In this document: one piece after another, positions 1 through 64,000 of the stretch
Layout of the letters: each line of letters starts with the position of its first letter
Numbering within the stretch: position 1 is the first letter of the stretch
From: an actinobacterium SCGC AAA278-O22
Lineage (GTDB): Bacteria; Actinomycetota; Actinomycetes; Nanopelagicales; Nanopelagicaceae
NCBI GenBank assembly: GCA_000372185.1
Contig: AQUA01000001.1
Coordinates: 1-64,000 of the forward strand
Length of the DNA stretch: 64,000 nt
Direction of reading: 5' to 3'
Notes under the pieces: generated by a model
Databases searched by the model: none
The model's input: only the letters and a program-made list of their open reading frames with translations
What the model was told of the DNA's origin: nothing
Program-made: the position numbers and the translations under genes

Positions 1-95
1 TTCCTTGTCATTAGCCCACAATTCTTTGCACGCTACAGCGCAGGTCTTGCGGTTCACCGCAACTATTTCCGCTGGGTTGAATATTCCATCTCTTC
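1..95. repeat. Left arm of perfect 95-bp inverted repeat (partner 9644-9738)
   Basis: Reverse complement of 1-95 is identical to 9644-9738 by direct reading; position 96 vs 9643 mismatches. Confidence 0.97.
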
Positions 96-528
96 TTCAG
101 TAATGATTGTTCTGATTGCACAAATCTGCGGAATCTCTGATGTGGCGGCCATTGTTTCGATCTTTGGAGTTAACGCTTCGATGATTCTCTTCGGATGGTT
201 GCAGGAGAAGTATGAAGAACCAGGAAATGGCGGGTGGCTGCCATTTATTTTTGGGTGCATTGCTGGAATTGTTCCGTGGCTTGCACTTGTCTTCTACATC
301 TTTGCTATTGGCGGTCCAGGAGATACTAAGGCACCAGCCTTTGTCTACGGAATCGTGATTTCACTCTTCGTTCTCTTTAATACATTTGCCGTTGTTCAGT
401 ACCTGCAATACAAGAAGGTTGGTAAGTGGTCTGAATATCTACGCGGTGAGAAGACTTACATCACGCTCTCGTTAGTAGCTAAATCTGCCCTTGCGTGGCA
501 GATCTTTGCCTCCACCTTGATTCAATAA
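1..528 (+). CDS. Heliorhodopsin, C-terminal part (5' end cut at window start / rearrangement)
   Basis: Frame 1 is open from base 1 (FLVISPQFFARYSAGLAVHRNYFRWVEYSISSSVMIVLIAQICG...LVAKSALAWQIFASTLIQ*). Heliorhodopsin-like, with the TM7 Lys in SLVAKSALAWQ. Overlaps the inverted N-terminal fragment at 9644-9972. Confidence 0.88.
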   Translation, partial: FLVISPQFFARYSAGLAVHRNYFRWVEYSISSSVMIVLIAQICGISDVAAIVSIFGVNASMILFGWLQEKYEEPGNGGWLPFIFGCIAGIVPWLALVFYIFAIGGPGDTKAPAFVYGIVISLFVLFNTFAVVQYLQYKKVGKWSEYLRGEKTYITLSLVAKSALAWQIFASTLIQ

Positions 529-555
529 CCTTTTGCAGGTTATCCTTATCGCATC

Positions 556-600
556 ATGAAGCTCCGCGGACTCCTCCTTATCCGCCGTAGCGAGGCCTAG
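556..600 (+). CDS. leuA leader peptide MKLRGLLLIRRSEA*
   Basis: Short ORF ATG AAG CTC CGC GGA CTC CTC CTT ATC CGC CGT AGC GAG GCC TAG with a Leu/Ile codon run, 110 nt upstream of leuA and followed by hairpins. Resembles actinobacterial LEU leader peptides. Confidence 0.8.
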   Translation: MKLRGLLLIRRSEA

Positions 601-2426
<1,826 letters not shown>

Positions 2427-2440
2427 CTATCGTACGCAGT

Positions 2441-3187
2441 ATGTCTGCGCCTCACACAAAGCTCTACCGCGATGAGGCAATCATTCTGCGCACACAAAAA
2501 CTAGGTGAAGCAGATCGCATCATTACTTTGCTCACCAAAGAACATGGTCGCGTCCGAGGTGTGGCAAAAGGAGTTCGTCGCACCATGTCGAAATTTGGGG
2601 CCCGCCTCGAACCTGGAAGCCATGTCGATATTCAGATGCACTCTGGAAAAACATTTGACACGATCACACAAGTCGAAGCGATAATGAATTATGGCGAAGC
2701 GCTCACTGATGATTATCAGCGGTGGACAATTGCTCACGCAATTCTTGAAACCGCCGAACGTTTTACCCAGCAAGAAGAAGAGCCCGCTCCACAAGAGTTC
2801 CAATTAGTTATCGGTGGCATGAAGGCACTTGCTGATAATCGATATGACTCATCCCTCATACTGGATGCATTTTTACTTCGCTCACTTTCCATCGGCGGAT
2901 ATGAACCCTCGATGACTTTGTGTTCACGTTGCGAGAAACCTGGTCCACATCGCTACTTTTCATTAGTGGGCGGTGGATCAGTCTGCATGGATTGTCGACC
3001 ATCGGCATCTGCAACCGCATCTGCTGAAGCGCTCGATTTAATGCAAGCGCTATTAGTTGGCGATTGGAATACCGCCGAGAAAAGTGAACCTCGCCATCGC
3101 CGAGAGGCTAGTAGTTTGGTAATTGCTTATCTACACTGGCACCTTGAACGCGGTTTAAGAAGTCTGCCGATGGTCGAGAGGGCTTAG
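2441..3187 (+). CDS. recO: DNA repair protein RecO
   Basis: YRDEAIILRTQKLGEADRIITLLTKEHGRVRGVAKG N-terminus; CSRC...CMDC zinc motif. Confidence 0.93.
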   Translation: MSAPHTKLYRDEAIILRTQKLGEADRIITLLTKEHGRVRGVAKGVRRTMSKFGARLEPGSHVDIQMHSGKTFDTITQVEAIMNYGEALTDDYQRWTIAHAILETAERFTQQEEEPAPQEFQLVIGGMKALADNRYDSSLILDAFLLRSLSIGGYEPSMTLCSRCEKPGPHRYFSLVGGGSVCMDCRPSASATASAEALDLMQALLVGDWNTAEKSEPRHRREASSLVIAYLHWHLERGLRSLPMVERA

Positions 3188-3197
3188 CTAGATATCT

Positions 3198-3908
3198 ATG
3201 GCAAAGAAGATTGAGATTCCCCAACACATCGCAATCGTGATGGATGGAAATGGACGATGGGCAAAAGAACGTGGTTTGCCGCGCACAGCTGGTCATCAAG
3301 CGGGGGAAAAGGTTCTCTTCGATATCGTCGAAGCGTGTATTGAATTTGGAGTGAAGGAAGTCAGTGCATACGCATTTTCAACTGAGAATTGGAAACGTAG
3401 CCCCGAAGAAGTGAAGTTTTTAATGGGCTACAGCCGCGAAATGCTGCGCACTCGCCGCGATCGCCTCAACGAAATGGGCGTCAAAATCAATTGGCTAGGA
3501 CGTCCTCAACGCCTCTGGAAATCAGTCATTGCTGAACTTGAGGAAGCAGAAGAACTGACGAAGAAGAATAAGAAACTTACCCTCAATATGTGCGTGAATT
3601 ATGGGGGCCGTGCAGAGATTGTTGATGCTGCAGCCGATCTTGCTCGTGATGTGAAGAGAGGCAAAGTGAAAGCCGATGCCATCACTGAAAAGACTTTAGA
3701 GAAATATCTATATTCTCCAAAGATGCGCGATGTCGATATGTTCTTACGTTCTTCAGGCGAACAGCGCACCAGCAACTTTTTGCCTTGGCAATCGTCTTAT
3801 GCGGAGTTTGTCTTCATGGATGTCTTATGGCCCGATATGACCCCAAAGCTATTGTGGAAAGCAATCGAGATTTATTCAGAGCGCGATCGTAGATTTGGAA
3901 GCGCTTGA
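3198..3908 (+). CDS. uppS: Isoprenyl transferase (undecaprenyl diphosphate synthase family)
   Basis: [46 protein letters not shown]. Confidence 0.95.
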
Positions 3909-3976
3909 CGCTTCCAAATTGATTAGATTGCGGAAGCGCTTGACGCTTCCAAATTGATTAGATTGCGGAAGCGCTT
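3897..3976. repeat. 35-bp tandem repeat (about 2.3 copies) spanning the uppS stop codon, each copy with a hairpin
   Basis: Unit ggaagcgcttgacgcttccaaattgattagattgc at 3897-3931 and 3932-3966, partial copy 3967-3976. Palindrome ggaagcg-cttga-cgcttcc. Confidence 0.95.
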
Positions 3977-4709
3977 AAAGAGAGGCTACGACGCCCCACA
4001 TAATGAAGACGCCGACAATTGTTGCAAAGAAAGTCCAGCGTGATGAATGGCGCGAATGTGCTTCGGGCAAGATATGCGACGTTGCAAGGTAGATAACAAA
4101 GCCTGAGAAAAGTGCGAGATAAAGCGCAAGTAACGAATCATTGAGTACTAGGTATGTACCAACGCTGGCCCCACCAATTCGCGCAATCGCATCGACACCT
4201 AGCAACATGTAACTAGTCTTCGTCCAATGTCCGCTCTTGACCATCAGCGAAACAGTATTAAGCCCGTCGCTAAATGCGTGAATAATTAGCGCAAGGAAGA
4301 CTGCGTAACCAAGTGCATGACTTACTTTGAAGGCAACACCCAATCCGACGCCATCGAGAAAGACATGGCCACCCATCGCAAGTGCTCCCAGTGAACCTGC
4401 GATGTTGTGGTGTTCGTGATCATGTCCGTAATCAGATTCAGCAGGTTCGTGACCACCGAATACGCCTTCAAGAATGTGAAGAGCTAAGAAACCAACAAGG
4501 ATGGCAAGAGAGACGGTTCGAATTCCACCTATAGATTCTGTGTTCATAGAAAATACTTCTGGAAGCAGATCAAAGCCAACAAGTCCCAAAAGTAACCCAG
4601 CAGATAATCCAAGAACGAGATGGAAGCGATCTGAAGATTTGAGAGCTACATAGCCACCGAAAGTGGTCGCAAGCACCGTGATTGCTGCGAAGACAATGGC
4701 CAGGTTCAT
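3975..4709 (-). CDS. ZIP family metal transporter
   Basis: Multi-TM protein with a His-rich loop (HDHEHHN) and HVFLDGVGLGVAF / HAFSDGLNTV ZIP motifs. Confidence 0.85.
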   Translation of the reverse strand: MNLAIVFAAITVLATTFGGYVALKSSDRFHLVLGLSAGLLLGLVGFDLLPEVFSMNTESIGGIRTVSLAILVGFLALHILEGVFGGHEPAESDYGHDHEHHNIAGSLGALAMGGHVFLDGVGLGVAFKVSHALGYAVFLALIIHAFSDGLNTVSLMVKSGHWTKTSYMLLGVDAIARIGGASVGTYLVLNDSLLALYLALFSGFVIYLATSHILPEAHSRHSSRWTFFATIVGVFIMWGVVASL

Positions 4710-4740
4710 AGCGCAAGGATATCGGCATTAGAGTTGTCTC

Positions 4741-5016
4741 ATGATTGCCATCGCCCGCTTTGAAGTGCAATTAGCTGAGACTGCGGCCTTCGAAAAAGAT
4801 ATTAAGGCCGCTTATGAGGCACTCGCTTCGTGTGCCGGATTTATTGATGGCGAATATGGCCAGAATCTTGATGACACCAATCTCTGGGTTCTTGTCACTC
4901 GTTGGGAAAATGTCGGTTCATACCGTCGCGCCCTCAGTGCGATGCGAACCAAATTGGAAGCAATTCCTTTACTGGCACGAGCAATTGATGAACCAGGGGC
5001 TTACGAGATAAACTAG
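4741..5016 (+). CDS. Antibiotic biosynthesis monooxygenase (ABM)-domain-like small protein
   Basis: 91 aa dimeric ferredoxin-like pattern (MIAIARFEV...ALASCAGFIDGEYGQNLDDTNLWVLVTRWENVGSYRRAL). Confidence 0.6.
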   Translation: MIAIARFEVQLAETAAFEKDIKAAYEALASCAGFIDGEYGQNLDDTNLWVLVTRWENVGSYRRALSAMRTKLEAIPLLARAIDEPGAYEIN

Positions 5017-5076
5017 CGCCATACGTGAGCAACGACCGTTGCTTTTCGCCGACAGCCAGCCGGATGGAGAAAAAAG

Positions 5077-6456
5077 ATGGCCGTAGACCGTTTAGAAAAT
5101 ATTGTTTCGCTCTCAAAGCGTCGTGGATTTGTATTTCCCTCATCAGAAATTTATGGAGGCCTGCGCGCTTCATGGGATTACGGCCCACTCGGAGTAGAAC
5201 TCAAAAACAACGTCAAGCGCCAATGGTGGAAATCCATGGTGATGGGTCGTGAAGATATTGTCGGTATTGATTCATCAGTTATTTTGGCGCGCGAAGTGTG
5301 GGAAGCATCAGGACACGTAGCTACATTTAGCGATCCGCTTACCGAATGTACGGCATGCCACAAGCGCTATCGCGCCGATCATCTTGAAGAAGCATATGAA
5401 GCAAAGCATGGAAAGAAGCTTGCATCTCTTGCAGAAATGAATTGCCCTGCGTGCGGCAATAAGGGTCAATTCACGACTCCCAAACAATTCTCTGGTCTGC
5501 TTAAGACTTTCCTTGGACCCGTCGAAGATGAATCAGGGCTTGCTTACCTGCGCCCCGAAACCGCGCAAGGAATCTTTATCAACTTCGATCAGGTGATGAC
5601 AACATCACGTAAGAAGCCACCATTTGGTATTGGCCAGATCGGAAAATCCTTCCGCAACGAAATCACACCAGGAAACTTCATTTTCCGTACTCGCGAATTC
5701 GAGCAGATGGAGATGGAATTCTTTGTGGTTCCAGGCACCGATGAAGAGTGGCACCAATACTGGATCGATACTCGACTAGCTTGGTATAAAGATCTTGGAA
5801 TCAATCCTGATCGCCTTCGTATTTATGATCATCCAAAAGAGAAGCTGTCGCACTATTCAAAGCGCACAGCCGATATTGAATACAAGTTTGAATTTAACGG
5901 AACTGAATGGGGCGAACTCGAAGGTATTGCAAACCGCACAGACTTTGACCTCAAAGCTCATTCGGCAGCTTCCGGTAAGGATCTTTCATACTTTGATCAA
6001 GAGAAGAATGAGCGCTGGACTCCTTACGTCATTGAACCTGCAGCAGGTGTAGATCGTTGCACCCTCACATTTATGATGGATGCATATTCCGAAGATGAAG
6101 CGCCAAACGCTAAGGGCGAAATGGAGAAGCGCGCAGTGATGAAATTTGATCATCGCTTGGCCCCTGTGAAGGCTGCAGTTCTTCCACTTTCACGTAACGC
6201 TGATCTTTCGCCAAAAGCGCGTGATCTTGCGGCGCAGTTACGCAAAAACTGGAATATCGATTTCGATGATTCAGGTGCGATCGGTCGTCGTTACCGCCGT
6301 CAAGATGAAATCGGTACTCCATATTGCATCACTATCGACTTCGAATCACTTGAAGATCAAGCAGTCACCATTCGTGACCGCGACACCATGGCGCAAGAAC
6401 GTATCGGAATCGATCAAGTAGAAGCATGGCTAGCACCACGTCTACTCGGCTGCTAG
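5077..6456 (+). CDS. glyS: Glycyl-tRNA synthetase
   Basis: Class II Gly[76 protein letters not shown]. Confidence 0.96.
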
Positions 6457-7592
6457 CTCCACTGCAGCTTCCTCTTAAAGATGGAACCCATCTCGTAGAT
6501 CCACCCGTAGTTCTTGCACCGATGGCAGGAATTACCAATGCATCTTTTCGTATGCTCTGCCGCGAACAAGGAGCAGGTCTCTTTGTATCTGAGATGGTGA
6601 CGGCGCGCGCGCTGTTAGAACGAATTCCTGAAACGATGCGCATGATTGAACCTGGCGCAGGTGAGTGGCCACGATCTGTGCAGTTGTATAGCGTCGACCC
6701 GCACCACATGGGTGAAGCGGTCAAGATGATTGGTCGTGAAAATTTAGCCGATCACATCGATATGAACTTTGGTTGTCCAGTGCCGAAGGTAACGCGCAAA
6801 GGTGGGGGAGCAGCACTTCCCTTTAAACGAAATCTCTTCCGCGAAATAGTTAAAGCAGCCGTTGATAATGCCAAGCCTTATGGAATTCCTGTCACCGTAA
6901 AGATGCGTATTGGTATCGATACTGATCACCACACATATTTGGAAGCAGCCAAGTCAGCTGCAGATTTAGGAGTTGCTTGGGTCGCTCTCCATGCGCGCAC
7001 AGCGCAACAGATGTATGAAGGAAAAGCTGATTGGTCTGCAATTAAAAATTTAGTAGAACACCTCAAACCAACAGGCGTTCCAGTGTTAGGCAATGGCGAT
7101 ATTTGGTCTGGTGCAGACGGCGCCGAAATGGTGCGCCAAACAGGATGTGCTGGTGTGGTTGTTGGGCGCGGATGCCTTGGTCGCCCATGGCTCTTTGCTG
7201 ATTTAGTTGATGCATTTAACGGTGGAAATAATCGAGTGCTCCCAACTCTGCACGAAGTTCGCGAAGTGATGTTCCGTCATGGTGAATTAATCGTTGATTA
7301 CTTCGAATCTGAAGATCGCGGTTGCCGCGACCTACGCAAACATATGGCTTGGTATCTCAAAGGTTTCCGAGTCCACTCTGAATTACGTCGCCAATTCGGA
7401 ATGGTGGGATCTCTCAAGGAACTTCGTTCGCTATTAGATCAGCTCGATGATCAGCCTTATCCAATTGAAGTAGGCGAAAAACCTCGCGGTCGCACTAGTA
7501 GTGGCCGTCCACCAACCCTGCCAGATGGATGGCTCAATGATCCTGACGAGATGATTCACCTTGATGTGGAAGATATGTTCTCGGGTGGTTAA
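6426..7592 (+). CDS. dusB: tRNA-dihydrouridine synthase
   Basis: [49 protein letters not shown]. Overlaps the glyS end by 31 bp. Confidence 0.93.
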
Positions 7593-8251
7593 TGTTTAAA
7601 TTAATTCGCCGAGTGATTTCTTTATTTGTTGCCATCATTATCATTATTCCAACATATGCGCTGTTTGTGACGTGGCACTCTGCCAAGAACCCAGGTTTTC
7701 GCACTTCTGCTGAAGTAATTGTGGTTCCGGGCGCTGCACAACTTAATGGCGCACCTGGTGATGTCTTACTCGCCCGTTTGGTTGAAGCAAAGCGAATTAA
7801 AGATAAAGGTTATGCACCTCTGATTATTACCGTTGGAGCTGGTGCCCCAGGAGATCGAACAACAGAAGCTGCTGCTGGCAAGTATTGGCTGACACATCAC
7901 GGTATTGCCAAAAGCAAAGTAGTTTCAATTCCCCAAGGTCGAGATACCTTGAGTCAGACTCAGGCATATATTAAAGAGATGCGCGCACGAAAGATTTACA
8001 ATGTCATCATCGCAACCGATGCATATCACTGTCAGCGCGCAATGACGATGGCAAATGATTTAGGTGCAGTCGCCACATGTTCACCTGTGCAGACTGGGCC
8101 AAATACTCTTCAAAATTCCCATCTGCGTTACTTAATTCGTGAAGCAGGTGCCTACTTGGCCTATATCTCACTCGGTCGCCGCGGGATTCATATCTCGGAC
8201 CATCTGACTAATAGTGGACTTGTAAGGTATGTACATGACTTCATCCAGTAA
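7592..8251 (+). CDS. DUF218/SanA-YdcF family membrane protein
   Basis: N-terminal TM; IVVPGAAQLNGAPGDVLLARL...ITVGAGAPGDRTTEAAAGKYWL...IPQGRDTLSQTQAY. Confidence 0.75.
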   Translation: MFKLIRRVISLFVAIIIIIPTYALFVTWHSAKNPGFRTSAEVIVVPGAAQLNGAPGDVLLARLVEAKRIKDKGYAPLIITVGAGAPGDRTTEAAAGKYWLTHHGIAKSKVVSIPQGRDTLSQTQAYIKEMRARKIYNVIIATDAYHCQRAMTMANDLGAVATCSPVQTGPNTLQNSHLRYLIREAGAYLAYISLGRRGIHISDHLTNSGLVRYVHDFIQ

Positions 8252-9464
8252 TTACAGCGCTTTTGATCAAGAGCGCTTTCTCGATGAACCAGCAAAGCGC
8301 CCAGGCCGCACCGAATTTATGCGCGATCGAGCACGCGTTATTCACTCAGCAGCGCTTCGCCGTTTAGCTGCGAAGACGCAAGTGGCAGTTCCTTGGGAGA
8401 ACGATTTCCAACGCACTCGCTTATCGCACTCACTTGAGTGTGCACAGATTGGTCGCGAACTTGGAGAATCACTTGGCGCAGATCCAGATCTGCTTGAAAC
8501 CGCATGTCTTTCACACGATATGGGTCATCCACCATTTGGTCACAATGGAGAGGAAGCTCTCGCTGAAGTAGCCGCGCCATGTGGTGGCTTTGAAGGTAAT
8601 GCACAATCATTTCGTTTACTTACTCGCATTGAAGCAAAGACAGTTGATGCACAAGGAAAGAGCTTAGGTCTTAATCTCACGCGTGCTTCTCTTGATGCAG
8701 CTACCAAGTATCCATGGGCTCGTGCAGAAAACCCTCGCAAGTTTGGTGTCTATGACGATGACACCGAAATTTTTCATTGGGTCCGCGAAGGTGCACCAGT
8801 TGGTCGAAAATGTCTTGAAGCGCAGATCATGGATTGGTCTGATGATTGTGCGTACTCAGTGCACGATTTAGAAGATGCCATCTTCGCTGGGCAGATTACG
8901 GTTAAGAACTTTGATAACGATTTCGACATTCTTTACAAAGAAATGGTCGAGGGTTATAAAAGTGATGCAACCAAGGAAGAAGCTGTTAGCGCTCTTACTC
9001 GCCTGCAATCTTTATCGTGCTGGCCGATTAATTTTGATCGTAGCCATCGCTCGCTCGCTCGCTTAAAAGATACGACATCACAATTAATTGGTCGATTTGT
9101 TCTGGCTGCCGAACTTGAAACTCGCAAAATCTACGGCGATGGTCCACTAACTCGCTATAACGCCAACCTAGAGATTCCACGCGATCAAAAGATCGAAGTA
9201 GATTTCCTCAAAGCAGTTGCAGGTCACTACTTAATTAATGCTGCTGCTTCACAAGAACGTTATGCAAAGCAGCAAGTGCTGATCCATGAATTGGTCGAGA
9301 TGCTCTTTGAAGCTGCTCCCAAGGAACTTGACCCGATCTTCGAAGATGATTGGAAGATGGCCACCAATGATTCAGAGCGCCTTCGCGTCGTTGTTGACCA
9401 GATTGCCAGCCTCACCGACCCCGGCGCATATGCGCTCCATGCGCACCTTTCAAAGCGTCGCTAA
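8229..9464 (+). CDS. dgt: Deoxyguanosinetriphosphate triphosphohydrolase-like protein
   Basis: HD-domain dGTPase: FMRDRARVIHSAALRRLAAKTQV; RTRLSHSLECAQIGRELG; CLSHDMGHPPFGHNGEEAL. Confidence 0.93.
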   Translation: MYMTSSSNYSAFDQERFLDEPAKRPGRTEFMRDRARVIHSAALRRLAAKTQVAVPWENDFQRTRLSHSLECAQIGRELGESLGADPDLLETACLSHDMGHPPFGHNGEEALAEVAAPCGGFEGNAQSFRLLTRIEAKTVDAQGKSLGLNLTRASLDAATKYPWARAENPRKFGVYDDDTEIFHWVREGAPVGRKCLEAQIMDWSDDCAYSVHDLEDAIFAGQITVKNFDNDFDILYKEMVEGYKSDATKEEAVSALTRLQSLSCWPINFDRSHRSLARLKDTTSQLIGRFVLAAELETRKIYGDGPLTRYNANLEIPRDQKIEVDFLKAVAGHYLINAAASQERYAKQQVLIHELVEMLFEAAPKELDPIFEDDWKMATNDSERLRVVVDQIASLTDPGAYALHAHLSKRR

Positions 9465-9473
9465 GGTAGGAAC

Positions 9474-9643
9474 ATGAGCGGTCGCATCAAGGCAGATGAC
9501 ATTGTTTATGTGCGCGAACATGCACATATCGATGAAGTAGTTACTGCAGCTGGTGTTGCTCTCAAAAGCGCTGGTGGGGGACAGAAGAAGGGCCTATGTC
9601 CTTTCCACGATGAGAAATCACCGTCCTTCCACGTCACACCATC
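9474..9643 (+). pseudogene. dnaG: DNA primase DnaG, 5' fragment only, truncated at the rearrangement junction
   Basis: MSGRIKADDIVYVREHAHIDEVV...KGLCPFHDEKSPSFHVTPS, the CHC2 zinc-finger start. It breaks off before the second CxxC and runs into antisense heliorhodopsin sequence. Confidence 0.88.
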
Positions 9644-9738
9644 GAAGAGATGGAATATTCAACCCAGCGGAAATAGTTGCGGTGAACCGCAAGACCTGCG
9701 CTGTAGCGTGCAAAGAATTGTGGGCTAATGACAAGGAA
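9644..9738. repeat. Right arm of perfect 95-bp inverted repeat (partner 1-95)
   Basis: Exact reverse complement of 1-95. Confidence 0.97.
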
Positions 9739-9972
9739 ATGGAAGAAGGCAGAAAGTCCCAAGAAGATTGCAACAGCTAATCCGACGGGAGTGTTGAGAA
9801 GAGTGATTGGTTCTGCAAATGTGCTTCCTGGAGGACCTGCCATATATCGGGCCACAATGGGAAGTGAGAAATCATTTGCAAGAATCAGAACAACCACCAT
9901 CTGTGCCAAGTGGAATAAGCCAGCAATGAGGTTGTAGCGACGAATACTGGATGCGTTTATCTCTTTAGCCAT
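9644..9972 (-). CDS. Heliorhodopsin, N-terminal part (truncated at the junction)
   Basis: MAKEINASSIRRYNLIAGLFHLAQMVVVLILANDFSLPIVARYMAGPPGSTFAEPITLLNTPVGLAVAIFLGLSAFFHF...RWVEYSISS. Joined through the 95-bp overlap with 1-528 it gives an intact 253-aa heliorhodopsin. Confidence 0.88.
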
Positions 9973-10008
9973 GGATAAAGGCTACAGAGCCACCTGTGAA
10001 ATATCCCG

Positions 10009-11328
10009 TTAGAGGACAGGCAAGTACTTATCTAATTCGTAGGCACTGACCTGACGACGATAGTCCTGCCACTCAGCGCGCTTATTACGTAGGAAGTAAT
10101 CAAATACATGCTCACCCAATGTCTCGCGGACTAGCTCGCTCTTTTCCATGACTTGGATTGCCTCTTCTAGATTTGATGGAAGCAATTGGTTATCCGTTGA
10201 TGGTTCAAGAACATATTTCTTCTCAATTCCCTTAAGTCCAGCTGCGACCATTACTGCGTAGGCAAGGTATGGATTGCAGGCAGAATCCGGAGAACGAAAT
10301 TCGATGCGCGTTGAATTCTCTTTATTGGGCTTATACATAGGAATACGCACAAGTGCGCCGCGATCATTGTGGCCCCAATTAATAATTGATGGAGCTTCTC
10401 CCCCACCTTGGAGGCGCTTATACGAATTAACCCACTGATTTGTAACTGCGGTGATTTCTGCAGCGTGCTTCAAGATTCCAGCAATAAATTGGCGACCCAC
10501 AGTTGAGAGATTGAGTTCGGCCTTATCGTCATAGAACGCATTCTTTTCGCCTTCAAAGAGTGAGACGTGAGTATGCATTCCAGAACCTGGGTGGTCGGTA
10601 AATGGCTTGGGCATAAAGGATGCATAGAAGCCTTGATTGAGAGCAACTTCCTTAATGACATGGCGGAAAGTCATGATGTTGTCTGCGGTGCTCAGCGCAT
10701 CTGCATAACGAAGATCAATCTCTTGCTGCCCAGGTGCACCTTCATGATGGCTAAATTCAACAGAGACGCCCATCGCTTCCAGCGAAGTAATCGCTTGGCG
10801 ACGGAAGTCATGGCCAACAACTGCTGGCGTGTGATCGAAGTAGCCACCTTGATCAACGGGAACTGGCGCGACACCTTTTTCAGGTTGTGATTTAAAGAGG
10901 AAGAATTCAATTTCCGGATGGGTGTAACAGGTGTAACCCATCTTGGCTGCCTTATCCAATGTACGGCGCAGAACATTGCGGGGATCGGCAGGAGATGCCT
11001 CACCGCTTGGCAGAGTAATGTCGCAAAACATGCGTGCAGCACCTTGTGCTTCAGCGCGCCACGGCAAGATAGTAAATGTTGCAGGATCTGGCTTAGCCAA
11101 CATATCGGATTCAAATTCGCGCGCAAATCCTTGAATCGCAGAACCATCGAAACCGATTCCTTCTTCAAAGGCGCTATCTAACTCAGCAGGTGCAATTGCT
11201 ACAGATTTCAGAGTTCCGAGAATGTCGGTAAACCATAAGCGGATAAACCGGATATCGCGTTCTTCAATCGTGCGAAGGACGAACTCTTGTTGCTTGCTGA
11301 TGTTCTCTGCTGGGGACATGCGCCCCAT
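10009..11328 (-). CDS. glnA: Type I glutamine synthetase, GlnA2-like
   Basis: RFIRLWFTDILGTLKSVAI; GFDGSAIQGFAREFESDM; KPFTDHPGSGMHTHVSL; NKENSTRIEFRSPD. C-terminus resembles actinobacterial GlnA2. Confidence 0.93.
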   Translation of the reverse strand: MGRMSPAENISKQQEFVLRTIEERDIRFIRLWFTDILGTLKSVAIAPAELDSAFEEGIGFDGSAIQGFAREFESDMLAKPDPATFTILPWRAEAQGAARMFCDITLPSGEASPADPRNVLRRTLDKAAKMGYTCYTHPEIEFFLFKSQPEKGVAPVPVDQGGYFDHTPAVVGHDFRRQAITSLEAMGVSVEFSHHEGAPGQQEIDLRYADALSTADNIMTFRHVIKEVALNQGFYASFMPKPFTDHPGSGMHTHVSLFEGEKNAFYDDKAELNLSTVGRQFIAGILKHAAEITAVTNQWVNSYKRLQGGGEAPSIINWGHNDRGALVRIPMYKPNKENSTRIEFRSPDSACNPYLAYAVMVAAGLKGIEKKYVLEPSTDNQLLPSNLEEAIQVMEKSELVRETLGEHVFDYFLRNKRAEWQDYRRQVSAYELDKYLPVL

Positions 11329-11394
11329 CGTGCCAAAGTGAAGTTACGGCAGTGTTACAGAACTAGATTTCTCGCCACTTGGAAGTCAATATCT

Positions 11395-13077
11395 TCAGAC
11401 TTCTCGCCAGCTCGAAGTCATTGGCAGGCGGCGATCCTTACCGAATGCACGCTTAGAAACCTTCGTGCCAGGCGGGTATTGGCGCCGCTTATATTCTGCC
11501 TTGTCGACCATCGCAATAACGCGCATGACCAACTCTTTATCAAAGCCCGCTGCAATAAGTGCATCGCGCCCTAAATCGTCATCGACATAAGCCTTCAAAA
11601 CTTTATCGAGGATTTCATATTCAGGAAGTGAATCTGAATCTTTCTGATCAGGTCGTAATTCAGCAGATGGCTCTTTAGTGATCGAACGTTCAGGAATTGG
11701 CGGGACTTCACCAGCTTCTGCAGCTGCCCGATTGCGCCAACGTGCCAGCGCCCAGACATCGGTCTTATAAATATCTTTAATCGGCGCATATCCACCGACT
11801 GCATCTCCATATAAGGTCGAATATCCGCAGGCCAATTCAGATTTATTTCCGGTAGCAAGAACAAGATGGCCATGCTGGTTGGAAAGTCCCATCAAGGTAG
11901 TTCCACGAACACGCGCCTGCAGATTTTCCTCAGCCAGCCCCGTGAGCTCTACCTGAGTGCGGAAGGCATCGACCATCTTCTGAATTTCTACAATACGAAA
12001 ACCGAGGCCGGTGTTCTTCGCCATCAACTCAGCATCCTCAATGGAGTGGCCAGATGAATATTTACTTGGCATAGCAACGCCATGAACTCGATCCGGGCCA
12101 AGGGCATCAATGGCAAGGGCTGCTACAAGTGCAGAATCAATTCCGCCAGAAAGCCCAACAAGTACTGACTTAAATCCATTTTTGCCCACGTAATCGCGCA
12201 AGCCAACAACGATGGCGTTCCACATCTCTTCTTCATCGCCCAGACGGTGTGCAATGCCGGGAACGAGTGGCTTGGCGATGTCAACAGAATCTTCGGAAAT
12301 AATCACATCGGGCTTAGAAGTTCCTGTTGCAACATCAACATCAACAACCATGACGCCATCTTCAAATTGAGGAGCACGCGCAATGACGGCACCGTCGCTA
12401 TTGACCACGATGCTGTCGCCATCAAAGACCAAATCATCTTGGCCGCCTGTCATATTGACATATGCAAGTGGGGCTTTGGCTTCGCGAGCGCGTTTGGTAA
12501 CAAGAGCAAGGCGCACATCATCTTTAGCGCGTTCATATGGAGATCCATTGGGAACAATGACAAGCCCTGGATTGCGCGCTGCCAATTGAGAAGTAATTCC
12601 TCCATCAATCCAGAGGTCTTCGCAGATGGCGATACCCACATCAACTCCATGGATGCGAACTACCAATGTGGAATCGCCTGCCACAAAATTGCGGAACTCA
12701 TCGAAGACTCCGTAATTAGGTAGGTGGCATTTGGCATAGCGCGCTTTGACTTCGCCGCCTGCAATAACTGCGACCATATTCTGTGGCTTGACCACACCAT
12801 CATCAGAAACGACCTGATCGAGGTAGCCAACAATCGAAACAATCTTGCTATCTAATTCAGAGGCGAGCGCAGTTAAAGCGGATTTACTGGCCACCTGAAA
12901 AGAGGGGCGTAGCGCTAAATCTTCTACGGGATACCCGGTCAGAACCATCTCGGGGAAAATTGCGATATGCGCACCTGCGCCCACAGCCTGATCTACCGAT
13001 TGCTTAATCAGCGCTGCATTACCCGCTAGGTCGCCGACCGTAGGGTTGACCTGCGCAAGCGCCAATCGCAACTTCAT
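11395..13077 (-). CDS. nadE: Glutamine-dependent NAD+ synthetase
   Basis: N-terminal nitrilase domain (FPEMVLTGYPVEDLALR, ICEDLW) plus C-terminal VGLSGGIDSALVAALA; GNKSELACGYSTLYGD. Confidence 0.95.
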   Translation of the reverse strand: MKLRLALAQVNPTVGDLAGNAALIKQSVDQAVGAGAHIAIFPEMVLTGYPVEDLALRPSFQVASKSALTALASELDSKIVSIVGYLDQVVSDDGVVKPQNMVAVIAGGEVKARYAKCHLPNYGVFDEFRNFVAGDSTLVVRIHGVDVGIAICEDLWIDGGITSQLAARNPGLVIVPNGSPYERAKDDVRLALVTKRAREAKAPLAYVNMTGGQDDLVFDGDSIVVNSDGAVIARAPQFEDGVMVVDVDVATGTSKPDVIISEDSVDIAKPLVPGIAHRLGDEEEMWNAIVVGLRDYVGKNGFKSVLVGLSGGIDSALVAALAIDALGPDRVHGVAMPSKYSSGHSIEDAELMAKNTGLGFRIVEIQKMVDAFRTQVELTGLAEENLQARVRGTTLMGLSNQHGHLVLATGNKSELACGYSTLYGDAVGGYAPIKDIYKTDVWALARWRNRAAAEAGEVPPIPERSITKEPSAELRPDQKDSDSLPEYEILDKVLKAYVDDDLGRDALIAAGFDKELVMRVIAMVDKAEYKRRQYPPGTKVSKRAFGKDRRLPMTSSWREV

Positions 13078-13153
13078 AGTTCAAGAGTATCGGGAGTAGC
13101 ATTAGCTGGAAGACCCGGGGACCTCGCACGAGGCTTCGAGGCAGGAGATAAAG

Positions 13154-13975
13154 ATGTCTACATCAACCACCCTTTATGGCGGTGCGTCCCACCGCCGCGT
13201 CACCATCCTCGATCTGCGCGCTGCCAAAGAGCGCGGCGAAAAATGGGCGATGCTCACGAGCTACGAACAGATGACTGCATCGATCTTCGATGAGGCGGGC
13301 ATCCCTGTCCTGCTCGTCGGCGATAGCGCTGGCAATAATTTCTTAGGAGAAGAGAACACCATCCCCGTCACCGTCGATGACCTGATTCCTCTTACCCGCG
13401 CAGTTGTGCGCGGATCCAAACGCGCACTTGTTATCGCCGACCTTCCCTTCGGTTCCTATGAATCATCTCCAGAACAAGCACTTGCTACATCAACTCGTTT
13501 CTTTAAAGAGGCAGGTGCGATGGGAGTTAAATTAGAAGGTGCCCACACTGCAACCATTGAAAAACTCACTTCGGTAGGTATTCCGGTCATGGGTCATCTA
13601 GGCCTTACTCCACAATCACTTCATCAACTCGGCGGCTATCGTGTGCAGGGTCGTACCGATGGAGATGCAATCTTTGAGGCGGCGCTCGCCCTCGAAAAAG
13701 CAGGTGCTTTTGCCATCGTTCTTGAACTTGTTCCAGCCGAGTTAGCTGCGCGAATTACAGCAGCGCTTTCAATTCCCACGATAGGAATCGGTGCAGGTTC
13801 TACCTGCGATGCCCAGGTGCTTGTCTGGACAGATATGGCTGGCTTTACCGCCAATCCCCCAAAACTTGCCAAGGCATATCGCAATCTGCGTCAGGAACTC
13901 TTCGACGCCACCCAAGAATTCGCGGAGGACGTTCGATCCGGAAAGTTTCCGTCAGCTGCGCAAACTTTCCACTAG
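13154..13975 (+). CDS. panB: 3-methyl-2-oxobutanoate hydroxymethyltransferase
   Basis: KWAMLTSYEQMTASIFDEAGIPVLLVGDSAGNNFLG; VKLEGA; VMGHLGLTPQSLHQLGGYRVQGR; IGIGAGSTCDAQVLVW. Confidence 0.95.
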   Translation: MSTSTTLYGGASHRRVTILDLRAAKERGEKWAMLTSYEQMTASIFDEAGIPVLLVGDSAGNNFLGEENTIPVTVDDLIPLTRAVVRGSKRALVIADLPFGSYESSPEQALATSTRFFKEAGAMGVKLEGAHTATIEKLTSVGIPVMGHLGLTPQSLHQLGGYRVQGRTDGDAIFEAALALEKAGAFAIVLELVPAELAARITAALSIPTIGIGAGSTCDAQVLVWTDMAGFTANPPKLAKAYRNLRQELFDATQEFAEDVRSGKFPSAAQTFH

Positions 13976-13984
13976 TTTGGTCTG

Positions 13985-15253
13985 GTGGCTAAATTCGCAA
14001 TCGACCTGACTCCGCTGAAGAAGTATCCAGATTTCCGAAATCTCTGGACTGCGGGGCTCGTTTCCTACTTCGGGTCGATGATCACCTACGTTGCAATGCC
14101 CTTTCAACTGAAAGAGTTGACCGGTTCATATATCGCAGTGGGCGCTTTAGGTGTTGTCGAAATCGTTCCACTCATCATCTTCGGCCTCTACGGAGGCGTG
14201 CTGGCTGACTCGGTCAACCGCAAGAAGATGGTCTGGGCAACTGAAGCTGGCGCACTCATCTTGGTGCTCGTGCTACTGGGCAATTCGCTGATGGGTAGCC
14301 CTACAACGTTAGCTATCTATCTGGTTGCAGCGCTCTTCGCCGTCGTCGATGGACTTCAACGCCCCAGCATGGATGCGATGTTGCCCAGACTAGTGAGCCA
14401 TGAAGATCTACCCGCCGCGAGTGCGCTCTTAAGTCTGCGTTGGCAAGTGGGAGTAATCGTTGGGCCAACAGTCGGTGGAATTATTTTTTCAACCATGTCA
14501 GTCAGCGCCGGGTTTATGGTTGATATCGCAACATACATTCTCTCTCTCATTTTTCTTTCGCGAGTTCGTTCTATCCCTCCTTCAAAAGAGGCTGAAAAGC
14601 CATCTCTGGCAGCGTTATTTGATGGTGTGAAATATGCGCTGAAGCGCCAAGATTTACTAGGCACCTACATTATTGATCTCGCTGCAATGACACTTGCTAT
14701 GCCGATGGCGCTCTATCCATTTTGGGCAGATCAATTAGATGCACCGTGGGCACTTGGATTTTTCTATGCCGCCATCACAGTCGGTTCAGTCTGCGTCACT
14801 CTGACTTCCGGATGGACGCGCACCTATCGCTATCACGGTCGAGCTGTAATTTTGGCGGCGATGGGTTGGGGTCTTGCCATCGCAGCAGCGGGGCTGAGCC
14901 ACTCACTGATTCTTGTCCTTCTCTTTCTGACAATCGCCGGGGCATCGGACATGGTCAGCGCCCTCTTCCGTGGAAATATTTGGAACCAGACCATCCCTGA
15001 TCACTTCCGCGGACGACTTGCTGGAATCGAATTACTTTCCTACTCAGTAGGTCCGTTAGCCGGACAACTTCGCGCAGCTTCGATGGCCGCTGCTACTACA
15101 TTGTCGATTTCGGTAACTTCTGGAGGGCTGATGTGCGTCCTAGTGGTCGCTTTTCTGGCGCTTTTCTTGCCGAAAATGTGGAAATACGACGTCCAAACCA
15201 ACGAATTTGCCGTTCGAGAGCGAGAAATTCGCAAAAATCGGGAAAATTCCTAA
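13985..15253 (+). CDS. MFS transporter
   Basis: About 422 aa, multi-TM; FRNLWTAGLVSYFGSMITYVAMPFQLKELTGS, an EntS/MFS-3-like pattern. Confidence 0.82.
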   Translation: MAKFAIDLTPLKKYPDFRNLWTAGLVSYFGSMITYVAMPFQLKELTGSYIAVGALGVVEIVPLIIFGLYGGVLADSVNRKKMVWATEAGALILVLVLLGNSLMGSPTTLAIYLVAALFAVVDGLQRPSMDAMLPRLVSHEDLPAASALLSLRWQVGVIVGPTVGGIIFSTMSVSAGFMVDIATYILSLIFLSRVRSIPPSKEAEKPSLAALFDGVKYALKRQDLLGTYIIDLAAMTLAMPMALYPFWADQLDAPWALGFFYAAITVGSVCVTLTSGWTRTYRYHGRAVILAAMGWGLAIAAAGLSHSLILVLLFLTIAGASDMVSALFRGNIWNQTIPDHFRGRLAGIELLSYSVGPLAGQLRAASMAAATTLSISVTSGGLMCVLVVAFLALFLPKMWKYDVQTNEFAVREREIRKNRENS

Positions 15254-15478
15254 CTCTCAATCAAGAATTGAACTTTTTCGCCATGATTTCGGCGAGATGT
15301 GCCAGAAAAATAGTTATCGAAATTGCGAAACAGCACAAAAAAATATAAAAAATAATCTGCGACACGCACTGCAATTTTTCTCACAATGTAGTGGTAATTC
15401 TTTCAATATTCCGTCACACTTATCCACGAAACAGGTTTGGGTGACGGATCCGAACCCTTCCGATTAGGAGATAAACAC

Positions 15479-15781
15479 ATGGCTGCAGCTAAGAAATCTG
15501 CTCCAAAGAAGCGCCGTAAGAAGGCTGCTGCACCAGCAGCACCTAAGAAGCGTCGTAAGAAGGCAGCTGCAACAGCAGCTCCAAAGAAGCGCCGCAAGAA
15601 GGCAGCTGCTAAGAAGGCAGCTCCAAAGCGCCGTAAGAAGGCAGCTGCTAAGAAGGCAGCTCCAAAGCGTCGTAAGAAGGCAGCTGCTAAGAAGGCAGCT
15701 CCAAAGCGCCGTCGTAAGAAGGCAGCAGCTCCAGCAGCTGCTCCAAAGCGCCGCCGTCGTAAGAAGGCAGCAGCTAAGTAA
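15479..15781 (+). CDS. Lys/Arg/Ala-rich repeat protein, histone H1-like nucleoid protein
   Basis: RBS aggag then ATG at 15479. 100 aa of MAAAKKSAPKKRRKKAAAPAAPKKRRKKAAATAAPKKRRKKAAAKK...; in-frame repeats, followed by a strong terminator. Confidence 0.8.
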   Translation: MAAAKKSAPKKRRKKAAAPAAPKKRRKKAAATAAPKKRRKKAAAKKAAPKRRKKAAAKKAAPKRRKKAAAKKAAPKRRRKKAAAPAAAPKRRRRKKAAAK

Positions 15782-15795
15782 TTCATTACTTATAT

Positions 15796-15827
15796 AAAAC
15801 CCCGCCAGGAAACTGGCGGGGTTTTTT
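15796..15827. terminator. Rho-independent terminator
   Basis: aaaaCCCCGCCAggaaacTGGCGGGGtttttt. Confidence 0.93.
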
Positions 15828-15833
15828 ATGTAA

Positions 15834-15867
15834 TCTTCTAGATCAATCTTCTAGATCAGTCTTCTAG
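15834..15867. repeat. 13-bp tandem repeat (about 2.6 copies) over the MarR-gene stop codon
   Basis: tcttctagatcaa / tcttctagatcag / tcttctag. Confidence 0.92.
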
Positions 15868-16344
15868 TGGATTCTCTTTCAATGAATCTGTCACACGTTC
15901 AAAAATTTCAGCAAGAACCTTCTGATCCTCTTTCGTCAGGTGATCGATAAATCGAGTGCGCACGCTATGAACATGATCTGGGGCAGCGGCCACAATCGCC
16001 TTCCATCCTTTAGCGGTCATCACCGCAAAGTAGCCTCGCTTATCAACGGGGCAGGCTTCGCGCTTTACCCAGCCAGCCTTCTCCATCACCTTAATTCTGT
16101 GCGAAAGCCGCGACCTTGAGAGCATGGACTGTTCAGCTAATTCACTCATTCGCATTCGACGTTCCGGGGCTTCGCTCAATTGAGCTAAGACTTCATAATC
16201 TGCCATCGAAAGTTCATGGTCATCGAGATCATAATCAAGGGCTTCCAGGAGACGTCGGCTAGCGATGATGTAGCGGCGCCAAGCCTTCATTTCGACAGGG
16301 TTTAACCAGCGTGGTGTTGTAGCGTTTTGCCCTGCCATGCGCAC
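15856..16344 (-). CDS. MarR family transcriptional regulator
   Basis: 162 aa; LSMADYEVLAQLSEAPERRMRMSELAEQSMLSRSRLSHRIKVMEKAGWVKREACPVDKRGYFAVMTAKG. Confidence 0.88.
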   Translation of the reverse strand: MRMAGQNATTPRWLNPVEMKAWRRYIIASRRLLEALDYDLDDHELSMADYEVLAQLSEAPERRMRMSELAEQSMLSRSRLSHRIKVMEKAGWVKREACPVDKRGYFAVMTAKGWKAIVAAAPDHVHSVRTRFIDHLTKEDQKVLAEIFERVTDSLKENPLED

Positions 16345-16400
16345 AAGTGTACGGCAGAAGTAGAATATGTTGAACTTTCAACTACTTCTCTTTTAGCGAA

Positions 16401-18362
16401 TTGGATGACATGACTCTCACTTCAGGAATCGATAGCGCCTCACTTGACCCCCTCGTTCGCCCCCAGGATGACCTCTTTCGCCACTACAACGGCAAGTGGA
16501 TTCGCGAGTACGAGATGCCAGCTGATCGTTCCAGCGATGGAATCTTTCGCAAACTTCATGATGAGGCAGAAGAGCGAGTTCGCCAGATCATTGAGACCTC
16601 CTCGGGTACAGGTGAAGCCCAAAAAATCGGCGATCTCTACAAATCATTTATGGGTACCGATGCCATTAAGGCGCGTGGAATTTCTCCGATAGTCGATGAC
16701 TTAGCCGCTATTGATCGAATCACCAATCTCAACGAATTTATCTCTGTCATGGCGCGGCTAGAAATGCGCGGTATTGGCGGAATCTTTGGGGCAGCGATCT
16801 ACCCCGATGCGATGGATTCCAATACCAATATTCTCTATATCGGCCAGGGTGGGCTCTCCCTCCCTGATGAGTCCTATTACCGCGAAGAACAATTCGCCTC
16901 TATCCGCACTGCTTTTCTTGATCACGTTGCAAAGATGTGTGCACTCGTTGGAATCGACAATGGCGGCGATGTCGCCTCAATGATTCTCGCCCTTGAAACT
17001 GAAATCGCATCCCACCATTGGGATCAAGTCAATGACCGCGACGCCACCTTGACCTATAACAAGTACAGCCGGGCAGAGCTTGAAACCCTTGCCCCACACT
17101 TCTCATTTGATACCTGGGCTATACATGCAAAGGTGCCAGCCAAAGCCTTCGAATCGCTCGTCGTCTGCGAACCTTCTTTCTTCGAATCAGTCTCTGCGAT
17201 GTTCGCAAACTTTGAAGCCAACCGCGATTCATGGATTGCCTGGCTCAAACTCAATCTCGTATCGGCGAGCGCTGCATTTCTCACCGACGATATCGTTCAG
17301 CAGAACTTTGAGTTCTATGCCAAGACTCTCTCCGGTACTCCACAAATCCGCGATCGCTGGAAGCGCGGAGTTTCGGTGACCCAAGGCGCGCTCGGTGAAG
17401 CAATCGGCAAGGTCTATGTCGAAAAGTATTTCCCGGCTCGCGCCAAAGAAGAGATGAAGATTTTGGTGGATTACCTCCTTGAGGCATATCGCTTAAGCAT
17501 TCTCGAACTTCCCTGGATGTCTGATGCCACTAAAGAGAAGGCGCTGGAAAAGTTACAGAAGTTCACTCCCAAGATTGGTTATCCCGATAAGTGGCGTGAT
17601 TACTCCACACTAGAAATTTCTGCCGACGATCTGATTGGCAATCTCTGGCGCATTGCTGAATTCGATCATGCCTATGCCATCGCCAAGATTGGCGCTCCTG
17701 TCGATCGCGACGAGTGGCATATGACGCCGCAAACGGTCAATGCCTATTACAACCCACTTGCCAATGAAATCGTCTTCCCTGCAGCAATTTTGCAGCCACC
17801 ATTCTTTGATCTCGATGCCGAAATGGCTGCCAACTACGGCGGAATCGGAGCAACGATCGGCCATGAAATCGGCCATGGCTTTGATGACCAAGGTTCTAAA
17901 TATGATGGCGATGGAAATATGGTCGATTGGTGGACCAGCGAAGACCGTGCCAAGTTTGAAGAGCTCACAAGTGTCTTAGTTAAACAATTCGATGCGCTCT
18001 CGCCCGAGAGCACACCCGATATCCACGTCAACGGCGCCTTTACCTTGGGTGAGAACATCGGAGACTTAGGCGGCCTCGCCATCGCCTATAAGGCATACCA
18101 ATTAGCGCTTCAAGGCAAAGAGAGCCCTGTTATCGATGGTTTTACGGGTGATCAACGCTTCTTCCTTTCTTATGCACATTCTTGGCGCAATAAGAACCGC
18201 CCCGAAGAAGTGCGCCGTCGCATCGCTATCGACCCACACTCCCCTGATGAGTTCCGCTGTAACCAGATTGTCCGCAATGTCCAAGAGTTCTATGACGCCT
18301 TCGGTGTGACCGAAAAAGATCAGCTCTGGCTAGCGCCTACAGAGCGCGTCCGGATTTGGTGA
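16401..18362 (+). CDS. M13 family metallopeptidase
   Basis: VNAYYNPLANEIVFPAAILQPPFFD; GATIGHEIGHGFDDQGSKYDGDGN (HExxH); GENIGDLGGL. Confidence 0.94.
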   Translation: MDDMTLTSGIDSASLDPLVRPQDDLFRHYNGKWIREYEMPADRSSDGIFRKLHDEAEERVRQIIETSSGTGEAQKIGDLYKSFMGTDAIKARGISPIVDDLAAIDRITNLNEFISVMARLEMRGIGGIFGAAIYPDAMDSNTNILYIGQGGLSLPDESYYREEQFASIRTAFLDHVAKMCALVGIDNGGDVASMILALETEIASHHWDQVNDRDATLTYNKYSRAELETLAPHFSFDTWAIHAKVPAKAFESLVVCEPSFFESVSAMFANFEANRDSWIAWLKLNLVSASAAFLTDDIVQQNFEFYAKTLSGTPQIRDRWKRGVSVTQGALGEAIGKVYVEKYFPARAKEEMKILVDYLLEAYRLSILELPWMSDATKEKALEKLQKFTPKIGYPDKWRDYSTLEISADDLIGNLWRIAEFDHAYAIAKIGAPVDRDEWHMTPQTVNAYYNPLANEIVFPAAILQPPFFDLDAEMAANYGGIGATIGHEIGHGFDDQGSKYDGDGNMVDWWTSEDRAKFEELTSVLVKQFDALSPESTPDIHVNGAFTLGENIGDLGGLAIAYKAYQLALQGKESPVIDGFTGDQRFFLSYAHSWRNKNRPEEVRRRIAIDPHSPDEFRCNQIVRNVQEFYDAFGVTEKDQLWLAPTERVRIW

Positions 18363-18378
18363 AGGTAGAATCCTGAGT

Positions 18379-18909
18379 ATGAAAAAACTTTCTCGTAAGC
18401 AGTGGATCATCGTCGCTGTCATCGTCCTTATTGGCGGAGCTATTCTTCGTTCGGCTACTAATGGCGGATCAGGACTTCCTGCAGATAAGACAGAACTTGT
18501 CACGGAAGAAGCACCAACTGCGACTATCGCATTTGATGCTCCACTTGATCTAGGTGGAGGCGTCTTTGTGACCGTCTCATCACCTTCACGCTTTACGCCA
18601 ACGACCTTTATGACAAATATCGACCAGAAGCCAAAGACTTCTAACGAATTTAATGTCATCATCAAAAATGGTGGAAAGACTCCGATCGATTTCACCACTG
18701 TCTCATTGCAGGCAGCCTCTGGTGCAAATGTCTGCTTCGATGTCTTGGGCGACCTTGATATCAACGGCGCACCTACTGAACCACTCAAAGCCGGAGCTGA
18801 AGTCAGCTACAAGTACGGTGTTGGTTGCCAAGCAGCCGCCGGAGACCCACTTACTCTGACAGTTCGCATCGGCGAATCAAAGGTTCAAGTAGATGGAAAG
18901 CTTGCATAA
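18379..18909 (+). CDS. Membrane-anchored secreted protein, possibly DUF4352-like
   Basis: N-terminal TM (KQWIIVAVIVLIGGAIL) followed by a beta-rich extracytoplasmic domain. Confidence 0.5.
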   Translation: MKKLSRKQWIIVAVIVLIGGAILRSATNGGSGLPADKTELVTEEAPTATIAFDAPLDLGGGVFVTVSSPSRFTPTTFMTNIDQKPKTSNEFNVIIKNGGKTPIDFTTVSLQAASGANVCFDVLGDLDINGAPTEPLKAGAEVSYKYGVGCQAAAGDPLTLTVRIGESKVQVDGKLA

Positions 18910-18925
18910 GTAAAGTTTCATAGTC

Positions 18926-18960
18926 AAAAACCCCGGCCATATGGTCGGGGTTTTTTATTT
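18926..18960. terminator. Rho-independent terminator between convergent genes
   Basis: aaaaaCCCCGgccatatggtCGGGGttttttattt. Confidence 0.9.
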
Positions 18961-18969
18961 AATCTTCTT

Positions 18970-19956
18970 TTATTCCTCAGGGAAATGGCAGGCAATACGA
19001 TGGCTTGGATCTTTACCGATCTGCATCAGCTCCGGAACTTGCGTGCGGCACTTATCTTGCGCCTTCCAGCAGCGGGTATTAAATACACAGCCAGCTGGTG
19101 GATTTACCGGGCTAGGAAGATCTCCCTGCAAAATAATTCGTTCGCGCTTGCGCCCCTTGATGGGATCTGCGACAGGAACTGCAGAAAGAAGCGCCTTTGT
19201 ATAAGGATGGCGTGGGTGGGTAAAGAGATCGACCTTGTCGGCTTCTTCCATCACCTTGCCGAGATACATCACGATCACGCGATCAGAAATGTGCTGAACT
19301 ACCGAGAGGTCGTGGGCGACAAAGATATAAGCCATATTAAATTCATCTTGTAGGTCCTCAAGAAGATTGACGACCTGCGCCTGAATCGAAACATCGAGCG
19401 CTGATACTGGCTCGTCGGCAACGATCAGCTTCGGCTTGAGCGCGATGGCGCGAGCAACACCAATACGCTGACGTTGTCCGCCAGAGAATTCGTGTGGGTA
19501 GCGATTGATGTGTTCAGGGTTGAGCCCAACGCGCGCCATCAGACGTTGCACCTCTGCCTCAATACCGCCTTCAGGAGTAATTCCCTGAATTTCAAAAGCT
19601 GCACCGATCAACGTACCGACAGTGTGGCGCGGATTGAGAGATGCGAATGGATCTTGGAAGATCATCTGCATCTGTGAACGAAGTGGCTTCATTTGCTTTG
19701 GCTTCAGGTGTGTGATGTCTTGACCTTCGAAGGTGATTTTTCCGCCAGTTGGTTCGTATAACTTCAAGATGGTGCGGCCAGCTGTGGTCTTGCCGCAGCC
19801 CGATTCACCGACAAGGCCAATCGTCTGTCCTGGATAGATATCAAGATCAATTCCATCGACTGCTTTAACAGTCCCTTTTACCTTCGAGAAGGCACCTCCC
19901 GTTGTCGTGGCGAAGTGCTTCTGAAGACCTTCAATTCTAAGAAGAGGCTCGGTCAT
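18970..19956 (-). CDS. Oligopeptide/dipeptide ABC transporter ATPase (OppF-like)
   Basis: Walker [19 protein letters not shown]; signature [33 protein letters not shown]-terminal oligo_HPY Cys motif. Confidence 0.92.
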
Positions 19957-20990
19957 CAGTTGCCACCAATTTCTTTTCGAGCTTTCAGGAGTTCTGCCTC
20001 GGGAAGATGACAGCGTGAGAAGTGTTCATTTGTCTTTGTATCGAGCGTCGGCGCAGTTGTTGCACAGAGATTGCCAGATACGCGATCAGAAAACGCACAA
20101 CGAGCGCGGAATGAACATCCTCGTGGCAAGTTGATCAGCGATGGTGGTTGTCCTGGAATTGCGACCAAACGCTTTGATTCGAGTTCGCCAATCTTGGGAA
20201 TTGAGTGAAGTAGACCGATTGTGTATGGGTGGTCAGGTCGATAATAAATATCTTCGGCCCCGCCGCTTTCGACGATCTTGCCTGCATACATCACATTAAC
20301 GCGATCTGCGACTTCGGCGACCACACCTAAGTCGTGAGTGATCAAGATAAGAGCCATATTGAACTCTTTCTGCATATCGCGAATCAATTGTAGAATCTGA
20401 GATTGCACAGTCACATCAAGAGCAGTGGTTGGCTCATCGGCAATCAGAAGTGATGGGTTATTAATCAGCGCCATTGCAATCATGACGCGTTGGCGCATTC
20501 CACCTGAGAATTGGTGTGGGAATTCATCGACGCGCTTTGCAGCATCAGGAATGCCCACCAGGTCCAACATCTCGATGGCGCGCTTCTTACCTGCAGCCTT
20601 ATCGCCTTCGTTATAGAGAGACCACGCTTCAATGAGTTGGTTTCCGATGGAGTAATACGGATGGAGGGCTGACATCGGATCTTGGAAGATCATCGACATC
20701 GCTTTTCCGCGCAGCTTACGCACGACTTCATCATCAGCTGAGATCACATCGACTGGACCAGAATCAAGGTTGAGAATTGCCTGCCCAGATATCTGAGTGC
20801 GCTTGCGATCGTGCAAGCCCATCACTGCAAGTGAGGTTACAGATTTACCAGATCCAGATTCACCAACAACAGCAAGGGTTTCCCCACGTGCCACAGTAAA
20901 TGAAATTTCATTCGATGCCTGAACAAGTCCATCTTCGGTAGGAAAGGCAACGTTGAGGTTCTTTACCTCAAGAAATGGCTTTAACGTCAT
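19956..20990 (-). CDS. Oligopeptide/dipeptide ABC transporter ATPase (OppD-like)
   Basis: VVGESGSGKSVTSLAVMGL; FSGGMRQRVMIAMALINNPSLLIADEPTTALDVT. Confidence 0.92.
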   Translation of the reverse strand: MTLKPFLEVKNLNVAFPTEDGLVQASNEISFTVARGETLAVVGESGSGKSVTSLAVMGLHDRKRTQISGQAILNLDSGPVDVISADDEVVRKLRGKAMSMIFQDPMSALHPYYSIGNQLIEAWSLYNEGDKAAGKKRAIEMLDLVGIPDAAKRVDEFPHQFSGGMRQRVMIAMALINNPSLLIADEPTTALDVTVQSQILQLIRDMQKEFNMALILITHDLGVVAEVADRVNVMYAGKIVESGGAEDIYYRPDHPYTIGLLHSIPKIGELESKRLVAIPGQPPSLINLPRGCSFRARCAFSDRVSGNLCATTAPTLDTKTNEHFSRCHLPEAELLKARKEIGGN

Positions 20991-21991
20991 GATGCCACTC
21001 GTACCCGTGGATCGATATAGGCATACAAAATATCGACCAATAAGTTAGCAACGACTACAAAGACCGCAGCCAAAATGGTAGTTGCCAAGATTGTTGGTAA
21101 GTCATAGTCGCGCAGCACTGCTCGAATAGAAAGTCTGCCGAGTCCTGGCAAATTGAAGATACCTTCGGTGATAATCGCTCCGCCGAGCAATCCCGCAAAA
21201 TCAAGACCAGCCAGGGTAATAATCGGAGCAAGAGCAGCGCGCAGTGTGTGCTTACGCAAAATATCTCGCTCGTTGAGCCCCTTGGCACGTGCTGTTCGAA
21301 TGTAATCTTCCATCGAAGTCTCGATTACGTTTGAGCGAGTAAATCGCGTATAGGTTGCTGCATAGAGCAGAGCCAAGACAATCCACGGGAAGATAAATGT
21401 TCTAAACCAAGCAACTGGGTCTTCCAGTGGTGAGACCCAACGCCCCATTTCGATGGGGTTGATTAAATTAAATTTAAGAGCTACGAAGAGCAAGATCAAA
21501 ATACCCGAAATAAATGTCGGCAATGAAGTTCCGACGAGTACAAAGGCCGTTGCTGCTCGATCTTGCCACTGATTCTTTCTTCGGGCGGCCAAGATTCCTA
21601 ACGAGACACCGACTGAGAGCCAGAGAACAAATGCTCCGATTGCGAGTGACAGTGTGACTGGGAATGCTTCTGCAATAAGTGTTGTCACACATTCGTGGCG
21701 GTTAAATGAATATCCAAATGCTGGTGCTGGACAATGAAAAGCCGCTGCACCTTCACCAAAGTCGCGTCCTACAAAAAGCCCTTTAACGAAACGTCCGTAC
21801 TGAACCTGCACTGGCACATCAAGGCCCAGACGGTGGCGATTAGCTTCGATAACTGGCGCAGAACATGCCTTTCCGCAGGTGAGCGCTGCTGGGTCCATAG
21901 GAAGTACTGCAAAGATGCCAAAGACAGACATGCTCACGAGAGTGATGACCAAGAAGGTCGCACTCAATCGACGAGCTAAGTACTTCAGCAT
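20987..21991 (-). CDS. Oligopeptide/dipeptide ABC transporter permease (OppB-like)
   Basis: LKYLARRLSATFLVITLVSMSVFGIF; EDYIRTARAKGLNERDILRKHTLRAALAPIITLAG. Confidence 0.9.
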   Translation of the reverse strand: MLKYLARRLSATFLVITLVSMSVFGIFAVLPMDPAALTCGKACSAPVIEANRHRLGLDVPVQVQYGRFVKGLFVGRDFGEGAAAFHCPAPAFGYSFNRHECVTTLIAEAFPVTLSLAIGAFVLWLSVGVSLGILAARRKNQWQDRAATAFVLVGTSLPTFISGILILLFVALKFNLINPIEMGRWVSPLEDPVAWFRTFIFPWIVLALLYAATYTRFTRSNVIETSMEDYIRTARAKGLNERDILRKHTLRAALAPIITLAGLDFAGLLGGAIITEGIFNLPGLGRLSIRAVLRDYDLPTILATTILAAVFVVVANLLVDILYAYIDPRVRVAS

Positions 21992-22050
21992 CTGAAATCT
22001 CCTTTAAAAATTATTGATAAATCTCACATAAATTCTGAATTCGTGCAGTT

Positions 22051-22080
22051 GCGGGCGGCTTAATTTCTTAAACCGCCCGC
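22051..22080. other. Intercistronic stem-loop between the oppA-like and oppB-like genes
   Basis: GCGGGCGGcttaatttcttaaaCCGCCCGC: 8-bp GC stem, no T-tract. Confidence 0.7.
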
Positions 22081-22127
22081 AACCATTACGAATTGCTAAC
22101 TAACTCTAGATTTAACTAGTTCGTTAA

Positions 22128-23882
22128 TTAGTTCTTTACGTACATACCACCGAAGCCGAAGTTACCTTGTGGCTCCCAGTAGTAAACGCCGCCGACCTTA
22201 GAGCCCCAAACTTCCTGGCCCTTAGAGAAGACAGGACGGATGATCCAGTACTGATCCATAACGTACTGGCTCAGTTCTTGCCATCCCTTTGCCTGCTTAG
22301 CGCGGTTTGTTTCAACCTTAGTTGCATCAGACTTCTTCTTGAATGCTGCGTATGCAGGATCATCCCAGTTCTGTGACAAGTTAAATCCGCCCTCTTTAGT
22401 AAAGAGTTCAGGAATAACTGTTGATGCATTTGCCCAGTCAGCTCCCCAACCAGCAGATGAAATGTCATTCTGCTTGTCGCGGTTCTGAACTGTTGAGTAG
22501 TACTGACCTGAAGGAATGAAGTTGAACTTGATATTGATTCCAGCTGCCTTGAGAGCATCGCCGATCAAGACCGCAGCCTTCTGGTTAGTTGCTGTGTTAG
22601 AGATATCCCAAACGATTCCCTTATCTGCAGCTGTCGCACGTGAGTAAGCATCTGGACATGAAGTCTTTGCCTTCTCAAGTAGTGATGCTGAATATGTTGG
22701 GTTACCGGTGATCTTCCAGTTTGGATCGTGGATATTTCCAGTTGTCTTCTTGTAGTCAAGACCAAGAACTGGCTTTACAGGGTTATCTCCTGGGTCGCCG
22801 TAGAACTCACGTCCACCTGAAAGGTCGATGAGAGCCTGGGTATTGATTGCAAAGAAGACAGCCTTACGAACATCGAGGCAGTCCATGTGACCCTTCTTGA
22901 CGTTCATTGCTGCATAGCGAACGTATGGATCGTAGACGTTAAAGCGCTGGTCCTTCTTTGTTGGATCTGCGAAGAATGCGCGGAGGTTTGCTGGCTGGAG
23001 AGCATCAAGTGATGCAGTGTTAGGGATCTGATCTTCAAGCATGATCTGATCGCGAACATCTTCAGCTAGACCGAAACGTACAACGATGTTATCTGGGTAT
23101 GGAGTACGGACTGTATCTGATGACTTCTTCCAAGCAGCGTTGCGCTCGAGTTCGAGCTGATCACCAATCTTGTATGAAGCAATTTTGTATGGACCGTTTG
23201 AGAATGGACGAAGGTCGTACTTATCGCCTGTGTCCTTAGAAGCCTTCACTGGAGCACCTGCTGGGTAAGTAAGTGCATAGTTGAAGTCTGCGAATGAGCG
23301 GTTCAAGTTAAAGGTAATTGTGTTACCTGAACATGTAACAGCCTTATCGAATGCAGCCTGACCAGTCTTCTTGTATGGACCCTTGTAGACAGATGATCCA
23401 TCCGCTTCGGTTGGAATATCAAGTGCCTGAACGAGGTACTGAGGACCGTCTGTGATGACATCAGATGCGAATGGACGTGAAACGCCGTACTTCACATCAG
23501 CACAGGTGACAGGTGAACCGTCTTCCCATGTGACGCCAGCACGAAGTGTGAACTTCCATGTCTTAGCAGCATTTGATGGCACACCGGTGTTTGTTGCAAG
23601 GTCTGCAACAAGTGATGAGCCTGCTGAACCTGCTACTGGCTTGTATGAAACAAGGTTGCGATAGAGGTATGAGTTCAAGAACGCAATGTCGCGACCTGTG
23701 TAAACACGGGCTGGGTCAATGTGATCGAACTGCTCAGCATTGGTAATAAAGTACAAAGTGCCGCCAGTAACTGGCTTTTCAGCAGCGTTTGCACTTGAGC
23801 CTGATGCAACTGTTACTCCAACAGCAAGTGCGATTGCAGCTGTTGAGGCAAGGATGCGTCGGCTAGTTTTCAAACCGGACAT
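22128..23882 (-). CDS. Oligopeptide/dipeptide ABC transporter substrate-binding protein (OppA-like)
   Basis: Signal peptide MSGLKTSRRILASTAAIALAVGVTVASGSSANA; SBP family 5 pattern. Start at 23882 preferred over the ORF start 23942 because AGGAGG lies just upstream. Confidence 0.9.
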   Translation of the reverse strand: MSGLKTSRRILASTAAIALAVGVTVASGSSANAAEKPVTGGTLYFITNAEQFDHIDPARVYTGRDIAFLNSYLYRNLVSYKPVAGSAGSSLVADLATNTGVPSNAAKTWKFTLRAGVTWEDGSPVTCADVKYGVSRPFASDVITDGPQYLVQALDIPTEADGSSVYKGPYKKTGQAAFDKAVTCSGNTITFNLNRSFADFNYALTYPAGAPVKASKDTGDKYDLRPFSNGPYKIASYKIGDQLELERNAAWKKSSDTVRTPYPDNIVVRFGLAEDVRDQIMLEDQIPNTASLDALQPANLRAFFADPTKKDQRFNVYDPYVRYAAMNVKKGHMDCLDVRKAVFFAINTQALIDLSGGREFYGDPGDNPVKPVLGLDYKKTTGNIHDPNWKITGNPTYSASLLEKAKTSCPDAYSRATAADKGIVWDISNTATNQKAAVLIGDALKAAGINIKFNFIPSGQYYSTVQNRDKQNDISSAGWGADWANASTVIPELFTKEGGFNLSQNWDDPAYAAFKKKSDATKVETNRAKQAKGWQELSQYVMDQYWIIRPVFSKGQEVWGSKVGGVYYWEPQGNFGFGGMYVKN

Positions 23883-24042
23883 ATGTCCTCCTTGTAGAAG
23901 CGTTTCTGAATCACGGGTCGTGAACCAGAGCTGAAACTTCATTAAGAGAAACTCGCGAGATATCTCTTCACTGAAGCTTCTTCCCGTATTGCTACGGAAA
24001 ATCCCATATTTCTATGGAAATCTAGGGTCTATCTACCTGCCA

Positions 24043-25020
24043 TCATCGGCCGGCTTTAGGGTCAAGCGCATCGCGAATCGCATCACCCAATAGGTTGAGC
24101 GCCAAAACAATGGCGATCAAAATGGCGCAAGGAATAAGCAGGTATGCAGGATCATCGCGCCAATATCCGACTGCATCTGAGAGCACCAGACCGAAGGTCG
24201 ATGCGGGAGCTTGAACACCAACACCTAAGAAGGAGAAGGTCGCCTCTGCAGCGATATATCCAGGTAGTGAAAGTGAGATAAAGACAATCGCGGTTGGCCA
24301 CAAATTAGGAAGTAGCTCTTTGACAATGATGCGCCAGCTGGATGCACCCATCGCTTGTGCAGCCATCACAAAATCGCGTTCGCGCAGCGACATAGTTTGT
24401 GAACGAATCAGTCGATAGAAACCGGTCCAGCCAAAGAAGACGAGAAAGATAACGAGCACCAAGATTCGAGCGGCATTCTCATGTGCGAGTCCAATAGCCT
24501 CAACGCGCTGCACTAAAGGAAGTGAGAGAGCGATGATCATAAATGTGCCGGGAAAAGAGAGGAGAAAATCTGCAAAACGTCCAATTGTTGAATCGATTTT
24601 TCCCTTGAAATAACCAGTTGCGATACCGATCAACATTCCAATCGTGATCGATGCAAAGGTTGAAATAAATGCGACAAGGAAAGAGAGCTGAGAACCGTAG
24701 AGAAGAAGTGCAAAGACATCTCGGCCAACTCCGGGTTCAAGTCCCAGCGGATGCGACCATGAAATTCCGCCGAGCGGTCCGATGGGCATTGCAAATTCAT
24801 TGAGGACACCTTCATACACAGTGTGGTTATCAACGCCAAAGGCTCGTGTAATCAATGGAGCAAAGATTGAACATGCTAAGAAGAATATTGTTGCGCCACC
24901 GGCGTAGATTCCAACTTTGTTACGCTTAAATCGTCCCCATGCAATCTCTTTTGGGGTGCGCTGAACGATCTCTTGTGACTCTGTAGAGTTCAACTCATCA
25001 TTGAGTACAACCGCCGCCAA
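24043..25020 (-). CDS. Oligopeptide/dipeptide ABC transporter permease (OppC-like)
   Basis: RFKRNKVGIYAGGATIFFLACSIFAPL; RERDFVMAAQAMGASSWRIIVKELLPNL. Confidence 0.9.
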   Translation of the reverse strand: MAAVVLNDELNSTESQEIVQRTPKEIAWGRFKRNKVGIYAGGATIFFLACSIFAPLITRAFGVDNHTVYEGVLNEFAMPIGPLGGISWSHPLGLEPGVGRDVFALLLYGSQLSFLVAFISTFASITIGMLIGIATGYFKGKIDSTIGRFADFLLSFPGTFMIIALSLPLVQRVEAIGLAHENAARILVLVIFLVFFGWTGFYRLIRSQTMSLRERDFVMAAQAMGASSWRIIVKELLPNLWPTAIVFISLSLPGYIAAEATFSFLGVGVQAPASTFGLVLSDAVGYWRDDPAYLLIPCAILIAIVLALNLLGDAIRDALDPKAGR

Positions 25021-25154
25021 TTAGTGGACCCCTTAAGAAACCGATTCCAATCACGGGTTTACCCGCGAGTACTGCAAGGTAATCGCATTTAGGCGAAAAA
25101 GAAACCCCAAATGTCCTAATTCACCCCATTTATCGGGCGTCTGTTACCGAGTTG

Positions 25155-26378
25155 TTATGCCTGCGCAGTCGCCAAAGCCCTCATTTTGAGAAAGAGCGGG
25201 ATCGATACGAAGCAGCCGATAAACATCACCAGCACCCATGCATTCGACAGATCGGCACCGAGCATCAATCCGGTAATTGCAGGGCCAAGGACTCCAGAGA
25301 CAGACCATTGCAAACTTATCCATGCATTAGCGCGACCACGAATATGTTCAGGGGCCAGTTCGTTGGCAAGAGTTGGAATCGTCGGAGCTTGAATCATTTC
25401 TCCAACAGCAAAGACCAATTGGCTTAAAGAGAGTGCAATACCTGATGCAAAGAGTGGAAGGAATGGAGCAGCTCCTACAAAGAGCCACGAAAGCGCCCAG
25501 ACAAGTCCTACTGCAATCAGTGCTGCGTACTTTGAATATTTCTCGATAATTCGCATTACCAATGGCTGAAATACCACAATCGAAATTGTATTGACCCCAA
25601 AGATGATACCGAGCCACTTGGGTGATAGCCCTAAGAATTGAGTTGCAAAGACTGGGATACCAGCTTGAATCGTTCCATACCCGAATGTAAAGAGCGTGAT
25701 GCCTCCGATGCCTAAGAGCATCAAAGGCTTTATCGCAAAGAGATCTCGATACGAACCTTGCTTAGGTTCATCGTCCTTTGGAATGTATCTATTCACATTT
25801 TCTCCATGTAAAGAAAGCACAATCAGCAGATACAACAAGAAAGTTGAACCATCTACCCAATACATAATTTGAAACGAGAGTAAGTCTCCTCGCTGAATAA
25901 TGAGTGAGGAAAGTAAGCCACCAAGTCCAAGTCCTAAATTGAGCAACATAAAGTTGAATCCAAAGATTTTCTGTCGATCCTTGACCGGAGTAACGCGAGT
26001 AAGGATGACGCTCTGGCTTGGCCAAATTGCCTGACCGGCAATATTGATAAGGGTGATGACACAAGTTGCTTGAAGATGAGTGTGTACAAGTGAAAGCGAG
26101 AAGGCGGCTCCTGAGTTCAATAAAAGCCCGCCAATCATTACCTTTTTAGGACCGATGCGATCAACGAGTGCGCCCATGGGCGTGCTTGCGATGATGCTGA
26201 CAATGGATCCATAGGCGAGCAAGAGTCCACCAAAAGTATTGGTGAAGCCACGCATATCGTGAAGATAAACCAGCAGAAGCGACAAGGTCATCCCGCCACC
26301 GATGGCATTGAGGCTGATTCCAAAGATTATTTTCCGTGACTGCGCATTGAGCAGAACGGTGAACTCCTTGAAAAGCAT
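25155..26378 (-). CDS. MFS transporter
   Basis: 12-TM pattern; STPMGALVDRIGPKKVMIGGLLLNSG. Confidence 0.85.
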   Translation of the reverse strand: MLFKEFTVLLNAQSRKIIFGISLNAIGGGMTLSLLLVYLHDMRGFTNTFGGLLLAYGSIVSIIASTPMGALVDRIGPKKVMIGGLLLNSGAAFSLSLVHTHLQATCVITLINIAGQAIWPSQSVILTRVTPVKDRQKIFGFNFMLLNLGLGLGGLLSSLIIQRGDLLSFQIMYWVDGSTFLLYLLIVLSLHGENVNRYIPKDDEPKQGSYRDLFAIKPLMLLGIGGITLFTFGYGTIQAGIPVFATQFLGLSPKWLGIIFGVNTISIVVFQPLVMRIIEKYSKYAALIAVGLVWALSWLFVGAAPFLPLFASGIALSLSQLVFAVGEMIQAPTIPTLANELAPEHIRGRANAWISLQWSVSGVLGPAITGLMLGADLSNAWVLVMFIGCFVSIPLFLKMRALATAQA

Positions 26379-28536
<2,158 letters not shown>

Positions 28537-28537
28537 C

Positions 28538-29926
28538 TCAGTGATGACCTTTCTGAATTTCATCTGCTTCAGTACCAACCTTTGTCCAACCACCTGGCAC
28601 TAATTCCTCAGCTTCTGTTGGGCCCCATGTTCCACCTTCATATTGAATGACTGGATGTGGATTCTTTAGAATGTCTTCAAGAATTTGCCATGACTGCAGT
28701 ACGGCATCGATACGGGTAAAGCGGAAGTGATCTCCCAAAATTGCTGCACGTAAAAGTCTTTCATAAGGCCCTTGTCGATCGCCAAATTCAGCAACGAATT
28801 CAACCGATAAATCAACAGTCTCAGTAATCAACTTTGTTCCCGGACGCTTTGCTTGCAGTGCAATATCTACACCATCTTTAGCGCCTAATCTAAAGCGAAC
28901 GTGATTTGAACTTGCCTTACCAAAGAGTGCGCGTGGTGGCTGCTTAAATTCGACGATTACTTCAAGAACTGTCTCAGGCATCTTCTTACCTGTACGTAGG
29001 TAAATCGGAACGCCCGCCCAGCGCCAATTATCGATGAATATTTTCATAGCGACGAAGGTTTCTGTATCAGAATTTTCATCGACGCCGTCTTCATCAAGAT
29101 AGCCTTCAAATTGGCCACGAACCACTTCGTTCTTATTGATATCGCGGATTGCTGAGAGCACTTTAATCTTCTCGTTCTGCATTGCCTCAGAGCTCATCTC
29201 AATCGGAGGCTCCATCGTCAACATTGTGAGAACTTGCAACAAGTGGTTCTGCAGCACGTCTCGAGTCGCTCCTACGCCGTCATAGAACTTTCCGCGGCCA
29301 TCAATGCCAAAATTTTCTGCCATGGTCATCTGAATATTCGAAACGTAATTTCGATTCCATACAGGCTCAAAGAGTGTGTTCGCGAAGCGGAAGACCAATA
29401 GGTCTTCAACCGCTTCTTTACCAAGATAGTGATCGATACGGTAAATCTGCTCTTCTGGAAGAATCTTCTTAAGTTCTAAATCGAGTGCACGGGCGCTCTC
29501 GAAATCGCGTCCAAAAGGCTTCTCGACTACTACACGAGCGCGCTTAGTGATACCAACTTTCTCAAGCTGTTCAGCAATTTTTGCAAAGTACTCAGGTGGA
29601 ATAGCTAAATAAATGACCGGAAGTTTGAAATGTTCAAGAACCTTTGCGAGTTGGATAAACGTATTTGCATCTTCATAGTCGCCAACAATTAACTTCATTT
29701 CGTGAAGTAGCTTTTCTAGAATCTTTTCATCAACCTCAGGTTTGCGAGCACGAATAGACTTCTCAGCATTCTCGCGGAATACCTTCTGCGACCACTTAGA
29801 AGATGCAACTCCAATAATCGGTACATCGAGTTCGCCAAGATCCTCTAGGTCATAGAGCGCTGGAAAGAGTTTCTTACGCGCTAAATCTCCGGTTGCGCCA
29901 AATAAAACTAATGCATCTGCCTTCAT
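28538..29926 (-). CDS. zwf: Glucose-6-phosphate 1-dehydrogenase
   Basis: ALVLFGATGDLARKKLFPALYDL; RIDHYLGKEAVEDLLVFRFAN. Confidence 0.95.
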   Translation of the reverse strand: MKADALVLFGATGDLARKKLFPALYDLEDLGELDVPIIGVASSKWSQKVFRENAEKSIRARKPEVDEKILEKLLHEMKLIVGDYEDANTFIQLAKVLEHFKLPVIYLAIPPEYFAKIAEQLEKVGITKRARVVVEKPFGRDFESARALDLELKKILPEEQIYRIDHYLGKEAVEDLLVFRFANTLFEPVWNRNYVSNIQMTMAENFGIDGRGKFYDGVGATRDVLQNHLLQVLTMLTMEPPIEMSSEAMQNEKIKVLSAIRDINKNEVVRGQFEGYLDEDGVDENSDTETFVAMKIFIDNWRWAGVPIYLRTGKKMPETVLEVIVEFKQPPRALFGKASSNHVRFRLGAKDGVDIALQAKRPGTKLITETVDLSVEFVAEFGDRQGPYERLLRAAILGDHFRFTRIDAVLQSWQILEDILKNPHPVIQYEGGTWGPTEAEELVPGGWTKVGTEADEIQKGHH

Positions 29927-30918
29927 TACTTTGCCTTATCTGATGATGACTGGGGCTTCTCGTTATGACCACCAAACTTGTAACGCATTGCGCTCAAAAC
30001 TCGGTTAGCGAATTCGTCGTTATTGCGTGAAGCAAAGCGTGAATACAGTGAAGCGCTCAGGACATGAGCAGGAATTCCCGCTTCGATAGCTGCTTGTACA
30101 GTCCAACGACCCTCACCACTGTCACTTACCTGAGTTGAGTATTCAGTGAGTTCAGAAGATTCCACGAGTGCTTGTGCAGTGAGATCTAGAAGCCATGAAG
30201 CAACAACGCTTCCGCGGCGCCAGACTTCGGTGATTGCTGGAATATCTAGGTTGTATGCAGGAGTCATCTCATCTGCTGCTTCGAAGATTGCTAAACCTTC
30301 AGCGAAGGCTGCCATCATTCCGTATTCAATTCCGTTGTGAATCATCTTTACGAAGTGACCTGAACCGACTGGGCCACAATGGAGATATCCGTATTCAGCC
30401 TGTGTAGGTTCGCCGGTACGTCCTGGTGTGCGCTCTGCTGATTCAACACCTGGGCAGAGCGCCTTAAAGATTGGATCGAGTGACTCAACAACTGCGTCAT
30501 CTCCACCAATCATCAATGAATATCCGCGTTCTAGACCGTAGACACCGCCTGAAGTTCCGACATCAACAAAGTTGATTCCTTTAGCTTTCAAGAGTTCAGC
30601 GTTCTTCAAGTCATTCTTGTAATAACTATTTCCACCATCAATGATGGTGTCACCTGCAGATAAATGTTCTGCCATCGCTGCAATAGTTGAATCTGTTACT
30701 GAAGCAGGGACCATGATCCAGACTGTGCGAGGTGTTGAAAGCTTCGCCGCTAGATCTGCCATATCGGATGCGCCGATTGAGCCTTCCTTAGCGAGTGCTG
30801 CGACTGCATCTGGGCTAACGTCATAAACAGCTGATGTGATGTTGTGACGATGAAGCCGGCGCACAATATTTGCACCCATACGGCCAAGTCCGACCATACC
30901 GAAATTTGTTGTAGTCAT
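29926..30918 (-). CDS. gnd: 6-phosphogluconate dehydrogenase (decarboxylating), short YqeC/NAD-type form
   Basis: FGMVGLGRMGANIVRRL; IDGGNSYYKNDLKNAELL; VGSGHFVKMIHNGIEYGMM; 330 aa. Confidence 0.9.
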   Translation of the reverse strand: MTTTNFGMVGLGRMGANIVRRLHRHNITSAVYDVSPDAVAALAKEGSIGASDMADLAAKLSTPRTVWIMVPASVTDSTIAAMAEHLSAGDTIIDGGNSYYKNDLKNAELLKAKGINFVDVGTSGGVYGLERGYSLMIGGDDAVVESLDPIFKALCPGVESAERTPGRTGEPTQAEYGYLHCGPVGSGHFVKMIHNGIEYGMMAAFAEGLAIFEAADEMTPAYNLDIPAITEVWRRGSVVASWLLDLTAQALVESSELTEYSTQVSDSGEGRWTVQAAIEAGIPAHVLSASLYSRFASRNNDEFANRVLSAMRYKFGGHNEKPQSSSDKAK

Positions 30919-31016
30919 GATGTGCCTATTCGCTAAAAGAAAACGCTCAACGTTGAGGATGTAAGTCTATCGCGAGTTACTAACTGCTCACGAATTCAGG
31001 CAAACTTTACGTGAAT

Positions 31017-31748
31017 TTATTCGGAAAAAAAGGCCTCGGTATCAACAATTAAACGAGTGTGTGAATTTCCTCGCACATAACTCGCGGGTATCGAAAGATC
31101 TCCCTCGATTACCTTCGTTACTGCATCCGCTTTACTTTCACCCGCAGCCACAATCCATACTTCTTCAGCGCTATTAATTGCTTTCATTGTGAATGAAATT
31201 CGCGAGGCCGGAGGTTTTGGAGAATCAGTAATCGCAAAAATAGTTCTGGTGTCATCGATATCTGCAAGCCCTGGAAATAGTGAAGCAACGTGTCCATCAG
31301 GACCAAGACCTAAGATATTGAGATCGATATCTACATTTTCGAGTGCCAACGAATAATCCGCCACTGCCTCATCAATATTTTGAGCAACATCACTAGCTAA
31401 GCCTTCGTGAATAATGATGTTCTTATTTTTCACGGTGTTATGGAATGGAAAAGCATTACGTTCAACGCTGTTGGCTTCGACAAAACGTTCGTCACTCCAC
31501 CAGATATGTAGTCCATTAAATACATCTACGTCCGCATTGAATTCATTGACGAGTGCTTCGGAAATCTGAACACCCAGTGTCCCGCCCGTCAGGACTAAGT
31601 GGAATTGGCTCTTGAGTTTTAAGCCTTTCTCAATCGCCGCAAGAATTTGAACTGTAACTTCATCCGCAAGTTCTGCGCCATCTGCATACAAGGTCAGGTC
31701 GAGCTCGTCACCGATATCGCCAATGAGTTCATCAAAGTTATCGGTCAT
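31017..31748 (-). CDS. pgl: 6-phosphogluconolactonase
   Basis: LVLTGGTLGVQISEAL; WWSDERFVEANSVERN; LGLGPDGHVASLFPG. Start 31748 (MTDNFDELIG) preferred over the overlapping ORF start 31844. Confidence 0.9.
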   Translation of the reverse strand: MTDNFDELIGDIGDELDLTLYADGAELADEVTVQILAAIEKGLKLKSQFHLVLTGGTLGVQISEALVNEFNADVDVFNGLHIWWSDERFVEANSVERNAFPFHNTVKNKNIIIHEGLASDVAQNIDEAVADYSLALENVDIDLNILGLGPDGHVASLFPGLADIDDTRTIFAITDSPKPPASRISFTMKAINSAEEVWIVAAGESKADAVTKVIEGDLSIPASYVRGNSHTRLIVDTEAFFSE

Positions 31749-32304
31749 TGTTGTTCCCCCACTTGGATAAAAAGTCTGCTGTAGACATCTCATAAATATT
31801 TTCTGGGCCATCGATGTCATCCATCTGTTGGCCCTTGTAATCAAATCCGAAGTAGTTGATTACTGCGATTGAAGGAAGGTTATCGGGGCTAACTGTGTAT
31901 CTCAAAGTCTTTACGCCTGGCTGGGCTGAAACCCAACTCCACATTCCAGCGAGGGCTTCTCGCGCATAACCTTGATTTCGGAATTCTTCCTCAACTCCAA
32001 GACCAATTTCAATCATTCCATTTTCATCCGGAACCCCATGAAAGCTGGTACTACCAATAATTTCACGCGAACTCTTGAGAACTATGAACCGCACGAACCA
32101 CTTGTTTACTTCAGGATTCTTCTTTACTTGAGGAACTCTCCAGCCAAGTGGTCCCGGTTCTTTAACTAAGACCTTGAAGGAATTTTCTATATCTCGACCA
32201 GCAATTGCAGCGGTGTCATCTTTCGAATCCAAAAGATCAATAATGCCCTGTGCGGGAATGTGATGAAGTTCTAATCTACTGGTGATGATTACAGGTTCGA
32301 ACAT
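31738..32304 (-). CDS. GNAT family N-acetyltransferase
   Basis: RimJ/RimL-like: IEIGLGVEEEFRNQGYAREALAGMWSW. Confidence 0.82.
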   Translation of the reverse strand: MFEPVIITSRLELHHIPAQGIIDLLDSKDDTAAIAGRDIENSFKVLVKEPGPLGWRVPQVKKNPEVNKWFVRFIVLKSSREIIGSTSFHGVPDENGMIEIGLGVEEEFRNQGYAREALAGMWSWVSAQPGVKTLRYTVSPDNLPSIAVINYFGFDYKGQQMDDIDGPENIYEMSTADFLSKWGNNNDR

Positions 32305-32313
32305 AATGAAGCT

Positions 32314-33660
32314 TTACAGAGTTGCAAAACCTTCTGCAAGTACGCCAAGCGCATCCTTGAGAAGCTCATCTGAAATCACGAGCGGAGGTAAGAAACGGAT
32401 GACGTTTCCATATGTTCCCGCTGTAAGAATCAATACGCCCTTGCTCTGGCAGTACTTAATAACCTTTGCCATCGCTTCTGGATTTGGATTCTTAGTTCCT
32501 TCGTGAACCAATTCAATCGCAACCATGGCACCGCGACCACGAACTTCACCGATGATTGGATATTTCGCTTTCAAGGCGTTCAGCGAATCGACAAGAATTG
32601 TGCCGATATGAGCTGCGCGGTCAACAAGCTTCTCTTCTTCAATTGTTTGGATGACAGCCAGGGCTGCAGCGCAGACAACTGGGTTTCCGCCGTAGGTTCC
32701 GCCCAATCCTCCGACATGTGATGAATCCATAATTTCGGCGCGAGCCGTCACTGCTGCAAGTGGCATACCACCAGCAATTCCCTTGGCAGAGATGATCATG
32801 TCTGGCTCCATATTTTCATGCTCGACAGCAAACATCTTGCCTGTGCGAGCAAAGCCCGACTGCACCTCATCAGCGATAAATACGATTTTATTTTCAGTAG
32901 CAAATTTCTGAAGTCCTGGCATAAATCCAACTGGTGGAACGATAAATCCACCTTCGCCAATAACTGGTTCGATCAAAATTGCTGCAACATTATGTGCACC
33001 AATCTCTTTCTCAATCTTATGAATCACCATATCCAGCGCATCTTCTGCAATGGTGTCAGGGTTTCCAATCCAGCGGAATGAATAAGGCATTGGCATGCGA
33101 TAGATCTCGTTGGCAAATGGTCCAAAACCTTCCTTATATGGAATGTTCTTAGCGGTGAGCGCCATCGTTAAGTTTGTGCGACCGTGATACGCATGTTCAA
33201 AGACAACTACAGCGGGGCGCTTTGTGTAATGGCGTGCAATCTTGATGGCATTTTCTACTGCTTCTGCACCTGAATTTTGCAAGATTGACTTCTTCTTAAA
33301 CTTGCCGGGTGTAAGGCGATTAAGCGCTTCGCATACTTCGATATAACCCATGTAAGGAACTGTGGTGAAGTTGGTATGGGTGAAGTTTGCAACAGCTTCT
33401 TGCACTGCCTTAATGACGCGCGGCGCTGCATTTCCCACGTTGACAACACCGATTCCTGCACCAAGGTCAATGATTCGGTTGCCGTCGATATCTTCAATAA
33501 TCGCATCATGTGCACGGTTAACAATCACCGGCATCGCAGTTCCTAGTCCCCCAGATACAGCCTCTTTACGTCGCTGCATTGCAGCAGTTGAAAGCGGCCC
33601 TGGAATATCAGTGGCCAAGTGGCGTGATTGCGGGAGGCGATCCTGTGATGTCATGGCCAA
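32314..33660 (-). CDS. gabT: 4-aminobutyrate aminotransferase (class III aminotransferase)
   Basis: NSGAEAVENAIKIARHYTKRPAVVVFEHAYHGRTNLTMALTAK; FIADEVQSGFARTGKMFAVEH. Confidence 0.92.
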   Translation of the reverse strand: MAMTSQDRLPQSRHLATDIPGPLSTAAMQRRKEAVSGGLGTAMPVIVNRAHDAIIEDIDGNRIIDLGAGIGVVNVGNAAPRVIKAVQEAVANFTHTNFTTVPYMGYIEVCEALNRLTPGKFKKKSILQNSGAEAVENAIKIARHYTKRPAVVVFEHAYHGRTNLTMALTAKNIPYKEGFGPFANEIYRMPMPYSFRWIGNPDTIAEDALDMVIHKIEKEIGAHNVAAILIEPVIGEGGFIVPPVGFMPGLQKFATENKIVFIADEVQSGFARTGKMFAVEHENMEPDMIISAKGIAGGMPLAAVTARAEIMDSSHVGGLGGTYGGNPVVCAAALAVIQTIEEEKLVDRAAHIGTILVDSLNALKAKYPIIGEVRGRGAMVAIELVHEGTKNPNPEAMAKVIKYCQSKGVLILTAGTYGNVIRFLPPLVISDELLKDALGVLAEGFATL

Positions 33661-33724
33661 AGTCTAAGGCCCTTGTATTGCTGACAGAGCCCTTGTACTC
33701 CTTGGTACAAGTTAGGCTTGCCAC

Positions 33725-35161
33725 ATGAGCAACCTCAGAGAGAGCGCACCACTTCTCGATGCATATCTCTCTTACTTTGAGAAAGCTCGCACGCCTTTCA
33801 CAATCCCAGGCCACAAGCAGAAGACGAGCGCACTCGACGCTGGATTAGGCGCAGTCGTTGATGCTGATACTCCGCTCTACGGTGGTCTTGATGAAATTAA
33901 ATTAACCAACCAAACGTTAAAGCAGGCTGAGAACCTTGCAGCATCACTATGGGGCGCTGATTTTGCGCGCTTCTCAACCGGTGGATCAACTCATGCCAAC
34001 CAGGCAGTCATCTTTGCTCTCGGAAAACCTGGTGACAAGGTTGCAGTTTCTCGTACTGCGCACAGATCGGTATTAAGTGCGCTCGTGCTTGCTGGACTTG
34101 AACCGATCTGGATGTCACCTGAAATCGATGCACCAACTGGAGTGCCTATAGGAATTGGAATTTCCGAACTCAAGCGCGCGCTGTCGGAAAAGCCGATTGC
34201 AGTACTTCTTACTGAACCCGGATATCTCGGAACTATTTCAGATCTGCCAACTCTGATTGAAGCTGCACATACAGTTAAAGTTCCGGTTATTCTCGATGCA
34301 GCATGGGGAGGCCATTTTGGTTTTCACTCCAGCCTTCCGCCACATGCTTTTCAAGTGGGTGCAGATGCACTTATTACAAGCACACATAAGGCTCTTCCTG
34401 GCTACAGCGCATCAGCGCTTCTACTTGCGCGAACCCAATTACTCAGTGCCGAACGACTCGAACAAAGCTTTGAAACAACTCACACCACATCTCCTGCAGG
34501 AGCGCCGCTTGCTTCAATCGACGGAGTGCGCGCACTCCTTGAAACTAGAGGCGAAGAACTTATTGGAAAACTTCTCGACAATATTCATCGCTTTAAAGAG
34601 ATGGTGCAGGCAGAGTTTGCGCTTCCGATCTTTCTCTACCCATCAGATTTTCCTGCAGGGCGTTTTGATCCATCCAAAATTGTCCTTCGCGTGCAGCAAT
34701 TAGGTGCATCAGGAGTCGATATTGAGCTCGATCTGCAAGCGAAAGGTATCCGCGTTGAAATGGCAGATCGCGACACCATCGTTTTTCTTGCAACTATTGC
34801 AGATACTCAAGCCGATTTTGATTACTTGGCAGATGCGCTTATTCCGATTTTGAAAAAGCGCCAGGAACAGCGCCGTGAAAGCGCCACTGCTCTGAGTTGG
34901 TCTGTCGTACCTCAAAGAGCAACATCGATGCGCGATGCCTACTTTGCTGAGACAGAATTAATTCCGGCCTCCCTCGCTATTGGCCGAATCTCTGCTGATC
35001 TGATTGCGCCATATCCACCAGGAGTTGCTGTTGTTGCTCCAGGTGAAGTCCTTACAAAAGAAATTGTTGAAGGCCTCAGCGCATCTCGTGCCGCTGGAGT
35101 TCGAATTGCTTACGCAACTGATTTAACACTTTCTAACTATCGCGTCGTTATTCGCTCGTAA
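33725..35161 (+). CDS. Orn/Lys/Arg decarboxylase family PLP enzyme
   Basis: FTIPGHKQKTSALDAG; FSTGGSTHANQAVIFAL; ALITSTHKALPGYSASALL. Confidence 0.88.
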   Translation: MSNLRESAPLLDAYLSYFEKARTPFTIPGHKQKTSALDAGLGAVVDADTPLYGGLDEIKLTNQTLKQAENLAASLWGADFARFSTGGSTHANQAVIFALGKPGDKVAVSRTAHRSVLSALVLAGLEPIWMSPEIDAPTGVPIGIGISELKRALSEKPIAVLLTEPGYLGTISDLPTLIEAAHTVKVPVILDAAWGGHFGFHSSLPPHAFQVGADALITSTHKALPGYSASALLLARTQLLSAERLEQSFETTHTTSPAGAPLASIDGVRALLETRGEELIGKLLDNIHRFKEMVQAEFALPIFLYPSDFPAGRFDPSKIVLRVQQLGASGVDIELDLQAKGIRVEMADRDTIVFLATIADTQADFDYLADALIPILKKRQEQRRESATALSWSVVPQRATSMRDAYFAETELIPASLAIGRISADLIAPYPPGVAVVAPGEVLTKEIVEGLSASRAAGVRIAYATDLTLSNYRVVIRS

Positions 35162-36320
35162 AGATTCTTGAGCTTGCCGAAATAATGATGGCAAGAACTG
35201 CCGGAACCAACATCGCCCACCTCAAAGTGATTGCATCGGCAAGAAATCCCATCAATGGTGGTCCGACGATAAATCCGAAGTAAGAAATTCCAGAAATCAT
35301 CGCAACTGCTTCGGCTGGGGAAATTGATCCAGCAAATCTCTTATTTGCCATGGAACCTGCTGCGCTAAAGAGAAGTGGGATCACAGCAGATAGCGCAGTT
35401 CCGAAGAGGAACCAGCCAAAGATAACTCCCCCAACTCCTCCAACTAATAGCCCAACAGCAAGGCCAAAGCCGCCAATGAATCCTCCAACTTTGAGTATTC
35501 GATTGGGACCAAATTTGGTAGCAAGTTGATCGCCAAAGAATCTGCCAACCACCATCGTGAACGAAAATGCAACGTAGGGAAGTGTGCTGACAAAGTGTGA
35601 AGCACCAAAAGTTTCCCGTGAAAGTACGCCGCCCCAATCGCCGGCTGAACCTTCACCGATTGATGCAGCTAATCCGAGTAATCCCATAATTAAAATGAGT
35701 GGTGGTTTCTTCTTCTTTGCCGCATTTTCTTCTGAGTATTCATGCCGATCTGAAGTTGCAGGTAGCAATCTCTGAGCTGCCACTATTGCAGCTATACCCA
35801 TTGCGATTGAGACAATGACGAAATGGTGGAAGACGCTGATCTCAGCTTGAGCAAATGCTCCGCCAATAAAGCTGCCCAGAAGTGCTCCGACTGACCAGAA
35901 AGCATGGAAGCGACTCATAAATCGGAGTCCAGATTTTTCTTCCAACGTAACGCCGTGCGTATTCATCGAAACATCTTGTGATGCAATCACTGAGCCGTAA
36001 AAGAAGAGAGCTACTGCAAAGGTTATTGAGGAATTGGCTAAACCAATAAAAGGGGCGACCAGAATCACGCCCACGGAGGCAATCTTGAGAGTGAATGCGC
36101 TGCCAAATCTTGCTGCTGATTTACCCACGGGACCGAGTGCAACTAACACGCCAAGTGACATCAGAAGCAGGCAAATACCAAGAAGAGAATTGGTGAGATG
36201 GAGAGATCTTTTCAGGTCTGGAATTCGTGAAACGAAATTTCCCTGTGTAAAGCCGAGGGTGAGAAATGAGAGCGTCACACCTAAATGAGCACGCTTTATC
36301 TGACTCTCTGAAACATCCAC
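35148..36320 (-). CDS. MFS transporter
   Basis: 390 aa, multi-TM; LGVTLSFLTLGFTQGNFVSRIPDLKRSLHLTNSLLG, a YbjJ-like pattern. Confidence 0.83.
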   Translation of the reverse strand: MDVSESQIKRAHLGVTLSFLTLGFTQGNFVSRIPDLKRSLHLTNSLLGICLLLMSLGVLVALGPVGKSAARFGSAFTLKIASVGVILVAPFIGLANSSITFAVALFFYGSVIASQDVSMNTHGVTLEEKSGLRFMSRFHAFWSVGALLGSFIGGAFAQAEISVFHHFVIVSIAMGIAAIVAAQRLLPATSDRHEYSEENAAKKKKPPLILIMGLLGLAASIGEGSAGDWGGVLSRETFGASHFVSTLPYVAFSFTMVVGRFFGDQLATKFGPNRILKVGGFIGGFGLAVGLLVGGVGGVIFGWFLFGTALSAVIPLLFSAAGSMANKRFAGSISPAEAVAMISGISYFGFIVGPPLMGFLADAITLRWAMLVPAVLAIIISASSRIFTSE

Positions 36321-36333
36321 TACTTGGTAAGTC

Positions 36334-37092
36334 CTAGCGAATTGGTTTGCGATAGATCTTGTGTGAAACAGCCTGCGCCAATGGCTTGATCATCATGGAA
36401 TCAACATTGAAATGATCAGGAAGCATGACCACCCAGCGAATAGCTTCAGCAACATCTTCGGCTACCAATGGTTTTTCGACACCTTCATAAATTTTTGCCG
36501 CAGCATCGACATTGCCCTTGTAGCGAACCTTCGCAAATTCCTCTGTCTTCACCATTCCCGGCGCGATTTCAGAAATGCGAATGGGTTCTCCATTGAGTTC
36601 TAATCTCAAAGTATCTACCAGTGAAGCTTCGCCAAATTTTGCGGCTGCATAACTTCCACCATTTTCGTAAGTGCGGTGTGCTGCAGTTGAGGTGATGAGA
36701 ACGATGTGTCCTTTGCGATGTTCGCGGAACAGTGGTGTGAGCGCCTTCACCATACGGACTGCGCCAACAACATTGATATCAAAAGTTTTCTGCCAAATCG
36801 CGGGGTCTGAATCCATCACTGAATCTGCATCAAAAGCACCGCCCGCGCTATGGACAAGCACTGATGCCTTCGCGTTTCCGAGATGGGCAACAAGTGAATC
36901 CACACTTGCTTGATCAGTCACATCGAGTTCAATAGCCTCAATGTTGGGCGAACTTGCTGCGAGCTCTTTTAGCTTGTCGATACGTCGCGCTGCTGCAATG
37001 ACATGAAATCCGTTATCTGCCAATGCGCGTGCTGTTGCAGCACCGATTCCACTACTTGCTCCAGTAATAACTGCATATTCGCGTGTGCTCAT
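36334..37092 (-). CDS. SDR family oxidoreductase
   Basis: AVITGASSGIGAATARALADNGFHVIAAARR; YAAAKFGEASL. Start MSTREY at 37092 preferred. Confidence 0.9.
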   Translation of the reverse strand: MSTREYAVITGASSGIGAATARALADNGFHVIAAARRIDKLKELAASSPNIEAIELDVTDQASVDSLVAHLGNAKASVLVHSAGGAFDADSVMDSDPAIWQKTFDINVVGAVRMVKALTPLFREHRKGHIVLITSTAAHRTYENGGSYAAAKFGEASLVDTLRLELNGEPIRISEIAPGMVKTEEFAKVRYKGNVDAAAKIYEGVEKPLVAEDVAEAIRWVVMLPDHFNVDSMMIKPLAQAVSHKIYRKPIR

Positions 37093-37127
37093 TAGGTAAG
37101 GGTATATGCGAGGGCTAGGATTTAGCC

Positions 37128-37712
37128 ATGAGCAATCAAGTAGAAACAATTATCAGCGTCCAACTCGAAAATCGCGATAAGAAGACTGTTTTCTGGCGTG
37201 GATTTCTTTCATTCCCAGTAACGATTTTCCTCACTTCATTTGTGCAAGGAATGCATTGGGGCTGGTCAACTGGGCTAGTAGTTGTCCCTACAGTTCTTGC
37301 GCTCGTTGTTCGTGGCGTGTATCCAAGTTATGTATTGACCTTCAACCATTCGCTCATGGAGCTTCAAACCCGAGTAATCGCATACACACTGTTGCTCACA
37401 GATGACTATCCCTCAATCGAGAGAAATCCCAACATCGCAGTACTCCTGCCCGATGTCGGCGGAGGGAAGAAACTCAACCGCGGGCTACCACTGATCAAAT
37501 GGTTCCTCGCAATTCCACTTGTCATCGTAGGTTTGATCTACTCACTTGTTGCGCTCATCGCCACATTCTTCGCTTGGATAATTACCTGGTCATCAGGTAC
37601 CTATCCAAAATGGGCGCTCGATATTGTTCTTGGAACTATCAAGTTTTGGAACCGCGTTTACGGCTATGCAATCATTCTCGTTACCGATGAATACCCTTCA
37701 TTTGCGCTCTAA
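37128..37712 (+). CDS. DUF4389-like membrane protein
   Basis: Multi-TM; LELQTRVIAYTLLLTDDYPS ... FWNRVYGYAIILVTDEYPSF repeated motif. Confidence 0.7.
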   Translation: MSNQVETIISVQLENRDKKTVFWRGFLSFPVTIFLTSFVQGMHWGWSTGLVVVPTVLALVVRGVYPSYVLTFNHSLMELQTRVIAYTLLLTDDYPSIERNPNIAVLLPDVGGGKKLNRGLPLIKWFLAIPLVIVGLIYSLVALIATFFAWIITWSSGTYPKWALDIVLGTIKFWNRVYGYAIILVTDEYPSFAL

Positions 37713-38158
37713 TGTCTACCTTCGTTCGACCTATTCAAGTTAGCGATAAAGCACAATGGCTGGTGCTCTGGCAGGGATATCTCGACTTCTATAAGACATC
37801 TGTCGCTGCAGAACAGACCGAACGTACCTGGACCCGCATCATGGATCCAGATTTCAATATGAAATGTGCAGTTGCAGAACGAGATGGAAAAGTCATCGGA
37901 TTTACAACGTACAACCTTCAAAACTCCACGTGGTCTCCTAATGGCCATTGTTATCTTGAAGATCTCTTTGTAGATCCTGCCGCTCGCGGAACAGGCGCAG
38001 GTCGTGCTCTCATCGATTACGTGAAGGCATTTGCCCTTGAAATGAAGTGCTCGCGCTTGTATTGGAATACTGATGCTGACAATGACACTGCACGCAAGCT
38101 ATACGACACGTACGTACTTGAATCCGGAAAGCGTCAGTATCGAGTTCAACTTCCATAA
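37712..38158 (+). CDS. GNAT family N-acetyltransferase
   Basis: CYLEDLFVDPAARGTGAGRALIDYV; LYWNTDADNDTARKLYD. Confidence 0.9.
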   Translation: MSTFVRPIQVSDKAQWLVLWQGYLDFYKTSVAAEQTERTWTRIMDPDFNMKCAVAERDGKVIGFTTYNLQNSTWSPNGHCYLEDLFVDPAARGTGAGRALIDYVKAFALEMKCSRLYWNTDADNDTARKLYDTYVLESGKRQYRVQLP

Positions 38159-38697
38159 TGTTGAAAAAGTTTGCAATCTGTGTACTTGCTTTAGCTGTGT
38201 TGGCTGGATGCGGCTCAAGTACTAAACAGGTATCAGAAATTACATACTTGCCACCACTCGATTGCAACGAAACCAACGTGTTAGCAGCTCTGCCAACTGA
38301 ACTGACCAATGCCATGTATATACCCACTGAGTGGCAGCCAGCAGAAGGTACAGATCTCAAAGTGATTCTTGATGGTGGTGGGATTGCATGTACATATGGT
38401 GTTCAGCAAGCAGAAATTGGCGCCACCGTTTCTTGGGTAGAAGATAAAGATGGCCTCTTTAATTCACGGATTGCCAATTGGAAGAGCCAAGGTTTTGAAG
38501 AAGTAGCTATTCCTGGAGTCACAGCAGAACGAATCTTTGTCATCTCAGAAAAATCGATGAACGCACGCGAAATTCACAGCTGGAACGCACATGTATTGGT
38601 GCACGGCAATTGGATCGGAGTTTCCGCCTCGTATATCTATAAAAACGATGAGGCCACAAAGCTTGTTAACGCTGCTATTACTTCGCTGCGTTCCTAA
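38158..38697 (+). CDS. Putative lipoprotein
   Basis: Lipobox signal peptide MLKKFAICVLALAVLAGCGSS. Confidence 0.75.
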   Translation: MLKKFAICVLALAVLAGCGSSTKQVSEITYLPPLDCNETNVLAALPTELTNAMYIPTEWQPAEGTDLKVILDGGGIACTYGVQQAEIGATVSWVEDKDGLFNSRIANWKSQGFEEVAIPGVTAERIFVISEKSMNAREIHSWNAHVLVHGNWIGVSASYIYKNDEATKLVNAAITSLRS

Positions 38698-39175
38698 TCA
38701 TTCGCTGATAAAACATTCCAGGCTTTCGTGTGCTCTCTTGTTTTTCGCCCATCTTTGCAAAGCCCAGTTTTTCATATGCAGTAATTGCAATCTGGTTATC
38801 GACCCACACGCCCAATCCCTGCACTAACCAATCGCGTGCTGTCGCTTGTAAATCGACGTATTCAAAGAGCGCGCGAAGTGCGCCATGTTGACGAAATTCA
38901 GGATCCACCCAACAGCTGCCAATCCAACAGGTTGCGCCAAAATCTCCTGATAAATTTTCAATTGTCATCATCGCGATATCTTCATCATTGACAACTGCTA
39001 CAACCGCTACGTACTGACGCGCCTTTTCTCTCCACTGACTTTCAGTAAACAATCGTTCTGACTCTAAATTTCCGCCGAATGCATGTCCGTCGCTTTCAAG
39101 CGCAGCAAGGCGAATATCGCGATATCGAGTCCAGGAATCCTCACCTAACTCTTTAACGGTGATGGCTGGATTCAT
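38678..39175 (-). CDS. GNAT family N-acetyltransferase
   Basis: IGSCWVDPEFRQHGALRALFEYV; AITAYEKLGFAKMGEKQE. Confidence 0.85.
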   Translation of the reverse strand: MNPAITVKELGEDSWTRYRDIRLAALESDGHAFGGNLESERLFTESQWREKARQYVAVVAVVNDEDIAMMTIENLSGDFGATCWIGSCWVDPEFRQHGALRALFEYVDLQATARDWLVQGLGVWVDNQIAITAYEKLGFAKMGEKQESTRKPGMFYQRMIRNAAK

Positions 39176-39203
39176 GACCGAAATAATAGGCTAAGTAAAT
39201 TGC

Positions 39204-39455
39204 CTACCTCTTAAATAGCTTCTTGGGATTGAGTTTTGCACCATGTTGGCGCACTCGAATCAGCATCGCTTCTGCCCATGCAAATTCAAGGGCAAGAACT
39301 ACAAGCCCCAAGATGAGAAGTGGCATCGTAAAAGGACCAGGAAGAATGATGAGCAAAAGTCCAGTCACAATCAGTGTGGAACCAATGACGAGTGCAATCG
39401 TTTTCCGTAACGCAGCTGGAAGAGATCTCCATGCCTTTGCAATCCTATTCTTCAA
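39204..39455 (-). CDS. Small PGPGW-type transmembrane protein
   Basis: 83 aa, two TMs; LLLIILPGPFTMPLLILGLVVLALEFAWA. Confidence 0.65.
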   Translation of the reverse strand: MKNRIAKAWRSLPAALRKTIALVIGSTLIVTGLLLIILPGPFTMPLLILGLVVLALEFAWAEAMLIRVRQHGAKLNPKKLFKR

Positions 39456-40434
39456 TGCTTGTCCCTCCAGTGATGCGACCGGCGTGAGCCCGCGCAGAAG
39501 GATCGGACTTGGTCTTTATCAAACTCGCAATTGTTGAAATCGCCAGAATCGCTCCAATAACTAAGAGTCCAACATTTGTAGGAATTTTAGGAATTGAATG
39601 GAACTGTTCGTGGAAATAAGTAATAACCAGCTTGGCGCCGATGAAAATCAAGATAAACGATAGGCCAAGAGAAAGGTAGACAAGTCGGTCGAGTAGGCCC
39701 TTCACGAGGAAGTAGAGGGCGCGAAGTCCAAGCAAAGCAAATGCATTTGCGGCAAATACGAGGAAGGTCTCTGAAGTAACGCCGAATGTTGCAGGAATGG
39801 AATCCAGCGCAAATAAGAGATCGGTTGAACCGATTGCAATCATGACCAAGAACATGGGAGTTGCATAGCGTTTTCTATCACGGCGAATAAACATCTTGGA
39901 ACCGTGGAATTCATTGACCATAGTCAGACGCTTTCGAATGCGACGCACGATGACGTTGTCGCCAGGTTCAGGATCTTCATCCCAGTGCTTGAAAAGCCCG
40001 ATACCTGTCCAGATCAGAATTGCTCCGAAGATAACGAAGGTGAATGAAAAGGCAGCGAGCGCTGCAGCGCCAACCGAGATGAAAATTCCACGAAGAACGA
40101 GAGCCAACGCGACTCCAATAAGGAGTACGCGTTGGTGATAGATGCTTGGTACAGCAAATTGAGCGAGGATGATGACAAAGACAAAGAGGTTATCTACTGA
40201 GAGAGATTTCTCTACGAGATAGGCTGCAAAGAATTGGGTTCCCATATCTGAGCCAAATCGTTGGTAGACCCACACACCAAAAATGACTGCTATACCAATA
40301 TAAAAAATCGACCAACTTGCAGCTTCTTTAAACTTTACTTCGTGGGGTTTTGAACTGACCGTAAACAAATCGATAAGTAATAGAAGTGCAATAAGCCCGA
40401 TTGTTACGGACCACACTGTGATTGATACGCTCAT
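39445..40434 (-). CDS. TerC family membrane protein
   Basis: LVEKSLSVDNLFVFVIILAQFAVP; STDLLFALDSIPATFGVT. Confidence 0.93.
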   Translation of the reverse strand: MSVSITVWSVTIGLIALLLLIDLFTVSSKPHEVKFKEAASWSIFYIGIAVIFGVWVYQRFGSDMGTQFFAAYLVEKSLSVDNLFVFVIILAQFAVPSIYHQRVLLIGVALALVLRGIFISVGAAALAAFSFTFVIFGAILIWTGIGLFKHWDEDPEPGDNVIVRRIRKRLTMVNEFHGSKMFIRRDRKRYATPMFLVMIAIGSTDLLFALDSIPATFGVTSETFLVFAANAFALLGLRALYFLVKGLLDRLVYLSLGLSFILIFIGAKLVITYFHEQFHSIPKIPTNVGLLVIGAILAISTIASLIKTKSDPSARAHAGRITGGTSIEE

Positions 40435-40451
40435 ATATTTCTCTCCCTGAC

Positions 40452-40562
40452 TCGCGTGGCTATGACGTGGTCAAGGTCTTCCTAACCGAATTTCTCGGCC
40501 AGCGCCCCGGGTTTTTACACCGTAATGACGAGGTAGCTGTATCTAGGTACTCCCCTTAATTG
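40452..40562 (-). promoter_or_regulatory. yybP-ykoY manganese riboswitch upstream of terC
   Basis: Minus strand reads AAGGGGAGUACCUAGAUACAGCUACC...CCCGGGGCGCUGGCCGAGAAAUUCGGUUAGGAAGACCUUGACC. GGGGAGUA and the GCUGGCCGAGA...GACCUUG core match the family. Confidence 0.82.
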
Positions 40563-40657
40563 GTGCCTATCGTAAACAGTCCTTGATAAAACTGCAATTT
40601 ATACTCGACCTGAAGAGAAATCTTCGAATGTTATGAAATTCCCTCGGCTACGATGAC

Positions 40658-41401
40658 TTGATGTCTCACTTAGTTTTGCTAGAGATGATGGGCGTCGGAC
40701 TCTTGGTTGGGCTGGCGAAAACCTCAATCGGGGGGCTTGGACTTCTGTGCGCCGCACTTCTCACACAAATTCTTCCTGCCAAAGAATCCACGGGTGTATT
40801 GCTCATCTTATTAATAATTGGCGACCTATTTGCTATTACAGCGTATAGAAAATATGTTGATTGGAAATTTCTCAGAACACTATTCATGCCAGTATTTGTA
40901 GGCTTAGTTTTTGGTGCGATTTTTCTTTCTCAATCTACTGATGAATCTTTAAAGAAGTTCATCGGGTGGGTAGTTGTGATATTGGTGATTCTCTATCCAT
41001 TAAGTCAGTATTGGCAGAAAAAAAATTCAGATCTGAACTCTCGATTTCCCCGGTTTCTTCGCCTGACTCTCGGGTCGACAGCTGGATTCATGAGCATGGT
41101 TGCCAATTCTGGTGGTACACCAATGAGTATCTATTTATTTCTTCGTCGCGAATCAGTAATGAACTTCTTAGCAAATTCGGCTTGGTTTTTCTTTATTGTT
41201 AACTTGATAAAGCTCCCCTTCACTATAGGTCTGGGAATTCTTGAGGTAACTTCATTTAAGTTTATTTTGCCTGCAATACCAGCGATAGCTGTAGGAGCAC
41301 TTATTGGAAAGAAAATCGTTTCACAAATCAATCAGAAAATATTTCAAAATTTGACTCTTATTTCAGCAGGTCTCGTAGGAATAAAATTGATACTCTCTTG
41401 A
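40658..41401 (+). CDS. TSUP (TauE/SafE) family permease
   Basis: KTSIGGLGLLCAALLTQILPAKESTGVLLILLIIGDLFAI; SMVANSGGTPMSIYLFLRR. Confidence 0.87.
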   Translation: MMSHLVLLEMMGVGLLVGLAKTSIGGLGLLCAALLTQILPAKESTGVLLILLIIGDLFAITAYRKYVDWKFLRTLFMPVFVGLVFGAIFLSQSTDESLKKFIGWVVVILVILYPLSQYWQKKNSDLNSRFPRFLRLTLGSTAGFMSMVANSGGTPMSIYLFLRRESVMNFLANSAWFFFIVNLIKLPFTIGLGILEVTSFKFILPAIPAIAVGALIGKKIVSQINQKIFQNLTLISAGLVGIKLILS

Positions 41402-41514
41402 TGAAAGCCCGTGTAAGCCCCTAACTATCGCTTACATGTAATCTACTTAAACTGTCCAATGTGAAAATTCCATATTTAGCTCTAGAATCTCTCATCATCT
41501 ACCAGGGGGAATAA

Positions 41515-43005
41515 ATGAGCAACGTAGTAAATCATTGGATAAATGGTGCAGAATTTGTAAGTAAATCGGGTCGAACATCACCAGTTTATGATCCTGCACT
41601 TGGCACTGAAACAAAAAGAGTTGCTCTAGCCAATCAAACCGAGATAGATGCGGCCATCAAGGCGGCAAAAGATGCGTTCCCAGCTTGGAGAGACGCTTCA
41701 CTAGCCAAGCGTCAACAAGTTGTCTTTGCTTTCAGAGAATTGTTAAATTCCCGCAAAGGTGAACTTGCAGAAATCATTACGAGTGAACATGGGAAAGTAC
41801 TCTCTGATGCCCTTGGTGAGATTACACGTGGCCAGGAAGTAGTGGAATTCGCAACAGGTATCCCTCACTTGCTCAAAGGATTTTATTCAGAAAATGTTTC
41901 AACTGGTGTAGATGTCTACTCAACACGTCAACCACTTGGTGTTGTAGGAATCATTAGTCCATTTAACTTCCCAGCGATGGTACCTATGTGGTTCTTCCCC
42001 ATTGCAATTGCGGCAGGAAATACTGTAGTAATAAAGCCTTCTGAGAAAGATCCTTCAGCGTCAATATGGATTGCAAAGCTTTGGAAAGAAGCCGGCCTAC
42101 CTGATGGTGTTTTTAATGTACTTAATGGTGATAAAGAATCCGTAGATGGTTTACTCAATAGCCCAGATGTTGAGTCAATCTCATTCGTTGGTTCTACTCC
42201 GATTGCACAATATATTTATGAGGGAGCCTCTCGAACAGGCAAACGTGTCCAAGCTCTTGGTGGCGCTAAAAATCATATGTTGGTTTTACCTGATGCAGAT
42301 CTTGAGTTAGTTGCTGACTCTGCGATTAATGCTGGATTTGGTAGCGCTGGCGAACGTTGTATGGCAATTTCTGTAGTTGTAGCAGTTGAACCGGTAGCTG
42401 ATCAATTGATTTCCAAAATAGTAGATCGCATGAGCAAGCTACGCACCGGCGATGGTCGTCGTGGCTGTGATATGGGTCCACTTGTCACTAAAGAACATCG
42501 TGACAAAGTTGCGTCATATATTGAAGTTGCTGAAAAAGATGGTGCGACGGTAGTTGTCGATGGTCGAAACCCGAAAGTTGATGGCGAACCTAATGGCTTC
42601 TGGCTGGGACCAACACTTATCGACAAAGTTCCAACAACTTCTAAGGTCTACACAGAAGAAATTTTTGGTCCAGTACTCTCGATTGTTCGCGTCAAGAGCT
42701 ACGACGAAGGTGTTTCTCTGATTAATAGTGGTGCATTTGGAAATGGAACAGCAATCTTTACCAATGATGGTGGTGCTGCTCGTAGATTCCAAAATGAGAT
42801 TCAGGTAGGAATGGTTGGGATTAACGTTCCAATCCCTGTGCCTGTTGCATACTACTCATTTGGAGGCTGGAAGCAATCACTCTTCGGTGACACAAAAGCT
42901 CACGGTGTTGAAGGTGTTCACTTCTTCACCCGCGGCAAAGCAATTACTTCGCGTTGGCTTGATCCAAGCCACGGTGGAATTAACCTCGGTTTCCCACAGA
43001 ACTAA
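41515..43005 (+). CDS. mmsA: Methylmalonate-semialdehyde dehydrogenase (CoA-acylating)
   Basis: NHWINGAEFVSKSGRTSPVYDPALG; FNFPAMVPMWFFPIAIAAGNTVVIKPSEKDP; GSAGERCMAISVVV. Confidence 0.94.
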   Translation: MSNVVNHWINGAEFVSKSGRTSPVYDPALGTETKRVALANQTEIDAAIKAAKDAFPAWRDASLAKRQQVVFAFRELLNSRKGELAEIITSEHGKVLSDALGEITRGQEVVEFATGIPHLLKGFYSENVSTGVDVYSTRQPLGVVGIISPFNFPAMVPMWFFPIAIAAGNTVVIKPSEKDPSASIWIAKLWKEAGLPDGVFNVLNGDKESVDGLLNSPDVESISFVGSTPIAQYIYEGASRTGKRVQALGGAKNHMLVLPDADLELVADSAINAGFGSAGERCMAISVVVAVEPVADQLISKIVDRMSKLRTGDGRRGCDMGPLVTKEHRDKVASYIEVAEKDGATVVVDGRNPKVDGEPNGFWLGPTLIDKVPTTSKVYTEEIFGPVLSIVRVKSYDEGVSLINSGAFGNGTAIFTNDGGAARRFQNEIQVGMVGINVPIPVPVAYYSFGGWKQSLFGDTKAHGVEGVHFFTRGKAITSRWLDPSHGGINLGFPQN

Positions 43006-43013
43006 TTACTTCC

Positions 43014-43928
43014 ATGTCCTCTCCTAACAAGTGGTACTTCCGTAAAGGTGAGTTGAAATCTGCTGTTTGGGAAGTCCATGTGGACGCAAATAATCCGCCG
43101 GCAAAACCTTGGGCCTCAACGGGCATTCGCGTGGGAAAACTCTCTTCAGGCGTATTCCTTGAATTACCGGCTGACAACAATGAGAGACTTATTTTTCCTC
43201 TTGAAGGTGAAAAAATATCAGTTCAATATCTTCTATCCAATTCAGATGAAATTCACACCCAAGTTCTAAGAGGTCGTAAGTCAGTCTTTCATGGTCCTTC
43301 TGATCTGCTATACCTTCCGATTAATACTCGAGCTTCCGTTTCGGGTCTCGGTCGTGTTCTTGTTAGTGAGTCACCTGCGAAAAACTCTAAGCCAGTGAAA
43401 TACATGCCAAAGGAAGATGTTCCTGTTGAGCTTCGAGGGGCTGGTCGTGAAACGAGACAGGTACATAACTTTGGATTGCCAGATGTTCTTGATGCGGATC
43501 GAATGATTGCAGTAGAAGTTATCGTTCCGGCAGGTAACTGGTCAGGTTCACCGGCTCATAAGCACGATACATATGTGCCGGGAAAAGAATCAAATCTGGA
43601 AGAAATATATTATTTTGAATCAGCGGTGTCACGAGGTTTAGAGACTCCAGTCTCCTCCAATCCATTTGGTATTTTCAGAGGTATTTCAGCTGATAATCGG
43701 CCGTACGATATAAATGAAGAAATACATTCTGGAGATGTCGTATTAGTGCCATATGGATGGCACGGCCCAGCAGCAGCAGGACCTGGATATGACTTGTACT
43801 TCTTTAATGTAATGGCTGGCCCTGACCCAGATCGTGAATGGAATCTCACTGACCACCCAGATCAAGCTTGGATCCGCAAATCGTGGGAAACGCAAAAAAC
43901 GGACTCTCGACTACCTTACAAAGCATAA
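43014..43928 (+). CDS. iolB: 5-deoxy-glucuronate isomerase
   Basis: WYFRKGELKSAVWEVHVDAN; PAGNWSGSPAHKHDTYVPGKESNLEEIYYFES; GDVVLVPYGWHGPAAAGPGYDLYFFNVMAG. Confidence 0.93.
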   Translation: MSSPNKWYFRKGELKSAVWEVHVDANNPPAKPWASTGIRVGKLSSGVFLELPADNNERLIFPLEGEKISVQYLLSNSDEIHTQVLRGRKSVFHGPSDLLYLPINTRASVSGLGRVLVSESPAKNSKPVKYMPKEDVPVELRGAGRETRQVHNFGLPDVLDADRMIAVEVIVPAGNWSGSPAHKHDTYVPGKESNLEEIYYFESAVSRGLETPVSSNPFGIFRGISADNRPYDINEEIHSGDVVLVPYGWHGPAAAGPGYDLYFFNVMAGPDPDREWNLTDHPDQAWIRKSWETQKTDSRLPYKA

Positions 43929-43940
43929 AAGGAGCAAAGA

Positions 43941-44855
43941 ATGACTCAGCAAATTCGCGTAGGAACTGCACCAGATTCGTGGGGCGTTTGGTTTCCAAGC
44001 GAGCCGACACAAGTTCCATGGGATCGCTTCCTTGATGAAGTTGAGGCTTCCGGATATCACTGGATTGAATTAGGACCATTTGGATATCTTCCTACAGATC
44101 CAAAAAGGCTTGAAGATGAACTGGGTAAGAGAAATCTCAAACTTACGGCAGGAACTGTCTTTACAGGATTTCACAAACTGGATGAGAGTCAATGGCAACG
44201 AGCTTGGGATCAAGCACTAGCTGTTGCAAATCTTGTTTCTAAACTTGATGTTAAGCATCTAGTAGTGATCCCAGATTTGTGGCGAGATCCACAAACTGGT
44301 GACGCACAGGAATCTCGAACATTATCTAATGAACAATGGAAGAGACTTGCCGCTGGGCATGACAAACTCGGGAAAGCACTACTGGAAGAATTTGATATTC
44401 GCCAGCAATTCCACTCTCACGCAGATAGTCATATTGGAACTTATCAAGAAGTAGAGAGATTTTTAGAAGAAACGAATAAGGATTACACCAATCTATGTCT
44501 CGATACTGGTCATTTTGCCTATTACCTTGGTGATAACGTCAAGTTGATGAACGCCTACCCTGAGCGGATTGGATACCTACATCTTAAGCAAGTGCATCCA
44601 GATATTTTGGCTAATGCACTTAAGAATGACCTTCCATTCGTTGAGGCTGTAGCTCAAGGTGTTATGACTGAACCCGGCTTCGAAGGTGTTCCAAAATTTG
44701 CACCTATTATCGAAAAAGCACTAGAAATCAATCCTGAGATTTTCGCAATTATTGAGCAGGATATGTATGGCTGCTCGATGGATATGCCATTCCCAATTGC
44801 ACAACGTACCCGTGAACATATTTTGGCAACTACCCGAGCTGCCCGAGTCAAGTAA
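43941..44855 (+). CDS. TIM-barrel sugar isomerase/dehydratase (IolE/IolI-like)
   Basis: GTAPDSWGVWFPSEPTQVPWDRFLDEVEASGYHWIELGPFGYLPTDPKRL; LCLDTGHFAYYLGDNVKL. Confidence 0.82.
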   Translation: MTQQIRVGTAPDSWGVWFPSEPTQVPWDRFLDEVEASGYHWIELGPFGYLPTDPKRLEDELGKRNLKLTAGTVFTGFHKLDESQWQRAWDQALAVANLVSKLDVKHLVVIPDLWRDPQTGDAQESRTLSNEQWKRLAAGHDKLGKALLEEFDIRQQFHSHADSHIGTYQEVERFLEETNKDYTNLCLDTGHFAYYLGDNVKLMNAYPERIGYLHLKQVHPDILANALKNDLPFVEAVAQGVMTEPGFEGVPKFAPIIEKALEINPEIFAIIEQDMYGCSMDMPFPIAQRTREHILATTRAARVK

Positions 44856-44888
44856 TTCTGCTAAAAAGACTATCGACTGGAGAAAAAG

Positions 44889-45758
44889 ATGAAAATCGCA
44901 TTAGACCCAACACCTTTCCACCACACTCATAAGCTTTTGGAATTTCCTGCTGTAGCTGCAGAATTAGGGTTCAAATACCTTCAGATGACTCCACATCCTG
45001 ATTTCATTCCATTTTTTAATCATCCGAAAGCGGATGACAGCCTGGTCAAAAAAATGAAGCAAGCATGTAAGGACTCAGGGGTGGAAATTGCATCCGTGCT
45101 TCCCGTATTGCGATGGTCTGGTCCTGATGAAGATGCGAGAGAAGCGGCTATCCGTTACTGGAAGCGCGCAATTCAAATTACCGTAGATCTAGGTGTGAAA
45201 ACTATGAATACCGAATTCTCGGGTCGGCCCGAAAGAGCGGAAGAATCAGAACGTGCCTTCTATAGATCAATGGAAGAGTTGTTGCCCATCATTGAACGCG
45301 AAGGTCTAGATGTATTAATTGACCCACATCCAGATGATTTTGTGGAAGATGGGTTACAAGCAATTCGTACTATCCGCGGAGTAAACTCTAAAAATATTGG
45401 ACTAGTTTATGTCGCGTCTCACACCTTCCACATGAATCAACCTCCATTGACGATCATGCGTGAGGCGGGTGAAATGCTCCGATTGGTGCATGTATCTGAC
45501 ACAATGGACCATAAACGTTCACATGGGCTTCGCTACATTACGAACCCTCCCGGAAACTCTGTGAGAGTACATCAGCATCTTAAAATTGGGGATGGCGATG
45601 TGAATTGGCCAGAATTCTTTGGCGGCCTCAAAGAGATAGGGTTCCTAGATAATCCAAATAGCGTGATGTGTTCATCCATCTTTGCTGAAAATGAAAAAAA
45701 TAAAGAAACTGCAAAATACCAACTCGCAAAAATTCAAGAAATGATTGAGGTCAATTAG
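44889..45758 (+). CDS. TIM-barrel sugar phosphate isomerase/epimerase
   Basis: MKIALDPTPFHHTHKLLEFPAVAAELGFKYLQMTPHPDFIPFF; LIDPHPDDFVEDGLQAI. Confidence 0.8.
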   Translation: MKIALDPTPFHHTHKLLEFPAVAAELGFKYLQMTPHPDFIPFFNHPKADDSLVKKMKQACKDSGVEIASVLPVLRWSGPDEDAREAAIRYWKRAIQITVDLGVKTMNTEFSGRPERAEESERAFYRSMEELLPIIEREGLDVLIDPHPDDFVEDGLQAIRTIRGVNSKNIGLVYVASHTFHMNQPPLTIMREAGEMLRLVHVSDTMDHKRSHGLRYITNPPGNSVRVHQHLKIGDGDVNWPEFFGGLKEIGFLDNPNSVMCSSIFAENEKNKETAKYQLAKIQEMIEVN

Positions 45759-45760
45759 TT

Positions 45761-46936
45761 ATGTCAAAGATTGGAGTAGCAGTAATTGGGGCTGGAATGG
45801 TTGGGAGGGCCCATGCTGCTGGATTTCGTGCCGCAAGCACAGTATACGGTCCCGGTTTACCAGAAATTGATTTGGTCACAATCGCAGACCTCAATGCTGA
45901 GTTTGCGCAAGATTCTGCGAGACGATTTGGTTATCGCAACTCTGAAACTGATTGGAGGACAATACTTTCCGATTCCAGCATTCAAGTGGTGAGTGTTGCT
46001 GTTGCCAACTCGCTACATCGGGAAATATCAGAAGCACTTCTGAAAGCAGGAAAACATGTTCTTTGTGAAAAACCATTAGCTCCATCAACTGCGGATGCCC
46101 GAGCGATGGTTGAGACCGCTAAAAAGGCAAAAGATTTGCATGCAGGGACTGGATTCACTTTCCGAAGATCCCCTGCGATAGGCGCAATCAAAAACGAATT
46201 AGAAAATGGCAACCTTGGGAAACCGTACTTTTTTAACGGTCATTATTGGTGTGATTATGCGGCTGATTCGTCTCGGCCAATGTCATGGAGGTATAAAGGC
46301 GGTCCTGGTTCTGGCGCGCTAGCTGACATTGGCTCACACGTTGTAGATCTAGCGGAATTTATGTTTGGGGAGATTGAATCAGTCTCTGGTGCTGTATTAA
46401 CCACTTTTACTCAAAGGCGGGCTCTACCATCTGGTACTGCTATGGGTCATGCAGCGACTTCTCTCTCAGATGTTTACGAAGATGTTGAAAACGAAGATCT
46501 TGTTACCTTTATTGCAAAATTTAAAAGTGGTGCAACCGGAACTTTTAGTTCCTCACGAGTGGCCCACGGTCTAGCAAATGGACTTGGATTTGAAATTCAC
46601 ACGGAAAAAGGTGCTGCAACTTTTGATCTAGGTCGCATGGGAGAATTCGGATACTTCGATAGTACGACACCACATCAAACTTCGGGATATCGTCAAGCAT
46701 TTATTGGGCCGGATCACCCATATATAGCTGGAGGTATGGCGATGGATTTCCCAACCGTTAATTACGGTCAAAATGACCTGTTTGTCTGGCAAGCACGAGC
46801 TTTTCTAGAGCAAGTTGCTGGATTAAGCAGACTACCTAAAGTAGCTACCTTTGAAGAAGGTCTTCGTAATTTAATAATCTTGGATTCAATTGTTGAATCG
46901 GCGCTCCACAATGGAATTGAAGTTAAAATCAAGTAG
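45761..46936 (+). CDS. Gfo/Idh/MocA family oxidoreductase
   Basis: GVAVIGAGMVGRAHAAGFR; GKHVLCEKPLAPSTADAR; GALADIGSHVVDLAEFM. Confidence 0.93.
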   Translation: MSKIGVAVIGAGMVGRAHAAGFRAASTVYGPGLPEIDLVTIADLNAEFAQDSARRFGYRNSETDWRTILSDSSIQVVSVAVANSLHREISEALLKAGKHVLCEKPLAPSTADARAMVETAKKAKDLHAGTGFTFRRSPAIGAIKNELENGNLGKPYFFNGHYWCDYAADSSRPMSWRYKGGPGSGALADIGSHVVDLAEFMFGEIESVSGAVLTTFTQRRALPSGTAMGHAATSLSDVYEDVENEDLVTFIAKFKSGATGTFSSSRVAHGLANGLGFEIHTEKGAATFDLGRMGEFGYFDSTTPHQTSGYRQAFIGPDHPYIAGGMAMDFPTVNYGQNDLFVWQARAFLEQVAGLSRLPKVATFEEGLRNLIILDSIVESALHNGIEVKIK

Positions 46937-47939
46937 ATCTACGAATAATCAACTCCAGTGGTAAAAATATTTCACGTGGTTCCGACATAAGTGGATCTTT
47001 AATAAGTTTGTTCACAAGCAACGCCGCTTCTTTCCCTGAACCGTGAAGTTGTTGTTTTACAGTGGTAAGCCCCATGTAATCAGCGATATCGATATCATCA
47101 AAGCCCACTACACCCAAATCTCCTGGTACCTTGATTCCCAATTCCTCGGCGGCTCTCAGGACTCCAAGTGCGTTAATGTCTACTCCACAAAATAAAGCAT
47201 CTGGCCGGTTTGAACTCTTGAGTAACTCAGTTGCCTTAATTCTCGAGTCTTCAATACTGTAATCGGGAGTAATAATTAATTCAGGATTTACCTTTCTCCC
47301 ATTTTCAAGAAGTGTATTGATATATCCCTGTTCTCTTTCTTTAGAAGGATTTGAAGAATAACTAGGAAGAGGATTAAAGCCGACATATCCAATATTTTTA
47401 TAGCCTCTGTCAATCAGATGCTGGACTCCTAGTCGCGCACCCTCAGAATTATCTACTTTGAAAGATGTGAAACGGGTGTCTGAAGTCTCAATAAGTGTAG
47501 TTGGAAATTTAGTGGAAGAAATGCGAGTCAAATCTTGTCCATTTACTGGAAGCGACATGATAATCAAACCGTCATATCTACCAGAAGATGCTAAAGAATC
47601 GAGAAATTTATTGTTCTGCGGATTTAAAATCTTTTGAGCATCGATCTGAAAAATAATTAACTCAGATTGTAACTCGTCAAGAGCAGAGGAAATTCCCTGC
47701 AGCCTTTGCGTAAAACCAGGATAGGTATTAAGTGGAGCAACTACTGCAATTCGATCATTATGATGTCTCGCTCGTGCCGCCGCTTCAAGATCTGGTGTGT
47801 ATGACAATTTGTGAACAGCTTCCATGACTCGCGAACGTGTCGCTTCAGAAACTCGGTGAGGCTTATTTAATGTTCGACTCACAGTGGCAATTGACACTCC
47901 TGCCAAGGCAGCTACTTCATAAATCGAGGATTTGGGCAC
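46929..47939 (-). CDS. LacI family transcriptional regulator
   Basis: IYEVAALAGVSIATVSRTLNKPHRVSEATRSRVMEAV; DALFCGVDINALGVLRAAEELGIKVPGDLGVVGFDDI. Confidence 0.94.
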   Translation of the reverse strand: MPKSSIYEVAALAGVSIATVSRTLNKPHRVSEATRSRVMEAVHKLSYTPDLEAAARARHHNDRIAVVAPLNTYPGFTQRLQGISSALDELQSELIIFQIDAQKILNPQNNKFLDSLASSGRYDGLIIMSLPVNGQDLTRISSTKFPTTLIETSDTRFTSFKVDNSEGARLGVQHLIDRGYKNIGYVGFNPLPSYSSNPSKEREQGYINTLLENGRKVNPELIITPDYSIEDSRIKATELLKSSNRPDALFCGVDINALGVLRAAEELGIKVPGDLGVVGFDDIDIADYMGLTTVKQQLHGSGKEAALLVNKLIKDPLMSEPREIFLPLELIIRRST

Positions 47940-48070
47940 ACACCTATCATCGGCCTAATCTCAAGGTGAGTCAAAAATGGGCTTTTTGGAGCGCGAATCG
48001 GGCCGAACTATTGAATGTAAGCCATTGAAATTCATGAATTTTTATACGGTTGGAAAGCGACATCGTGCTG

Positions 48071-48087
48071 TTTACATTTGTTTACAA
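48071..48087. promoter_or_regulatory. Candidate regulator site, direct repeat TTTACA-tttg-TTTACA, in the LacI-gene / TIM-barrel divergent region
   Basis: tttacatttgtttacaa; shares 16 of 17 bases with the complement of 55421-55437. Confidence 0.5.
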
Positions 48088-48164
48088 AAGACTTTCATAC
48101 TTAACACTTTCATTTTTTTTAACTAGAGTTAGAGTCCTACATTGTACAGAAAGTTGGAATTGTA

Positions 48165-49163
48165 ATGCATATCGGAGTTTATACAGCAGTCTTGCATGAT
48201 CGTGATATTGATTCTGCCCTAGATGTAATCAAAGGATTGGGACTTAATGGAGCAGAAATCAATTCTGGCGGCTTTCTTCCTCCGGTGCATTTACCAATTG
48301 ATGACATTATGAACTCTGATGTCAAACGAGATGAATACTTGGACAAGTTTTCTTCTCGTGGAATTAAGTTGACTGCCCTTAATTGTAACGGAAATCCTTT
48401 GAGTCCAAATAAAGCAGTTGGACAACGTCAATCACAAGATGTAATAGATGCAGTCAAGATTGCAAATCGTCTCGGAGTTGATCGCGTTATTACGATGTCA
48501 GGTTTACCAGCTGCAGAATCAACAGGTTCTCGAGCTGCTTGGTATGTAAATCCTTGGAGTTCTGAACACATGGATGCCCTTGACTACCAATGGAATGAAG
48601 TAGCGATTCCATTTTGGCAGAAGGTTGATAAAGTTGCCGAAGAGAACGGTGTAAAAGTTGGTCTTGAAATGCATCCTCAGAATGTTGTATTCAACCCTTC
48701 TACGATGCTTCGCTTGGTAGAAAAGGGAAATCTTAGAAATATTGGCGCCGAAATGGATCCTTCTCATTTATTTTGGCAGCAAATTGATCCAATACATGCA
48801 CTAGAGGTACTCGGGGAATTGGTTTATTGCGCAGCGGCGAAAGATGTTCGAATTAATCCTGGAGTAAAGATTCATGGCGTATTAGACGATCGATTTACAA
48901 GAATCCCGCGCGAGCAAAATCCACTTCCACTTTCTCACGATGGTCAATTCGTCGTAAATCAATGGCCAAAAGACTCTGCTTGGGATTTCGTGGCTCTTGG
49001 AGAGGGTCACGATCAGGCATTCTGGACTAAGTTTCTGCAAACTCTTGCAAAGACTAGCCCTAAGACTGACATCGCGATTGAACATGAAGATGCATCATTC
49101 AGTCGGGAAGAAGGTTTGAGAATCGCGGCAAATGTTCTGAAGACTGCATATGCTGCTCTCTAA
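48165..49163 (+). CDS. TIM-barrel sugar phosphate isomerase/epimerase
   Basis: MHIGVYTAVLHDRDIDSALDVIKGLGLNGAEINSGGFLPPVHL; VGLEMHPQNVVFNPSTML; IGAEMDPSHLFWQQIDP. Confidence 0.87.
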   Translation: MHIGVYTAVLHDRDIDSALDVIKGLGLNGAEINSGGFLPPVHLPIDDIMNSDVKRDEYLDKFSSRGIKLTALNCNGNPLSPNKAVGQRQSQDVIDAVKIANRLGVDRVITMSGLPAAESTGSRAAWYVNPWSSEHMDALDYQWNEVAIPFWQKVDKVAEENGVKVGLEMHPQNVVFNPSTMLRLVEKGNLRNIGAEMDPSHLFWQQIDPIHALEVLGELVYCAAAKDVRINPGVKIHGVLDDRFTRIPREQNPLPLSHDGQFVVNQWPKDSAWDFVALGEGHDQAFWTKFLQTLAKTSPKTDIAIEHEDASFSREEGLRIAANVLKTAYAAL

Positions 49164-49233
49164 GAGGGTATTAGCCTTTACTCAATTCAATTTAATTTTC
49201 ACCGGCAGCTTAAACATTCAATAAGGAGATTAA

Positions 49234-50310
49234 ATGTCAGATTCGCCATTCATCTACATGAAAGAGCATTCAAAAACAGTTCTCTGGAACGATTCAGCTG
49301 ATCCCAAGGAAATTAAGGATGCTCTCACATGGGGGATTGTAGGAGCAACATGTAATCCTGTGATTGCATTGACGGCACTGAAAGCCGATAAAGAGTATTG
49401 GGTGGCCAGAATCAAGGAATTTGCGAAAGCAAATCCTCAGACAACAGACGATCAAATTGGATGGGCTATGGTCAAGGAGCTTTCATCCAATGCGGCCAAG
49501 TTATTTGAACCAGAGTTCGAAAAGCAGAATGGACGAAATGGCAGGCTTTCAATTCAGACGGACCCTCGAAACTTTCGAGATGCAAATCTTCTTGCGTCGC
49601 AGGCAGTTGAATTTTCAAAAATTGCAAAAAATATGATTGTAAAAATTCCAGTCACTTCAGAAGCAATTGCGGCTTTTGAAGAAGCGACCTATCAGGGCGT
49701 AAGCATCAATGCAACGGTTTCCTTTTCAGTCGCCCAAACTGTTGCTGTTGCCGAAGCCGTCGAACGAGGACTTAAGCGTCGTGAAGCTGAGGGCTTAGAT
49801 ATTTCCCAGATGGGACCCGTCTGTACAATCATGGTGGGACGCGTTGATGACTGGGTAAAGGTTTCAGCTGAAAAAGCAGGAGCAGTGATAGATCCAGGAA
49901 TCATGGAGTGGGCAGGTGTTGCCGTCTTTAGAAATGCGCACAAAGTATATGAGCAACGTGGATATCGCACACGATTACTTTCCGCGGCATTCCGCAATCA
50001 CATGCATTGGTCAGGAATCCTTGGGGGGGACTCTGTTATTTCTCCACCTTACTCTTGGCAGGTAAAAATCAACAAATCTGGAATTATCCCGAATTTAAAC
50101 AGCGTCGAAGAACCAATTGAAAATCGAATTCTTGAGCCTATGTTAGAGAAACTTCCTGAATTTAGAAAGATGTACGACGTAGACGGACTAAAAGCCGAAG
50201 AGTTTACAAATTTTGGTGCAACTCAACGAACGTTGCGCGGCTTCTTGCAATCGGTAAATGATCTCGAGTCGTTTGTGAGAGATGTGACTGTCCCGAATCC
50301 CGATAAATAG
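49234..50310 (+). CDS. Transaldolase family protein
   Basis: WNDSADPKEIKDALTWGIVGATCNPVIAL; Schiff-base Lys region IAKNMIVKIPVTSEAIAAFEEATYQGVSINATVSFSVAQ. Confidence 0.87.
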   Translation: MSDSPFIYMKEHSKTVLWNDSADPKEIKDALTWGIVGATCNPVIALTALKADKEYWVARIKEFAKANPQTTDDQIGWAMVKELSSNAAKLFEPEFEKQNGRNGRLSIQTDPRNFRDANLLASQAVEFSKIAKNMIVKIPVTSEAIAAFEEATYQGVSINATVSFSVAQTVAVAEAVERGLKRREAEGLDISQMGPVCTIMVGRVDDWVKVSAEKAGAVIDPGIMEWAGVAVFRNAHKVYEQRGYRTRLLSAAFRNHMHWSGILGGDSVISPPYSWQVKINKSGIIPNLNSVEEPIENRILEPMLEKLPEFRKMYDVDGLKAEEFTNFGATQRTLRGFLQSVNDLESFVRDVTVPNPDK

Positions 50311-50320
50311 GCGTTTTGAG

Positions 50321-51343
50321 ATGCATCAGTTACCTCAACCCCATATTTTTCATGATTCAGAATCTAGGCCGCTTCGTTGGGGAATTTTTGGAGCGGGATG
50401 GATTTCAGATGCCATGGTTAAAACTGCAAAGAAAAATTCGCATCAGGACTTTGTAGCGGTTGCTTCGCGAACTCCAAATAAGGCAGAAGTCTTTGCACAT
50501 AAATGGAACTTGCCATCTTTTTACACATCATACGAAGAGTTAGTAAATCGTGATGACATTGATGCGATTTACATAGGAACATTGCCATCTGATCGACTTG
50601 AAGTTGCATTAATTGCTATCAATGCAGGTAAGCACGTTCTGATTGAAAAGCCAATTACTATGGATCTCGCTGCGGCCGAAGAAATATACAGAGCTTCAAA
50701 GGCTAAAAAAGTACTAGCTGTTGAAGCTATGTGGACCAGGTTTCTTCCTCAGATGGATATAGCTAGACAATTGCTTTCCAATGGAGATCTCGGTGAAATT
50801 GAATTAGTAATTTCAAATTTCTGCCAAGCGAATTTGGAGGTTCCTCGATTATTCACTCCAGGTGGCGGGAACCCGATAATCGATATGGGAATCTACCCAA
50901 TTGCCTTTTCTCAGCAATTCCTGGGTGAACCTGAAGAGATACATGCATTTGGTCAACTTCATCAGAACCAAATAGATGAGGAAACACATGCGTTTATGCG
51001 ATATTCAAATGGAGCCCGTTCCAATTTCGTTCTTTCAGCACGAACCGGTTTACCCCACTGGGCAGGAGTTTCAGGAACAAAAGGAGCGCTTACCTTTGGT
51101 ACTCCCTTCTTCACTCCCACATCCATAACTTTTCACGAACCTGGATTTAACGGCACACAAACTTCTTGGATTGATAATTTGGACATTCCAGAGCATGAAG
51201 GTCTGATACATCAGGTGCATGCATTTGCTCAATACGTTGAACAGGGATTTTTTGAAGCACCTCTCTATACCCATGAAGAGTCTCTTTCCAATATTAAAAC
51301 TGCAATCACTATAGGAGAACTAATAGGAACAAGCTTTAAGTGA
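50321..51343 (+). CDS. Gfo/Idh/MocA family oxidoreductase
   Basis: RWGIFGAGWISDAMVKTAKK; GKHVLIEKPITMDLAAAEEIY; EAMWTRFLPQM. Confidence 0.92.
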   Translation: MHQLPQPHIFHDSESRPLRWGIFGAGWISDAMVKTAKKNSHQDFVAVASRTPNKAEVFAHKWNLPSFYTSYEELVNRDDIDAIYIGTLPSDRLEVALIAINAGKHVLIEKPITMDLAAAEEIYRASKAKKVLAVEAMWTRFLPQMDIARQLLSNGDLGEIELVISNFCQANLEVPRLFTPGGGNPIIDMGIYPIAFSQQFLGEPEEIHAFGQLHQNQIDEETHAFMRYSNGARSNFVLSARTGLPHWAGVSGTKGALTFGTPFFTPTSITFHEPGFNGTQTSWIDNLDIPEHEGLIHQVHAFAQYVEQGFFEAPLYTHEESLSNIKTAITIGELIGTSFK

Positions 51344-51357
51344 GACTATAATTAACC

Positions 51358-52338
51358 ATGACAAATTTGCGATGGGGCTTTCTTGGTAATGGTTGGATTG
51401 CAACGGTCTTGGCAAAAGATTTTGCACATGCAGGTTTGACTATTCAAAGTGTAGGTGCCCGGACTCAAGAGAAAGCTGAAGACTTCGGAAATCAGTTTTC
51501 TATTCCAAATCGCCACCCTAGCTACGAAGCGCTTGTAAACGATGATGAAGTAGACATTGTTTATATCGCCACGCCTCATACGCGTCATCATCAAGATGCC
51601 CTTTTAGCTATCAAAGCTGGAAAGCATGTATTGCTTGAAAAACCATTTACCGTAAATGCTCGGGAAGCCAAAGAAGTAATTGATGCAGCAAAGTCAATGA
51701 ATGTATTCATTATGGAAGCTATGTGGACTCGGTTCTTGCCGGTTCAATCTGCAATTCAAGAGGTTATAAAAAAGGGATTGATTGGCCGACCTCGTTACAT
51801 CGTGGCAGAACATAGCCAAGAGTTAACGTCTAAGCCTCGGCTTTGGGATCCTGAATTGGGCGGAGGAACACTACTAGATCTTGGAATATATCCTTTAAAC
51901 TTCATTGTCAGAATCTTAGGGGTGCCAAGTAAGGTGACTGCCAAAGCGCATCTCACTACCGATAAGGTTGATGAATCACTTTCTGCGATACTGGAATATC
52001 CTTCAGATGCAATGGCGACATTTTTCTCTAGTATGTCTGCGACTGGTCCGGCAAATGCCTCTATCATGGGAAGTAAGGGTCGAATTGACCTCGATTATCG
52101 CCTGCTCGAACAGACTACTTTCAGGGTATATAACAATGAGGCAGAAATAATTCATTCCTACTCTGAAGAAATATTAGGGACAGGTCGCCAATATCAGGCT
52201 CTAGAAGTCGAGCGGTGCATCAAGGCGGGTCAAAATGAATCACCTACAATGAGTCACAAGGACACAATCGATATTCTTAAGCTTACAGACGAAATGCGAT
52301 CTCAAGTAGGTGTTACCTACAAGAATGATCGCATTTAA
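51358..52338 (+). CDS. Gfo/Idh/MocA family oxidoreductase
   Basis: RWGFLGNGWIATVLAKDF; GKHVLLEKPFTVNAREAKEVI; EAMWTRFLPVQ. Confidence 0.92.
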   Translation: MTNLRWGFLGNGWIATVLAKDFAHAGLTIQSVGARTQEKAEDFGNQFSIPNRHPSYEALVNDDEVDIVYIATPHTRHHQDALLAIKAGKHVLLEKPFTVNAREAKEVIDAAKSMNVFIMEAMWTRFLPVQSAIQEVIKKGLIGRPRYIVAEHSQELTSKPRLWDPELGGGTLLDLGIYPLNFIVRILGVPSKVTAKAHLTTDKVDESLSAILEYPSDAMATFFSSMSATGPANASIMGSKGRIDLDYRLLEQTTFRVYNNEAEIIHSYSEEILGTGRQYQALEVERCIKAGQNESPTMSHKDTIDILKLTDEMRSQVGVTYKNDRI

Positions 52339-52362
52339 TCTGCATAGTCCGAATATTGAATC

Positions 52363-53181
52363 TTAATTACTAGAACTTCCAGTCAACTCTTCGATTTCCT
52401 TTTCAAGATCTGCCATAGCTTCGCCACCAGCCATAAGATCGATGATCTGCTCGCGGGTACGTTCACCTTTGCGGAAATCATCTGCCTTCTCGCCATGGAT
52501 GAGGACCGCAAAGTGATCACCCACTGCTAAGGCATGCGTAACATTGTGAGTAATTAGAATTACCGCAATGCCCTTCTGGCGTGCTTGCATAATGATTCTG
52601 AGGACGTGAGACGACTCCTTCACTCCAAGCGCCGCAGTTGGCTCATCTAGAATTAGAACTTTTGCGCCAAAATGTACAGCACGCGCAATCGCAGACACTT
52701 GACGCTCACCACCGGACAGCGAACCAATAAGACGTTCACCATCAGTAACACGAGTGATTCCCATTGCCTGCATTTCACGCACAACAACTTCATTTGAATA
52801 TTTCCGATCAATGCGCTTAAAAGGTCCCCATCCTTTCGTTGGTTCGAGCCCAACAAAGAACGAGCGACCTAATGACATCAATGGGAATGTTCCACCAAAT
52901 TGGTGAACAGTTGCAATTCCTAATTCATTAGCATCACGTGGTGATTTGAAGGCTATCTTTTCACCTTGCCACTCAAGTGTTCCTGAAGTAGGTTCGTGAA
53001 ATCCAGAAATCACTTTGATCGCAGTCGATTTTCCAGCCCCATTATCTCCGAGTAGGCAGAGAACCTCACCTGGAAATACATCGATTGACACTTTATGAAG
53101 AGCTCGATATCCAGAGAAATTTTTTGAGATGTCTGTCAGCCTCATTATTGGCCGAACATTATTTTTTGAATTCGTTGACAT
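52363..53181 (-). CDS. Sugar ABC transporter ATPase, single nucleotide-binding domain (CUT2/FrcA-like)
   Basis: LLGDNGAGKSTAIKVISGFHEPTSG; SLSGGERQVSAIARAVHFGAKVLILDEPTAALG; only 272 aa. Confidence 0.92.
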   Translation of the reverse strand: MSTNSKNNVRPIMRLTDISKNFSGYRALHKVSIDVFPGEVLCLLGDNGAGKSTAIKVISGFHEPTSGTLEWQGEKIAFKSPRDANELGIATVHQFGGTFPLMSLGRSFFVGLEPTKGWGPFKRIDRKYSNEVVVREMQAMGITRVTDGERLIGSLSGGERQVSAIARAVHFGAKVLILDEPTAALGVKESSHVLRIIMQARQKGIAVILITHNVTHALAVGDHFAVLIHGEKADDFRKGERTREQIIDLMAGGEAMADLEKEIEELTGSSSN

Positions 53182-53186
53182 GATTT

Positions 53187-54200
53187 CTATGCACCTTTCT
53201 TGCTCTTGCCAGAGATGGCCAATCTACGGAAAGTATTGTTTGTGAGAACAGCAATCAACAAGAGAACTCCAAGAATTAATGAAGCCCAATCCGATTCCCA
53301 ACCTGTGTAATAGATGCCTTGGTTCACAATAGCGAATGTCATGGCTCCAAGAATTACGCCCACGGTTGATCCATAACCACCTGTGAGTAGCACCCCGCCA
53401 ACTACAACTGCGATGATTGAGTTGAAGACGAAAGATTGACCCGCATTTACTTGTGCGCTCTCATAAAGAATTGTCTGCATAACACCTACAAGTGATGCCG
53501 CAAAACCTGAGGCTGTAAAGAGAGATATCCGAACTTTATCCACGGGAATACCTGTCAGGCGTGCAGAAATAGCATCACCGCCAATTGCATAGATCCAGTT
53601 TCCCCACGGGCTCTTATAGAGAATCCATGAAACGATTCCTGCCACAACTAACCAAATAATAATTGCAGTTTCGAATTGTTCAAATAGATAAGTACCTAGG
53701 ATTGTCTTAGATAAATGATCAGGTTTAATACTTACTGCGACTGTGCCCGTTATGAGCTTACAAAGTCCGAGCATTAATCCGAAAACAGCAAAATTAGTTG
53801 CAAGCGTAACCACAAATGAAGGTAGGTTAGTACGTACAACAATTAAGCCATTTAAAAAACCAATAAAGGTACCTAGCGCTAATCCAGAAAAAATTCCCAC
53901 TGCGGTCGGAAGATTGAAGTAGCCAGAGAGAACTGCAGTAGTTACGCCTCCAGCAGCGAGAGTCGATCCCACAGAGAGGTCCAGATCACCAGCAATCATT
54001 ACCAGCGCGACCGGTAGTGCAATAATGCCAAGCTCTGCGGCGATATTTAGCCAACTGGCCGTTCCAGCAAGTGCAATGAAGTTCTCGCCTCCGAAAATAG
54101 CAAAGAAAATGTATATGACAACGAGCCCAATCAAGGCTCCAAACTCGGGACGACGAATAAATGAACTTAAATTGTACTTCGACCGAAAATTTCCAGCCAT
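53187..54200 (-). CDS. Sugar ABC transporter permease (RbsC/FrcC-like)
   Basis: VALVMIAGDLDLSVGSTLAAGGV; NGLIVVRTNLPSFVVTLATNF. Start MAGNFRSK at 54200 preferred because the longer ORF start overlaps a hairpin. Confidence 0.9.
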   Translation of the reverse strand: MAGNFRSKYNLSSFIRRPEFGALIGLVVIYIFFAIFGGENFIALAGTASWLNIAAELGIIALPVALVMIAGDLDLSVGSTLAAGGVTTAVLSGYFNLPTAVGIFSGLALGTFIGFLNGLIVVRTNLPSFVVTLATNFAVFGLMLGLCKLITGTVAVSIKPDHLSKTILGTYLFEQFETAIIIWLVVAGIVSWILYKSPWGNWIYAIGGDAISARLTGIPVDKVRISLFTASGFAASLVGVMQTILYESAQVNAGQSFVFNSIIAVVVGGVLLTGGYGSTVGVILGAMTFAIVNQGIYYTGWESDWASLILGVLLLIAVLTNNTFRRLAISGKSKKGA

Positions 54201-54235
54201 TCTATGAACTCCAATTTTACTCGTTAAGAAGATAT

Positions 54236-54271
54236 TAGGTTGCACCGGCTCGGGCGAGCCGGTGCAACCTA
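54236..54271. other. Perfect 16-bp stem-loop between the sugar-binding-protein and permease genes
   Basis: taggttgcaccggctc-gggc-gagccggtgcaaccta. Confidence 0.9.
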
Positions 54272-54297
54272 AATCTTAGGCCACTACTTCCAGTAAA

Positions 54298-55278
54298 TTA
54301 GCGCTGACCACTCTTTGCCGCACCAATAATCACCGCTGCATTTTCCTTGGTAACCAATGAAGGTCCCGTTAGGAATTCAGTGGTGCCTGGGAGCATTCCA
54401 AATGCCACCCATGTAAATGCATAGTTGACTACCTGGTAGCCCTGCAACCAGCCAAGCTGATCTACAGCTGCTGTTGACTTTCCATCACGGATACGCTCCA
54501 AAATATTTGGAGAAACGTCCCATGAACCAAGTTGAGCCTTGCTCTTTGCAGCTTCGATTCCTGCATTCGCAGCATCTGTATCAACAGAAGCAATTGTAAA
54601 TACAGCATCGATTGTTGCATCAGTGGTCAAAGCACCCTTTACAGCGTTTGAAATTGCAGTTGCATCGCCAAACTTTGTCGCAGGAAGTTCGAGAGTTTCG
54701 CCCTTACCGCCACCTGACTTCATGCCTTCTGCCATACCATCGCAGCGCTGCTTAATGTTTGCAGATCCTGGTGATGTATTAATGCAAAGACCATGCTTTG
54801 CGCCCTTGCTTGCCAAGTACTTTCCTAGAGTAATTCCGGCTTGGTACTCATTTGTTCCGATGTATGCCTTTGCACCTGTCGCTTCAAGTTGTTCCTGCCC
54901 AGCGTTATAAAGAAAGACAGGAATCCCTGCAGCGATTGCCTTCTTAATTTCTGGATTCTGTGCGGATGAAACCCAGTTAGGTAGCGCTAGCGCATCTGGC
55001 TTTTGTGAAACGGCTGTGCGGATTAGCTTTACCATATCTGGTCCTACGTTGTCGTAATTCTTCAAGCCGACATACTTAACTGACACTCCAGCCTGTAATG
55101 CAGGACCAGAAGCAGCCTTAACGCCATTCTTCACAATAGCGAAGAATGCATCTCCACCACCAAGAACAATGACTGTTTTCTTTGCTGCTGCATGTGATGC
55201 AGGTGCACTAAGACCTGTCAGTGCAAGTGCAGCAGCAGAAAATGCGACTGCAATTTTTAGAGAACGTGAAATCTTCAC
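54298..55278 (-). CDS. Sugar ABC transporter substrate-binding protein (RbsB-like, periplasmic binding protein type 1)
   Basis: Signal peptide MKISRSLKIAVAFSAAALALTGLSAPASHAA; YIGTNEYQAGITLGKYLASKG; DAVFTIASVDTDAANAGIEAA. Confidence 0.9.
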   Translation of the reverse strand: MKISRSLKIAVAFSAAALALTGLSAPASHAAAKKTVIVLGGGDAFFAIVKNGVKAASGPALQAGVSVKYVGLKNYDNVGPDMVKLIRTAVSQKPDALALPNWVSSAQNPEIKKAIAAGIPVFLYNAGQEQLEATGAKAYIGTNEYQAGITLGKYLASKGAKHGLCINTSPGSANIKQRCDGMAEGMKSGGGKGETLELPATKFGDATAISNAVKGALTTDATIDAVFTIASVDTDAANAGIEAAKSKAQLGSWDVSPNILERIRDGKSTAAVDQLGWLQGYQVVNYAFTWVAFGMLPGTTEFLTGPSLVTKENAAVIIGAAKSGQR

Positions 55279-55371
55279 TATTCATACCTTTCGTAAGATC
55301 TACTAGTTTAATTTCGAATTAAACTATTTCGACTCAGAAATTTTCTGGCCGAGCCATCCCCGCACTTTGCA

Positions 55372-55390
55372 CTTGTAATTTCATTTACAA
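55372..55390. promoter_or_regulatory. Candidate operator, inverted repeat TTGTAA-N7-TTACAA
   Basis: ttgtaattttcatttacaa upstream of the substrate-binding-protein gene. Confidence 0.4.
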
Positions 55391-55420
55391 AGCGTTGGTT
55401 AAGTTGTGCAAAATTAACAC

Positions 55421-55437
55421 TTGTAAACAAATGTAAG
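55421..55437. promoter_or_regulatory. Candidate regulator site, direct repeat (minus strand CTTACA-tttg-TTTACA)
   Basis: ttgtaaacaaatgtaag; near-identical to the complement of 48071-48087. Confidence 0.5.
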
Positions 55438-55582
55438 AACTTTACTTGGCATCGTTATCAGAATGTTATGACATTAATGAGCGCAATTTTGGAATGTCCA
55501 AGCACAAAATTTGGCAAATGTAATCAAATAAAAAAACTTGGCTCTAACTTAGAGAGCCTAGGTAGCGCAGAATCTAAAAGAT

Positions 55583-56593
55583 TTAAAGGTAGAAACTTGG
55601 TTTCTGCTCATACTTCACCGAACAAATCGCTCCACTCTTAAGTGCTTCTAGTCCTGCGGCAACTGCAGCGGCCGCGAGATAACCATCCCAGGCACTTGGA
55701 CCATCGAATTTCCTTGTTCTAATCGAATTAATCCATTGCTGTAATTCAAAATTAAATGCATCGGCGAATCGAGACTTGAATGAAACATGCTCCGGCGTTG
55801 AAATTGCTCCCTCGAAAAATTGTGTCATTCCAGAAGTTCGACCAATTTCTGCTATTCCCTTTTCGAAAACAGCCTCTGTCTTAACTTGATACCCAAATTG
55901 AACAGAGACATTCATTTCGACGCTAGCTAATACACCGGAATCAGTTTCAAGTAGGACAAGAATTGGTTCTTGAAGTCGTTCTGGTGAAAGTGAATTTCGT
56001 TTCAAATGACGTACTTGAACAGTTTTTATTGGGGAATCTGTTAGGAAGCGCACCACATCTATTTCATGGACTACAGAATCAAAAATCAACATCTCATTGT
56101 GATATGAATCTGGAACACTCGGATTTCGGTGTGCGCAATGTAATCCCAATAACTCGCCTTGTTTTTTGCTAGCTATCAGACTCTTGAGTTCCATGTAGCC
56201 AACGTCATATCTACGCATGAACCCTACTTGAATTAGTTTTCTTCCTTTGGCAATTTCTGCATTGACTATTCTGAGTGAGGAATCAGGATCAGGGGTTAAT
56301 GGTTTTTCACAGAGGATCGGTAATCCGTATTCAAGAACTGGGAGAATAACCGGTTCATGAAATTGTCCAGGCGTTGCAATAAGAACCGCATCCATGGCCT
56401 TGGACTCTAGGGCCGACTCAATAGTAGGAAACCATTGAGCGTTTGGCGAAATTTGAAGTGCAGTTCTAGCACGAGATTCATCTGGCTCCACAATGGCAGA
56501 AACAGAAGCCCCGGTTATACTATTTTCAAATCTCGCTACATGCTCAAGACCAATAAAACCAGTCCCCACAACTCCAACTCTTACATCACTCAT
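55583..56593 (-). CDS. Gfo/Idh/MocA family oxidoreductase
   Basis: VRVGVVGTGFIGLEHVARFE; LPILCEKPLTPDPDSSLRIV; GFMRRYDVGYMELKSLI, inositol-2-dehydrogenase-like. Confidence 0.92.
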   Translation of the reverse strand: MSDVRVGVVGTGFIGLEHVARFENSITGASVSAIVEPDESRARTALQISPNAQWFPTIESALESKAMDAVLIATPGQFHEPVILPVLEYGLPILCEKPLTPDPDSSLRIVNAEIAKGRKLIQVGFMRRYDVGYMELKSLIASKKQGELLGLHCAHRNPSVPDSYHNEMLIFDSVVHEIDVVRFLTDSPIKTVQVRHLKRNSLSPERLQEPILVLLETDSGVLASVEMNVSVQFGYQVKTEAVFEKGIAEIGRTSGMTQFFEGAISTPEHVSFKSRFADAFNFELQQWINSIRTRKFDGPSAWDGYLAAAAVAAGLEALKSGAICSVKYEQKPSFYL

Positions 56594-56663
56594 AACTTAT
56601 TCCCTCATCTTGGGTTGTTCAAAATATGCAGTAGGGTAGCAAGAAATTTCTGACGAAAACTGA

Positions 56664-56679
56664 TGTAAGAGAATGTAAG
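56664..56679. promoter_or_regulatory. Candidate regulator site (minus strand CTTACA-ttct-CTTACA)
   Basis: tgtaagagaatgtaag in the divergent intergenic region between two oxidoreductase genes; same 10-bp half-site phasing as the other two sites. Confidence 0.45.
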
Positions 56680-56736
56680 AAGATGAAAGCGGAATCTTTA
56701 ATTGATTAGTTGAATTCTGGTGAGTAGAGTCTGCAC

Positions 56737-57744
56737 ATGTCTAATTCAATTAAATTCGCAGTCATTGGCGCTGGTCGCATTGGGGTAGTCCATGCTTCAT
56801 CCGTTTCTAAGATTCCGGGCGCAACTCTTGAGTACGTTGTAGATCCCATCAAAGAAAGTGCAGATAAGCTAGCGTCGCAATTTGGATGCAAGGCTGCCTA
56901 CGATGCCGAGGCAATAATCAAGTCAGGTGAAGTGGACGCCGTCATTATCGGTTCTCCGACTCCCACACATGTGCCCCTTTTGAGTACCGCAATCGATCAA
57001 GGAATACATGCGCTGTGTGAAAAGCCAATTGATCTTGATATTAAGAATGTTGATGAGCTTCGCCAGAAGGCTAATTCTGCGAAAACCCACATTTCAATCG
57101 GATTCAATCGCCGCTTTGACCCTGAGTACAACACTGCAAAAAAGAAGGTATCTGAGGGAGTGATTGGCGAAATTGAACAGGTGATTATCATCAGCCGAGA
57201 CCCTGCGCCAGCTCCCCAGGCATATATACATGTATCCGGCGGTATTTTTAGAGATATGACTATTCACGATTTCGATATGGCGCGCTATTTCGTGCCGGAT
57301 ATCGTTGAAGTATCAGCTCTAGGTACAAACTCCTTCTGTGACTACATCAAGGAAGAAAATGACTTTGACAATGTGACTGTTACCATGCGAGGGGCAAAAA
57401 ATGAATTAATTACAATCGTAAATTCTCGCCATGCTTCCTTTGGATACGACCAACGCATAGAGGTTTTTGGCGAAAAAGGAATGCTACAGACTGACAATAT
57501 AACTCCGTCAACTGTGAAATTATCAAACGGTGAAGTCACAAGCTCTACTGATGCTTACCTCCAATTTTTCATCGAGAGATACTCGCTTGCGTACCAATAT
57601 GAATTAGAAGCCTTTATTCGAGGCATACAGGACGGAAAACAGTATGGGTCAACGTATGATGATGGAAGAGCAGCCTTAATCCTTGCAGATGCGGCAGTTG
57701 AATCAAGCCGCACCGGCAAGGCAGTCAAGGTCAATTTAAATTAA
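56737..57744 (+). CDS. Inositol 2-dehydrogenase-like Gfo/Idh/MocA oxidoreductase
   Basis: KFAVIGAGRIGVVHASSV; GIHALCEKPIDLDIKNVDELR; IGFNRRFDPEYNTAKKKVSEGVIGEIEQVIIISRDPAPAP; GGIFRDMTIHDFDMARYF, IolG-like. Confidence 0.92.
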   Translation: MSNSIKFAVIGAGRIGVVHASSVSKIPGATLEYVVDPIKESADKLASQFGCKAAYDAEAIIKSGEVDAVIIGSPTPTHVPLLSTAIDQGIHALCEKPIDLDIKNVDELRQKANSAKTHISIGFNRRFDPEYNTAKKKVSEGVIGEIEQVIIISRDPAPAPQAYIHVSGGIFRDMTIHDFDMARYFVPDIVEVSALGTNSFCDYIKEENDFDNVTVTMRGAKNELITIVNSRHASFGYDQRIEVFGEKGMLQTDNITPSTVKLSNGEVTSSTDAYLQFFIERYSLAYQYELEAFIRGIQDGKQYGSTYDDGRAALILADAAVESSRTGKAVKVNLN

Positions 57745-57745
57745 T

Positions 57746-58633
57746 TTAGAGCTCGGCCTCAATCGCGCGTAGGAAAGCTACGCTCTGTCGGGCTGACTCT
57801 ATTGGTCCTGTACCAGGTGCAGGTTCAGATTGAATTGTTAGATCTTGTTCAAGTACAAACCATCCGTCATACCCGGCCTTCACGACAAGGTTGATCACAA
57901 TTTGCTTCATATCGATATCGCCTTGACCCAAGGGCATGTACAAACTATTGCAGACGCCTTCGTAATAAGTAATTTGCCCGCTACGAACCTTCTCAGCTTG
58001 CTTTGCATTGACATCTTTCATGTGTACATGCGCAACTCTGTCAGAATGCCTCTCTGAGAATTCAACAGGATCAGTTCCACCAATAAACATATGTCCTGTA
58101 TCAAGGCAAAACTTAATATTTGAACCTTTTACGACGCGCATTACATCATCGAGAGTCTCAACCATTGTCCCTACATGCGGATGAAGTACCGCATCTACAC
58201 CTTGTGCGTCACACGCTTCTCGAATGCGATTGAGATTGGTAAACATTCGTTGCCAACCAGCGTCATCCAACTCAGGTCTCTTTGTGTCATAGCCGTCTAG
58301 ACCAGTATTTGCGGCAAGCACTAATTCATAGGCTCCGGTCGCCTTGTAGCTTTTGAGTTCCTCGCGAACTTCAGGGAGCGGGTCATGATCCTCACGATGT
58401 ATTACGATGGGGAAGAAACCTCCTATGGCTTCCATATGTAAGGCTTTAAGAACTTTTGCTCTTTCTTCCGCGGCCGCAGGTAAGAAACCAGCCGGTCCAA
58501 ACTCTGTGGCACCAAGCCCAAGCTCAGACATTTCTTTAAGAACTCGATCCGGACCCATCTGATGCCCCCAACCGGGTGCTTCACACACACCCCAAGAGAT
58601 TGGAGCGCCTGCGATTTTTAGTTTCTTTCCCAT
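57746..58633 (-). CDS. TIM-barrel protein, likely inosose dehydratase (IolE-like)
   Basis: KIAGAPISWGVCEAPGWGHQMGPDRVLKEMSELGLGATEFGPAGFLP; FCLDTGHMFIGGTDPVEF; HMKDVNAKQAEKVRSG. Confidence 0.85.
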   Translation of the reverse strand: MGKKLKIAGAPISWGVCEAPGWGHQMGPDRVLKEMSELGLGATEFGPAGFLPAAAEERAKVLKALHMEAIGGFFPIVIHREDHDPLPEVREELKSYKATGAYELVLAANTGLDGYDTKRPELDDAGWQRMFTNLNRIREACDAQGVDAVLHPHVGTMVETLDDVMRVVKGSNIKFCLDTGHMFIGGTDPVEFSERHSDRVAHVHMKDVNAKQAEKVRSGQITYYEGVCNSLYMPLGQGDIDMKQIVINLVVKAGYDGWFVLEQDLTIQSEPAPGTGPIESARQSVAFLRAIEAEL

Positions 58634-58636
58634 TCT

Positions 58637-59560
58637 TCACCCATTTCTTAAGTTAGCTATTGCCTTTGGAACGTTTCCCTCGAGTACATCTCTTACTCCA
58701 CGTGCAGCATCTTGATATGTCATTATCGTTGAATTGATACTGAGACCCATTACGTGAGGAGTAAGAATTACATTTTCATGATCAAATATGGGGTGATGCT
58801 TTGGAGGTTCAAAGTCGAATGAATCTAGCCCCAGACCCGAAATCTTTCCAGAATTGAGTGCTTCTAAGGCATCATCGAGTTGAACCAGCCCTCCCCTACT
58901 ACAGTTAATTATAACTACCCCGTCAGTCATCAAACTTATACTATTTGCATTTATGATGTTCGAATTTTCGTTAGTTAGCGGAATGTGCAAAGTAAGAAAA
59001 TGTGAATTTTTTAAAACCGTTTCGAAGTTTGAAGAAAATTTGGATGGAACTTCAGTAAATGGATCATATGCAAGGACTTTCATTCCAAATACCTGTGCAT
59101 ACTCGGCGACTTTTTTTCCGATTCGACCATAACCAATAATCCCCAGTGTTGATCCCTGTAGGTCCCCAACAGGATATTTTGAACGCTCATCCCACTTACC
59201 AGTTTGAACGACCTTGGTGAGGGGTTTTAATCTCTTGCAGAGGGCTAAGAGGTGGGAGAAAGTGCCCTCAGCTACGGCGATTGAATTACTCCCTGGAGTG
59301 ATCACTACAGGAATTCTTCTCTTGTCAGCTTCTTCGATATCAACTAATTCAACACCAACTCCTGTTCTAGCAATTACCTTAAGGCTTTTCATTTTCTCAA
59401 AAATTAATTTATCAAATTTGAAGTTCGCGCGAACTATCGCGCCACTTGCATGCTCTAAATCTTCCGAACTCGGATCTTGAATATATGTAATGTCAGCACC
59501 AAGAATTGGTTGAACAATTTCTGATTCAACCAATCCAAGTCCCACCACTAATTGGTTCAT
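58637..59560 (-). CDS. D-isomer-specific 2-hydroxyacid dehydrogenase
   Basis: LGIIGYGRIGKKVAEYAQVFGMKVLAYDP; NCSRGGLVQLDDALEAL; VILTPHVMGLS. Start MNQLVVG at 59560 preferred over 59611. Confidence 0.9.
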   Translation of the reverse strand: MNQLVVGLGLVESEIVQPILGADITYIQDPSSEDLEHASGAIVRANFKFDKLIFEKMKSLKVIARTGVGVELVDIEEADKRRIPVVITPGSNSIAVAEGTFSHLLALCKRLKPLTKVVQTGKWDERSKYPVGDLQGSTLGIIGYGRIGKKVAEYAQVFGMKVLAYDPFTEVPSKFSSNFETVLKNSHFLTLHIPLTNENSNIINANSISLMTDGVVIINCSRGGLVQLDDALEALNSGKISGLGLDSFDFEPPKHHPIFDHENVILTPHVMGLSINSTIMTYQDAARGVRDVLEGNVPKAIANLRNG

Positions 59561-59562
59561 TT

Positions 59563-60768
59563 TTACCGAATTGCCGAAGTCGTTCCCGCAGTTGGTGTGA
59601 TTTTCACCCATTGACCACTTGCAGCAGATTCTTCGGCACCAGTCACTACCTTTGCTGCTGCCACAGCATCATGGATATTTGAATTCAGACGTGGCCCGCC
59701 AAGATAAGCCTCAATAAATTTGCGAGCTTCAATTACTTTTAAGTCGTCATAACCCATTGATGTACCTGATCCAGGTTGAAATTTTCCGAAATCTCCCATT
59801 AAGTTATTTGCCATTATGCGCTGATAACCAACATGGGCACCTTTTCGACCAATTGCAAGTTCGAGTTCATTCAATCGCTCGAAATCCCATTTTAGTGAGC
59901 CATTTGTTCCATATATTTCAAAGTTATAGGAAGCACGTGGACCGACAGATACTCGAGAAGCTTCAAGTGTTCCCACTGCGCCTGTGGCAACCGCATTATC
60001 TGCGAAACGAATCAACATTCCGCCATAATCTTCATTTTCAACAGGTTTCTTTTCACCACCTTCAATCACATCAAAGTGTGTTCCAGAACCCATTTGTAAT
60101 ACTGGTCTTTCTGTAACAACAGTTTTAGTGATTCCAGAAACCTCAGAAATTGGCCCAAGAATGTATTGAATCTGGTCAGCTAAATGACCCATCAAATCTC
60201 CGAGGACTCCGCTTCCAGCATATTCACGAATAAATCTCCATGAGAGAGCTCCATTGGGATCTGCAGAATAATCAGCAAAATACGAACCTCTTACATTTGT
60301 AATAGTTCCAATTTGACCTTCTGCAATTAATTTCTTTGCATATTCAACTGCCGGCGGGTGACGATAATTGAAGCCAATTGAAGTTTCGACTTGTGCTTTG
60401 TTTGCAGCAGCTTCAACTTTTATTGTTTCATGAGCGCCACGCCCAACAGGTTTTTCAATCCAAAAAGCCTTCCCTGCTTCAGCTGCAGCGATACCCATTT
60501 CCATATGCAGAAAATTAGGGGAACAAATAGAAACCACATCCACATCAGGATGCCTTAGAACTTCAAGGTAATCTGTAGTAAATTCACGATACCCAAGCAC
60601 TTCATGAGCATACTTAGCACGATCAGGTGCTGTGTCTGCGGCGATAATCAACTTGCACTCAACTTCAAGCTCAGGGTAAATGTGACTTAGTGCCTGGTAT
60701 GCGCGTGTATGTAGATTTCCCATCCAACCAACACTTATTAATCCTACACCAATCGTTTTCTTGCTCAT
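59563..60768 (-). CDS. Gfo/Idh/MocA family oxidoreductase
   Basis: VGLISVGWMGNLHTRAYQAL; GKAFWIEKPVGRGAHETIKVEAAANKA; GVLGDLMGHLADQIQYI. Confidence 0.93.
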   Translation of the reverse strand: MSKKTIGVGLISVGWMGNLHTRAYQALSHIYPELEVECKLIIAADTAPDRAKYAHEVLGYREFTTDYLEVLRHPDVDVVSICSPNFLHMEMGIAAAEAGKAFWIEKPVGRGAHETIKVEAAANKAQVETSIGFNYRHPPAVEYAKKLIAEGQIGTITNVRGSYFADYSADPNGALSWRFIREYAGSGVLGDLMGHLADQIQYILGPISEVSGITKTVVTERPVLQMGSGTHFDVIEGGEKKPVENEDYGGMLIRFADNAVATGAVGTLEASRVSVGPRASYNFEIYGTNGSLKWDFERLNELELAIGRKGAHVGYQRIMANNLMGDFGKFQPGSGTSMGYDDLKVIEARKFIEAYLGGPRLNSNIHDAVAAAKVVTGAEESAASGQWVKITPTAGTTSAIR

Positions 60769-61538
60769 ATTTCTCCCTTTGCTTCTTCTAGTACTTTGGT
60801 AAATGCATTTGCAAGCAGCGTTGAATCACTTCCGATTGCTATAAAGGTAAAACCTAATTTGCGATACTCAACAGCCCCTGCTGAATCAAAAGCCAGAATG
60901 CCAGGCTGCTTTCCTTGATTCTTGCAAGCCAGAACGACTTTGGTGAGAGCTTCAAGATACTTTGGGTTCTTAAAATCTCTCGGTATACCAAGGGCAAAAC
61001 TTAAATCAGCTGGTCCAACAAATAAAATGTCGACACCTTCAACACTTGCAATTTCTTCAACCTTTTCAAGTGCGCCTAAAGTCTCTATTTGAACTATGCA
61101 TGTCGCTTTCGATGGAGCATTGAGGAACTCGAGATCTCTTCCCCATCGTGCACCTCGGTTGTAGGTAGCAACACCTCGATCTCCATAGGGTGGAGTACTG
61201 AAGTGCTTGACTACTTCATGGACTTGCTCAACGTTTTCAATTCGGGGAATCATCACTCCTGCGACTCCAGCATCAAGAACTCTGCCAATTCGAATCCTTT
61301 CTGCTGATTCGACTCGCACGAGAGGTGTTATTCCATATGCACCAGCAGCGAGAACTGTTGGGCCAACTTGATCTTCGCCCCCTGCACCATGCTCGAGATC
61401 TAATAGAACCCAGTCCATGCCTCCAACAGCAGCGATTTCAACCGCAACCGAAGAGGCTAGTCCTACAAAAGTGCCATACGTTATTTCGCCTGTTCTTATG
61501 CGCGTCTTAAATGCGCCTCTATCTAAAGGTGACTTCAC
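60765..61538 (-). CDS. HpcH/HpaI aldolase family protein
   Basis: TYGTFVGLASSVAVEIAAVGGMDWVLLDLEHGAGG; VMIPRIENVEQV; CIVQIETLGALEKVEEIASVEGVDILFVGPADLSFALG. Confidence 0.93.
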   Translation of the reverse strand: MKSPLDRGAFKTRIRTGEITYGTFVGLASSVAVEIAAVGGMDWVLLDLEHGAGGEDQVGPTVLAAGAYGITPLVRVESAERIRIGRVLDAGVAGVMIPRIENVEQVHEVVKHFSTPPYGDRGVATYNRGARWGRDLEFLNAPSKATCIVQIETLGALEKVEEIASVEGVDILFVGPADLSFALGIPRDFKNPKYLEALTKVVLACKNQGKQPGILAFDSAGAVEYRKLGFTFIAIGSDSTLLANAFTKVLEEAKGEI

Positions 61539-63506
61539 TTACGCATGCCACCTTTGAGTTTTGAGTCCCTCGTTGTAATCATTACGGGGAACTTCAAGCC
61601 AAGGCTGATCACCAGAATCTACTTCAGCAGGAGCAACGTCCCACCAAACTTCCGAAGGTGGTAGTAACTCGTGCTGAATAGTGGGAACAACGATAACAAT
61701 TGGGCCTTTCTCAGTTCTTGTCTTTGCTAACACATCACGTACCTCAGAGTTGGTTACAGGGCGGTAAGTTTTCGCTCCCATGCCTTCAGCCATCTTTACT
61801 AAATCTATCTTGAGATAATCACCCTCAAGTCGTGGCGCTTTTCCAGGAGCTGTTGCTGATTGTGAAACGGATGGTCCATCCTCGCGGTATCTAAATTCGT
61901 TACCGAAATGATGTCCGACTCGCCACATCTGAAGTCGGCGAATAACCTGATAACCATGATTCTCAGATACAACGAAAGTGACATCAAGCCTTTCTTGTGC
62001 GGCAGTCACGATTTCAGTTGGAGCCATAACAAAAGTTCCGTCACCGATAAAAGTGATAATTCGCTTTTTTGTATCTGGATTTGCTAGCCGAACTCCAATT
62101 GCAGCCGGAATCTCATAACCCATGCATGAAAAGCCAAATTCGGTATGCGCGATTCTTCCATTTGTAGCATCCCACACCTTCAGAATGTCTCCAGGAGGAC
62201 CTCCAGCAGCAGTGATAATTACATCTCCAGATTGAGATGCTTCTTGCATGAGACCAATAAGTTGCCCTTGAGTGAGCACAGCATCAGTGGCAGGAGAATC
62301 TAGATTTGATTTATCGAATGGAACATCTGGATTTATAGAATCCCATCGAACTTTATTCCAAATGTTCATCTCCTTTATAACTTCATCACTCCAGTTTTTT
62401 GGGACTCGGTAGCTTCCCAAGGCCTTGAGCAGTGCTGTCATTGAAATTTTTGCATCACCTAGAATTGGTGCCGCACCTTGTTTAAATGCATCTAACTCAG
62501 CAACGTTAATCGAAACGAATTTAACTTCAGGATTGTGGAAAATTGATTGAGAAGCAGTTGCAAAATCCGTAAGTCTTGTTCCTATGCTTATTACAACATC
62601 AGCTTTACCTACAATATGATTAGCAGCCGGAGATCCTTCAAGGCCAATTCCTTGCATAAACCAATCACCTGGGTTTTGTACAGCACTCTTTCCGCCGAAG
62701 GTTTCACAGACTGGAATTCCTGTCGCATTAGCTAAGGCCTCCAGCTCGACAGTTGCTTCAGAATAAGTAATTCCACCACCTGCAATAATTACAGGCGCTT
62801 TTGCATTGGAAATAATCTTTGCCACTGCCTCCACATCATCCTGTGAAGGTACGGGGCGACGAATTTTCCACTCACGTTCTTTGAAGAACTCAACAGGCCA
62901 ATCAAACGCGTGCGATTGGACGTCCTGTGGAAGAGCAAGAACAACCGCACCAGTGTCGACAGTGCTTGAAAGAACTCGAAAAGCTTGAGGCAATGAATAC
63001 AACAATTGTTCAGGGCGTGAAATGCGATCGAAAAATCGTGAGACTGGCCTGAAGGCATCATTGACCGTCAAGTCAGGTTGATTTGGATTTTCGAGCTGTT
63101 GCAAAACAGGGCCTTGACGTCGAGTCGCGTACGCATCACCTGGTAATAGCAATAGTGGAACACGGTTTACTGTTGCAAGAGCAGCCGCCGTAACCATATT
63201 CATCGCTCCTGGTCCAATTGAAGCAGTAACTGCAATTACTTGTTTGCGATTGGTTGCTTTGGCAAATGCGGTTGCTGCGTGAGCCAGACCTTGTTCATTT
63301 CTTCCTTGGACGAAAGGGAGAATGTCACTGTATTGATCAAGCGCCTGACCAAGTCCAGCAACGTTCCCATGACCGAAAATTCCCATTGCTGCAGGGACGA
63401 ATCTCCTACGAACCCCATCTGAAACAGAGTATTGCGCCGCGAGAAACTTGAGAACCGCCTGAGCAACAGTTAGACGTACAGTTTCACCATAATTTGGCTT
63501 TGTCAT
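61539..63506 (-). CDS. iolD: 3D-(3,5/4)-trihydroxycyclohexane-1,2-dione acylhydrolase (ThDP-dependent)
   Basis: VRLTVAQAVLKFLAAQYSV; GIFGHGNVAGLGQAL; QGRNEQGLAHAATAFAK; ThDP motif GDGTFVMAPTEIVTAAQ. Start MTKPNYGE at 63506 with an aggggaaa RBS. Confidence 0.94.
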   Translation of the reverse strand: MTKPNYGETVRLTVAQAVLKFLAAQYSVSDGVRRRFVPAAMGIFGHGNVAGLGQALDQYSDILPFVQGRNEQGLAHAATAFAKATNRKQVIAVTASIGPGAMNMVTAAALATVNRVPLLLLPGDAYATRRQGPVLQQLENPNQPDLTVNDAFRPVSRFFDRISRPEQLLYSLPQAFRVLSSTVDTGAVVLALPQDVQSHAFDWPVEFFKEREWKIRRPVPSQDDVEAVAKIISNAKAPVIIAGGGITYSEATVELEALANATGIPVCETFGGKSAVQNPGDWFMQGIGLEGSPAANHIVGKADVVISIGTRLTDFATASQSIFHNPEVKFVSINVAELDAFKQGAAPILGDAKISMTALLKALGSYRVPKNWSDEVIKEMNIWNKVRWDSINPDVPFDKSNLDSPATDAVLTQGQLIGLMQEASQSGDVIITAAGGPPGDILKVWDATNGRIAHTEFGFSCMGYEIPAAIGVRLANPDTKKRIITFIGDGTFVMAPTEIVTAAQERLDVTFVVSENHGYQVIRRLQMWRVGHHFGNEFRYREDGPSVSQSATAPGKAPRLEGDYLKIDLVKMAEGMGAKTYRPVTNSEVRDVLAKTRTEKGPIVIVVPTIQHELLPPSEVWWDVAPAEVDSGDQPWLEVPRNDYNEGLKTQRWHA

Positions 63507-63516
63507 TTTTTCCCCT

Positions 63517-64000
63517 TTACCAGTTTCTTCCATGCAGGATGATTGTTTTAACTTCTGTCATTTCTTCGATTGCGGATTTAACGCCTTCTTTTCCAATTCC
63601 ACTTGCCTTTAAACCTCCATATGGCATCAAATCTGCACGCCACAGTGGAGTCCAATTGATATGAACAATTCCCGAATCAATCTCTCGCGCTGCTCGAATT
63701 GCAGAGTCAACATCTCGCGTGAATACACCCGACCCCAATCCATAGGGGGTGCTGTTGGCGAAATCGAGAGCCTCTTCAACAGAGGTAGCCGTTGAGACTG
63801 CAACAGCAGGTCCAAATAATTCATCTTGAGCAATAGAAGCACTTGGATTGACATCAGCAACAATTGCTGGGGAAACGATAGATCCATCGAGCTCACCACC
63901 GGTTATCAAGGTGGCACCTTCAGAAATTGCAACACGAATCGATGTAGCGACTCTTTCGGCTTCTTTTGCATTAATCAGAGTGCCGACTTCGATACCGTCT
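63517..64000 (-). CDS. Aldehyde dehydrogenase, C-terminal part (continues beyond window)
   Basis: Frame stays open to the window edge. FGPAVAVSTATSVEEALDFANSTPYGLGSGVFTRDVDSAIRAAREIDSGIVHINWTPLWRADLMPYGGLKASGIGKEGVKSAIEEMTEVKTIIL. Confidence 0.9.
   Translation of the reverse strand, partial: DGIEVGTLINAKEAERVATSIRVAISEGATLITGGELDGSIVSPAIVADVNPSASIAQDELFGPAVAVSTATSVEEALDFANSTPYGLGSGVFTRDVDSAIRAAREIDSGIVHINWTPLWRADLMPYGGLKASGIGKEGVKSAIEEMTEVKTIILHGRNW

Follow-up and report, generated by a model that had tools for sequence, protein, structure and literature searches.

A probable amplification chimera splits heliorhodopsin and truncates dnaG near one end of an actinobacterial contig

The junction at 9643/9644–9648 of the DNA analyzed here is almost certainly a chimeric join, that is, an artifact absent from the chromosome, with MDA as the most likely source and with the heliorhodopsin (HeR) segment probably doubled by an assembly graph with k=95. 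The DNA is a stretch of 64,000 nucleotides (the window), which corresponds to positions 1–64000 of contig C1 in the 43-contig, 1.14-Mb, 75%-complete draft assembly G000 of a freshwater actinobacterium. The region is an ordinary glnA-heliorhodopsin-leuA...dgt-dnaG region, both genes affected by the junction being intact in the real chromosome. The junction matters as quality control only: a break should be introduced into the contig at 9643/9644, which avoids calling a heliorhodopsin in two fragments and a truncated dnaG.

Positions 1–95 of the window, which are the first bases of contig C1, are the exact reverse complement of positions 9644–9738 (95 of 95 bases), confirming the perfect inverted repeat proposed in the original prediction. 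The 64-kb window contains no other inverted repeat that reaches 25 bp, which excludes chance; the arms of this pair are separated by 9,548 nt. The first copy (1–95, plus strand) is a middle part of heliorhodopsin and lies in its native place and orientation relative to 96–9643, base 1 of the window being the physical end of the contig; the second copy (9644–9738, minus strand) is interpreted as a repeated output of one k=95 graph vertex. The genes leuA, recO, uppS, a ZIP transporter gene (minus strand), glyS, dus, a ydcF-like gene and dgt (711–9464, plus strand except for the ZIP transporter gene) form a block whose orientation in the contig is reversed with respect to 9644–64000. The genes glnA and nadE are located at 10009–13077 on the minus strand; in relatives, they lie upstream of heliorhodopsin on the same strand as this gene.

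The heliorhodopsin gene is represented by two pieces. Residues 1–109 are encoded by 9972–9644 on the minus strand (Pfam Heliorhodopsin profile PF18761, 5.1e-30), the coding stretch that rejoins window positions 1–528, where residues 79–253 are encoded on the plus strand (PF18761, 1.1e-75). The pieces cover profile positions 1–103 and 73–242, respectively, and both matches are well above the cut-off. Fused via the 95-bp overlap, they form a single open frame of 253 aa, in which the two matches together amount to a full-length PF18761 match. Both the open frame and the profile matches of the two pieces thus bear out the proposal that a gene for a 253-aa heliorhodopsin was split. At the start of C1, the HeR adjacency is intact across 95/96.

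The dnaG gene, which encodes the essential replicative primase, is cut at the same junction, as had been predicted. Its 5’ part (9474–9648, plus strand) encodes residues 1–58. The ORF starting at 9474 matches the DnaG zinc-ribbon profile PF01807 as far as the break and then runs into antisense HeR sequence; the dnaG sequence in the window ends after SPSFHVTPSK, the cut being at 9643/9648. The gene continues on the minus strand of contig C5, from 116252 down to 114553: the end of C5 is identical to window positions 9607–9648 (42 of 42 bases) and is followed by the rest of dnaG in frame. When the parts from the window and from C5 are fused, an intact DnaG of 611 aa is obtained, with the canonical zinc-ribbon (...SKNYYHCFGCG). 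The original prediction had named the 3’ part of dnaG just before base 1 as a sign of a real inversion; this part was found instead at the end of C5, in the same assembly. No dnaG pieces were found elsewhere in the assembly, beyond those on C1 and C5. A second copy of dnaG or of heliorhodopsin was considered and rejected, since none was found in the assembly.

The expected gene order was derived from 80 loci around close heliorhodopsin homologs. The order (nadE) glnA HeR is observed in the 35 of these loci that have a glnA neighbor. Fourteen related loci that are long enough show the order glnA-HeR-leuA-recO-uppS-ZIP(-)-glyS-dus-ydcF-dgt, and the start of dnaG comes next in 13 of the 14. Among the loci with this order are two on complete chromosomes, CP015603.1 (IMCC25003) and NZ_CP016774.1 (Ca. 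Planktophila versatilis). Intact glnA-HeR-leuA and dgt-dnaG neighborhoods had been anticipated in relatives, and they are present there. Compared with the glnA-heliorhodopsin-leuA...dgt-dnaG region of Planktophila-type (acI) actinobacteria, the contig has the same genes, and breaking the false join restores their conserved order, whereas in its deposited form the leuA-to-dnaG block is inverted with respect to glnA-nadE.

The junction itself was searched for in several collections. With probes of 600–700 bp, the restored HeR sequence was spanned in all 80 loci around heliorhodopsin homologs, the restored dnaG sequence in nine and the window junction in none. A 701-bp junction probe matched 123 of 135 same-genus genomes (G000 included), and, among the matches listed, the breakpoint (at about probe position 249) is crossed by G000 only. 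In single-contig genomes of the genus (for example, G001, G010, G131, G133 and G134) the probe halves map to different strands, at a distance of about 10–10.6 kb from each other; in G010 they are located at 1,214,837 (minus strand) and 1,225,201 (plus strand). A phage collection searched with the junction gave no match. Within G000, the probe matched only C1:9400–10100, C1:1–95 and the end of C5, and the reciprocal inversion junction was not found (both searches covered contigs C1–C16 and parts of C40–C41).

These results bear on the possibility that a segment of about 9.6 kb, from heliorhodopsin to dnaG, was genuinely inverted in the chromosome of the sampled cell. The deposited contig does read that way, but such an inversion is highly improbable. 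It would disrupt the essential dnaG, which has no second copy in the genome, and its junction occurs in none of the relatives searched (the 80 loci and the same-genus matches listed). Moreover, both ancestral adjacencies, that of HeR and that of dnaG, are present beside the new junction in one assembly, which is impossible after a simple inversion of a single haploid chromosome; to these adjacencies a single inverted junction is added, the reciprocal one being missing from the searched contigs. Coexistence of the ancestral adjacencies with the new one would be accounted for if the population were mixed or phase-variable, with part of the cells carrying the inverted segment. However, at the breakpoints the restored ancestral sequences have no more than 5 nt in common, with neither inverted repeats nor recombination sites at both ends; both breakpoints are inside coding sequence, one of the genes being essential, and of the two inversion junctions only one was observed. 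We therefore regard a mixed population as extremely improbable. It is also very improbable that, next to the ancestral arrangement, the cell truly had the leuA-dnaG segment a second time in inverted form or as part of a foldback duplication.

The structure of the breakpoint points to an amplification chimera. At this site, dnaG and reverse-complemented HeR have only GAAGA (9644–9648) in common; the predicted gaag microhomology is present, but it comprises five nucleotides rather than four. In the course of the amplification of the genome, which was most likely MDA on a single cell, a 3’ end would anneal via GAAGA to a strand located 9.5 kb from it. Extension in the opposite direction would then fuse HeR/glnA to inverted dnaG/dgt, and the assembler would follow the chimeric reads. 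The true order would be nadE-glnA-HeR-leuA-recO-uppS-ZIP-glyS-dus-ydcF-dgt-dnaG, with dnaG running on into contig C5. An assembler cannot use an overlap as short as the 5-nt GAAGA, so that chimeric reads were very probably present. We infer from the junction signatures and from the few long contigs at 75% completeness, which fit a single amplified genome, that G000 is such a genome.

The junction is similar to published MDA chimeras, of which 406 of 475 (85%) were inverted (Lasken and Stockwell 2007; PMC1855051). In that study, 337 of the 406 inverted chimeras linked segments less than 10 kb apart, and complementary bases were observed at the junction in 93.5% of these <10-kb inverted chimeras, extending up to 21 bp overall. 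The junction considered here shares with them the inverted join, arms less than 10 kb apart (9,548 nt), short complementarity (5 nt) and the presence of one junction only; the location of its halves on opposite strands in relatives corresponds to this inverted orientation. It differs in that the distance of 9.5 kb is near the top of the <10-kb class, and in that G000 is a probable rather than a known product of amplification.

A chimera could also have arisen from another source, such as library ligation, PCR or a purely computational misjoin, any of which can yield an inverted join; the continuation of dnaG on C5 and the intact loci of relatives fit such a source equally well. We nevertheless consider it unlikely. 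Five nucleotides fall far short of what a de Bruijn assembler needs for a join if there are no chimeric reads; the inverted geometry, the distance of less than 10 kb and the microhomology are those of the MDA spectrum (PMC1855051), and the overlap of 95 bp agrees with a single-cell pipeline described in the literature (PMC7490370).

An MDA chimera would explain the junction, and the best interpretation of the 95-bp repeat is a single vertex of a k=95 de Bruijn graph that was written twice. Adjacent edges in such a graph share 95 bases, so that an HeR segment ending at a fork would be output twice; contig C1 starts exactly 95 bases ahead of the fork after base 95. A JGI single-cell method uses SPAdes with the option --sc and k of 22, 55 and 95 (PMC7490370). 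As would be the case for SPAdes --sc with 95 as the largest k, the fork and the start of the contig carry the same 95 bases, and shorter overlaps are left unjoined: the further exact overlaps of contig ends, in the same set of contigs as above, measure 90 bp (C2/C12) and 42 bp (C1/C5), less than 95 in each case. In the published method, unlike in G000, where they are evidently untrimmed, contig ends are trimmed; for G000, we infer the use of MDA and k=95. A counter-point to the k=95 reading is that C5, if joined to the graph at the fork, would be predicted to have a 95-bp overlap, whereas 42 bp are seen; we read the C1/C5 overlap as a low-coverage dead end. The MDA-type inverted chimera (for the junction) and the k=95 overlap (for the 95-bp copy) both appear to contribute, and the chimeric join that the original prediction had favored is supported. 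A duplicated k-mer vertex can mimic a perfect biological inverted repeat.

The ends of C2 (133713–133802) and C12 (17494–17583) share exactly 90 bp, oriented in opposite directions. As an NlpC/P60-like frame stays open across this overlap, the two contigs are very probably adjacent on the chromosome.

Heliorhodopsin is found in at least two neighborhoods at similar protein identity: in the 80 loci (L086–L165), it is located beside glnA/leuA in 35, and about a dozen of the other loci contain a relative of the gene divergent to heliorhodopsin in L094, which we take to be DUF1801-like. The heliorhodopsin gene may have been relocated within the group.

Two further features of the window were observed. 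A 45-bp direct repeat with a 35-bp offset (tandem-like) is located at the end of uppS and beyond (3897–3976). At 15437–15781, a lysine/alanine-rich protein with KKAAAPKRRKK repeats is encoded by DNA that contains repeats with a period of 39 bp; it resembles actinobacterial histone-like tails.
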